DNA from: Actinomycetes bacterium
Lineage (GTDB): Bacteria > Actinomycetota > Thermoleophilia > Solirubrobacterales > Solirubrobacteraceae
DNA: 38,002 nucleotides
Reading direction: 5' to 3'
Assembly: GCA_021846845.1 (NCBI GenBank)
Contig: JAJZWB010000018.1
Location: forward strand, 1-38,002
The notes below the pieces were generated by a model. It was not told where the DNA came from. It was given only the letters and a program-made list of their open reading frames with translations, and did not search any database. The translations under genes and the position numbers were made by a program. Positions 1 to 38,002 of this stretch are shown here, one piece after another. Within the stretch, counting starts at the first letter, position 1. The number at the start of each line of letters is the position of its first letter.

Positions 1-171
1 GGGGCCGCGGCGGCGGGCGTGCACGCGCAGACCGTGGAGGTCCCGGGCCTGGCGCTCGACATCGACACCCCTGAGGACCTCGCCGCGGTGCGGGAGCGCC
101 TGGACGCCACGCACGGCGGCGCGGCGCATACGCGCGGGCTGCTGCGGCAGCTCTCGCGCAGCCTCGGCTGA
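1..171 (+). CDS. cofC: 2-phospho-L-lactate guanylyltransferase, C-terminal end (partial)
   Basis: Only the last 56 codons are present; the gene begins upstream of the window. The reading frame starts at base 1 and ends at TGA 169-171. The visible segment contains LALDIDTPEDLAAVRERL, the typical C-terminal stretch of CofC/FbiD nucleotidyltransferases, which activate 2-phospholactate or phosphoenolpyruvate with GTP in F420 synthesis. The next gene, cofE, starts 10 bases later on the same strand and acts in the same pathway, which supports the call. No catalytic part can be seen, so the assignment rests on this tail and the context. Confidence 0.72.
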   Translation, partial: GAAAAGVHAQTVEVPGLALDIDTPEDLAAVRERLDATHGGAAHTRGLLRQLSRSLG

Positions 172-181
172 CCGGAGCGCC

Positions 182-940
182 GTGGTCGAGCCGATCACCG
201 CGGTCGCGCTCGCGGGGATCCCGGAGGCGCGCGCCGGGGACGACCCCGCGGAGCTGATCGCGGCCGCGATGCCAACCGGGCGGCCGCTAGCGCGCGACGT
301 GGTGGTCGTGGCCCACAAGCTGATCTCCAAGGCGGAGGGGCGCACCAGGCGGCTCTCGGAGATCGTCCCGGGCGGCCGGGCGCGGGAGCTCGCGGGCCGG
401 CTCGGCAAGGACCCCCGCCACGTTCAGGCGGTGCTGGACGAGACGCGTGAGGTCCGGCGAGCGCAGCGCGGCGTGCTGATCTCGGTCACCCACCACGGCT
501 TCGTCTGCGCCAACGCCGGAGTCGACGCCTCCAACTCGCCCGATGGCGACACCCTGATCCTGCTCCCGGTCGACCCCGACGCGTCGGCCAGGCGGCTGCG
601 GGACGGGCTGCGGGCCAGGCTCGGCGTCGCACCGGCGGTGGTGGTGACCGACTCGTTCGGGCGGGCGTGGCGAACGGGGCAGTGCGACGTCGCGATCGGG
701 TGCGCCGGTCTGCGCCCGCTGGAGGACTGGCGCGGCCTCGCCGACGCTCGCGGGCGGGAGCTGCGAGCGACCGTGATCGCGGTCGCTGACGAGCTCGCCG
801 CGGCCGCTGACCTCGCACGCGCCAAGGACGCGATGCAGCCGGTGGTGCTGGTGGGCGGCGCCGGACGACATGTGACCGAGGCCGACGGGCCGGGCGTCGG
901 AGCGCTGCTGCGAGACGCCTCCCAGGACCTGTTCCGCTGA
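182..940 (+). CDS. cofE: F420-0:gamma-glutamyl ligase CofE
   Basis: This 252-residue enzyme adds the glutamate tail of coenzyme F420 in the cytoplasm, using GTP and a divalent metal. Recognisable CofE segments include VVVAHKLISKAEGR (about 41-54), the HHGFVCANAGVDASN block (104-118), and TDSFGRAWRTGQCDVAIG (156-173). The start is GTG at 182, 10 bases after the cofC stop, so the two probably form an operon. The length matches a stand-alone CofE domain. The mycobacterial homologue FbiB is about 450 residues because it carries a second, nitroreductase-like domain that reduces dehydro-F420. That domain is absent here and would have to be a separate gene elsewhere. The gene converges on the fabI end of the FAS-II operon. 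Base composition is like the neighbours and unlike fbiC, the other F420 gene in the window. Confidence 0.9.
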   Translation: MVEPITAVALAGIPEARAGDDPAELIAAAMPTGRPLARDVVVVAHKLISKAEGRTRRLSEIVPGGRARELAGRLGKDPRHVQAVLDETREVRRAQRGVLISVTHHGFVCANAGVDASNSPDGDTLILLPVDPDASARRLRDGLRARLGVAPAVVVTDSFGRAWRTGQCDVAIGCAGLRPLEDWRGLADARGRELRATVIAVADELAAAADLARAKDAMQPVVLVGGAGRHVTEADGPGVGALLRDASQDLFR

Positions 941-952
941 GCCGGGGCCGCC

Positions 953-986
953 CGACGCGAGGCGGCGCGCGACGCGAGGCGGCGCG
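953..986. repeat. 17-bp perfect tandem repeat, two copies, between convergent genes
   Basis: Copies at 953-969 and 970-986 are identical (CGACGCGAGGCGGCGCG). They fill most of the 49-base gap between the cofE stop (938-940) and the fabI stop (990-992). I see no T-tract terminator here. It is one of several short tandem duplications next to gene ends in this window. Confidence 0.85.
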
Positions 987-989
987 GCG

Positions 990-1781
990 CTACGCGGACT
1001 CGGCGACCGGCTTGGCGGGCGCGCCGACCGCGTGAAAGCCGCCGTCGACGTGCACGATCTCACCGCTGATCGCCTGCGCGTAATCCGACAGAAGCCAGCA
1101 CACCGTGTTGGCGACCGGCACCGGGTCGTACACGTCCCAGCCGAGCGGCGCCTGCCGGCGCCAGAGCTCCGCGAGATGCTCGAACCCGGGGATCCCCTGC
1201 GCTGCCACGGTCGCCAGCGGGCCCGCCGAGACGAGGTTGACGCGAATCCCGGCCGGTCCCAGATCGCGCGCCAGGTAGCGGGCGACGGACTCGAGCGCGG
1301 CCTTCGCGACGCCCATCCAGTCGTAGATCGGCCACGCCACGCCGGCATCGAAATCAAGGCCGACGATCGACCCGCCGCGCGGCATCAGCGGCGCGAGCGA
1401 GCCCGAGAGGGCCTTGAGCGAGAACGCGCTGGTCTGGAACGCGTCGCAGGCGCTCTGGGCCGGCGTGTTCATGAAGTTGCCGCCGAGCGCGTCCTGGGGG
1501 GCGAACGCGATCGCGTGCAGGATGCCGTCCACGCCTCCCCAGCGCTCGCGCAGCGTCTCGGTCAGCGCGGTCAGGTCATCCTCACGGTTGACGTCCAGCT
1601 GCAGGACGTCGACCGGCTGCGGCAGCCGCTGCGCGGCCCGCTCGGTCATCCTGCGCGCGCGCCCGAAGCTCGTCAAGAGGACCTCGGCTCCAAGCCGCTG
1701 GGCCTGCTCAGCCGCGCAGTAGGCGATCGAGTCCTTGGTTATGACGCCGGTGATCAGCAGGCGCCTGCCGCTGAGGATCAC
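990..1781 (-). CDS. fabI: Enoyl-ACP reductase, InhA-like FabI
   Basis: The enzyme reduces the trans-2-enoyl-ACP double bond, the last step of each FAS-II elongation cycle. From the GTG at 1781 the protein is 263 residues. It has the divergent SDR nucleotide site LLITGVITKDSIAY (8-21) and the catalytic Tyr153-x6-Lys160 pair in YDWMGVAKAALES. The stretch IVGLDFD just before it closely resembles mycobacterial InhA rather than E. coli FabI. The GTG overlaps the accD stop as GTGA, with GGAG in the end of accD as ribosome site. A longer reading from 1820 is possible but would extend unusually far into accD. It is the last gene of the FAS-II operon. Whether it prefers NADH and long chains like InhA is inference. 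Confidence 0.92.
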   Translation of the reverse strand: MILSGRRLLITGVITKDSIAYCAAEQAQRLGAEVLLTSFGRARRMTERAAQRLPQPVDVLQLDVNREDDLTALTETLRERWGGVDGILHAIAFAPQDALGGNFMNTPAQSACDAFQTSAFSLKALSGSLAPLMPRGGSIVGLDFDAGVAWPIYDWMGVAKAALESVARYLARDLGPAGIRVNLVSAGPLATVAAQGIPGFEHLAELWRRQAPLGWDVYDPVPVANTVCWLLSDYAQAISGEIVHVDGGFHAVGAPAKPVAESA

Positions 1782-3205
1782 GCCGGCGCTCCGGGCGCGG
1801 CGAACGAGCGAAGCGCCCACGTCAGCCGATCCCGCGTCTCGGCCGGCTCGATGATCTCGTCCACGAACCCCTCGGCGGCGGCGGACTGCGCACGCAGGTG
1901 CGTCGCCGCGTAGGCGTCCGCGAGCCGGTCTCGCTCGGCCTCGGGGTCGTCGGCGGCGCGCAGCTCACGCCGGTTGACGATCCCGACCGCGGCGCGGGCG
2001 CCCATGATGCCCATCTCCGCGTCGGGCCAGGCAAGCACGAGATCGGCTCCGAGGTCGCGCGAGTTCATCGTGATGTAGGCGCCGCCGTAGTTCTTGCGCA
2101 GCACCACGGTGAGCTTGGGAACCCGCGCCGCCGCGAACGCGCGCACGAGCGAGGCGCCGTGACGGATCACCCCTGCCTGCTCCTGCTTGGAGCCGGGCAT
2201 GAAGCCGGGCGTGTCCACCACCGCCACCAGCGGCACGCCGAAGTCGTCGCAGAAGCGCACGAACCGCGCGGCCTTCTCGGAGCCCTCCGCGTCGAGCACC
2301 CCCCCGAGGTGGCGAGGCTGGTTGGCGACGATCCCGACGGGGCGACCGTCGATCCGCGCCAGCGCGGTCACCATGTTGCGCGCCCAGCGCGGGCAGAGCT
2401 CGATGATCGAGCCGGCATCGACGATCGCCCTCAGCGGGTCGCGCACGTCGTAGGCGCTGCGCGGGGCCGACGGCACCAGCGCGCCCGGGTCGGGCTCCTC
2501 CGGGCCGATAGCGCCCCCGAACGGCACCTCCGTGCCCGCCGCGGACGGCAGGTAGGAGAGCAACTCCCGGACCCGAAGGGCGGCGGCGAGCTCGTCGGGC
2601 TCGACGAGATGGCAGACGCCGTTGCGCTCGTGGACCTGAGGGCCGCCGAGCTTGGCCGCATCGATCTCCTCGCCGAGCGCCTCACGCACGACCCCGGGGC
2701 CGGTGAGGAACATCGCGGCGTCGCGGGTCATCACGATCAGGTCCGTCAGCGCGGGCGAGTACGCGCCGCCGCCGGCCGACGCCCCGGAGACGACCGAGAT
2801 CTGCGGCACGACCCCGTTGAGCGCCACCGTCTGGCGGAAGATCCGGCCGTAGCCGGCCAGCGCCGCGGTCCCCTCCTGCATCCGCGCCCCGCCGGACTCG
2901 ACGAACCCGACAACCGGGATCCGGGCTCGGCCGGCGATCGACAGGACGCGCACGATCGTGTCGGCGTGACGCTCCCCCAGCGAGCCGCCGAGGAAGGCGC
3001 CGTCCTGGGCATAGCAGGCGATCGGCCGCCCTTGGACGGCGCCGGTGGCGCCGACCACCCCATCGCCGTCGGCCGCGCGCTCCCCCAGCCGGGACGAGCG
3101 CGCGAGGGAGCGCAGCACCCGAAGCGAGCCGGGATCGCAGAGCGCCTCGAGACGCTCGACGGGCGACAGGCGCGCCGAGGGTGCCTCCAGCGTCATTGCG
3201 CTCAT
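1778..3205 (-). CDS. accD: Acyl-CoA carboxylase beta subunit (carboxyltransferase), AccD6-like
   Basis: This is the carboxyltransferase subunit of a biotin-dependent acyl-CoA carboxylase. It would transfer CO2 from carboxybiotin to acetyl- or propionyl-CoA, giving the malonyl or methylmalonyl units used by FAS. The 475 residues fold into the usual two crotonase halves: an oxyanion-loop motif GASAGGGAY at 141-149 in the first and KNYGGAYITMNSRDLGAD in the second. Its length is close to mycobacterial AccD6, whose gene also ends a FAS-II operon (acpM-kasA-kasB-accD6). The ATG overlaps the fabF stop as ATGA. No biotin carboxylase or biotin carrier gene lies in the window, so the alpha subunit must be encoded elsewhere. 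Acetyl versus propionyl preference cannot be read from the sequence. Confidence 0.9.
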   Translation of the reverse strand: MSAMTLEAPSARLSPVERLEALCDPGSLRVLRSLARSSRLGERAADGDGVVGATGAVQGRPIACYAQDGAFLGGSLGERHADTIVRVLSIAGRARIPVVGFVESGGARMQEGTAALAGYGRIFRQTVALNGVVPQISVVSGASAGGGAYSPALTDLIVMTRDAAMFLTGPGVVREALGEEIDAAKLGGPQVHERNGVCHLVEPDELAAALRVRELLSYLPSAAGTEVPFGGAIGPEEPDPGALVPSAPRSAYDVRDPLRAIVDAGSIIELCPRWARNMVTALARIDGRPVGIVANQPRHLGGVLDAEGSEKAARFVRFCDDFGVPLVAVVDTPGFMPGSKQEQAGVIRHGASLVRAFAAARVPKLTVVLRKNYGGAYITMNSRDLGADLVLAWPDAEMGIMGARAAVGIVNRRELRAADDPEAERDRLADAYAATHLRAQSAAAEGFVDEIIEPAETRDRLTWALRSFAAPGAPA

Positions 3206-4425
3206 CGCGCCGCTCCCCTGAACGCGAGCACCACGTTGTGACCGCCGAACGCGAACGAGTTGGACAGGGCCAGCGGCGGGCGGCCGTTGCCGGTCACCAA
3301 CGGTCTCGCCTCGCCGGGGACGTAGTCGAGGTCGAGCTCTGGGTCCGGCACCTCGAGGCCGAGCGTGGGTCCGATCACGCCGGTGACCAGCGTCCGCAGG
3401 GTCGCGACCGCCTCCACCGCGCCGGCCGCTCCGAGCGTGTGCCCGATCGCCGACTTCGTGGAGCTGATCGGGATCCTGCGAGCGTGCTCGCCGAGCGCGC
3501 GCTTGATCGCCGCCGTCTCGGCGGCGTCGTTGAGCTGCGTCGAGGTGCCGTGGGCGTTCACATAATCGACCTGTTCAGGGGCCGCGCCGGCATCGCGCAG
3601 CGCCAGCTCGATCGCGCGTGACGCGGGACCGCCGCTCGGCTCGGGCGCTGTGATGTGGTGCGCGTCGGTGGTCGAGCCGAAGCCGGCCAGCTCGCCGAGG
3701 ATCTCGGCGCCTCGCGCGCGGGCAGCCTCCTCCTCCTCCAGCACCAGGATGCCGGCGCCCTCTCCCATCACGAACCCGTCGCGGCGCAGATCGAAGGGCC
3801 GTGACACGCCGGCCTGCGAGAGCGCCTGCATGGAGGTGAAGCAGGCGATGCCGAAGTCGGTCAGCGACGCCTCGGCTCCCCCGCAGACGACCGCGTCGGC
3901 ATCGCCGTACTGGATCATGCGCAGCGCCGAGCCGAGCGCGTGAGCGCCGCTGGTGCAGGCCGAGACGACGCCGTAGCTCTGACCGCGCAGCGAATGACGG
4001 ATGGTGATCGCCGCGGTGGCCGCGTTGGGCATGTACAGCGGGATGCCCAGCGGCGAGACCGCCTTGGCGCCGCGCTCCTTCATGACCAGTATCTGGGACT
4101 CGATCGTCTGCTGGCCGCCGATGCCGGTGGCGATCACACAGCCGACCCGCAGCGGGTCGTAGGGGATCTCGCCGACCCAGCCGGCCTGCGCGATCGCCTC
4201 ATCGGCGGCGACCACCGCCATCTGGGAGAAGCGGTCCAGCCGTCGTGCCTCCTTCACCGACAGGTGCTCTGACGCCTCGAACTCCTGGCACGCGGCCAGC
4301 CCGTCCGAGATCCCCAACTCGCCCGCCGCCCAGCGGTCGTGCAGCGTGGCGGCGCCGAGCCCGAGCGGGGTGACCGCCCCGACGCCGGTCACCACCACCC
4401 TCCGTCTGTGCGGCGGCTGCGTCAT
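3202..4425 (-). CDS. fabF: Beta-ketoacyl-ACP synthase II
   Basis: This condensing enzyme extends acyl-ACP with malonyl-ACP. The 407-residue thiolase-fold protein has the full KAS catalytic set: nucleophile Cys157 in VVSACTSGAHALG, His292 in NAHGTSTQLND, Lys324 and His329 in SSTKSAIGHTLGAAG. The Cys-His-His arrangement identifies a KAS I/II elongating enzyme rather than KAS III. The ATG at 4425 overlaps the acpP stop by one base (TGATG), so translation is probably coupled to acpP. Its position next to acpP and before accD mirrors kasA in mycobacteria. Only one elongating KAS is present here, where mycobacteria have two (kasA and kasB). Confidence 0.95.
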   Translation of the reverse strand: MTQPPHRRRVVVTGVGAVTPLGLGAATLHDRWAAGELGISDGLAACQEFEASEHLSVKEARRLDRFSQMAVVAADEAIAQAGWVGEIPYDPLRVGCVIATGIGGQQTIESQILVMKERGAKAVSPLGIPLYMPNAATAAITIRHSLRGQSYGVVSACTSGAHALGSALRMIQYGDADAVVCGGAEASLTDFGIACFTSMQALSQAGVSRPFDLRRDGFVMGEGAGILVLEEEEAARARGAEILGELAGFGSTTDAHHITAPEPSGGPASRAIELALRDAGAAPEQVDYVNAHGTSTQLNDAAETAAIKRALGEHARRIPISSTKSAIGHTLGAAGAVEAVATLRTLVTGVIGPTLGLEVPDPELDLDYVPGEARPLVTGNGRPPLALSNSFAFGGHNVVLAFRGAAR

Positions 4426-4667
4426 CAGCCCGCCCTGGCGACGATCAGGTCGATCGCGTCGCCGACCGTCTTGAGCTCCTTCATGTCCTCGCCCTTGAGC
4501 ACGACGCCGTACTCGTCCTCGACCACCTGGGCGAGCTCGACGAGATCGAGGGAGTCGATGTCAAGCTCCTCGAAGGTCGCGTCGCGGGTGATCTGGCTCT
4601 GATCGGGGCCGAAGCTCGCGAGCGTCTCGACCACCCTTGTCTCGACCTGCTCCGTTGTCACTGACAT
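4425..4667 (-). CDS. acpP: Acyl carrier protein
   Basis: This 80-residue acidic carrier protein holds growing acyl chains on a phosphopantetheine arm. The attachment serine is Ser39 in the conserved DIDSLDLVELA motif. It lies fourth in the FAS-II operon, between fabG and fabF. It is the only gene of the operon preceded by a real spacer (28 bases) with a strong AGGAG ribosome site; the others overlap. This fits the need for much more ACP than enzyme. Confidence 0.97.
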   Translation of the reverse strand: MSVTTEQVETRVVETLASFGPDQSQITRDATFEELDIDSLDLVELAQVVEDEYGVVLKGEDMKELKTVGDAIDLIVARAG

Positions 4668-4695
4668 CTGCTGCTCCTGTTGAATCGTTGATGGT
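4668..4695 (-). promoter_or_regulatory. acpP leader with strong ribosome binding site
   Basis: On the minus strand the 28-base fabG-acpP spacer ends in CAACAGGAGCAGCAG immediately before the ATG, placing AGGAG at an ideal distance. The spacer is visibly richer in A and T than its surroundings, so it is probably little structured. This is the only intergenic leader inside the operon. Confidence 0.7.
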
Positions 4696-5436
4696 TCACG
4701 CGGCCAGGCCGCCGTCGACGGACAGCACAGCGCCCGTCACGTAGCTCGCCTCCGCGGAGGCTAGAAAGCGTACGCAGGCAGCCACCTCATGGGGAGTTCC
4801 AGCCCGGCGCGCAGGCACCTGCGACAGCAGCTCGGTGGAGACACCGGCGGTCATGTCGGTGTCGATCCACCCGGGCGCGACCGCGTTGACCGTGATGCCC
4901 CTGCGCGCCACCTCGACGGCGGCCGTGCGCGTCAGCGCGATCAGGCCGGCCTTCGCCGCGGCGTAGTTGGCCTGACCCGGGTTGGCGCGCAGGCCGACGA
5001 CCGACGACACGTTCACGATCCGACCGAACCGGGCGCGCATCATCGGCTTCAGGGCACGGCGCATGAGGCGGAAGGCGGCGTTCAGGTCCGTCTCGATCAC
5101 CGCGTCCCAGGCCTGGTCGGTGAGCGTCGGCGTGAGATCGTCGTCTGTGATCCCGGCGTTGTTGACCAGCGCCAGCACCGGGCATCCGAAGTGCGCCTCG
5201 ACGGCCTGGAACAGACCGTCGGGCGTCGAGTGGTCCGCGACGTCGCCCTCGACGGCGACGGCACGGCCGCCGGCGGCCTCGATCTCGGCCACGACCGCCT
5301 CGGCAGCCTCCCGACCGGCCCGGTAGTTGACGCCCACCGGCCAGCCGTCGCCAGCGAGCGCGCGCGCGATCGCCGCGCCGATCCCGCGGGAGGCGCCCGT
5401 CACAAGCGCGCAGCCCTGGGCGGGAGGCTCAGCCAC
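4696..5436 (-). CDS. fabG: 3-oxoacyl-ACP reductase
   Basis: This NADPH-dependent SDR reduces 3-ketoacyl-ACP to 3-hydroxyacyl-ACP. From the GTG at 5436 the protein has 246 residues, the normal FabG length. Visible motifs are the Rossmann loop TGASRGIG (13-20), NNAGITDD (92-99), Ser144/Ser145, and the catalytic Tyr158-x3-Lys162 (NYAAAKAG). The C-terminal SYVTGAVLSVDGGLAA is typical of the family. The open frame runs much further upstream across fabH, but that part reads as a shadow. The GTG overlaps the end of fabH by 8 bases with a G-rich ribosome site inside fabH. The place in the operon fixes the role as the FAS-II ketoreductase. Confidence 0.93.
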   Translation of the reverse strand: MAEPPAQGCALVTGASRGIGAAIARALAGDGWPVGVNYRAGREAAEAVVAEIEAAGGRAVAVEGDVADHSTPDGLFQAVEAHFGCPVLALVNNAGITDDDLTPTLTDQAWDAVIETDLNAAFRLMRRALKPMMRARFGRIVNVSSVVGLRANPGQANYAAAKAGLIALTRTAAVEVARRGITVNAVAPGWIDTDMTAGVSTELLSQVPARRAGTPHEVAACVRFLASAEASYVTGAVLSVDGGLAA

Positions 5437-6496
5437 GCGGGACGTCCCCCCACTCGACGACCGCGCCGCCCCAGGTGAAACCCGCACCGAACGCGGCCAG
5501 CGCGACCCTGGCGCCCGTGAACAGGCGGCCGTCGGCCTGCGCCGCGGCCAGTCCCACGGGCAGCGTCGCGGCCGACGCGTTGCCGAACATCTCGATGCAG
5601 TCGACGACGCGCTCCGGCTCGATCCCGAGCCGCTCCCGCAGCGCGCGGGTGATCCGCGCGTTGGCCTGATGGAAGACGAACAGGTCGATCTGCTGCAGGG
5701 AGAGGCCCGCGCGCGCGACGGCCTCCAGCGTGACGTCCCCCATTCGCGCGACCGCGTGGCGGAAGACCTCAGGGCCGTCCATCCTGATCTTGCGCTCGCC
5801 GAGCGTCGCGAACAGCGTCCGGGCATGGGAGCCGTCGGCGCCGAGCACGATCGGACCAATGCGACCGCGCGTGCCGCCACCGGCTCCGAGCACGACCGCG
5901 CCGGCTCCGTCGGCGAACAGCGGCGCAGAGCGGCGATCGTCCCAGTCGACGATGCGGGTGACGAAGTCCGCGCCCACGACCAGGGCGTGGGTCGCGCGGC
6001 CGCACTCGATCTGCGCCGTCGCCTGGGCCAGGGCCGTCAGGAAGGCCGTGCAGGCTGCGCCCACGTCGAAGGCACCGGCACGCCGCGCCCCGAGCGCGTG
6101 GGCGACGAGCGGTGCGGCGTTGGGCGTCAGCTCGTCCTGGCTCAGGGTCGCAACGATCACCAGGTCCAGGTCGGCGGCGTCGACCCCGGCGGCCTGCAGC
6201 GCCGCGGCGCCGGCGCGGGCCGCGTAGTCGCTGAGGCGCTCCTCGGGTCGGGCTCGACGTCGCTCGCGGATCCCGGTGCGAGCGACGATCCACTCCTCGC
6301 TCACGCCGAGCCGCACCGCCAGCTCAGCGCTCGTCAGGCGGTCCTCCGGCAGCACGGTGCAGACCGACAGCACACCGGCCGGGACGACGGCGCGCGACCC
6401 CGCGGCGGCGTCGGACTCGTGCGGCGCGACCCCGAGCAAGGCGCCCGGCGCGCGGTCCGGCGCGGCATCCTGGAGCATCAGCGCCGCCTCAGGCAT
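5429..6496 (-). CDS. fabH: Beta-ketoacyl-ACP synthase III
   Basis: FabH starts fatty acid synthesis by condensing an acyl-CoA primer with malonyl-ACP. The 355-residue protein has the KAS III triad Cys149 (DVGAACTAF), His276 (FVFHQANARI) and Asn306 (GNASAATLP). It is about 30 residues longer than common FabH at the N terminus; the first 35 or so residues are low-complexity Ala/Pro-rich. The chosen ATG overlaps the fabD stop by 8 bases; a second ATG at codon 7 is also possible, and neither would remove the extension. Primer choice (acetyl versus branched or longer CoA) is not evident from the sequence. Confidence 0.93.
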   Translation of the reverse strand: MPEAALMLQDAAPDRAPGALLGVAPHESDAAAGSRAVVPAGVLSVCTVLPEDRLTSAELAVRLGVSEEWIVARTGIRERRRARPEERLSDYAARAGAAALQAAGVDAADLDLVIVATLSQDELTPNAAPLVAHALGARRAGAFDVGAACTAFLTALAQATAQIECGRATHALVVGADFVTRIVDWDDRRSAPLFADGAGAVVLGAGGGTRGRIGPIVLGADGSHARTLFATLGERKIRMDGPEVFRHAVARMGDVTLEAVARAGLSLQQIDLFVFHQANARITRALRERLGIEPERVVDCIEMFGNASAATLPVGLAAAQADGRLFTGARVALAAFGAGFTWGGAVVEWGDVPRG

Positions 6497-7325
6497 TGAC
6501 CAGCTCCACGCCGCTCAGCGTGCGCTTCGCGAGCCCCGTGAGCACGCGGCCGGGACCAACGTCGACGAACCGATCTGCCCCGAGCGCGTGGAGCGTCAGC
6601 ATCGTCTCCCGCCAGCGGACCGGCCTGGTGAGAGCATCGGCCAGCTCGGCGCGCGGGTCGCTGAACGGCTGCGCGGTGACGGCCGAGACGACCGTGCAGC
6701 GGGGCGTGCGGAAATCCGCGGCGCCGAGCGCGCGCTCGAACTGCGGCACCGCGGAGGACATCATCGGCGAGTGAAAGGCACCGGTGACGTCGAGCTCCAT
6801 CGCCCGCAGACCCAGCTCCCGCGCGTGCGTGAGAGCGGCCGGAAGCTGGGCCCTCGCACCGGAGAGCACCACCTGCTGCGGGGAGTTGTCGTTCGCGACG
6901 GTGAGCCCGTGCGCGTCGGCGACCTCCTCGGCGCGGTCCGAGGCGCCCGCTCCGAGCACCGCGATCATGCCGCCGTCGCCCGCGATCCGCCCGGCCTCGT
7001 CCATCAGCCTGCCACGCAGCACAACCAGCTCAATCCCCGCGCGCTCATCCAGCGCGCCGGAGGCGACCAGAGCGGCAAGCTCGCCGAGGGAGTGCCCTGC
7101 CATGAGCTCGCCGTCAGGACGCCCGAGCGCCTCCCAGCCGGCCAGGCTGGCGCAGAAGATCGCGGGCTGGGCGAAGTTGGTGCCCTCGTCGGCCCGCGGG
7201 AACGGGTCCTCGCCGACCGCCTCGACCGCGAGCTCCAGCAGGTCGGGGCGCACGCGGGCGACGAGGTCGCGCATGTCGGGGGTCTGGCTCCCCTGCCCTG
7301 GGAACAGAATCGCGGTGCGGGCCAT
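6489..7325 (-). CDS. fabD: Malonyl-CoA:ACP transacylase
   Basis: FabD loads malonate from CoA onto ACP. The 278-residue protein has FPGQGSQ at 8-14, the nucleophile Ser79 in GHSLGE, and the partner His185 in GAFHSP. It is the first gene of the minus-strand FAS-II operon. A TAGGTT box lies nine bases before the ATG and no ribosome site is obvious, so the operon mRNA may begin almost at the start codon. An 18-bp palindrome lies 55 bases upstream and could be an operator for the operon. Confidence 0.95.
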   Translation of the reverse strand: MARTAILFPGQGSQTPDMRDLVARVRPDLLELAVEAVGEDPFPRADEGTNFAQPAIFCASLAGWEALGRPDGELMAGHSLGELAALVASGALDERAGIELVVLRGRLMDEAGRIAGDGGMIAVLGAGASDRAEEVADAHGLTVANDNSPQQVVLSGARAQLPAALTHARELGLRAMELDVTGAFHSPMMSSAVPQFERALGAADFRTPRCTVVSAVTAQPFSDPRAELADALTRPVRWRETMLTLHALGADRFVDVGPGRVLTGLAKRTLSGVELVNA

Positions 7326-7334
7326 CTCTGGGCC

Positions 7335-7340
7335 AACCTA
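7335..7340 (-). promoter_or_regulatory. Probable -10 box of the FAS-II operon (leaderless type)
   Basis: Minus strand TAGGTT, nine bases before the fabD ATG (7323-7325). It fits the TAnnnT consensus of actinobacterial leaderless promoters, and a Shine-Dalgarno sequence is missing. Confidence 0.5.
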
Positions 7341-7379
7341 CGCCGCGCGCACGCGCCGGGTACAGCCCCGTTATGTAGT

Positions 7380-7397
7380 TCCCCCCGTTCGGGGGGA
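7380..7397. promoter_or_regulatory. 18-bp palindrome upstream of fabD (candidate operator)
   Basis: TCCCCCCGTTCGGGGGGA has perfect 8-base arms around a central TT. It sits in the 157-base gap between the divergent fabD and SDR genes, about 40 bases upstream of the fabD -10 box. The dyad is far more regular than expected by chance and is not followed by a T-tract, so it looks like a protein binding site rather than a terminator. The regulator is unknown. Confidence 0.45.
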
Positions 7398-7460
7398 GAC
7401 CCGGTCGCGGGTGCTGAACGGCTGCCGGTGCCACCGCTCGCCGCTCTCCGCGCGCGCCGC

Positions 7461-7466
7461 TACGCT
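7461..7466 (+). promoter_or_regulatory. Possible -10 box of the SDR gene
   Basis: TACGCT lies 16 bases before the GTG at 7483. GGAG between the two could serve as ribosome site. No convincing -35 box is visible. Confidence 0.3.
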
Positions 7467-7482
7467 ACTCGCGGAGCGAGAG

Positions 7483-8298
7483 GTGAGCCTCCCAGACCCC
7501 ACCCCCGACACCGCCGCACTGGTCACCGGCGCCTCGTCCGGGATCGGCGCCGCGATCGCGCGCGAGCTCGCGCAGCGGGGGCACGGCGTGCTCTTGGTGG
7601 CCCGCCGCCGTGACCGGCTGCGGGCGCTCGCGCGCCGGCTCGAGGCCGACCACGGCGTCCGCGCGGAGGCGCTCTCCTGCGACCTCGGCCGTCCGGCCTC
7701 GTGGCGGCGGCTCGCGGAGCGGGTCGCGGCGCTCGGCACGGAGGTCTCCGTGCTGGTCAACAACGCCGGCTTCGCGACCGGCGGCCCGTTCCACGAGTCC
7801 GACCTGGAGCGCGAGCTGGCACAGGTGCGCGTGCTCGTCGAGGCGGTCGTCGCACTGACGCGCGCCTTCCTGCCCGGCATGGTCGCCCGCGGCAGCGGCG
7901 CGGTGCTGAACGTGGCGTCGACCGCCGGGATGCAGCCGCTGCCATATTCGGCCGGCTACGCGGCCGCCAAGGCCTACGTGCTGAGCTTCTCAGAAGCGCT
8001 GCACCAGGAGCTCTGCGGCACCGGCGTCACCGTCACGGCCCTCGCGCCCGGGCCGGTCGAGACGGAGTTCTGGGACACCGCCGGCTGGCGGGTCGGCGGC
8101 GGAGCGTTCGAGAGCGCCGTGCCGAGACCGGCCTGGGTGACGGCGGAGGAGGCGGCCCAGGCCGCGGTGCGAGGGCTCGAGAGCGGGCGACGGGTGGTCG
8201 TGCCGGGCCTGCCCATCCGCGCCGGGATGCTCGCCGCCCGCTACGTCCCCAACGCGGTCAAGCTGCCGGCGATCGAATGGGCGATGCGCCGGCGCTGA
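7483..8298 (+). CDS. Short-chain dehydrogenase/reductase, classical type
   Basis: A 271-residue NAD(P)-dependent oxidoreductase of unknown substrate. It has TGASSGIG (15-22), NNAG at 93-96, Ser146 in NVASTAG, and the catalytic Tyr159-x3-Lys163 (GYAAAKAYV). The C-terminal part (FESAVPRPAWVTAEEAA and the following helix) resembles the YqjQ/DltE-type SDRs often annotated as ketoacyl or steroid reductases. The open frame runs back over fabD, but coding similarity begins at the GTG at 7483, which has GGAG upstream. It is divergent from the FAS-II operon; a link to lipid metabolism is only an inference from this. Confidence 0.82.
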   Translation: MSLPDPTPDTAALVTGASSGIGAAIARELAQRGHGVLLVARRRDRLRALARRLEADHGVRAEALSCDLGRPASWRRLAERVAALGTEVSVLVNNAGFATGGPFHESDLERELAQVRVLVEAVVALTRAFLPGMVARGSGAVLNVASTAGMQPLPYSAGYAAAKAYVLSFSEALHQELCGTGVTVTALAPGPVETEFWDTAGWRVGGGAFESAVPRPAWVTAEEAAQAAVRGLESGRRVVVPGLPIRAGMLAARYVPNAVKLPAIEWAMRRR

Positions 8299-8302
8299 GC
8301 GC

Positions 8303-8386
8303 GGGCGCGATCACCAGGCGCACCACGGGGCGCGATCACCAGGCGCACCACGGGCGCGATCACCAGGCGCACCACGGGCGCGATCA
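8303..8386. repeat. 24-bp tandem repeat, three copies plus a partial one
   Basis: Units at 8303-8326, 8328-8351 and 8352-8375 are identical, with one extra G between the first two. A fourth, partial unit at 8376-8386 contains the stop codon of the response regulator (TCA on this strand, 8384-8386). The array fills the gap between the convergent SDR and regulator genes. No spacers separate the units, so it is not a CRISPR. It looks like a small expansion that began at the 3' end of the regulator gene. Confidence 0.9.
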
Positions 8387-9028
8387 GGACAGCAGCCCGA
8401 TCCGCTGCGCCCGCTGCACGGCCTCGGCGCGGTTGCGCGCCTGCAGCTTGCGGTAGACGGCGCTGGTGTGCTCCTTGACCGTGTGCGGCGAGAGGTAGAG
8501 CTGCTCGGCGATCTCACGGTTGGTCGACCCGGCGGCGATCAGGTCCAGCACCGCGCGCTCTCGCTCGGTCAGAAGCGGCGCCGGCTGCTGGGCCGTGGGC
8601 TCGAACACCGTCATTCCCGAGCCGACCATGCGCACCGCGCGCGCCACCTCCCGCACCTCCCAATCCTTGGACACGAAGCCCGACGCACCCGCCGCGCGCG
8701 CGGCCGCCGGCGACATCCGGCCGGCGCCGGAGATCAGCAGCACGCGCGTCTCGGGTGAGGCTTCCCGGATCGAGCGGCAGACGTCGACGCCGGACTCGCC
8801 TGCCAGGAAGAGGTCCACGAGCGCGACGTCGGGGTGCAGCGTGGCGAGCAGGCCGAGCGCCTCCGCACCGGTCCGCGCCGCCAGGCACCGCTCCACCCAC
8901 GGCTGCTCCCCGAGCAGCACCCGGAAGCCCCAGTGCACGACGTCGTGGTCGTCCACCACCAGCACGCGCAGGCGCCGCTGCCGCGCTGCGGAGCGCCGGG
9001 CGCCCGGCCGCGCGGGCACGGCGCTCAT
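8384..9028 (-). CDS. NarL/FixJ-family response regulator
   Basis: A 214-residue DNA-binding response regulator. The receiver domain (about 20-140) has the acidic pocket Asp26/Asp27, the phospho-acceptor Asp72 in VALVDLF, and a conserved Lys in FVSKDWEV. The C-terminal LuxR-type helix-turn-helix is clear in LTERERAVLDLIAAGSTNRE and the following SPHTVKEH segment. The ATG at 9028 overlaps the histidine kinase stop as ATGA, with GGGAGG upstream as ribosome site, so the pair is translationally coupled. Its first 20 residues are an Arg/Ala-rich extension. The stop codon lies within the last unit of a tandem repeat array. Target genes are unknown. Confidence 0.92.
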   Translation of the reverse strand: MSAVPARPGARRSAARQRRLRVLVVDDHDVVHWGFRVLLGEQPWVERCLAARTGAEALGLLATLHPDVALVDLFLAGESGVDVCRSIREASPETRVLLISGAGRMSPAAARAAGASGFVSKDWEVREVARAVRMVGSGMTVFEPTAQQPAPLLTERERAVLDLIAAGSTNREIAEQLYLSPHTVKEHTSAVYRKLQARNRAEAVQRAQRIGLLS

Positions 9029-10200
9029 CCCCGCACCTCCCGCGCCACGCCCGCGCGCTCCCGCCCGAGGCCGCCACCGGACGCGCCCTCCAGCGGCACG
9101 ACCAGCCGCACTCGCCAGCTGCCATCGTCGGGATTGCCGAAATCGACTGTGCCGCCGTGCTGGAGCGCCTCGAACGCCGCCAGCCGCAGGCCCATTCCGG
9201 CGCCGCGCACCCCCGACCTCACGCCGTCGTTGCGCACCTCCAACATGAAGGTGTCGTGGTCGCCGCTCACCTCGACCTCCACCCTCGTGGCCGCGGCGTG
9301 CTTGGCGACGTTGCGCAGCGCCTCGGCCAGCACCGACTGGGCCAGCGGCTCGACGTCGACCGGGACCGAAACGCCCTCGGGCCAGTCGACGCGCACGGGC
9401 AGTCCGGGCGACTGCACCACGCGCGCCAGCTCCGCCGACAGCGTGGTCCCGGTCTCGTTGGACAGCGGGGCGAGCGGGCGCTCGAGCGCGCTGCGCAGGT
9501 CCGAGAGCGCCTCCTGGATCTCGGACGTGCATCGGTCCCGCTCGCCCCGATCCAGCGGCTTTGACGCGCTGAGCGCCAGCGAGACCCCGAACAGGCGCTG
9601 CATCACCCGCTCGTGGATCTCCCGCGCGAGCTCGAGCCGCTCGCCCAGGCGACGGTTGCGCTCCTGCTGGCGGGTCGCGTTGCGCGCCGTGGCGACCAGC
9701 GCGGCGGTCTTGCCGAGCGTCCACAGCAGGTGGCGCTCGCCGTCCGTGAGCTCGAACCGGCCGCCGCCGCGATCGGCGCAGATGACGCCGTAGGCTCGGC
9801 CGGCCGCGCTCAGCGGCGTGCACACAAGCGTGGTTATCCCGAACAGCCGCGCGTACTCCGCCGGAACCGCCTGCTCGATCTCGTCAGAGACGACCACGAC
9901 GGCGTCCTGCAGCAGGGCCTGCTGGGCGATCGGCGCCGAGACCAGGGCCGGCGAGGGCTTCAGGGTGGACAGCTGCGAGAACGACGTTCCGTGCGAGCCG
10001 ACCGCGCGGACGCGGCGGCGCCCGGCGTCGGCCATGAAGATCGCGGCGCGGCGCATTGTCGTCAGCCGGCAGATCGCCTCGCAGATCCGGTCATAGAACT
10101 CCGTCGACGAGGTGTCGGTGTCCAGCTCGGCGAGCAGCTCGACGAACACCTCCAGCGGCTCGACGCCCGCGAACAGCGATGGCGGGCGCTCGACGCTCAC
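9025..10200 (-). CDS. GAF-domain sensor histidine kinase (HisKA_3 type)
   Basis: A soluble, 391-residue kinase partner of the following response regulator. No membrane segment is visible. A GAF sensor domain covers about 30-175. The dimerisation region carries the phosphorylated His196 in LAREIHERVMQRL, and the ATPase domain has an N-box in EALRNVAKHA (about 293-302) and a G-box in GAGMGLRLAAF. The GAF domain suggests a cytoplasmic signal such as a small molecule or redox cofactor. I chose GTG at 10200 because AGGGGGG lies nine bases upstream; a TTG at 10209 would sit directly on that site. The gene follows fbiC by 15 bases on the same strand, so it may be co-transcribed with F420 synthesis. 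Confidence 0.9.
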   Translation of the reverse strand: MSVERPPSLFAGVEPLEVFVELLAELDTDTSSTEFYDRICEAICRLTTMRRAAIFMADAGRRRVRAVGSHGTSFSQLSTLKPSPALVSAPIAQQALLQDAVVVVSDEIEQAVPAEYARLFGITTLVCTPLSAAGRAYGVICADRGGGRFELTDGERHLLWTLGKTAALVATARNATRQQERNRRLGERLELAREIHERVMQRLFGVSLALSASKPLDRGERDRCTSEIQEALSDLRSALERPLAPLSNETGTTLSAELARVVQSPGLPVRVDWPEGVSVPVDVEPLAQSVLAEALRNVAKHAAATRVEVEVSGDHDTFMLEVRNDGVRSGVRGAGMGLRLAAFEALQHGGTVDFGNPDDGSWRVRLVVPLEGASGGGLGRERAGVAREVRG

Positions 10201-10215
10201 GCCCCACAACCCCCC

Positions 10216-12438
10216 TCAGAGCACACCAACAGGAGCCAGCTCATAACGACGCCGGATCCCATACAACGTCGTGCGCTCAGCAGCCGGCCGCCCCGCACGA
10301 TGCGCCGCAGCGACCAGATCCACCGGATCCAACCGCACACCATGCGCACTACCCGCCATCCGACTGATCGACTCCTCCATCAAGGTCCCACCCAAATCGT
10401 TGACACCCCACCCAAGCGCCTCAGTCGCCAACCCCAACCCCATCTTGACCCAACTGGCCTGCAAACTCACGACACTCTCACCAAGCGCAAGACGAAACAC
10501 CGCCGTGTGCTTGAGATTCTCAGCCTCAGAGATCTCCTCCACACCATGCACCCGCCCCAACAACGTCTGATACGGAACAAACGACAACGGCACAAACTCC
10601 GTGAACCCACCCGTGCGCTCCTGCACATCACGCACCACCCGCATGTGCTCAGCCAACTCCGACGGCTCCTCGATATGACCAAACATCACCGTCGCGGTCG
10701 AACGAAGCCCCACCGCATGACACGCCTCGATGATCTCCACCCACCTACCCACCGGCAGCTTGTTAGGCGAGATCCGCTCACGCACCCCATCATGCAACAC
10801 CTCCGCCGCGGTCCCCGGAGTCGAACCCAACCCCGCATCAACCAACCGCTCAAACACCTCCCGCGGCCCAAGACCCGAGACATCGCACATATGCGCGACC
10901 TCCATCGGCGAATAAGCATGCAGATGCAACCCCGGCGCCAACCGCTTAGCCAACCGCAACCAACCCAGATAATCCTCAAGCCCCCAATCAGGATGAATCC
11001 CCGACTGCATACACAACTCAGTCGCACCCGCCGCTACCGCCTCACCCACCCGCTCCTCAAACTCCCCCACCGAATGCTCATACGCATCCGGCGACCGCCG
11101 CGAACGCCCAAACCCACAAAACGCACACCCAACCACACACACGTTCGACACATTGATATTCCGATTCACCACAAACGTGACCGTGTCCCCCGCCACCCGC
11201 GCCCGCAACTCATCCGCCGCAGCCCGAATGTCCTCAATCACCCCCACCCGACGCTCAGCAAACAACGCCGTCAACTCCCCCACCGACAACCGAACCCCAT
11301 CCCGCGCACGCTCAACCGCCCTCGGCGCCACACCATCACCAACCGCCGCGACCGACACACGCCCACTACCCCGACGCGGGATAAACGACCAATACCGACT
11401 CCGGATCACATCCAACACCGCATCCGACACCCACTCCGGATCGATGAACTGCGGATACACACACAACCGCTCAGACAACGCCCACCCATCCCGCGCCAAC
11501 CGACGACGCACCTGCGACGGCGACGGAAACGGATGCTCAGGCGAGATGTGATCCCCATTAGCGCTCAACCCACCAAGATCAGTCGCACCCGCAGCCACAA
11601 GCTCAGGCCACCAATCAGACAGATTCGGAGGCACCTGCACCCCAACCCCCGGCAACAACCGCCGCGCCTCGGCGACCAAACGCCGCATATCCCCAACAGA
11701 CACCGGACACGCCCAACCCGGCGCATCCACCACAGGCCCACCCGAAACCCCCGTACGCCAATACTCCCGCGCCGCCTCATCAGCGATCACCGCCGGCTCA
11801 CGACCGTAATAGCGCCGATGCGGCACAAAATTCTGAAGGATCACCTCCTGCAGATGCCCAAACCGCTCATGCACCCCCGCCAACGCCTCAAGCGACGCCA
11901 TCCGCTCATCCTCAGACTCCCCGATCCCCACCAACACCCCACTCGTGAACGCAACCCTCAACTCCCCCGCCCAACCAATCGACTCCAACCGACGCAAAGG
12001 ATGCTTAGACGGCGACCCCGCATGCACCGTCTCCATCAACCGCTCAGAAACCGACTCCAACATCAACCCCTGCGACGCCGTCACCTCACGCAACCGCGCC
12101 AGATCACCCCGATCCAAAACCCCCAAATTCGTATGCGGCAACAACCCCCGCTCCAAAGCCCGCTCACAAACCCAAACCACATACGAAACAAAATCCGAAA
12201 ACCCAAACTCCGCCAACCGCGCAGCCACACCCCCATGCAAATCAGGACCCTCCCCCGTCAACACCAACAACTCCTTGGCCCGATGACGAGAAACCGCCCG
12301 ATCCAAAACCCCCAACACCTCATCCGGCGCATGCAGATGCGCACCATGCGTCACAAACGCACAGTACTTGCAATAACACCGACACGTCCGACTCAAAGAC
12401 AGCGTGACGTTACGGCTGAACGTGACGCGGCGACTCAT
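10216..12438 (-). CDS. fbiC: FO synthase FbiC (fused CofG and CofH)
   Basis: FbiC makes the deazaflavin FO, the chromophore of F420, from tyrosine and a flavin precursor. The 740-residue protein has two radical-SAM halves. The CofG half has Cys19-x3-Cys23-x2-Cys26 (CRCYCKYCAF) and the CofH half has Cys434-x3-Cys438-x2-Cys441 (CVVGCAFCGF). It starts at ATG 12438, ten bases after a TAGAAT box and with no ribosome site, so it is probably leaderless. The codon use is very odd. After about 13 ordinary codons nearly all codons end in G or T, and TTG is common; from 11100 back to 10981 none of 40 codons ends in C. Neighbouring genes favour C and G. This points to transfer from a different genome or to strand-specific C-to-T change. 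The active-site motifs are intact, so the gene is probably functional. Confidence 0.95.
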   Translation of the reverse strand: MSRRVTFSRNVTLSLSRTCRCYCKYCAFVTHGAHLHAPDEVLGVLDRAVSRHRAKELLVLTGEGPDLHGGVAARLAEFGFSDFVSYVVWVCERALERGLLPHTNLGVLDRGDLARLREVTASQGLMLESVSERLMETVHAGSPSKHPLRRLESIGWAGELRVAFTSGVLVGIGESEDERMASLEALAGVHERFGHLQEVILQNFVPHRRYYGREPAVIADEAAREYWRTGVSGGPVVDAPGWACPVSVGDMRRLVAEARRLLPGVGVQVPPNLSDWWPELVAAGATDLGGLSANGDHISPEHPFPSPSQVRRRLARDGWALSERLCVYPQFIDPEWVSDAVLDVIRSRYWSFIPRRGSGRVSVAAVGDGVAPRAVERARDGVRLSVGELTALFAERRVGVIEDIRAAADELRARVAGDTVTFVVNRNINVSNVCVVGCAFCGFGRSRRSPDAYEHSVGEFEERVGEAVAAGATELCMQSGIHPDWGLEDYLGWLRLAKRLAPGLHLHAYSPMEVAHMCDVSGLGPREVFERLVDAGLGSTPGTAAEVLHDGVRERISPNKLPVGRWVEIIEACHAVGLRSTATVMFGHIEEPSELAEHMRVVRDVQERTGGFTEFVPLSFVPYQTLLGRVHGVEEISEAENLKHTAVFRLALGESVVSLQASWVKMGLGLATEALGWGVNDLGGTLMEESISRMAGSAHGVRLDPVDLVAAAHRAGRPAAERTTLYGIRRRYELAPVGVL

Positions 12439-12448
12439 GCAGGACGGG

Positions 12449-12454
12449 ATTCTA
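12449..12454 (-). promoter_or_regulatory. Probable -10 box of fbiC
   Basis: Minus strand TAGAAT, ten bases before the fbiC ATG, with no Shine-Dalgarno sequence between. It is one of the best matches to the -10 consensus in the window. Confidence 0.55.
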
Positions 12455-12510
12455 GGGGGCGAGTCGCCGAGCCTGCTGCCAGGGGCGCGACGCGGGCGGA
12501 CCGGGCCGCA

Positions 12511-12516
12511 TATCCT
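12511..12516 (+). promoter_or_regulatory. Probable -10 box of the NMT1-like lipoprotein gene
   Basis: TATCCT followed by eight bases and GTG at 12525. The same TATCCT-N8-start arrangement recurs before the ygfZ-like and desaturase genes. The promoter is back to back with that of fbiC. Confidence 0.5.
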
Positions 12517-12524
12517 GGCCGCCC

Positions 12525-13520
12525 GTGCGACGCAGGCCATCACCCCGGTTCGTGTTCATGGTCGCCGCCTCGCTCGCGTTGGTCCTGGCGCTCGCGGGGT
12601 GCGGCTCCTCCTCCCCCCGGCGCCTGCGCCCGGCCACGCTGGTGCTCGACTTCACCCCCAACCCGGTTCACGTCGGGATCTATACGGCGCTCGCGCGTGG
12701 CTACGACCACGCCGCCGGGATCGCGCTGCACGTGATCGCCCCGTCGGCGTCGACCGACGCGATCTCGCTGCTTGAGACCGGGAGCGTGGACTTCGCGATC
12801 CTGGACATCCATGACCTGGCCATCGCGCGCGAGCGCGGCCAGCCGATCGTCGGCATCCTGCCGATCGTGGAGCGGCCGCTGGCCGCGGTGATCGCAGCCC
12901 CGTCGATCCGCAGCCCGAGCATGCTGCGGGGACGGACGGTGGGGATCACCGGAGCCCCGTCCGACACCGCCGTCCTGGACTCGATCGTCTCCGGCTCCGG
13001 CGGCGATCCCAGATCGCTGCACACGATCACGATCGGCTACAACGCGGTCGCGGACCTGCTGGCGGGGAGGGTCTCCGCCGCCACGGCGTTCTGGAACGAC
13101 GAGGGCGTCACCCTGGCCAGGCGCCGACCCGGGTTCCATGTCTTCCGGGTCGACGCCTACGGAGCCCCCTCCTACCCGGAGCTTGTCGTCTGCACGACCG
13201 CGCGCCGCCTGCGCGCCGACCCGGGCCTGGTGCGCGCGGTGGTGCGCACCCTCGTGCGGGGCTACGACACAGCGCTCGCCGACCCCGCGCTCGGCCAGAG
13301 CTCGCTGGAGTCGCTCGTCCCCGGCCTGGACCACGGGCTCGACGGCGCCGAGCTGCGGGCGCTGCGGCCCGCGTTCACCGGGCCCGAGGGGCGTTTCGGC
13401 GTGCTGGACATGCCGCTGCTGCGGTCCTGGGCGCGATGGGAGTCCCGGTTCGGGATCGTCAGGCGAACGCCCGACGTCTCCACGATGTTCGATCCGAGCT
13501 TCGCGCCGTCCGCCGGCTGA
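12525..13520 (+). CDS. NMT1/ThiY-like ABC substrate-binding lipoprotein
   Basis: A 331-residue extracytoplasmic solute-binding protein. The N terminus is a lipoprotein signal: basic MRRR, a hydrophobic stretch, and the lipobox LALAGC with Cys26 as lipid anchor. The mature part begins with LVLDFTPNPVHVGIYTALARG, close to the NMT1/THI5-like proteins that bind the thiamine pyrimidine precursor or its degradation products. These are periplasmic-binding-protein type II folds. No ABC permease or ATPase gene is adjacent, so the transporter partner must be elsewhere or the protein acts alone. The GTG start is eight bases from a TATCCT box. The ligand (pyrimidine, riboflavin-like or other) is not decided by the sequence. 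Confidence 0.8.
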   Translation: MRRRPSPRFVFMVAASLALVLALAGCGSSSPRRLRPATLVLDFTPNPVHVGIYTALARGYDHAAGIALHVIAPSASTDAISLLETGSVDFAILDIHDLAIARERGQPIVGILPIVERPLAAVIAAPSIRSPSMLRGRTVGITGAPSDTAVLDSIVSGSGGDPRSLHTITIGYNAVADLLAGRVSAATAFWNDEGVTLARRRPGFHVFRVDAYGAPSYPELVVCTTARRLRADPGLVRAVVRTLVRGYDTALADPALGQSSLESLVPGLDHGLDGAELRALRPAFTGPEGRFGVLDMPLLRSWARWESRFGIVRRTPDVSTMFDPSFAPSAG

Positions 13521-13660
13521 CGTCGGATCGGAGCGCACCGGCTGACCGCGGCTCGGCTACGCCTGCTGGCCGCGGATCGGCGCGCCCCGACTGACCGCGG
13601 GCCGGCTACGCCCGTTGGCCGCGGATCGGCGCGCCGGCCGACCGGGGATCGGCGCGCGCC
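13513..13660. repeat. 49-bp tandem repeat downstream of the lipoprotein gene
   Basis: Two units of exactly 49 bases lie at 13538-13586 and 13587-13635, differing at a handful of positions, followed by a degenerate third part to about 13660. Units begin with CCGGCTGA, or CCGACTGA in the second. CCGGCTGA is also the last eight bases of the upstream gene including its stop (13513-13520), followed there by a shortened unit. The array fills the gap to the convergent hypothetical gene at 13675. Confidence 0.8.
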
Positions 13661-13674
13661 GGTTGGAGGAGCCG

Positions 13675-14037
13675 CTACTGGGCGCGGATCGCCTTGAACT
13701 CGCGCCTGGCGGTCTCGGTGCGCCCCCACATCTGCATCACCTCGGCCCGGCCGGTGCGCACCTCGCGAAGCGCTAGCTCGCCCTCGAAGCCGCCCTCGTC
13801 GAGCAGCCGAAGGGCGAGCTGGACGGCGGCGACGGAGGCGGCGTGTCCGAACCTGTGCGCCACCGCGATCCGCCAGTGCCAGTCGTGCCTGGAGTACGGC
13901 TGCGCGTTGCAGGCCACCAGCAGGATCGCCGCGTCGACGTAGCGCGACTCGTCGAAGATCCGCAGGTCCAGCTCAAGGTCGGTCCAGTCGTCGGGCAGGG
14001 GCGCGACGATCTCCTCGAAGGTCCGGGCGAGCGACAT
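13675..14037 (-). CDS. Conserved hypothetical protein, 120 residues
   Basis: I do not assign a function. The protein is soluble with no signal or membrane segment and has a Trp/His-rich centre (RHDWHWRIAVAHRFGHAA, about 50-67) followed by amphipathic helices. It ends in a basic segment. The start ATG at 14037 is seven bases after TACGCT on the minus strand, a leaderless-type arrangement, and third codon positions are G/C-rich as in true genes here. It stands alone between the lipoprotein gene (convergent) and the ygfZ-like gene (divergent). My impression is that it belongs to a family of uncharacterised actinobacterial proteins, which a homology search could confirm. Confidence 0.7.
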   Translation of the reverse strand: MSLARTFEEIVAPLPDDWTDLELDLRIFDESRYVDAAILLVACNAQPYSRHDWHWRIAVAHRFGHAASVAAVQLALRLLDEGGFEGELALREVRTGRAEVMQMWGRTETARREFKAIRAQ

Positions 14038-14044
14038 CGCCGCA

Positions 14045-14050
14045 AGCGTA
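14045..14050 (-). promoter_or_regulatory. Probable -10 box of the 120-residue protein gene
   Basis: Minus strand TACGCT, seven bases before the ATG at 14037; no ribosome site is visible. Confidence 0.45.
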
Positions 14051-14163
14051 TCGCCGCACCGGCCGCCGCGTCAGCCGGCGGGCCACGGCGGCGGTCGTCC
14101 CGCCCGCTATCTCCGACCCGATCGGGATCGGTGACGATCCACGATCGCGGCCCGGGCTGCTCC

Positions 14164-14169
14164 TATCCT
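14164..14169 (+). promoter_or_regulatory. Probable -10 box of the ygfZ-like gene
   Basis: TATCCT, eight bases, then GTG at 14178; the spacer CAGGGAC could also act as a weak ribosome site. Confidence 0.5.
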
Positions 14170-14177
14170 TCAGGGAC

Positions 14178-15191
14178 GTGTCCGCACCGGCCGTCTCGCC
14201 CTCCGACTACCGCGCCGTGACCGAGGCCTGCGGGCTGGTGGACCGCTCCGACCGCGGCAAGCTCGCGCTCACCGGAGTGGACGCCAAGCGCTTCATGCAG
14301 GGTCAGGTGACCAACGACGTCGAGGCGCTGCGACCCGGAGCGGGGTGCTATGCGGCCTTCCTGACCCCCAAGGGCAAGATGCTCGGAGACGTGCGGATCC
14401 TCGACGCCGGCATGGAGCGAATCGAGGACGGTGGGTCTGGCCCGGTCGTGCCCGGCACCGGGGAGCCCGTGCAGGTGCTCCTGCTCGACACCGAGCGCGT
14501 CGCGCTCCAGGAGCTGTTCAACATGGTGCGGCGGTTCAGCATCGGATACGACGTCCAGCTGCACAAGCAGACGCTGCAGAAGGGGCTTCTCTCGCTGGTC
14601 GGCCCGGCGGCCGCGGAGATCGCCGCGATCGACGGCCTGCCCGAGGACGAGGACGCCCACCTGCCCGCCGAGGTCGACGGGATAGCGGCGCGCGCGGTCC
14701 GCACCGACCTCGGGATCGACCTGATCTGCGACGCGGCCGACACCGACGCGCTGGCGCGAGCGCTGGAGCGCCGCGGCGCCGAGCCGGTCGCGGAGTCGGC
14801 CGCGGACTGCGTGCGGATCGAGCGCGGCAGACCGCGATTCGGGATCGACCTGGACGACACCGTGATCCCACAGGAGGCCGACCTCAACCAGCGGGCGGTG
14901 TCGTTCACCAAGGGCTGCTACGTCGGCCAGGAAACGGTCGCGCGCCTCTACTACCGGGGCAAGCCCAACCGGCGCCTGCGCGGGGTGCGGCTCGCCGAGC
15001 CGGCCTGGACCGGGGCCGAGATCATGTTCGGGGACCGGGCCGTGGGACGCCTTGGCAGCGTCACCGAATCTCCGGTCCTCGGGGCGATCGCCCTCGCCAT
15101 CGTGCGCCGAGAGGCGCCGCCCGGGTCCCACGTCAGGGTCGGGTCAGACCGGATCCAGGGCGTCGTGGTCGAGCTGCCGTTCGCCGCCTGA
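14178..15191 (+). CDS. ygfZ: YgfZ/GcvT-like folate-binding protein
   Basis: A 337-residue relative of the glycine-cleavage T-protein. The signature of the YgfZ group, KGCYVGQE, is at 245-252 with the conserved Cys247. An N-terminal GcvT-like segment (about 30-70, GVDAKRFMQGQVTNDVEAL) and a C-terminal barrel domain are visible. YgfZ (IBA57 in eukaryotes) helps assemble or repair iron-sulfur clusters in some enzymes using tetrahydrofolate. That would be relevant to radical-SAM enzymes such as FbiC nearby, but this link is inference. The gene overlaps the convergent exonuclease/GIY-YIG gene tail to tail by 48 bases. It is likely leaderless. Confidence 0.87.
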   Translation: MSAPAVSPSDYRAVTEACGLVDRSDRGKLALTGVDAKRFMQGQVTNDVEALRPGAGCYAAFLTPKGKMLGDVRILDAGMERIEDGGSGPVVPGTGEPVQVLLLDTERVALQELFNMVRRFSIGYDVQLHKQTLQKGLLSLVGPAAAEIAAIDGLPEDEDAHLPAEVDGIAARAVRTDLGIDLICDAADTDALARALERRGAEPVAESAADCVRIERGRPRFGIDLDDTVIPQEADLNQRAVSFTKGCYVGQETVARLYYRGKPNRRLRGVRLAEPAWTGAEIMFGDRAVGRLGSVTESPVLGAIALAIVRREAPPGSHVRVGSDRIQGVVVELPFAA

Positions 15192-17174
15192 GCTCGTCCG
15201 GGGCCCGCTCGCCTGCTCCAGCAGCCGCCGCAGCCGGTCCAGCGGAGGATGGGGGCGCAGCGTCAGCTGGTGCGCATCGGGGTGGGAGGCGAGCCACGAG
15301 CCGACGATCCTGACCTCATCGACCTCATCAGGCGGCACGTGAGCACCCGGCCGGGCGACTGCTCCCGCGCGCGCGAGCGCCACGCTCGTACGCCGCGCCA
15401 GCTCATCGATGCCACCGCAGCGTCCCCAGTCGACCAGCCGCCCACCGACCAGCCAGAACGCGTCCGGCCGGCCTCCGGCGGGGTGGGGTGCGAGCACGAG
15501 CCTCGGGCTCGCGTGCGTGGCCTCCAGCAACCCGTCAAGTCGCGCCAGGATCGCCCGCAGCCTGCCGGCGCGCCGGCGCAGGGTGGCTGCGCGCTCGTAC
15601 TGCCCGGCAGCGGCGGCGGAACGCATCCGCAGCTCGACGTGCGTGAGCAGGGCACCGCGGCCGGCGCCGCCGGGCGGGGCGCCACCGTCCCGCGCGCCGG
15701 CGCTCCCCGCGAGCTGGATCCCGGGAACGAACAGCGCCAGCGCCTGGTCCAGCTGACGCCTGTACAGGTTGGGGTCCAGGTCGCCGAGGCACGGCGCCAG
15801 GCAGCGCCCCATCTGCCCGTAGGCCGACGGGTGCTCCCGGCGGGCGAGCCGGCGACCGCAGTGGCGCAGGCGGAACAGCGACTCCAGCTGCTCGACGAGC
15901 TCCTGCGCCAGGCGCCTGCCGCGCACCGGGCCGATGCTGACCCCGTGGCCCGGCGCCGGATCCGCCGCCACCTCCAGGACGGGAAAGGCGATGTCCAGCC
16001 GGCAGCGGATGTACACGAGGCGGTCGTCACGGCGCACGAGCCGGCGATTCCCCGGCGGGCGCAGCTCCTTGATCAGCCGGTTCTCGAGCACGAGCGCGCC
16101 GAGCTCGGAGCCGGTCGTGCGGTAGTCCACGATCGTCGCATGGGCGGTCCACTGCGCCGGTGGCGTCGAGGGGGCGAAGTGCGCCCTGGCGCGGCTGCGG
16201 ATCGAGACCGACTTGCCCACGTACAGGACCCGGCCCGCGTCATCCCTGAACAGGTACACCCCTGGGTCGCGGGGCAGCTCGTCGAAGCTCGGCTCCCGCC
16301 GGCCCGCGCTCCACGCGCCCCGCCGGTCCGTCAGGCTCGAGCGACCCGGCCCCTCGGCGCGGGCGTGGGCGGCCCCCTCCGGTCCGGCTCCATGCCGGCC
16401 CCCGGCCCCAGAGGGATGCGGCGTCGTCGGTCCGGATCGTCGCGGCCTGCGACGGGGGGCCAGCAGAGCGACCGCGTCGCCCACGGTCGCCGCGTGCGCG
16501 CACAGGCGCGGGAACAGGGCGCAGAGCACCATGCCGCACGTCTCGGCGTCGGCAAGCGCCCGATGCGCCCGGCGGACCTCGATCCCGAGCGCGTCGGCGA
16601 GCACGCCCAGCCCGCGGCGGCGCTGGAGCGGCAGCAGCACCCGCGCCAGGGCGGCGGTGCAGAGCACGGGCGGGTCGGGCCACTCCAGCCCGGCCCGCGC
16701 GAACGCCTGGCGCAGGACCCGCAGGTCGAACGGCGCGTTGTGGGCGACCATGACGCGGCCGCGGAGCAGCTGCGCCAGACGCGGGAGGACCCCGTCCGGC
16801 GCCGGAGCGCCGTCCACCATCGCCTGGGTGATGCCGGTCAGGCGCTGAATCCCTCGGCGCAGCGGCATCGCGCAGCGGCACAGCGAGCTGAAGCGATCAT
16901 GCAGCTCCCCACCGCCGACCAGGACGGCCCCGACCTCCGTCAGCTCGCAGTCGTCGCCGGCGAGCCCGTTGGTCTCGGTGTCGACCGCCAGCAGCTCGGC
17001 GGTGGCGAGCGGCGCGCCCAGCAGATCGGCGGTCGCAAGCGGGGCACCGGTCGCAAGCTGGGCACCGGTCGCGAGCGGGACGACGGTCGCGGACGTCGCA
17101 CCGGGGGGATCGGAGGTCGCGGGGGGCGTGCCGGAGCCGGTGAGCTGGAGCTTCGCTCGCGGAGGTGGCTGCAT
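15144..17174 (-). CDS. DEDDh exonuclease fused to a UvrC-like GIY-YIG nuclease
   Basis: This 676-residue protein combines two nuclease domains. The DnaQ-type 3'-5' exonuclease has Exo I Asp65/Glu67 (AVDTETNG), Exo II His145-Asp150 (HNAPFD) and Exo III His204-Asp209 (HRALAD). After a low-complexity linker (about 240-295) comes a GIY-YIG domain with GVY at 305-307, YVG at 318-320 and a downstream LENRLIKELRP. A UvrC-like Cys-containing segment (CLAPCLG) follows. Similar fusions occur in actinobacteria, for example Rv2191 of M. tuberculosis, and are presumed to act in DNA repair. Residues 34-62 are a degenerate repeat built on LATGA/PLATA. I chose ATG 17174 because an open frame to 17288 would run over the promoter of the divergent gene; TATCAC lies seven bases upstream of this ATG. 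Confidence 0.85.
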   Translation of the reverse strand: MQPPPRAKLQLTGSGTPPATSDPPGATSATVVPLATGAQLATGAPLATADLLGAPLATAELLAVDTETNGLAGDDCELTEVGAVLVGGGELHDRFSSLCRCAMPLRRGIQRLTGITQAMVDGAPAPDGVLPRLAQLLRGRVMVAHNAPFDLRVLRQAFARAGLEWPDPPVLCTAALARVLLPLQRRRGLGVLADALGIEVRRAHRALADAETCGMVLCALFPRLCAHAATVGDAVALLAPRRRPRRSGPTTPHPSGAGGRHGAGPEGAAHARAEGPGRSSLTDRRGAWSAGRREPSFDELPRDPGVYLFRDDAGRVLYVGKSVSIRSRARAHFAPSTPPAQWTAHATIVDYRTTGSELGALVLENRLIKELRPPGNRRLVRRDDRLVYIRCRLDIAFPVLEVAADPAPGHGVSIGPVRGRRLAQELVEQLESLFRLRHCGRRLARREHPSAYGQMGRCLAPCLGDLDPNLYRRQLDQALALFVPGIQLAGSAGARDGGAPPGGAGRGALLTHVELRMRSAAAAGQYERAATLRRRAGRLRAILARLDGLLEATHASPRLVLAPHPAGGRPDAFWLVGGRLVDWGRCGGIDELARRTSVALARAGAVARPGAHVPPDEVDEVRIVGSWLASHPDAHQLTLRPHPPLDRLRRLLEQASGPRTSSGGERQLDHDALDPV

Positions 17175-17263
17175 GAGGCCGGTGATACGCCGCGCCCCGG
17201 ACGGCACGCAGGAGGTCGTGCAGGGCGACCTCACGCGTGCCGCGCGACGACCGCCCGGCCGGA

Positions 17264-17292
17264 TAGCATCGTGTCGCCCCCTCACCAAGGAG
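17264..17292 (+). promoter_or_regulatory. Promoter and ribosome site of the 66-residue protein gene
   Basis: TAGCAT at 17264-17269 could be the -10 box, and AAGGAG at 17287-17292 is a strong ribosome site seven bases before the ATG at 17300. Unlike many genes here, this one has a conventional leader. Confidence 0.5.
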
Positions 17293-17299
17293 CGACCAG

Positions 17300-17500
17300 A
17301 TGACGGCCACCGACCGGGAAAGACTCCAGGAGCTCGACGAGGACGTTCGTCAGGCGTGGATCGCCTACAGCGAGCGGCTGCGGGAGCTGCGCGGCGACGA
17401 GTACGAGCTGGCCGAGTCCGAGTCCTGGGAGGACCTCCAGCACGAGCTGCAGCGCGTCGAGCGCGAGCGCGACCGGCTGGTCGGGGCGACCGCGGCCTGA
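17300..17500 (+). CDS. Small hypothetical protein, predicted helical/coiled coil
   Basis: A 66-residue, highly charged protein rich in Glu and Arg with heptad-like spacing (ELDEDVRQAW, LQHELQRVERERDRL), likely one or two long helices. It has a strong ribosome site (AAGGAG) and a possible promoter, which supports real expression. No known domain is recognised. It is divergent from the exonuclease/GIY-YIG gene and followed on the same strand by a lipoprotein gene with its own promoter. Confidence 0.7.
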   Translation: MTATDRERLQELDEDVRQAWIAYSERLRELRGDEYELAESESWEDLQHELQRVERERDRLVGATAA

Positions 17501-17533
17501 GGTCCGGGCCCGCGGCGCCGCCGCGCCGTCGGA

Positions 17534-17587
17534 TAGGGTCTCCGTGCAGGAGCCGGCCGGCGCGGCTGGCCGGCCACGGAGAGGAGG
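17534..17587 (+). promoter_or_regulatory. Leader of the small lipoprotein gene: -10 box, hairpin, ribosome site
   Basis: TAGGGT at 17534-17539 is a possible -10 box. A hairpin follows with arms GCCGGCC (17552-17558) and GGCCGGC (17568-17574), near the expected 5' end of the mRNA. AGGAGG at 17582-17587 is a ribosome site 12 bases before the ATG. Confidence 0.35.
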
Positions 17588-17599
17588 GCCGGCCGCAGG

Positions 17600-18082
17600 A
17601 TGCGCATCGCGACGATCGAAGAACTGGCGCGCCGCACCGCCGCCGTCCGCAGCGGTCTGCTCATGCTCGCCTGTGCGACGCTGGTCGCGGCGTGCGGGAG
17701 CGCGGCGCGCGCGCCCGCGTCGCTGCCGCGACCGCCCGCGCCGATCACCCTGAGCGTGCTGGTCGGCGATTCGCGCGTGTCGATATCGCCCGCGAGCGTC
17801 GGCGCCGGGCCGATCGTGTTCGTGGTGACCAACCAGTCGAGCCGCGCGCAGGCGCTCGCGATCGTCGACTCCCGGGGCTCGACGCTCGCCTCGACGGCGC
17901 CCATCAACCCGCAGGGCACGACCCGCCTCTCAACCGACTTCCCGCCCGGCGCCTACACGATCGCCACCGCGCCGCAGGGACGCACCGACGCCCAGCGCTC
18001 GCTACCAGCCGTCATCAGGCCCGCGAGGCTGAGGCTCGGAGCGGAGCGGCCGAACTCCGACGGGCAGCTGCTGCAGCCCTAG
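17600..18082 (+). CDS. Small predicted lipoprotein
   Basis: A 160-residue exported protein. After an unusually long N-region (about 18 residues) come a hydrophobic stretch and the lipobox LVAAC with Cys32 as anchor. The mature part (about 50-145) is rich in beta-strand patterns such as ITLSVLVGDSRVSISPASVG and GPIVFVVTNQSS, reminiscent of cupredoxin-like domains. I cannot see a copper ligand set, so a metal role is not supported. The gene stands alone between the small helical protein and the MarR gene. Function unknown; a cell-envelope location is well supported. Confidence 0.68.
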   Translation: MRIATIEELARRTAAVRSGLLMLACATLVAACGSAARAPASLPRPPAPITLSVLVGDSRVSISPASVGAGPIVFVVTNQSSRAQALAIVDSRGSTLASTAPINPQGTTRLSTDFPPGAYTIATAPQGRTDAQRSLPAVIRPARLRLGAERPNSDGQLLQP

Positions 18083-18158
18083 GCCGGCAGCCCGCTCGCG
18101 AATGCCGCGCTCCGGCGCGCTCCGGCGCGGATCGACCCGGCGCCGTCTCTGCGCGGGG

Positions 18159-18197
18159 TATCTTGCTTCTGTGCAATACTTGTGTGCATGCAAGCAA
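18159..18197 (+). promoter_or_regulatory. MarR gene promoter with repeated operator-like half sites
   Basis: TATCTT at 18159-18164 is a possible -10 box. Two direct repeats, CTTCTGTGCA (18166-18175) and CTTGTGTGCA (18179-18188), are spaced 13 bases apart. An outer dyad TTGCTT (18163-18168)/AAGCAA (18192-18197) encloses them. AT content here is higher than anywhere nearby. MarR proteins usually bind their own promoter, so this is a plausible autoregulatory site. Confidence 0.4.
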
Positions 18198-18754
18198 TCA
18201 CTGCGTCCGTGGATTCGCCCGCCGCTCCGGCGCCTGCGACCAGCGCACCGGCGAGCCCCTCCCTGCAATCGAAGGAGGCGGCAGCCGACCCCGCGGACCG
18301 GCTTGCCGACGCCCTGTACGCGCTGCTGGTCTGCGTGCACAAGAACTGCACCGCCGACCTGTTCGAGGCGATGGGCGAGCTGGAGCTGACGATGACCCAG
18401 ACCAAGCTGCTGCAGAAGCTGGATCACGCGCAGCGAGAGGTGACGGTCAAGGCCGCGGCGCAGCTGCTGGGAGTGTCGCTGCCGGCCGCCTCGCGAGCCG
18501 TCGACGACCTCGTCCGCCGCGACATGATCGCGCGCCACGAGGACAGCCAGGACAGGCGGATGAAGCGCATCCGCCTCACCGGGACCGGGGAGGCCATGAT
18601 CAGGCGAGTCAACGCCGCGCGGCTGAGCGGCGTGCGGCAGTTCGCCCACACCCTCGGCCAGGAGGACGCGGCGGCCCTGCTGAAGGCGCTGGGCCCGCTG
18701 CTGGAACGACCGGACCTGGCCGCCTGCCGGCCGGAAGGAGACCCGAACGAGTGA
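18188..18754 (+). CDS. MarR-family transcriptional regulator
   Basis: A 188-residue winged-helix regulator. After a flexible Ala/Pro/Ser-rich N terminus (1-35), the MarR fold covers about 40-170, with the recognition region VKAAAQLLGVSLPAASRAVD and wing DSQDRRMKRIRLT. MarR proteins usually repress an adjacent efflux gene and release DNA on binding a phenolic or other ligand. Here the next gene is a multidrug-type MFS transporter whose GTG overlaps this stop as GTGA. ATG 18188 is preferred over GTG 18182, which would add only two residues. Confidence 0.88.
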   Translation: MQAITASVDSPAAPAPATSAPASPSLQSKEAAADPADRLADALYALLVCVHKNCTADLFEAMGELELTMTQTKLLQKLDHAQREVTVKAAAQLLGVSLPAASRAVDDLVRRDMIARHEDSQDRRMKRIRLTGTGEAMIRRVNAARLSGVRQFAHTLGQEDAAALLKALGPLLERPDLAACRPEGDPNE

Positions 18755-20343
18755 CCAGGCGAATGCTCGACCACCGCCACGCCCTGATCAACGACGAGAA
18801 CAGCCGCTGGTGGACGCTCGGCGCGATGTGCTTCGCGCTGTTCATGGTCATGCTCGACAACACCGTCGTCAACGTCGCGCTGCCCTCCATCCAGCGCGAC
18901 CTGCACGCGTCCCTGTCGGCGCTCGAGTGGACCGTGAACGCATACACGCTGACGTTCGCGGTGCTGCTGGTGACCGGAGGCCGGCTGGGCGACATCTTCG
19001 GCCGCAGGCGCATGTTCCTGTTCGGAGTCGTCGTGTTCGGCGCCGCGAGCGCCGTGATCGGGTTCGTCCCCTCCGACACGCTCCTGGTCGCATTCCGTGC
19101 GGCGCAGGGGATCGGTGCCGCGTTCATGATGCCAGCGACGCTGTCGATCATCACCCAGGCGTTCCCGCCGCACCAGCGCGGGACCGCGATCGGCACGTGG
19201 GCCGGCGTCAGCGCGCTGGCGCTCGCGATCGGACCCGTGCTCGGCGGGTTCCTGACCCAGGACGTGAGCTGGCGCGCGATCTTCTTCATCAACCCGCCGA
19301 TCGCCGTGATCGCCGTCGGCGTGACCCTGTTCGCGACCCGCGAGTCACGGGACGAGACCGTCGCGAGGACTGTCGACGTGCCCGGGATCGTCGCGATCAC
19401 GGTCGGGCTCACCGCGCTCGTGCTGGCGCTGGTGGAGGGCAACTCCTGGCATTGGGGATCGGCGCGGGTGATCTCGCTGCTCGCGGTCTCGGCGGTGGCT
19501 GTCGCCGGCTTCCTGCGAACGGAGATCCGCGCGCGGGCGCCGATGGTCGACTTCACCTTCTTTCGCTCGCGGACGTTCCTGGGCGCGAACCTGGTCGGCC
19601 TGATCGTGTCGTTCGCGATGCTGGCGCAGTTCTTCTTCCTCGCGCTCTACATGCAGAACATCCTTCACTACAGTCCGCTTCAGACCGGGGTGCGATTCCT
19701 CCCGTCAACGATCGTGATCATCATCGCCGGGCCGCTCGCCGGACGCCTGACCGACCGGGTGGGGCCGCGGTCGCCGATGGTCGCGGGCCTGACGCTCGTC
19801 GCCGTGGCGCTGTTCATCCAGTCTCGGCTCACGGTGCACACGGGCTACGGGCTGCTGCTCCCCGGGTTCGTTCTGATGGGTCTCGGGATGGGGCTGACGA
19901 TGTCGCCGATGAGCACCGCCGCGATGAACGCGGTCGATCGCACCAAGGCGGGCGTCGCCTCCGGCGTGCTGTCGATGAGCCGCATGGTCGGCGGCACCTT
20001 CGGCGTGGCGGTGATGGGCGCGCTGGTCACGGCCATCGGCAAGTCACAGCTGCAGCAGGGACTCCCGCACGTGCCGGCGGCCGTGCGCGACGCGATCGCC
20101 AACGCGCTGGGATCCGGGGCCGTGCCCGGCCACGCCGGGGCCCGGATCGCGGCGGTCACAAGGCAGGCGTTCGTCACCGCGCTCGGGACCGGGCTCACGA
20201 TCGGGGCCGCGGTCACGCTGGTGGGCGCCGCGCTGGCCCTGGCGCTCGTCGCCGGCCGCCCGCCCGTGAGGCCGGCGGCGCCCTCGCAGGAGGCCGAGGG
20301 CCCGGGGGTCACGGCGCCGCAGGCCGAGCCGACGGTCGTCTGA
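18751..20343 (+). CDS. MFS drug exporter, DHA2 (EmrB/QacA) family
   Basis: A 530-residue integral membrane transporter, probably with 14 transmembrane helices, that exchanges protons for hydrophobic drugs or metabolites. The first helix carries the DHA2 motif LDNTVVNVALPSI; motif A appears as GGRLGDIFGRRRMF, and motif C is suggested around ALAIGPVLGG. The GTG at 18751 has GGAAGGAG ten bases upstream within the end of marR, making a coupled pair. The much longer open frame upstream is a shadow. The last residues and the stop are part of a 59-base sequence that is repeated downstream. Confidence 0.92.
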   Translation: MTRRMLDHRHALINDENSRWWTLGAMCFALFMVMLDNTVVNVALPSIQRDLHASLSALEWTVNAYTLTFAVLLVTGGRLGDIFGRRRMFLFGVVVFGAASAVIGFVPSDTLLVAFRAAQGIGAAFMMPATLSIITQAFPPHQRGTAIGTWAGVSALALAIGPVLGGFLTQDVSWRAIFFINPPIAVIAVGVTLFATRESRDETVARTVDVPGIVAITVGLTALVLALVEGNSWHWGSARVISLLAVSAVAVAGFLRTEIRARAPMVDFTFFRSRTFLGANLVGLIVSFAMLAQFFFLALYMQNILHYSPLQTGVRFLPSTIVIIIAGPLAGRLTDRVGPRSPMVAGLTLVAVALFIQSRLTVHTGYGLLLPGFVLMGLGMGLTMSPMSTAAMNAVDRTKAGVASGVLSMSRMVGGTFGVAVMGALVTAIGKSQLQQGLPHVPAAVRDAIANALGSGAVPGHAGARIAAVTRQAFVTALGTGLTIGAAVTLVGAALALALVAGRPPVRPAAPSQEAEGPGVTAPQAEPTVV

Positions 20344-20448
20344 GGGGCGCCGAGGCCGATCGCGGCCCGACCGGCTCGGCGGGCCCCATGCCGAGCCGCC
20401 GGTCGTCCGGGCGGCGCCGAGGCCGATCGCGGCCCGACCGGCTCGGCG
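20323..20448. repeat. 59-bp direct repeat spanning the MFS stop codon (period 67)
   Basis: Unit A (20323-20381) contains the last six codons and stop of the MFS gene; unit B (20390-20448) matches it at 55 of 59 positions. In B the stop TGA is changed to CGG. Each unit holds inverted arms GCCGAGCCG/CGGCTCGGC or close variants, so it could fold as an RNA hairpin and may serve as terminator. There is no T-tract. Confidence 0.85.
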
Positions 20449-20490
20449 CCGTGCTCCCGGGGGACGCAGGCCCGCCACACCTGGTCCGGG

Positions 20491-20529
20491 TACGATCCCG
20501 GGGACCGTCGACCCCGATCCAGGAAGGAG
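20491..20529 (+). promoter_or_regulatory. ccr promoter and ribosome site
   Basis: TACGAT at 20491-20496 is a good -10 candidate. AGGAAGGAG at 20521-20529 is a very strong ribosome site eight bases before the TTG start, suggesting high expression despite the rare start codon. Confidence 0.55.
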
Positions 20530-20537
20530 CCAGCGCG

Positions 20538-21788
20538 TTGGCAGTCGATCTGAGCCAAGTCGCGAACGTCGAGACAGAGCCGGGTGAGCTCCCCGCGACG
20601 ATGGCCGCATGGGTGATCCGTAAGGAGCGCCAGGGCGAGCCTGTGGACGCCTTCAGGCTCGAGGAGATCGAGGTCCCGCAGCCAGGCGCCTTCGAGGTGG
20701 TCGTGCGCGTCATGGCGGCCGGCGTGAACTTCAACAACGTCTGGGCCGCGCTCGGCGAGCCGGTGTCGGTGTTCCGCTACCACCCGGACGAGGACCACCA
20801 CATCGGCGGTTCGGACGCTTCCGGAATCGTCTGGAAGGTCGGCGAGGGCGTGACCCGCTGGAAGCCCGGCGACGAGGTCGTGGTCCACTGCAACCAGGCC
20901 TCCTACGAGGATCCCGAGGTCCACGGGCTCGATCCGCTCGCGGCCCCCAGCCAGCGGATCTGGGGCTATGAGACCAGCTGGGGCTCGTTCGCCCAGTTCT
21001 GCAAGGTGCAGGCGCAGCAGCTGCTGCCCAAGCCGCGCCACCTCGCATGGGAGGAGGCGGCGTCCTACGGGCTGACCTACTTCACCGCCTACCGGATGCT
21101 GATCGACCGCTGCGGGCTTCAGGCCGGACACCGGGTGCTGATCTGGGGGGCGGCCGGCGGTCTCGGCGTGTTCGCGACCCAGCTCTGCGCCCTCACCGGC
21201 GCGGACTCGGTCGGCGTCGTCTCCAGCGCCGAGAAGGGCGAGCTGATCGAGAAGCTCGGGGCCGTCGGGCACGTCAACCGCGGCGACTTCGACGGCATGA
21301 TGCGCCGCGGCGGCGAGGGCCCGGACGAGGAGAAGGCGCGCTTCAAGGAGTCGCGACGGTTCTGCCAGGCTGTCGAGGAGATCCTCGGCGGGGCGCCGGA
21401 CATCGTCTTCGAGCACGTCGGGAGGGCCACGTTCCCGACCTCGGTGCTGGCCGTCAAGCCGTTCGGCAAGGTTGTGATCTGCGGCGCGACCTCCGGCTAC
21501 CAGCTGGACTTCGACGTCCGCTACCTGTGGATGCGCCAGAAGGAGATCGTCGGCTCGCACTTCGCCAACGCCTGGGAGGCGACGCGGGCCAACGAGCTGA
21601 TAGAGCAGTCGAAGATACGGCCCGTTCTGTGGCGGACGATGGGCTTCGAGGGGGTGGCGGAGGCGCACCAGCTGCTGCGCGACAACCGCCATCTTGGAAA
21701 GATCGCGATCCTCGTCGGCACGACCGCCGAGGGACAGGGCCGGACCGCCGAGGGACCAGGCGCGATCCGGGCCGAGGTGGGAGCATAG
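20538..21788 (+). CDS. ccr: Crotonyl-CoA carboxylase/reductase
   Basis: Ccr reductively carboxylates crotonyl-CoA to ethylmalonyl-CoA with NADPH and CO2, the key step of the ethylmalonyl-CoA pathway. The 416-residue MDR-family protein has GAAGGLG (204-210) for NADPH. The conserved segments IWGYET (141-146, Glu145) and GSHFAN (339-344, His341) correspond to regions known to hold CO2 in carboxylating members; the exact residue mapping is my inference. The start is TTG at 20538, fixed by a strong ribosome site. The C terminus carries an in-frame 21-base duplication (residues 396-409, TAEGQGR/TAEGPGA). ecm, meaB, a lyase and a hydratase of the same pathway lie 4-15 kb downstream. A plain enoyl reductase is unlikely given the Ccr-specific segments. 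Confidence 0.92.
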   Translation: MAVDLSQVANVETEPGELPATMAAWVIRKERQGEPVDAFRLEEIEVPQPGAFEVVVRVMAAGVNFNNVWAALGEPVSVFRYHPDEDHHIGGSDASGIVWKVGEGVTRWKPGDEVVVHCNQASYEDPEVHGLDPLAAPSQRIWGYETSWGSFAQFCKVQAQQLLPKPRHLAWEEAASYGLTYFTAYRMLIDRCGLQAGHRVLIWGAAGGLGVFATQLCALTGADSVGVVSSAEKGELIEKLGAVGHVNRGDFDGMMRRGGEGPDEEKARFKESRRFCQAVEEILGGAPDIVFEHVGRATFPTSVLAVKPFGKVVICGATSGYQLDFDVRYLWMRQKEIVGSHFANAWEATRANELIEQSKIRPVLWRTMGFEGVAEAHQLLRDNRHLGKIAILVGTTAEGQGRTAEGPGAIRAEVGA

Positions 21789-21790
21789 GC

Positions 21791-22159
21791 ATGGCTGATC
21801 TGGTTTGGGTTTCGTGGTACGCGACCGTCCTGCGGCAGGACTCCTTCGCGGGCGAGGTCGCGGAGATCGCTCCGGTGGCTCTGCGCTACGGGGCGACGCG
21901 CTATCAGGTTCACGTTTCGAACGACGATCGGTACCGGATCACCCAGATGACATGGGTGCCGTCCAAGCAGGCTTGGTATCGGTACTGGGACGGTCCTGAG
22001 ATGATCGAGTTCCGCGCCCGCAACGTGGGTCGCTATCAGGTGCCGATCACCTACAGCTGGGCGGACGAGCTCACCTCAGGCGAGCTCGGGCCACAGGTCG
22101 AGAACGGCGGCGGGGACAAGGAGCCCGCGCCGACGCCGGCCGAGCCACAGGCGGCCTAG
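21791..22159 (+). CDS. Unknown protein co-transcribed with ccr
   Basis: A 122-residue protein whose ATG lies two bases after the ccr stop, so it is almost certainly in the ccr operon. It is very rich in Trp and Tyr (for example VWVSWYATVLR and KQAWYRYWDG) and probably beta-rich, with an acidic Pro/Glu tail. No signal or membrane helix is visible. I recognise no family. The first codons use T-ending codons more than ccr does, a mild composition shift. Function could be accessory to Ccr, but that is inference from position only. Confidence 0.75.
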   Translation: MADLVWVSWYATVLRQDSFAGEVAEIAPVALRYGATRYQVHVSNDDRYRITQMTWVPSKQAWYRYWDGPEMIEFRARNVGRYQVPITYSWADELTSGELGPQVENGGGDKEPAPTPAEPQAA

Positions 22160-22178
22160 AGATCGACAGCGCGGGCGC

Positions 22179-22205
22179 GGCCGGCCGGCGCCGGCTCAGC
22201 CGGCC
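22179..22205. terminator. Possible bidirectional terminator hairpin
   Basis: Arms GGCCGGC (22179-22185) and GCCGGCC (22199-22205) lie at the junction of two convergent genes, overlapping the stop codon of the PucR-type regulator. No T-tract follows in either direction. In such GC-rich DNA, hairpins like this are frequent by chance. Confidence 0.3.
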
Positions 22206-23359
22206 TCGCCGCCCTCGCTGACGCGCAGCGCGACCTCGAGCCAGAAGCGCGCCTCGGGATCGTCGAGCTCGGCGGAGAACAGCTCACGCAGCCGCCCCAG
22301 CCGGTAGCGGGCGGTCTGCGGGTGAACATCAAGTCGCTCCGCCACCGCCGAGAGGCGACCCTGCTCGGCGAGCCAGGCACCAAGGGTGTCCCGCAGCCTC
22401 CGCCGAGAGCCGGGCGTCAGCCCCGCCAGCGGAGCGAGCCGGTCGGCCGCCAGCTCGGCGGCGAGGCGCCGGTCGGAGCGCAGCAGCAGCTCGCCGGCGC
22501 GCTCGCGCGCGCAGACCACATCCCCGTCGCCGGAGGCGAGCTCCAGCGCCGCCCGCGCGCGATCGAAGCTGACCCGTGCCTGCGACCAGTCGACCGCCGT
22601 GCCGAGCCCGGCTCGGGCCTGCACGCCGGCGAGCGCGCGCTCGATCGCGGCGCGCTGGCCCGGGCCGTCGGGATCGACGACCAGCGCGCAGGTCAGCTCT
22701 CCGATCGTCTCGCGGATCGTCCCCGCGGGCAGCCGTGAGGCTGCCCGCTCACGCTGCCGGCCGACGATCGCGATCACGGCCAGGGAGCGAGGAAGGGGCC
22801 AGCGCGCCTCGGCCGCCGCAGCCTGCACGGACTCCGGATCGGCCGGCCGCTCGCGCACCAGCAGCGCCACCAACCGGCGCCGGCGCAGCTGCTCCTCCCC
22901 CGCGGCGGCCGACTGCTCCGCCGCGTGGCCCTCGGCCGACTCGGCCGAGAGGACGTCGATGTAGGCGAAGATCGACTCCGCCAGCAGATACAGGGTCTCA
23001 GGGTCCAGGCCGGCCTCGGCACCGATCGCAGCGAAGCGCCGCCAGGCGACGCGGGCGCCGATCCGGTAGGCGCTGAGGAGCGCCTCCAGGCTGCGCCCGG
23101 CGCGCATCTCGCCCTGGCCGAGCGCCCGGTAGACCTCGCTGCGCTCGACCGGCCCGCCCGCCTCGATCTCTGCCAGCAGATGGCGCAGCGCCTCCCCCAC
23201 GCCGGCCCGGATCCCCTCGCCGAACGGGCCCTCCAGAGGCCGCCTGTAGGCGGGAACGGTGCCCACCGCCTCGATCATCTCACGCGCCACCTCGTCGAGC
23301 GCGGGCCGCAGCACCTCGGCCACGCTGGATGGGAGCTCATGCCACGGCTGCTCTTTCAT
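22196..23359 (-). CDS. PucR/CdaR-type transcriptional regulator
   Basis: A 387-residue regulator. The C-terminal PucR helix-turn-helix is clear (LSAVAERLDVHPQTARYRLG and following). The N-terminal two thirds are helical and resemble the RsbT co-antagonist-like sensor domain found with this HTH in actinobacteria. The chosen ATG at 23359 has GGGAAG about 13 bases upstream. An open frame to 23455 would overlap the divergent desaturase start, so it is less likely. The regulator is divergent from a fatty-acid desaturase with about 80 bases between, a layout that often means local control; the actual target is inferred. Confidence 0.85.
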   Translation of the reverse strand: MKEQPWHELPSSVAEVLRPALDEVAREMIEAVGTVPAYRRPLEGPFGEGIRAGVGEALRHLLAEIEAGGPVERSEVYRALGQGEMRAGRSLEALLSAYRIGARVAWRRFAAIGAEAGLDPETLYLLAESIFAYIDVLSAESAEGHAAEQSAAAGEEQLRRRRLVALLVRERPADPESVQAAAAEARWPLPRSLAVIAIVGRQRERAASRLPAGTIRETIGELTCALVVDPDGPGQRAAIERALAGVQARAGLGTAVDWSQARVSFDRARAALELASGDGDVVCARERAGELLLRSDRRLAAELAADRLAPLAGLTPGSRRRLRDTLGAWLAEQGRLSAVAERLDVHPQTARYRLGRLRELFSAELDDPEARFWLEVALRVSEGGEAG

Positions 23360-23438
23360 TGGATTCACACAACTTCCCGGTCGCAGATCATGCGCCATAC
23401 AGTAGAAAGCTGCGCGTGCGCACGTATCCTCCTTCTGG
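23360..23438. promoter_or_regulatory. Divergent promoter region, PucR regulator and desaturase
   Basis: On the plus strand TATCCT at 23425-23430 lies eight bases before the desaturase TTG (23439). On the minus strand TACTGT (23399-23404) is a possible -10 box for the regulator gene. The region is clearly richer in A and T than the flanks. Confidence 0.45.
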
Positions 23439-24365
23439 TTGAGCCGAAAACACAAGATTGCGAACCTGATCGGGGTGCCCCTGCCGCTGATCGGAGTGGT
23501 GGTGGCGATCGTCCTGCTCTGGAACCGCGCGATCGGGCCGCTGGAGCTCGGCCTGCTGGTCGTCCTCTACGGGCTGACCGCGCTGGGCGTGACGCTGGGC
23601 TTTCACCGGATGCTCACCCACCGGGCGTTCGAGTCCTCGCGCGCGTTCCGCGCGATCATCGCGGTGCTGGGCTCGATGGCGGTTCAGGGCTCCGTCCTCA
23701 CGTGGGTCGCCGACCATCGCAAGCACCACGCGTTCACCGACCAGGAGGGCGATCCGCACTCCCCGCATCTGAGCGGCCCCGGGTTCCGGGGCGCCGTCAG
23801 GGGCCTGTGGCACGCCCATGTCGGTTGGCTGTTCGAGTCGGTCGGGATGGCGGATCGGTCCAGGTTCGTCCCCGACCTTCTCAGGGACCGCGTGATCACG
23901 GTCGTCGACAGGCTGTTCTGGCTCTGGGTCGCGCTCGGCTTCGCGATCCCGTTCGGGCTCGGGTGGCTGATCGGCGGCGGGCTCGGAGCGGCGCTCACCG
24001 CGGTCCTGTGGGGCGGCCTTGTCCGGGTGTTCCTCCTGCACCACGTGACCTGGTCGATCAACTCGGTCTGCCACTTCTTCGGCCGCCGCCGGTTCGCCGT
24101 CGAGGACGAGAGCCGCAACGTGTTCTGGCTGGCGCCCCTGTCGATGGGCGAGGCGTGGCATCACAACCACCATGCCTTCCCCACCTCGGCCTTCCACGGA
24201 CTGGGTTCCTGGGAGCGCGTCGCCGATCCGACCGGGCTGCTGATCTCCCTGCTCGAGCGGCTCGGCGTGATCTGGAACGTGGTCCGGATCAGCCCGGAGC
24301 GCCAGGCCGCGAAGCTCGCGCCCTCGGGGCGCGGACCCGACGGGCTGTCCGCGGACCGGAGCTGA
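23439..24365 (+). CDS. Membrane fatty-acid desaturase (delta-9 type)
   Basis: A 308-residue integral membrane di-iron enzyme that introduces a double bond into acyl chains, using O2. All three histidine boxes are present: HRMLTH (56-61), HRKHH (93-97) and HHNHH (241-245). About four membrane helices are visible (13-30, 36-54, 160-180, 182-200). The family includes acyl-CoA and acyl-lipid delta-9 desaturases. The start is a TTG, supported by TATCCT eight bases upstream, the same spacing as two other genes here. Likely role: adjusting membrane fluidity, for example in the cold, under the divergent PucR-type regulator. Confidence 0.92.
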   Translation: MSRKHKIANLIGVPLPLIGVVVAIVLLWNRAIGPLELGLLVVLYGLTALGVTLGFHRMLTHRAFESSRAFRAIIAVLGSMAVQGSVLTWVADHRKHHAFTDQEGDPHSPHLSGPGFRGAVRGLWHAHVGWLFESVGMADRSRFVPDLLRDRVITVVDRLFWLWVALGFAIPFGLGWLIGGGLGAALTAVLWGGLVRVFLLHHVTWSINSVCHFFGRRRFAVEDESRNVFWLAPLSMGEAWHHNHHAFPTSAFHGLGSWERVADPTGLLISLLERLGVIWNVVRISPERQAAKLAPSGRGPDGLSADRS

Positions 24366-24376
24366 GCGCCGGCCGG

Positions 24377-24389
24377 CCGCGGATCGCGG
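24377..24389. terminator. Small hairpin between convergent desaturase and clpS
   Basis: CCGCG (24377-24381) and CGCGG (24385-24389) flank a three-base loop in the 24-base gap between two convergent genes. It may stop transcription from both sides; no T-tract. Confidence 0.25.
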
Positions 24390-24677
24390 TCAGCCAGTCT
24401 CCAGCGGGCCCATCGTGAGCCCGGCGCGCTCCAGCGCCTCCCAGTAGCCCTCGGCGTCCTCCCGCGGGCCGCTCCAGACGATCGCGCAGCCGGTGCGATG
24501 GATCCGGTCGGCGATCCGATAGCCGTCGGCGAGCGTCACGCCGGGCACGACGCGAGCCAGCGTCTCGGCCACGTGATCGAACGTGTTGTGGTTGTCGTTG
24601 AGCACGACGACGCGCCAGTGGCCCCCAAGACCACCGGACGGGAGGTCCGTGCGCGGCAGCTCCACGGTCAGGGACAT
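24390..24677 (-). CDS. clpS: ATP-dependent Clp protease adaptor ClpS
   Basis: A 95-residue adaptor that brings N-degron substrates to the Clp protease. The core motif VVLNDNHNTFDHVAETL (24-40) is diagnostic; the family's usual NDDHNTF reads NDNHNTF here. The C-terminal part (GCAIVWSGPREDAEGYWEAL) fits the fold. The start ATG is nine bases after TATCGT with no ribosome site. In many actinobacteria clpS stands near peptidase or nicotinate phosphoribosyltransferase genes; here it lies between a desaturase and an MBL hydrolase, with no obvious partner. Confidence 0.93.
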   Translation of the reverse strand: MSLTVELPRTDLPSGGLGGHWRVVVLNDNHNTFDHVAETLARVVPGVTLADGYRIADRIHRTGCAIVWSGPREDAEGYWEALERAGLTMGPLETG

Positions 24678-24686
24678 CGTCGATTA

Positions 24687-24692
24687 ACGATA
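24687..24692 (-). promoter_or_regulatory. Probable -10 box of clpS
   Basis: Minus strand TATCGT, nine bases before the clpS ATG (24677). The short stretch around it is clearly AT-richer than the flanks. Confidence 0.5.
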
Positions 24693-24734
24693 TCGCCGCA
24701 CCGGTCCGCGCGCTGGCTGCGAGACTGCGCGGTC

Positions 24735-24840
24735 GGCGCTACGGCCGCTGCGGGCCGGTCCGCTTGCGCCGGGGGATCACGGGGAGGGCGCTCCCGGCGT
24801 TCAGGGCGCTAGGGCCGCTGCCCGCCGGCCCGCTTGCGCC
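24735..24840. repeat. 36-bp repeat: duplicated 3' end of the MBL gene with its stop codon
   Basis: The 3' end of the MBL gene (24805-24840) is matched at 32 of 36 positions by 24735-24770, 70 bases downstream of it in the direction of transcription. On the minus strand the real end reads RKRAGGQRP-stop and the copy reads RKRTGPQRP-stop, both with TAG. The copy is not in frame with the gene after its first stop. Confidence 0.88.
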
Positions 24841-25645
24841 AGTAGCGCTCATAGCCGAGGTACAGCTGCTCGGCCGGCACGATCTGCTCATAGGCGTCGG
24901 CCTGCTCCGGCGAGCCGCTTCGCAGGATCGTCTCACGCACGTTGGCAATGAACGCCTCGCGCCCGCGATCGCGAGCGACAGCGGACCACTCGTCCAGACG
25001 CTCGCCGAGCTCGTCGAGCTGCGCCTCGACATCCTCGGTCGATCCGAAGTGCGTCATCGCGAGCCGTTCCGGCCGCCAGCCGCGCACCAGTGCGATCGAC
25101 TCGTGCCAGGCCTCGACGTCGACGTCGGGCGGCGGCGTGGGCGGGATCGTGATCGAGTCCGGTGTCACCCGCACCCCGCCGACGTCGCCCACGAATGCGG
25201 TCCCGTCATGCAGATAGCAGACGTGGTGCGAGGCGTGGCCGGGCGTGTAGGCGACGCGGAAGCCGCCGAGGACCGTCTCCCCGCCTGCGAGCACCTCCAG
25301 GTTTCGCTCCGGGACGGGCTTCATCTCGCCCCACACGAGCTCCATCCGATCGCCGTACAGGCGGCGCGCGCTCTCGTACAGCCGCGACGGATCGGCCATG
25401 TGCCTGGCTCCGCGCTCGTGCACGTAGACGCGCAGGTCCGGCCAGCGCTCGACGAGCGCCCCCGCGGCGCCGGCGTGATCGAGGTGGATGTGCGTCAGCA
25501 GCAGCGCCCGCGGCCGCCGGCCGCCGAGCGCCTCGAGCAGCACCGGCAGGCACGACCCGGGTCCGGGATCGATCAGCACGTCGCCGACCTGCCAGCAGCC
25601 GATGACTCGCGCGCGCCCTAGATGCTGGAGGTCGATCACGCGCAT
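24809..25645 (-). CDS. MBL-fold metallo-hydrolase
   Basis: A 278-residue hydrolase of the metallo-beta-lactamase superfamily. The metal motif HIHLDHAG lies at 52-59 (His52, His54, Asp56, His57), with further ligands in TPGHASHH and FVGDVGG and a late His in LAMTHFGS. The form with THFGS near the C terminus resembles the glyoxalase II/ quorum-lactonase-like group; the substrate is unknown. I chose ATG 25645, since the open frame beyond it overlaps the divergent ecm promoter. TAACAAT lies about nine bases upstream. The last codons are duplicated downstream, and the gene is divergent from ecm. Confidence 0.85.
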   Translation of the reverse strand: MRVIDLQHLGRARVIGCWQVGDVLIDPGPGSCLPVLLEALGGRRPRALLLTHIHLDHAGAAGALVERWPDLRVYVHERGARHMADPSRLYESARRLYGDRMELVWGEMKPVPERNLEVLAGGETVLGGFRVAYTPGHASHHVCYLHDGTAFVGDVGGVRVTPDSITIPPTPPPDVDVEAWHESIALVRGWRPERLAMTHFGSTEDVEAQLDELGERLDEWSAVARDRGREAFIANVRETILRSGSPEQADAYEQIVPAEQLYLGYERYWRKRAGGQRP

Positions 25646-25716
25646 CGGCCAGCGATTGTTACACGGCCCCGCCGCGGGGCGCGATCGCGAGGCGAGGCCG
25701 GACATACAATGGCCCG
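25646..25716. promoter_or_regulatory. Divergent promoters of the MBL gene and ecm
   Basis: On the plus strand TACAAT (25705-25710) is six bases before the ecm ATG, the closest match to the -10 consensus in the window. On the minus strand TAACAAT (25655-25661) lies about nine bases before the MBL ATG. There is room for only short leaders, and no riboswitch-like structure (such as a B12 element) fits in the 71 bases. Confidence 0.55.
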
Positions 25717-27732
25717 ATGGCCGATACCCCGCAAGTCCGGCTGCCCGAGCGCGACCGCCCGTGGCTGATGCGCACATACGCCGGGCACTCCGATGCGCAG
25801 AGCTCCAACGAGCTCTACCGGCGAAACCTGGCCAAGGGCCAGACCGGACTCTCGGTGGCGTTCGACCTCCCGACACAGACCGGCTACGACCCCGACGACG
25901 AGCTCGCGCGCGGAGAGGTGGGCAAGGTCGGAGTCTCGGTCGCGCACCTCGGCGACATGCGGACGCTGATGGCCGGCATCCCGCTCGATCAGATGAACAC
26001 TTCGATGACGATCAACGCGACCGCCGCCTGGCTGCTCGCGCTCTACACGGTCGCTGCCGAGGAGCAGGGTGTCGCCGCCGAGAGCCTCCAGGGCACCACT
26101 CAGAACGACATCCTGAAGGAGTATCTGAGCCGGGGCACCTACGCCTTCCCGCCCGGCCCGAGCATGCGGCTGATCGCGGACACGATCGCCTACACCGTCG
26201 AGCACGTCCCGCGCTGGAACCCGATCAACATCTGCTCGTATCACCTCCAGGAGGCCGGGGCCACCCCCGTGCAGGAGATCGCCTACGCGCTGTGCAACGC
26301 GATCGCCGTGCTCGACGCGGTACGCGAGCGGGTCGGCGAGGAGCGGATGGGCAGCGTCTTCGGACGGATCTCGTTCTTCGTCAACGCCGGGGTGAGGTTC
26401 GTCGAGGAGCACGCGAAGCTTCGCGCGATGGCCCTCCTGTGGGACGAGCTCGGCCGGCTTCGCTATGGCGTCAGGGACGAGCGCCAGCGACGGTTCCGCT
26501 ACGGCGTTCAGGTCAACTCGCTGGGGCTGACCGAGGCGCAGCCGGAGAACAATGTCTACCGGATCGCGCTGGAGGCGCTCGCCGTCACGCTCGGGCGTGA
26601 CGCGCGCGCCCGAGCGCTTCAGCTGCCGGCCTGGAACGAGGCGCTCGGCCTGCCGCGCCCCTGGGACCAGCAGTGGTCCCTGCGGCTGCAGCAGATCCTC
26701 GCCTACGAGACCGACCTGCTGGAGTACCCGGACATCTTCGAGGGATCGCACGTGATGGACGGGCTCGTCGCGCAACTGGCCCAGGGCGCGCGCGAGGAGA
26801 TGGCGCGCGTGGCCGAGCTCGGCGGTGCGGTGCAGGCCGTCGACTACATGAAGTCGGCGCTCGTCGAGTCCCATCGCGAGCGGTGGCGGCGGATCGAGTC
26901 AGGCGAGCTGACGGTCGTCGGGATGAACCGCTTCCAGACCAGCGAGCCCTCGCCGCTGACCGCCGACGCCGACGGCGGGATCATGATCGTCGACCCGGAG
27001 GTCGAGGAGCGCCGCATCCTGGAGCTCGCGCAATGGCGCCGCCAGCGAGACCAGCCCGCGGTCGACGAGGCGCTGGCACGGCTGGCGCAGGCGGCGCGGG
27101 ACGAGTCTGAGAGCATCATGCCGGCGACGATCCAGGCCGCCCGTGCCGGGGTGACGACGGGCGAATGGGCGCGGACGCTGCGCGAGGTGTTCGGCTCATA
27201 CCGGGCTCCCACCGGGGTCGGCGATGCGGCCGGGGTCCCGAGCGAGGGGGTCGCCGCGCTCCGCGAGGAGGTTGAGCGGGTGTCTGAGGAGCTCGGTCGC
27301 AGGCTGAAGCTGCTGATCGGCAAGCCGGGGCTCGACGGGCACTCGAACGGGGCCGAGCAGATCGCGGTCCGGGCCAGGGACGCAGGCATGGACGTCGTCT
27401 ACGAGGGGATCCGCCTGACGCCCAGGCAGATCGCGTCCTCGGCCGCCCAGGAGGGCGTGCACGTGGTCGGACTCTCGATCCTCTCGGGCTCGCACTCCAA
27501 GCTGATCCCGTCGGTCCTGGAGGAGCTGGCGCAGGCCGGCGTCGGCGACGTGCCCGTCGTCGTCGGCGGGATCATCCCGGAGGCCGACGCGGAGGCGCTG
27601 CGGGCAGCCGGGGTGGCCGCCGTCTACACCCCCAAGGACTGGGATCTGAACGCGATGATCCGCGACATCGTGCGCCTCGCGGGCCGGGGGGCGAACCTGC
27701 ACGAGGGCGCCGACGCGACCGCGACGGCTTGA
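25717..27732 (+). CDS. ecm: Ethylmalonyl-CoA mutase (B12-dependent)
   Basis: This 671-residue single-chain mutase converts ethylmalonyl-CoA to methylsuccinyl-CoA in the ethylmalonyl-CoA pathway. The catalytic barrel (about 15-500) begins RTYAGHSDAQSSNELY, where methylmalonyl-CoA mutases usually have TYAGFS. The B12 domain has Asp540-x-His542-x2-Gly545 (LDGHSNGAEQIAVRARD), with His542 as the cobalt ligand. Its HSNGAEQ wording matches Ecm/MeaA proteins; methylmalonyl-CoA mutase typically reads HDRGAK. The ccr, lyase and hydratase genes nearby support this over a methylmalonyl-CoA mutase. The ATG is six bases after TACAAT with no ribosome site, hence probably leaderless. meaB follows with a TTGA overlap. 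Confidence 0.9.
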   Translation: MADTPQVRLPERDRPWLMRTYAGHSDAQSSNELYRRNLAKGQTGLSVAFDLPTQTGYDPDDELARGEVGKVGVSVAHLGDMRTLMAGIPLDQMNTSMTINATAAWLLALYTVAAEEQGVAAESLQGTTQNDILKEYLSRGTYAFPPGPSMRLIADTIAYTVEHVPRWNPINICSYHLQEAGATPVQEIAYALCNAIAVLDAVRERVGEERMGSVFGRISFFVNAGVRFVEEHAKLRAMALLWDELGRLRYGVRDERQRRFRYGVQVNSLGLTEAQPENNVYRIALEALAVTLGRDARARALQLPAWNEALGLPRPWDQQWSLRLQQILAYETDLLEYPDIFEGSHVMDGLVAQLAQGAREEMARVAELGGAVQAVDYMKSALVESHRERWRRIESGELTVVGMNRFQTSEPSPLTADADGGIMIVDPEVEERRILELAQWRRQRDQPAVDEALARLAQAARDESESIMPATIQAARAGVTTGEWARTLREVFGSYRAPTGVGDAAGVPSEGVAALREEVERVSEELGRRLKLLIGKPGLDGHSNGAEQIAVRARDAGMDVVYEGIRLTPRQIASSAAQEGVHVVGLSILSGSHSKLIPSVLEELAQAGVGDVPVVVGGIIPEADAEALRAAGVAAVYTPKDWDLNAMIRDIVRLAGRGANLHEGADATATA

Positions 27733-28727
27733 AGGACCCCAGAACCGACGGCCGCCGGCTGGGCGAGCGCTTGCGCGCCCGCGATCTGACGGCCGCGCCC
27801 GCCGCGCTCAACCTCGTCGAGAGCCGCGCCGACACGGCTCGCTCGGAGACCGAGGCGCTGCTGGCGACCGTCTCCCCCGCCGCGCTCGGCGGCGAGGCGC
27901 CCGCTCGGATCGTCGGCGTCACCGGCCCGCCCGGAGTCGGGAAGTCGACCCTGCTCTCGGGGCTGCTCGCCGCGTGGCGCCGGCGCGGCGAGTCGGTCGC
28001 GCTGCTGGCGGTCGATCCGAGCTCGCGCCGCTCCGGGGGGTCGCTGCTGGGCGACCGGGCGCGCATCGACCGGGACCCCTCGGACGCCTCGGTGTTCATC
28101 CGCTCGACCGCAGCCGGCGATCGGCTCGGCGGGCTCGCCCCCGCGACACGGGCGGCCGTGGCGGCGCTCTCGGCGGCGTTCGACGTGGTGGTGATCGAGA
28201 CGGTCGGCGTCGGGCAGTCCGAGACCGAGGTCGCGGAGGTCGCCGACACGGTCGCAGTCGTGATCCAGCCCGGCTCGGGCGACGTCCTCCAGTTCCTCAA
28301 GGCCGGGATCATGGAGGTCCCCGACGTGCTGGTGGTCAACAAGGCCGATCTCGGAGCGGTCGCCGATCGCGCGATGGCCGACCTGAGGGCAGCGCTGCGA
28401 TCGCTCGGCGCCCGGAACACGTCGGTCATCGCGGTTTCCTCCGTCCCGCCGCCGCGTGGCATCGACGCGCTCGTGGAGGCGCTTGACCAGCACCACGCGT
28501 CGCTCGCGCTGCCGGCTCGCCGCGCCGACGCGCGTCGGATGCACGCGCTGGCCGACTTCGCCGCCGAGCACGGCGACGCCGGGATGCGCGCACTCGGAGG
28601 CCGGCGCGCCGCGGAGCGCTGGCTAGCCGAGCAGGACGGCCTGCGCGACGCGGCCACGCTGCGCCGAGAGCTGGAGCGAAGGGCGGGCCGGGCCGCCCGG
28701 GCGCCCGGCGGCCCGGGAGAGCCGTGA
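27729..28727 (+). CDS. meaB: G-protein chaperone of the B12 mutase (MeaB/ArgK)
   Basis: A 332-residue GTPase that protects and reloads adenosylcobalamin mutases. It shows Walker A GPPGVGKST (66-74), the switch region ETVGVGQSETEV (157-168) and the base-recognition motif NKAD (204-207). The start is TTG, overlapping the ecm stop as TTGA, which makes a tight mutase-chaperone unit. MeaB is named from Methylorubrum, where it is needed for this pathway. The Pro/Gly/Arg-rich C-terminal tail is longer than the core fold requires. Confidence 0.93.
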   Translation: MKDPRTDGRRLGERLRARDLTAAPAALNLVESRADTARSETEALLATVSPAALGGEAPARIVGVTGPPGVGKSTLLSGLLAAWRRRGESVALLAVDPSSRRSGGSLLGDRARIDRDPSDASVFIRSTAAGDRLGGLAPATRAAVAALSAAFDVVVIETVGVGQSETEVAEVADTVAVVIQPGSGDVLQFLKAGIMEVPDVLVVNKADLGAVADRAMADLRAALRSLGARNTSVIAVSSVPPPRGIDALVEALDQHHASLALPARRADARRMHALADFAAEHGDAGMRALGGRRAAERWLAEQDGLRDAATLRRELERRAGRAARAPGGPGEP

Positions 28728-29299
28728 GCACCGCCGACAGCCGGCCGATCCGGCTCGCGGACGAGCCGCTGATCAAGGACGGCACCTCGCTGCGGCCCTG
28801 GCGAGACGACGATCTGGCCGCGCTGACCGAAGCAGGTCAGGACCCGGAGATCTCACGCTGGACCAGCGTTCCGCACCCGTATCGTGAGGCGGACGCACGC
28901 GCCTACCTGCGCCAGCGCCGGGAGGCGACCGCGGCCGGGGCGACCGCTCCGTTCGCGATCGCGCAGCCCGGCGACGGACGGCTGCTGGGCTCGATCGCGC
29001 TGTCTCGCCTGCACTGGGCGCAACGTCGCGGCGAGGTGGGCTACTGGCTGGCCAGGTGGGCGCGCGGGCAGGGCCACGCGACGCGGGCGGTGCGGCTGAT
29101 CTGCGCCTGGGGCTTCTCGTCCCTGGGGCTTGAGCGGATCGAGCTGATGGCCGCGACCGGCAACCTCGCGTCCCAGCGGGTCGCCGAGCGCTGCGGGTTC
29201 ACCCGCGAGGCGGTGCTGCGCCACCACCTGCGGGGCCGCGACGGCTACCAGGACATGGTCGTCTTCGGACTGCTCGCCGGCGAGCTGCCGCCGGGCTGA
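28724..29299 (+). CDS. GNAT acetyltransferase, RimJ/RimL type
   Basis: A 191-residue acetyl-CoA-dependent N-acetyltransferase. The typical RimJ/RimL pattern is visible: LRPWRDDDLAAL near the N terminus, GEVGYWLARWARGQGHATRA (the acetyl-CoA loop, about 104-123) and LASQRVAERCGFTREAVLR. The substrate could be a protein N terminus or a small amine. The GTG start overlaps the meaB stop as GTGA with GGGAGAG upstream, so it is the third gene of the ecm-meaB operon. A role in the mutase pathway is not evident. Confidence 0.88.
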   Translation: MSTADSRPIRLADEPLIKDGTSLRPWRDDDLAALTEAGQDPEISRWTSVPHPYREADARAYLRQRREATAAGATAPFAIAQPGDGRLLGSIALSRLHWAQRRGEVGYWLARWARGQGHATRAVRLICAWGFSSLGLERIELMAATGNLASQRVAERCGFTREAVLRHHLRGRDGYQDMVVFGLLAGELPPG

Positions 29300-29342
29300 G
29301 CGCGACGCGGATCTGCTCCGGCTCCGGGATCATCGATCGAAC

Positions 29343-31136
29343 GTGGCCCTGCTGCTCCTCTTCGCGCTGATCGCCGGCGCCGGCACCGCGATCACCCCGT
29401 GCGTCCTGCCGGTCGTCCCAGCCCTGCTGTCAGCCAGCGCGGCGGGTGGGCGGCGCCGGCCGATCGGGATCGTGCTGGGCCTGGCCGTCACGTTCACGAT
29501 CGCGATCGTCGCGCTCGCCCAGCTGGTCCGGGGGGTCGGCCTGGCGGCCGGAGCTGCGCGAACGACCGCGATCGTGGTGCTGATCGCATTCGGAGCCCTG
29601 CTGCTGATGCCCGCGCTGGCCGAGCGCCTCCAGGCCCCGCTGTCGCGCCTCGCCCGCTTCGGACCGCGCACGCGTGGCACCGGCTTCTGGTCCGGGGCGT
29701 GCGTGGGGGGCGCGCTCGGCTTCGTCTGCGCCCCCTGCGCCGGACCGATCCTCGCGGCGGTCACCTCGGTGAGCGCGTCGACCGGGGCCAACGCCCGCGT
29801 GGTCGCCGTGGCGCTCGCGTACGCAGCCGGGCTCAGCGCGGTGATGCTGCTCTACGGCCTCGGCGGCCGCGCGGTGCTCGGCGCGATCCGCCGGCGGGCC
29901 CGGGGGCACGCGGTGGAACGATCGCTCGGAGCCGTCCTGCTCGTGACGGGCATCGTGATGGCGGCCAACCTCGACGTCCGCTTCGAGGAGGCGCTCGCGC
30001 GCGACACAAGCCTGCCGGCCTTCCTGGTCGACCCGACGCGCGCGCTCGAGGCATCACGCGCCGTCCAGAGCCGCCTCGCGTCGCTGCGGCCGCCATCGCG
30101 CTTCGCGGCGCGCCAGGCGATCGACGCCTCCGCGACCCCCGTGGCGGCTCACGCCGGTGTGGCGATCCCGGGCGTGCGCACGCCGCCGCTGCCGAGCCTC
30201 GGGCCCGCGCCGTCGTTCACCGACACCCAGCGCTGGTTCAACACGCCCGGCGGCCGGCCGCTGACGCTCGCCGGGCTGCGCGGCCACGTGGTGCTGGTCG
30301 ACTTCTGGACCTACACGTGCATCAACTGCATCCGGACGCTCCCGTTCCTCAAGGGGCTCTGGGCCACCTACCACCGGTACGGGCTGGAGATCGTGGGGGT
30401 CGAGACGCCGGAGTTCACGTTCGAGCAGGATGCGGCCAACGTGCGGCAGGCGATCGCGTCCGACGGGCTGCGATACCCGGTCGTCCAGGACAACCGGTAC
30501 GGCACCTGGAACGCCTACCAGAACCAGTACTGGCCGGCCGAGTACCTGATCGACGCGCACGGGCAGGTGCGTCATGTTCAGTTCGGGGAGGGCGGCTACC
30601 GCCAGGACGAGGCGGCCGTCCGCGAGCTGCTCTACGAGGCGGGTGCGCGCAGCCTGCCGCCGCCGATGACCGTTCATGAGACGCTGCCGTCCGCGGGGCT
30701 GAGGACACCGGAGACCTACCTCAACCCGCAGCGAGCTGCCGGCGAGATGCTGGCCGCGCCGCTGACCGTCGGCGCGCACCGCTACGCCGGGGTGCGCTCG
30801 CCGGTCCTGAACGAGTTCGGCCTGCGCGGCTACTGGAGGGTGAGCTCGCAGGCGGTCACGTCGCTGGCGGCGGGCGACACGATCACCGGCCGCTTCGACG
30901 CCCGCGACGTCTACCTGGTCATGACCTCGGCCGGGGACCGACCGCGGCGGGTCGCGGTGCTGCTCGACGGGCGTCCGATCCCGGCCGCCGACGCGGGCGC
31001 CGACGTGAGCGGAGGTCAGGTGACCGTCGTGGGCCAGCGCCTCTACGCGCTCGTGTCGCTGCCGGCCGACGAACGGCGGACCGTGACGCTGGAGGTGCCT
31101 CCCGGGGTCAGCGCATACGACTTCACGTTCGGCTGA
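29343..31136 (+). CDS. dipZ: DipZ-type membrane thiol protein (CcdA + thioredoxin + C-terminal domain)
   Basis: This 597-residue protein carries reducing power across the membrane to an extracytoplasmic thioredoxin domain. The CcdA/DsbD part (1-210, about six helices) has Cys20 in TPCVLP and Cys129/Cys132 in CAPCAGP. The thioredoxin domain (about 285-430) has the CxxC motif Cys326-Cys329 in WTYTCINCIRTLPFL. A C-terminal beta-rich domain (about 450-597, ending VSAYDFTFG) completes the layout known from M. tuberculosis DipZ. The first two CcdA cysteines sit unusually close to the N terminus, so the start is probably right; it is GTG 29343. No -10 box is clear. Partners, such as exported cytochromes or lipoproteins, are not shown by the context. 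Confidence 0.9.
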   Translation: MALLLLFALIAGAGTAITPCVLPVVPALLSASAAGGRRRPIGIVLGLAVTFTIAIVALAQLVRGVGLAAGAARTTAIVVLIAFGALLLMPALAERLQAPLSRLARFGPRTRGTGFWSGACVGGALGFVCAPCAGPILAAVTSVSASTGANARVVAVALAYAAGLSAVMLLYGLGGRAVLGAIRRRARGHAVERSLGAVLLVTGIVMAANLDVRFEEALARDTSLPAFLVDPTRALEASRAVQSRLASLRPPSRFAARQAIDASATPVAAHAGVAIPGVRTPPLPSLGPAPSFTDTQRWFNTPGGRPLTLAGLRGHVVLVDFWTYTCINCIRTLPFLKGLWATYHRYGLEIVGVETPEFTFEQDAANVRQAIASDGLRYPVVQDNRYGTWNAYQNQYWPAEYLIDAHGQVRHVQFGEGGYRQDEAAVRELLYEAGARSLPPPMTVHETLPSAGLRTPETYLNPQRAAGEMLAAPLTVGAHRYAGVRSPVLNEFGLRGYWRVSSQAVTSLAAGDTITGRFDARDVYLVMTSAGDRPRRVAVLLDGRPIPAADAGADVSGGQVTVVGQRLYALVSLPADERRTVTLEVPPGVSAYDFTFG

Positions 31137-31159
31137 GCCCCGAATCGCATCCGGGAGGG

Positions 31160-31177
31160 CGTCCTATCATCAGGACG
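31160..31177. promoter_or_regulatory. Dyad over the -10 box of the zinc-ribbon gene
   Basis: CGTCCT-ATCATC-AGGACG has perfect 6-base arms and encloses the -10 candidate TATCAT (31165-31170). The ATG follows directly at 31178, seven bases after the -10 box. The layout suits a repressor covering the start of a leaderless gene. Confidence 0.45.
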
Positions 31178-31741
31178 ATGGAGGGCTCGACCGAGGTCCG
31201 CAGCTGGCTCCGCTGCTATCGCTGCTGGTCTCAGAACCTGGAGGTCCAGGTCCACTACGAGGGAATCCATCGGATCGACCCTGAGACGGGGGAGCGCGGC
31301 GAGGTCGTTGACGAGATGCAGGAGGCCGTCGTCCAGTGTCTGGAGTGCATGCACGACCAGCCCCACCTGGGCTTCCACAACGGGCGCGTCGAGCCTGTCG
31401 AGGATCGCTGGGAGCGAATGATCGCCGGCACACCATGGGTCGCCTCGTGCACCGTCACCGTCGACGCCGACGACGTCGAGACGTGCTCGGGCCCGGAGGC
31501 CGGGGATGCGCTGTCGTACGCCGCCTTCGGCGACCACGGCACGCGGGAGTTCTTCACCCACGTGCGCTTCCACAAGCATGAGGAGGAGCGGATCGTGGTT
31601 CACCTGCTCGTGGAGCTGTACTCGCGCTCCGCGGAGGAGGCGACCGAGGTGCTTGAGCAGGCTGCGCGCGGCCAGCTGGCGATCACCTCGCTGGCCGAGG
31701 AGTCGCGTCCGCCCGCGTCGACGGGAGACGCGCGGCACTGA
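31178..31741 (+). CDS. Zinc-ribbon hypothetical protein
   Basis: A 187-residue cytoplasmic protein with two CxxC knuckles, Cys13/Cys16 (LRCYRCWS) and Cys53/Cys56 (VQCLECMH), about 40 residues apart, likely a structural zinc site. The rest is acidic with several His residues (HVRFHKHEEERIVVH, about 127-141). I recognise no known family. The promoter is leaderless with a dyad over the -10 box. The gene overlaps the convergent membrane protease-like gene tail to tail by 59 bases (31683-31741), so their transcripts are antisense at the ends. Confidence 0.72.
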   Translation: MEGSTEVRSWLRCYRCWSQNLEVQVHYEGIHRIDPETGERGEVVDEMQEAVVQCLECMHDQPHLGFHNGRVEPVEDRWERMIAGTPWVASCTVTVDADDVETCSGPEAGDALSYAAFGDHGTREFFTHVRFHKHEEERIVVHLLVELYSRSAEEATEVLEQAARGQLAITSLAEESRPPASTGDARH

Positions 31742-32534
31742 TCTCGGTCCGGGCGTGTCTCCGGACGCGCCACTGCCACGCCTCGCCTGCGATCAGCGCC
31801 ACCGCCACGGGCACCGTCGCCGGCAGCTCCGAGATGAAGAAGAACAGCAGGTCGAACAGGGCCGCGAGGATCAGCGTCAGCAGGGCCATCGGCGCCTGGC
31901 GGCGACCCTCACGGGCCAGCACGGCCCCCAGCAGCCCGGCCACGAACAGGTCTCCGTAGCCGAGCGAGACGGTTCCGAACAGGACGCTCTGCAGCTGTGG
32001 CAGGCCGCTGCCCGGCAGCGGAGCCGCCGTCACAAGCGTGTTGTTGGGCGCCTGCAGCAGGTCGGAGGCGACCAGCCAGACGTCGGCCACCGACATCGCG
32101 ACGAGTCCGAGCTTCAGCCATCGCGGCGGAGTCACGGCCGCCAGGAGCACCCCGAGCGTGACGCAGCTGAGAGCCGACAGCAGGGCCGCCGCCAACTCGC
32201 CCCACAGCGTCGCCCGCGACGCCCACGCAAGCACGAACAGCCCCGCCGCTATCGGCGCCGCCCAACGGCGAGCGCCGCGGGCGGACCATCCCAGCGCCGC
32301 CGCGGCGAGGATCGGCACCGCGATCAGCGCCAGCCACGTGATCCCCGTGGCCGTCGCGGACGCGTAGCGGATCATGTAGATCACGCCGACGATCGAGGCG
32401 ATCGGGATCACCGCCCAGGCCGGGTGGGAGAAGCGGCGGATCCATCCCACCTCAGGCGGGCGCCGAGGCGCGAGCACGACGCCGGCCTGCAGCGCGAGCA
32501 CCGCGACGTCCGATGGGATGAACGCCAGCGCCAT
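31683..32534 (-). CDS. Nine-helix membrane protein with presenilin/SPP-like GxGD motifs
   Basis: A 283-residue very hydrophobic protein. I count nine likely helices (roughly 8-23, 39-56, 66-82, 91-107, 111-134, 140-158, 184-205, 216-234, 237-251). Asp151 lies in helix 6 (SVADVWLVASDLL). Helix 7 carries GYGD (192-195) in LGYGDLFVAGLLGAVLA. Helix 9 has a Pro-rich motif, ELPATVPVAVAL (236-247). Presenilin and signal-peptide-peptidase proteases have nine helices with YD in helix 6, GxGD in helix 7 and PAL in helix 9, so the layout matches. The helix-6 Tyr is absent and PAL is PAT, so the assignment is a hypothesis. An unrelated integral membrane protein is possible. TAGCCT lies eight bases before the ATG. 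The 3' end overlaps the zinc-ribbon gene. Confidence 0.75.
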   Translation of the reverse strand: MALAFIPSDVAVLALQAGVVLAPRRPPEVGWIRRFSHPAWAVIPIASIVGVIYMIRYASATATGITWLALIAVPILAAAALGWSARGARRWAAPIAAGLFVLAWASRATLWGELAAALLSALSCVTLGVLLAAVTPPRWLKLGLVAMSVADVWLVASDLLQAPNNTLVTAAPLPGSGLPQLQSVLFGTVSLGYGDLFVAGLLGAVLAREGRRQAPMALLTLILAALFDLLFFFISELPATVPVAVALIAGEAWQWRVRRHARTEISAARLPSTRADATPRPAR

Positions 32535-32542
32535 GCCCGCAA

Positions 32543-32548
32543 AGGCTA
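32543..32548 (-). promoter_or_regulatory. Probable -10 box of the GxGD membrane protein gene
   Basis: Minus strand TAGCCT, eight bases before the ATG at 32534, in the 111-base gap behind the PEPCK gene. No ribosome site is visible, so the gene may be transcribed separately from PEPCK and be leaderless. Confidence 0.45.
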
Positions 32549-32645
32549 GGGCGCCGGCCTAAACGTCTGCGAAGAGGCGCGGCCGGGACAGCCCTGGGCG
32601 CCGGCGCCCCGGCCGACGTCCCGCGCGGGCTCCCGGCCCGAACCT

Positions 32646-34469
32646 CTAGGCCGCCGCCAGGCGTCGCTCCAGCTCGTCCATCTGTGCCGCCAGCTCGGAT
32701 GGGAGCCTGTCCCCGAACCGCGCGAGGTGGGCCCTGATCTCCGGCAGCGCCGCCGCCCACGCGGCCGTGTCGACCTCCAGGAGGGTGGCCATCGTCTCGC
32801 CGTCGATCCCGAGTCCGGTCGTGTCGATCCCGCCGTCGCCGATCGGAGGCACCAGCCCGATCGGCGTGTCGACCGCCTCGGCATCCCCGGCGACGCGGCG
32901 GAAGACCCACGCCAGGACGCGCGCGTTCTCGCCGTAGCCAGGCCACATGAACCTGCCATCGGCGCCCTTGCGGAACCAGTTCACGTGGAAGACCCTCGGC
33001 ATCCGCGCGCCCTCACGCCGCGCGACCGTCAGCCAATGAGCGAAGTAGTCCCCCATGTGGTAGCCGCAGAAGGGCAGCATCGCCATCGGATCGAAGCGCA
33101 GCGCCCCGACCGCGCCGGTCTGGGCGGCGGTGGTCTCGGAGGCCATCGTCGCGCCGAGGAATGTCCCATGCTCCCAGTCGCGCGCCTCGAAGACGAGCGG
33201 CACGGTCGAGGCGCGTCTGCCCCCGAGAAGGATCGCCGAGATCGGCACCCCCCTCGGGTCCTCCCATTCGGGCGCCATCGACGGGCACCGGGCCGCCGCG
33301 ACGGTGAACCTCGCGTTCGGGTGCGCCGCCGGGCGTCCCGCGTCCGGCGTCCACTCCTGGCCGCGCCAGTCGGTCGCGTGCGCCGGCGGCGCCTCGGTCA
33401 GCCCCTCCCACCAGACGTCCCCGTCGGGGGTCCTGGCGCAGTTGGTGAAGATCGTGTCGGCCGCGACCATGTCGATCGCGTTGGCGTTGGTCAGAGCGCT
33501 GGTGTTGGGTGCGACGCCGAAGAATCCGCTCTCGGGGTTGACGGCGTAGAGGCGGCCATCCTCGCCGAACTTCATCCACGCGATGTCGTCGCCGATCGTC
33601 TCGACCCTCCAGCCAGGCAGCGCGGGGACCATCATCGCCAGGTTGGTCTTGCCGCACGCGCTCGGGAACGCGCCCGCGAAGTAGCTGACCTCGCCCTCCG
33701 GCGAGGTCAGCTTGAGGATCAGCATGTGCTCGGCCATCCAGCCCTGCTCACGGGCCATCACCGATGCCATCCGCAGCGCGAAGCACTTCTTGCCCAGCAG
33801 CGCGTTGCCCCCGTAGCCGGAGCCGAACGACCAGATCTCACGCGTCTCCGGGTAGTGGACGATGTACTTGTTGTCGGCGTTGCAGGGCCACGGCACGTCC
33901 CTGGCGCCATCGATCAGCGGAGCGCCGACGGAGTGCACGCACGGGACGAACTCGCCATCGCTCCCGAGCGCGTCCAGTGCCGCCTGTCCCATCCGGGTCA
34001 TGATCCGCATCGACACCGCCACGTACGGAGAGTCGGTGAGCTGCACGCCGATGTGGGAGATCGGCGAGCCGATCGGGCCCATGGAGAAGGGGACCACGTA
34101 CATGGTGCGCCCGCGCATGGAGCCCCTGAACAGGCCGCCGAGGGTCTCCCGCATCTGGGCCGGGTCGCGCCAGTTGTTGTTGGGGCCCGCATCGGAATCC
34201 CGCTCAGAGCAGATGAAGGTGCGATCCTCGACCCGAGCCACGTCGGCCGGGTCCGAGAGCGCCAGGTAGGAGCCGGGGCGCTTGACATCGGACAGGCGCT
34301 CGAACGTGCCGGCGTCGATCAGCGCCTGCGCCAGCAGGTCGTACTCCTCCGCGGAGCCGTCACACCAGTGGATCGCATCCGGCTGCGTGAGCGCCCCGAC
34401 CTCGTCTACCCAGGCCAGCAGGCCCTCGTGGTTCGTCGTCGCCTGGCGGGTCGGTGCGGTGTTTGCCAT
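32646..34469 (-). CDS. pckG: Phosphoenolpyruvate carboxykinase (GTP)
   Basis: PEPCK converts oxaloacetate and GTP to phosphoenolpyruvate, the entry to gluconeogenesis. The 607-residue length and motifs mark the GTP form: the P-loop FPSACGKTN (268-276) with the reactive Cys272, [17 protein letters not shown] (213-229), and the oxaloacetate-binding segment near [17 protein letters not shown]. The ATG at 34469 has AAGGAG eleven bases upstream. Its neighbourhood of ethylmalonyl-CoA pathway genes fits growth on acetate, fatty acids or other acetyl-CoA sources, where C4 acids from the pathway would feed PEPCK. Confidence 0.96.
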
Positions 34470-34732
34470 CGGGTGCGGTGCTCCTTGAATGGGCTATGGC
34501 TATGAAAGAACGGGCGCAGGCTATGGAAGCCTACCCGCAAGGCCCGCGAGCCGGCTCAAGCACCGTGAGCCAGGCACCGGCACGCATTCGCCCGCCGGCG
34601 GCCGGGGGGCGCGACGAGACGCCCACCGTGGCGACGGCCCCAGACCGGTCCGGGCCCGCCGGCGGCCGGGGAGCGCGGCGAGACGCCCGTGCTGCGTCAC
34701 GGGCCTCGCCGCGGTCCCCTGCGCCGGTGGCG
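34470..34732 (-). other. Intergenic spacer with a 35-bp direct repeat upstream of pckG
   Basis: The 263-base gap between the MaoC-type gene and pckG holds two 35-base copies, 34590-34624 and 34654-34688, with two mismatches and period 64. Each includes the 10-base palindrome CCGCCGGCGG. Near pckG the sequence is AT-richer (34490-34510), where its promoter probably lies, but I see no clear TAnnnT box. I see no supported gene in the gap. Confidence 0.7.
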
Positions 34733-35239
34733 TCAGGCGCCGTCCGGGCGCCTCGGCACCAGCACCAGGCGCTTGAACTCGGCGACCAGGACGCCATCCT
34801 GGTTGAGCACGCGGGTGTGCACGCGGACGGTGCCACGGTCGGGCTTGGACTTGGACTCACGCACCTCCAGCACCTCCGACTCGCAGAACAGCGTGTCCCC
34901 GTGGAACACCGGGGCCGGATGGCTGAGCTCCTCGGTGGCGAGGTTGGCGATCGCCTTGCCGCTGACGTCCGAGACGCTCATCCCAAGCGCCAGCGAGTAG
35001 ACGAGCGGCCCGACCACCACGTTGCGCCCCTGCTGGGACTGGCTGGCGTAGACGTCGTTGATGTGCAGCGGATGATGGTTCATCGTCAGCAGGCAGAACA
35101 GGTGATCGTCGGCCTCGGTGACGGTCTTGGCGGGCCAGTGCTTGTAGACGGCGCCGACCTCGAACTCCTCTAGGTAGCGTCCATAGGGGTGCCCCCCGCT
35201 CTTCTCGCGGGCGGCCTGATCGGTCTCGACTTCGGGCAT
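34733..35239 (-). CDS. MaoC-family hydratase, probable mesaconyl-C1-CoA hydratase
   Basis: A 168-residue hot-dog-fold (R)-hydratase. The MaoC pattern is clear in LLTMNHHPLHINDVYA (about 49-64) and in GRNVVVGPLVYSLALGMS, followed by APVFHGDTLFCESEVLEVRES. Streptomyces ethylmalonyl-CoA clusters also encode such a single-domain MaoC protein next to the malyl-CoA lyase, so hydration of mesaconyl-C1-CoA to methylmalyl-CoA is the likely role; the proteobacterial enzyme is about twice this length. The ATG at 35239 has AGGAG ten bases upstream. It is divergent from the lyase gene, 119 bases away. A general enoyl-CoA hydratase role cannot be excluded. Confidence 0.82.
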   Translation of the reverse strand: MPEVETDQAAREKSGGHPYGRYLEEFEVGAVYKHWPAKTVTEADDHLFCLLTMNHHPLHINDVYASQSQQGRNVVVGPLVYSLALGMSVSDVSGKAIANLATEELSHPAPVFHGDTLFCESEVLEVRESKSKPDRGTVRVHTRVLNQDGVLVAEFKRLVLVPRRPDGA

Positions 35240-35325
35240 TCGCAGACAGCTCCTGGTTGGGTTCCTCGATCTGGGAGGCCGTGAAGGATGCCACCGCTCC
35301 CCACGCACCGGCGCGCGCCGACCGC

Positions 35326-35351
35326 TAGCTTTGACTGCCCACGACCAGGAG
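35326..35351 (+). promoter_or_regulatory. Promoter and ribosome site of the lyase gene
   Basis: TAGCTT at 35326-35331 is a possible -10 box; AGGAG at 35347-35351 is a ribosome site seven bases before the GTG at 35359. Confidence 0.5.
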
Positions 35352-35358
35352 ACGAGCT

Positions 35359-36420
35359 GTGCGAAACCCTCGCGACTTCGGAAAGCCCTTGGCGATCGGC
35401 GCGCCCACGCCGATGCTGCAGATCCCGTTCAAGCCGTCCCGGATGATCCACTTCTTCGACGCCTCGAACGAGAAGATGTTCGCCAAGCTGCCCGAGATGG
35501 CGGCGCAGGCCGACATCCTGCTGGGCAACCTGGAGGACGCCGTCCCCGTCGACCGCAAGCTCGCCGCGCGCGAGGGCCTGGTACGCGCCGGACGCGAGGT
35601 CGACTTCGGACAGACCGCGCTGTGGGCGCGCGTCAACAGCCTTGAGTCGCCATGGGCGCTGGACGACCTGACGACGCTTGTCACCGAGATCGGGCACCGC
35701 CTCGAGGTCGTGATGATCCCGAAGGTCGAGGGCCCGTGGGACATCCACTACGTCGATCGACTGCTGGCCCAGCTTGAGGCGCGCGCAGGCCTCGACCGGC
35801 CGATCCTGGTGCACGCGATCCTCGAGACGAGCCTGGGCGTCGTGAACCTGGAGGAGATCGCGACCGCGAGTCCGCGGATGCAGGGGATGAGCTTCGGCCC
35901 GGCCGACCTGGCGGCGAGCAGGCGGATGAAGACCACGCGGGTCGGCGGCGGCCATCCCGGCTACCGGGTGCTCAACGATCCCGATCCGGACGCCCCCGAC
36001 GCGCTGCGTCCATCGTCGCAGCAGGACCCCTGGCACTACTCGATCGCTCGCATGGTCGACGCCTGCACGTCGGCCGGGATCCTGCCGTTCTACGGCCCGT
36101 TCGGCGACATCCGCGACGTCGAGGGATGCGAGACCCAGTTCCGGGCGGCGTTCCTGCTCGGATGCGTCGGCGCCTGGTCGCTCCATCCGGTCCAGATCGA
36201 GATCGCAAAGCGCGTCTTCAGCCCGGACCCTGACGAGGTCCGCTTCGCCCGCCGGGTCCTTGAGGCCATCCCGGACGGACGTGGCGTGCACATGATCGAC
36301 GGCAAGATGCAGGACGACGCGACCTGGAAGCAGTGCAGGGTGATGGTCGACCTGGCCGAGATGCTCGCCGAGCGCGACCCCCAGCTGGCCGAGGCGTACG
36401 GCTTTGACCAGGCGCGCTGA
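35359..36420 (+). CDS. mcl: HpcH/HpaI-family lyase, probable L-malyl-CoA/beta-methylmalyl-CoA lyase
   Basis: A 353-residue citrate-lyase-beta-type enzyme. In the ethylmalonyl-CoA pathway it splits beta-methylmalyl-CoA to glyoxylate and propionyl-CoA, or joins acetyl-CoA and glyoxylate to malyl-CoA. The metal-binding acidic residues are visible in [27 protein letters not shown] and [20 protein letters not shown], followed by the [10 protein letters not shown] segment. The GTG start is fixed by AGGAG seven bases upstream. Divergent from the MaoC-type hydratase that would supply its substrate. It is followed by a small ORF and an enoyl-CoA hydratase. CitE-like lyases of other pathways share the fold; the context favours this call. 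Confidence 0.87.
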
Positions 36421-36479
36421 GCTCCGGGCTCGCTCCTCCGGCGACCGGTCCCCGGCCCGCTGACCCCGGAGCGCATCCG

Positions 36480-36602
36480 ATGCCCGACATCTCGCTCCTG
36501 ACCGCCTCGGCCGCCGGCGCGAACCAGAATCCCGCCGGCGCGAACCAGGATTCCGTCGGCCGGCCGGCCGAGTCCCGCCCGGAGGCGGCCGGCGGACGAT
36601 GA
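36480..36602 (+). CDS. Probable small protein or leader peptide, 40 residues
   Basis: An ATG at 36480 with GGAG eight bases upstream opens a 40-codon frame that ends in TGA overlapping the next gene's ATG (ATGA, 36599-36602). About 35 of 40 codons end in G or C, as in real genes here. It contains an in-frame 21-base repeat (AAGANQN/PAGANQD). The N-terminal part MPDISLLTASAAG is mildly hydrophobic but too short to be a sure membrane segment. It may couple translation of the hydratase to upstream ribosomes; function otherwise unknown. It could also be a decayed spacer, but start, ribosome site and stop overlap together argue for coding. Confidence 0.5.
   Translation: MPDISLLTASAAGANQNPAGANQDSVGRPAESRPEAAGGR
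36511..36552. repeat. 21-bp in-frame tandem repeat in the small ORF
   Basis: Units at 36511-36531 and 36532-36552 share their first 17 bases and differ at two positions near the end. The period is a multiple of three, so it keeps the reading frame of the small ORF. Confidence 0.8.
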
Positions 36603-37399
36603 GCGAGCCGGCCGCCGGGTCACGCACGATCGAGGTGAAGCGTGATGGCGCGGTTGCCTGGGTCGTCCTCGACCGCCCGCAGTCGCTCAACGCCTGGACC
36701 ACGCGGCTCGGTCGCGAGCTGGTGTCCGCGACCGACGAGCTCGCCGCCGATCCGGGCGTGCGAGCGATCGTGCTGACGGGCGCCGGGCGTGCCTTCTCAT
36801 CGGGAGCGGACCTGCGCGAAGGCCTCCAGGACCCCTCCGTCGGGGACGTCAGCGACGCGCTGAGGGAGATCTACCATCCCGCGATCCTCCGCCTGCGGAC
36901 GCTTCCGAAGCCGGTCATCGCAGCCGTCAACGGCCCCGCGGTCGGGATCGGGTGCTCGCTGGCCCTCGCCGCCGACCTGATCGTCGCGGCGCGCTCGGCG
37001 TACTTCCTGCTGGCGTTCGTCAACATCGGGCTGGGGCTGGACGGCGGTGCCTCCCAGACGCTGACCGCCCGCGTCGGGCATGCGCGAGCGTCGGAGATCG
37101 CGCTCCTGGGCGAGCGAATCGGCGCCGAGCAGGCGCTGCAGTGGGGGTTGGTCAACCGGGTCGTCGACGACGGAGATCTGCGCGACGCGGCCGGTGACCT
37201 GGCGCGACGGCTGGCGGCCGGGCCGCCCGGATCACATGCCGCGATCAAGCGGACGCTGAACCACGCCGCCTACGCGCAGTTCGCGCAGCTGCTCGAGCTT
37301 GAGGCGACGCTGCAGGGCGAGCTCGCCGGATCAGGCGACTTCGCCGAGGGCGTGGCGGCTTTCCTGGAGAGGCGCGCTCCCCGGTTCACGGGCGGTTAG
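36599..37399 (+). CDS. Enoyl-CoA hydratase/isomerase family protein
   Basis: A 266-residue crotonase-fold enzyme, usually hydrating trans-enoyl-CoA. The oxyanion-hole segments are FSSGADLREG (66-75) and NGPAVGIGCSLALAADL (111-127). In the second active-site position NIGLGLDGGAS has Asp148, a pattern of PaaG/PaaF-like and isomerase-type members rather than the Glu of classic ECH. The exact reaction is therefore open. It may supply crotonyl-CoA chemistry to Ccr or act in another acyl-CoA route. Coupled to the small ORF by an ATGA overlap. Confidence 0.88.
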   Translation: MSEPAAGSRTIEVKRDGAVAWVVLDRPQSLNAWTTRLGRELVSATDELAADPGVRAIVLTGAGRAFSSGADLREGLQDPSVGDVSDALREIYHPAILRLRTLPKPVIAAVNGPAVGIGCSLALAADLIVAARSAYFLLAFVNIGLGLDGGASQTLTARVGHARASEIALLGERIGAEQALQWGLVNRVVDDGDLRDAAGDLARRLAAGPPGSHAAIKRTLNHAAYAQFAQLLELEATLQGELAGSGDFAEGVAAFLERRAPRFTGG

Positions 37400-37447
37400 G
37401 CGCACGATGGCCGCGACCCCCGCCTGCGCCCGGCCGCCCGGCGCGAG

Positions 37448-37990
37448 ATGAGCGGCGAGCGAGTGCCGGAGATGCCGCCTCCGGGCATGGAAGCGAGCGC
37501 CGCCGGGCGGCGGGGCGTGGACGTCCGGGCCGCCACCAGAGCCGACGTGCCGGTGATTCACCGGTTCATCGTCGAACTGGCGATCTACGAGCGTGAGCCG
37601 AACGCTGTCAGGGGAACCGAGGAGATGCTGGAGCGGGCCCTGTTCGGACCCTCGCCGAGCGCGGAGGCGCTCATCGCCGAGGTCGGCGGCGAGCCGGCCG
37701 GGTTCGCGATCTTCTGCGGCAGCTTCTCCACCTGGGAGGCGCTGCCGGGGATCTGGCTGGAGGACCTCTACGTCTCCGAGCGGCATCGCGGTGCGGGAGC
37801 CGGCAGGGCCCTGCTGGCACGGCTCGCGGAGCTGGCGATCGAACGTGGCTGCGCCCGGCTTGAATGGCACGCGCTCGACTGGAACGCGCCGGCGCTGCGC
37901 TTCTACGAGCGGCTGGGAGCCGACCGGATGCCCGAATGGGACCTGCATCGCCTCTCGGGAGACGCGTTGAGGCGAGTGGCGGGCAGCTGA
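37448..37990 (+). CDS. GNAT acetyltransferase, spermidine/diamine N-acetyltransferase-like
   Basis: A 180-residue N-acetyltransferase. The core begins VDVRAATRADVPVIHRFI (24-41) and holds the acetyl-CoA loop ERHRGAGAGRALLARLAELA; WHALDWNAPALRFYERLGA near the end is typical of the SSAT/diamine acetyltransferase group. The first 22 residues look like an unstructured extension, and the start may be further in. Substrate (a polyamine, an amino acid or an aminoglycoside) is not clear. It stands 48 bases after the hydratase gene on the same strand. The window ends 12 bases after its stop. Confidence 0.86.
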   Translation: MSGERVPEMPPPGMEASAAGRRGVDVRAATRADVPVIHRFIVELAIYEREPNAVRGTEEMLERALFGPSPSAEALIAEVGGEPAGFAIFCGSFSTWEALPGIWLEDLYVSERHRGAGAGRALLARLAELAIERGCARLEWHALDWNAPALRFYERLGADRMPEWDLHRLSGDALRRVAGS

Positions 37991-38002
37991 CCCGCCACGC
38001 CC

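What the first reader, a model, noticed from the sequence alone, without database searches (positions are those of the whole stretch)
31683..32534. Candidate bacterial presenilin/SPP-like GxGD intramembrane protease
The protein has about nine predicted helices. A membrane Asp (Asp151) sits in helix 6, GYGD (192-195) in helix 7, and a PAT-x-P motif (238-242) in helix 9, matching the order YD, GxGD, PAL of presenilins and signal peptide peptidases. Archaeal presenilin homologues have a similar loop between the two Asp residues. Such proteases are rare and poorly known in bacteria. The helix-6 Tyr is missing, so this is a hypothesis.
Basis: partly seen in the sequence, partly recalled or inferred. 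Interest (0 to 1): 0.75.

Follow-up and report, generated by a model that had tools for sequence, protein, structure and literature searches.

The report
Bacterial presenilin-like intramembrane protease family
A soil actinobacterium and its relatives carry an uncatalogued membrane protein that very probably folds and cuts like presenilin and signal peptide peptidase, the enzymes known from Alzheimer's disease and signal-peptide clearance, although sequence databases do not recognise it.

Summary
The 283-aa ORF at 31683-32534 (-) is real. It belongs to a family found in 78 of 299 sampled genomes of its class (Thermoleophilia, mostly Solirubrobacterales). No Pfam, NCBIfam, PHROGs or PDB sequence search recognises it. 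Among 129 homologues the two proposed catalytic residues, Asp151 in TM6 and Asp195 in TM7 (GYGD), are invariant (129/129 each), as is Thr240 of PATVP wherever residues align. They are the only invariant charged positions. A confident AlphaFold2 model (pLDDT 92.9) has the nine-helix presenilin layout, with a beta-hairpin before TM7 and PATVP capping TM9. Its best PDB matches are all presenilin-fold: SPPL2a Z 18.5, PSEN1 17.6, archaeal PSH 12.4, then a drop to 4.6. A model of a remote relative agrees. It differs from described A22 families: no YD (residue 150 is never Tyr), PATVP instead of PAL, no Pfam A22 match, no significant profile match to PSH in a shallow test. Charge distribution gives SPP-like topology (N-out, C-in). 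I infer an intramembrane aspartyl protease acting on type-II-oriented helices such as spent signal peptides. Activity, Asp-Asp distance and substrates are untested.

The parts
31683..32534 (-). ORF of 283 aa: predicted nine-TM GxGD di-aspartyl intramembrane protease
   Evidence: homologues; AlphaFold2; PDB fold matches
32082..32084 (-). codon of Asp151, first proposed catalytic Asp, TM6
   Evidence: position computed from the ORF start; invariant in 129/129 homologues; helix 137-156
31950..31961 (-). GYGD (residues 192-195), second proposed catalytic Asp (Asp195), start of TM7
   Evidence: D195 129/129, G192 125/129, G194 119/129
31980..32000 (-). PQLQSVL (residues 179-185): conserved P-x-LQ motif leading into a predicted beta-hairpin (183-186/189-192) just before GYGD
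   Evidence: P179 129/129, L181 126/129, Q182 126/129; strands in both models
31809..31823 (-). PATVP (residues 238-242), PAL-like motif at the start of TM9
   Evidence: P238 127/129, A239 125/129, T240 128/129, P242 127/129, one row gapped

Best explanation
The gene encodes a bacterial intramembrane aspartyl protease with the presenilin/signal peptide peptidase fold. Asp151 (TM6) and Asp195 (TM7, GYGD) form the catalytic pair that activates a water within the membrane. PATVP at the head of TM9 and the P-x-LQ/beta-hairpin segment before TM7 hold an unwound substrate segment as an added strand, as in gamma-secretase. Loop charges place the N-terminus outside, the C-terminus inside and the TM6-TM7 loop outside, as in SPP. 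The likeliest substrates are therefore type-II-oriented transmembrane helices, such as signal peptides left by signal peptidase or small type II membrane proteins. Shown: the family, invariant residues, predicted fold and charge pattern. Inferred: catalysis, lateral substrate entry and the type of substrate.
For: Model pLDDT 92.9, pTM 0.89, with nine TMs, a short TM6a-like helix (161-169) and a beta-hairpin before GxGD. VIA Z 18.5 over 234 residues to inhibitor-bound SPPL2a, 17.6 to PSEN1, 12.4 to PSH; next unrelated chain 4.6. Foldseek ranks 1-9 are SPPL2a and PSEN1 with probability 1.00. An independent model of a remote homologue (31% identical) gives Z 17.2, with non-A22 chains at 4.9 or less. 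The best viral match is a megavirus signal peptide peptidase. D151 and D195 are 129/129, the only invariant charged columns. Asp195-to-PATVP spacing is 43, against 48 (PSEN1) and 56 (PSH); Asp-Asp spacing is 44, against 58 in PSH. Odd loops and the C-terminus are net positive; even loops are neutral or negative. The genome has its own separate A24 prepilin peptidase.
Against: Residue 150 is never Tyr, unlike YD in presenilins, SPPs and PSH. No Pfam match to an A22 family in any of 49 members. hhalign against a two-sequence PSH profile is not significant. Foldseek E-values are only 1.7e-3 or weaker. No activity, substrate or measured active-site geometry. No constant genomic partner points to a substrate.
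Confidence: 0.8

Rival explanations
1. A presenilin-fold protein that no longer cuts, serving as a chaperone, leak channel or receptor for membrane helices.
For: Fold similarity alone shows no function; YD is absent and a few relatives lack the second Gly of GxGD (GWLD).
Against: Both Asp are kept in 129/129 homologues over a deep tree, including the GWLD members, while neighbouring residues vary; a pseudoenzyme usually loses one. A hydrophobic residue before the Asp has a precedent in the active protease PibD (GxHyD; PMC4343526).
Confidence: 0.1
2. A membrane transporter or other helical bundle in which the motifs and the fold similarity are coincidental.
For: Alanine- and leucine-rich membrane proteins give many spurious matches; there is no sequence-level match to any A22 family.
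Against: Two separately aligned models both give Z about 17-18 to presenilin-fold chains, with a gap down to below 5; the motif residues fall at the expected helix positions and are the most conserved in the family.
Confidence: 0.04
3. A divergent type IV prepilin/archaellin peptidase (A24), the usual bacterial GxGD protease.
For: It shares the GxGD motif and two membrane Asp.
Against: No PF01478 match; the genome carries a separate A24 gene over the Pfam cut-off; the full nine-helix layout with a PAL-like motif matches A22 enzymes.
Confidence: 0.02
4. Presenilin-like rather than SPP-like: same protease chemistry but opposite orientation, cutting type I helices in regulated signalling.
For: The fold match to PSEN1 (17.6) is tied with that to SPPL2a (18.5) and slightly leads for the second model.
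Against: The positive-inside pattern over 50 homologues puts the C-terminus and odd loops inside, as in SPP; Asp-Asp spacing is short (44) with no long cleavable loop.
Confidence: 0.1

Closest known systems
Human signal peptide peptidase-like 2A (SPPL2a, family A22B)
   Same: Best structural match (Z 18.5, 234 residues aligned); two membrane Asp in TM6 and TM7; GxGD; motif at TM9 start; C-terminus-in topology inferred here
   Different: 15% identity; no YD; PATVP instead of PAL; no N-terminal PA domain; no Pfam PF04258 match
Human presenilin-1 (gamma-secretase catalytic subunit, family A22A)
   Same: Nine-TM fold (Z 17.6, 255 residues); GxGD; beta-strand region before TM7; Asp-to-PAL spacing 48 against 43
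   Different: 13% identity; no YD; no long autocleaved loop; opposite predicted topology; no PF01080 match
Archaeal presenilin homologue PSH/MCMJR1 (PF06550)
   Same: Fold (Z 12.4); prokaryotic standalone enzyme; MGMGDLIMPSIL of PSH resembles MGYGDLFVAGLL of this family
   Different: YD and GLP-type motif in PSH; longer Asp-Asp loop (58 against 44); profile comparison not significant; PF06550 absent from 198 sampled Actinomycetota genomes
Type IV prepilin and archaellin peptidases (A24: PilD, FlaK, PibD)
   Same: GxGD-type aspartyl membrane proteases; GxHyD variants occur in both
   Different: Different helix layout and substrates; a separate A24 gene is present in this genome

Membership tests
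Presenilin/SPP-type GxGD intramembrane proteases (MEROPS A22) | Nine-TM presenilin fold | tested here: met
   AlphaFold2 models of two remote members; PDB matches with Z 17-18.5, next unrelated below 5. Predicted, not solved.
Presenilin/SPP-type GxGD intramembrane proteases (MEROPS A22) | One conserved Asp in each of TM6 and TM7 | tested here: met
   D151 and D195, 129/129 each; helices 137-156 and 193-209
Presenilin/SPP-type GxGD intramembrane proteases (MEROPS A22) | GxGD motif in TM7 | tested here: met
   GYGD in this protein; G192 125/129 and G194 119/129 in the family, some GWLD
Presenilin/SPP-type GxGD intramembrane proteases (MEROPS A22) | YD motif in TM6 | tested here: not met
   Residue 150 is A/V/I/L/G/S/T/C, never Y, in 129 homologues
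Presenilin/SPP-type GxGD intramembrane proteases (MEROPS A22) | PAL motif at TM9 | tested here: inconclusive
   PATVP, nearly invariant, at the equivalent place, but Thr replaces Leu
Presenilin/SPP-type GxGD intramembrane proteases (MEROPS A22) | Match to a curated family model (PF01080, PF04258, PF06550) | tested here: not met
   No A22 model matched any of 49 members
Presenilin/SPP-type GxGD intramembrane proteases (MEROPS A22) | The two Asp within catalytic distance | not testable with these tools
   Model coordinates are not exposed
Presenilin/SPP-type GxGD intramembrane proteases (MEROPS A22) | Asp-dependent cleavage of membrane helices, inhibited by transition-state analogues | not testable with these tools
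   Needs biochemistry
Signal peptide peptidase subtype (A22B) | N-out/C-in topology | tested here: met
   Mean K+R against D+E over 50 homologues: loops 1-2, 3-4, 5-6, 7-8 and C-terminus positive, even loops neutral or negative. A charge-rule prediction only.
Type IV prepilin peptidase (A24) | Match to PF01478 | tested here: not met
   No Pfam match for the protein; the genome's A24 gene lies elsewhere

The most novel reading that the evidence does not exclude
This is an example of an undescribed bacterial family of di-aspartyl intramembrane proteases with the presenilin/SPP fold. It is kept across Thermoleophilia, uses an [AVIL]D / G[YFW]GD / PATVP signature, and acts as a bacterial counterpart of signal peptide peptidase.
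Probability: 0.7. Interest if true: 0.8.

Novelty: new variant of a known kind. Interest (0 to 1): 0.72.

Why it matters
Presenilin-type proteases are known from eukaryotes and archaea. I found no report of one in these bacteria in the papers searched, and archaeal PF06550 was absent from 198 sampled genomes of the phylum. A compact, single-subunit bacterial version in cultured Conexibacter strains would widen the evolutionary range of the enzyme class, show which motif residues are dispensable (the YD tyrosine, the PAL leucine), and offer a tractable model for substrate gating. It would also raise the question of whether these bacteria clear signal peptides with an aspartyl enzyme.

Tried and rejected
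Sequence routes to known A22 families failed: Pfam, NCBIfam, PHROGs, PDB phmmer and hmmsearch, and hhalign to a PSH/Natrinema pair and a PSEN1 fragment. That profile was only two sequences deep, so the result is weak. The NCBIfam septation protein A match (E 0.038) is far below cut-off. Three weak hits elsewhere in the phylum read as an ABC permease, an EamA-like transporter and a short DUF-like protein, hence chance. Apparent long fusions in L092 and L113 look like open frames running antisense through a neighbouring gene, not fused domains. Neighbourhood analysis gave no functional partner: PEPCK upstream in the window's clade; Nramp, MgtE-like and RmuC genes in another. No promoter- or terminator-like site near the gene. 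The genome-contig scan with the single protein found nothing; with an alignment it found 84 relatives. The scan of viral contigs with an archaeal A22 protein found none. PF04258 in 99 class genomes gave no match, but no control rang, so that does not show absence. No A24 structure was listed among the fold matches; this alone excludes nothing.

Full report
Observation. Coding is not in doubt: homologues at 24-64% identity occur in 78 of 299 sampled genomes of the class. A genome-wide scan returned 84 relatives, nearly all in Solirubrobacterales or other Thermoleophilia. They include cultured Conexibacter strains; DBS9H8 and S30A1 group at zero distance with members in the window's own genus. 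A contig labelled Chlamydiae nests inside the Solirubrobacterales rows and shares their gene neighbourhood, and two labelled Bifidobacterium breve nest among Thermoleophilia rows, so those labels are probably MAG errors. In 396 genomes of the wider phylum the only hits outside the class were chance matches to other membrane proteins.

Sequence databases do not recognise it. Pfam, NCBIfam, PHROGs and PDB sequence searches gave nothing usable, with the single protein or with family profiles. The archaeal presenilin family PF06550 was not found in 198 genomes of the phylum, while the same search rang in Haloferax and Methanosarcina controls.

Conservation. In an alignment of 129 distinct homologues, D151, P179, D195 and G203 are 129/129; T240 is 128/129 with one gap; P238, A239 and P242 are nearly invariant. 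D151 and D195 are the only invariant charged columns. The residue before D151 is always small or aliphatic, never Tyr. GxGD is G-[YFW]-G-D in most; a subclade has GWLD with the Asp intact. The archaeal A24 protease PibD has been redefined as GxHyD (PMC4343526), so loss of the second glycine need not mean inactivity.

Structure. AlphaFold2 with 49 homologues gives pLDDT 92.9 and pTM 0.89. There are nine long helices; Asp151 is in helix 6, GYGD opens helix 7 and PATVP precedes helix 9. Between TM6 and TM7 lie a short helix (161-169) and a beta-hairpin (183-186/189-192), the place where substrate-bound gamma-secretase has TM6a and its substrate-pairing strand (the latter from general knowledge of those structures). 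Foldseek against the PDB ranks SPPL2a and PSEN1 chains first with probability 1.00, though E-values are modest (1.7e-3 and up). VIA-align gives Z 18.5 (rmsd 3.4, 234 residues) for inhibitor-bound SPPL2a, 17.6 for PSEN1 and 12.4 for archaeal PSH. Every row above Z 9 is a presenilin-fold enzyme; the next is 4.6. A second model, of a GWLD relative 31% identical, has pLDDT 91.1, the same elements and top Z 17.2, with the first unrelated chain at 4.9. Among viral models the top match is a megavirus signal peptide peptidase. The separation from unrelated helical proteins is what makes the match persuasive.

Topology and mechanism. Over 50 homologues, loops 1-2, 3-4, 5-6 and 7-8 and the C-terminus are net positive; loops 2-3, 4-5, 6-7 and 8-9 are neutral or negative. 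By the positive-inside rule the N-terminus is outside, the C-terminus inside, and the TM6-TM7 loop outside. SPP/SPPL proteins have reversed topology relative to presenilins (PMC7768045), and this matches the SPP arrangement as I know it. I therefore infer a protease that cuts type-II-oriented membrane helices, with spent signal peptides the leading candidates. That step is inference.

Context. The gene follows the PEPCK gene on the same strand (gap 111 bp) and converges with a conserved 187-aa Cys-rich protein; both neighbours recur in about 20 of 66 mapped loci. Other clades sit beside unrelated genes. No neighbour is a credible dedicated substrate, which fits a housekeeping role but does not prove one. 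The genome's prepilin peptidase (A24) lies elsewhere.

Comparison with known families. It shares the fold, catalytic pair, GxGD and TM9 motif position with presenilin/SPP enzymes. It lacks YD, has Thr for Leu in PAL, and matches no curated A22 model; a shallow hhalign test against PSH is not significant, although its best local segment is the GxGD helix. I therefore file it as working like an A22 enzyme and sharing its fold, but not as a member of presenilin, A22B or PF06550. It is best regarded as a new family of the same kind. PSH was shown to be an active presenilin-like protease in archaea (PMC2947513); the literature searches found no report of a relative in Actinobacteria. Only open PMC papers were searchable, so a prior description elsewhere cannot be excluded.

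Noticed in passing
window 31178-31741 (+): Conserved 187-aa Cys-rich (CxxC) protein with no Pfam match, convergent with the protease gene and overlapping its 3' end by 59 bp; adjacent in 21 of 66 loci.
   Followed up: partly
L034, L036, L037, L039, L040, L042: A subclade with GWLD in place of GxGD but both Asp intact and the same predicted fold.
   Followed up: yes
L041, L043, L044: Divergent members, including a paralogue in a same-genus genome (L041), where the first Gly of GxGD is Asp (DYPD, DYGD); possibly altered active sites.
   Followed up: no
window 29343-31136 (+): Long protein that reads as a CcdA/DsbD-like membrane domain fused to a thioredoxin-like domain (CINC); a homologue lies two or three genes from the protease in 13 of 66 loci.
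   Followed up: no
L124 (Chlamydiae label), L136 and L140 (Bifidobacterium breve label): Public MAG contigs whose gene content or tree position is Thermoleophilia-like; probably mislabelled or contaminated bins.
   Followed up: partly
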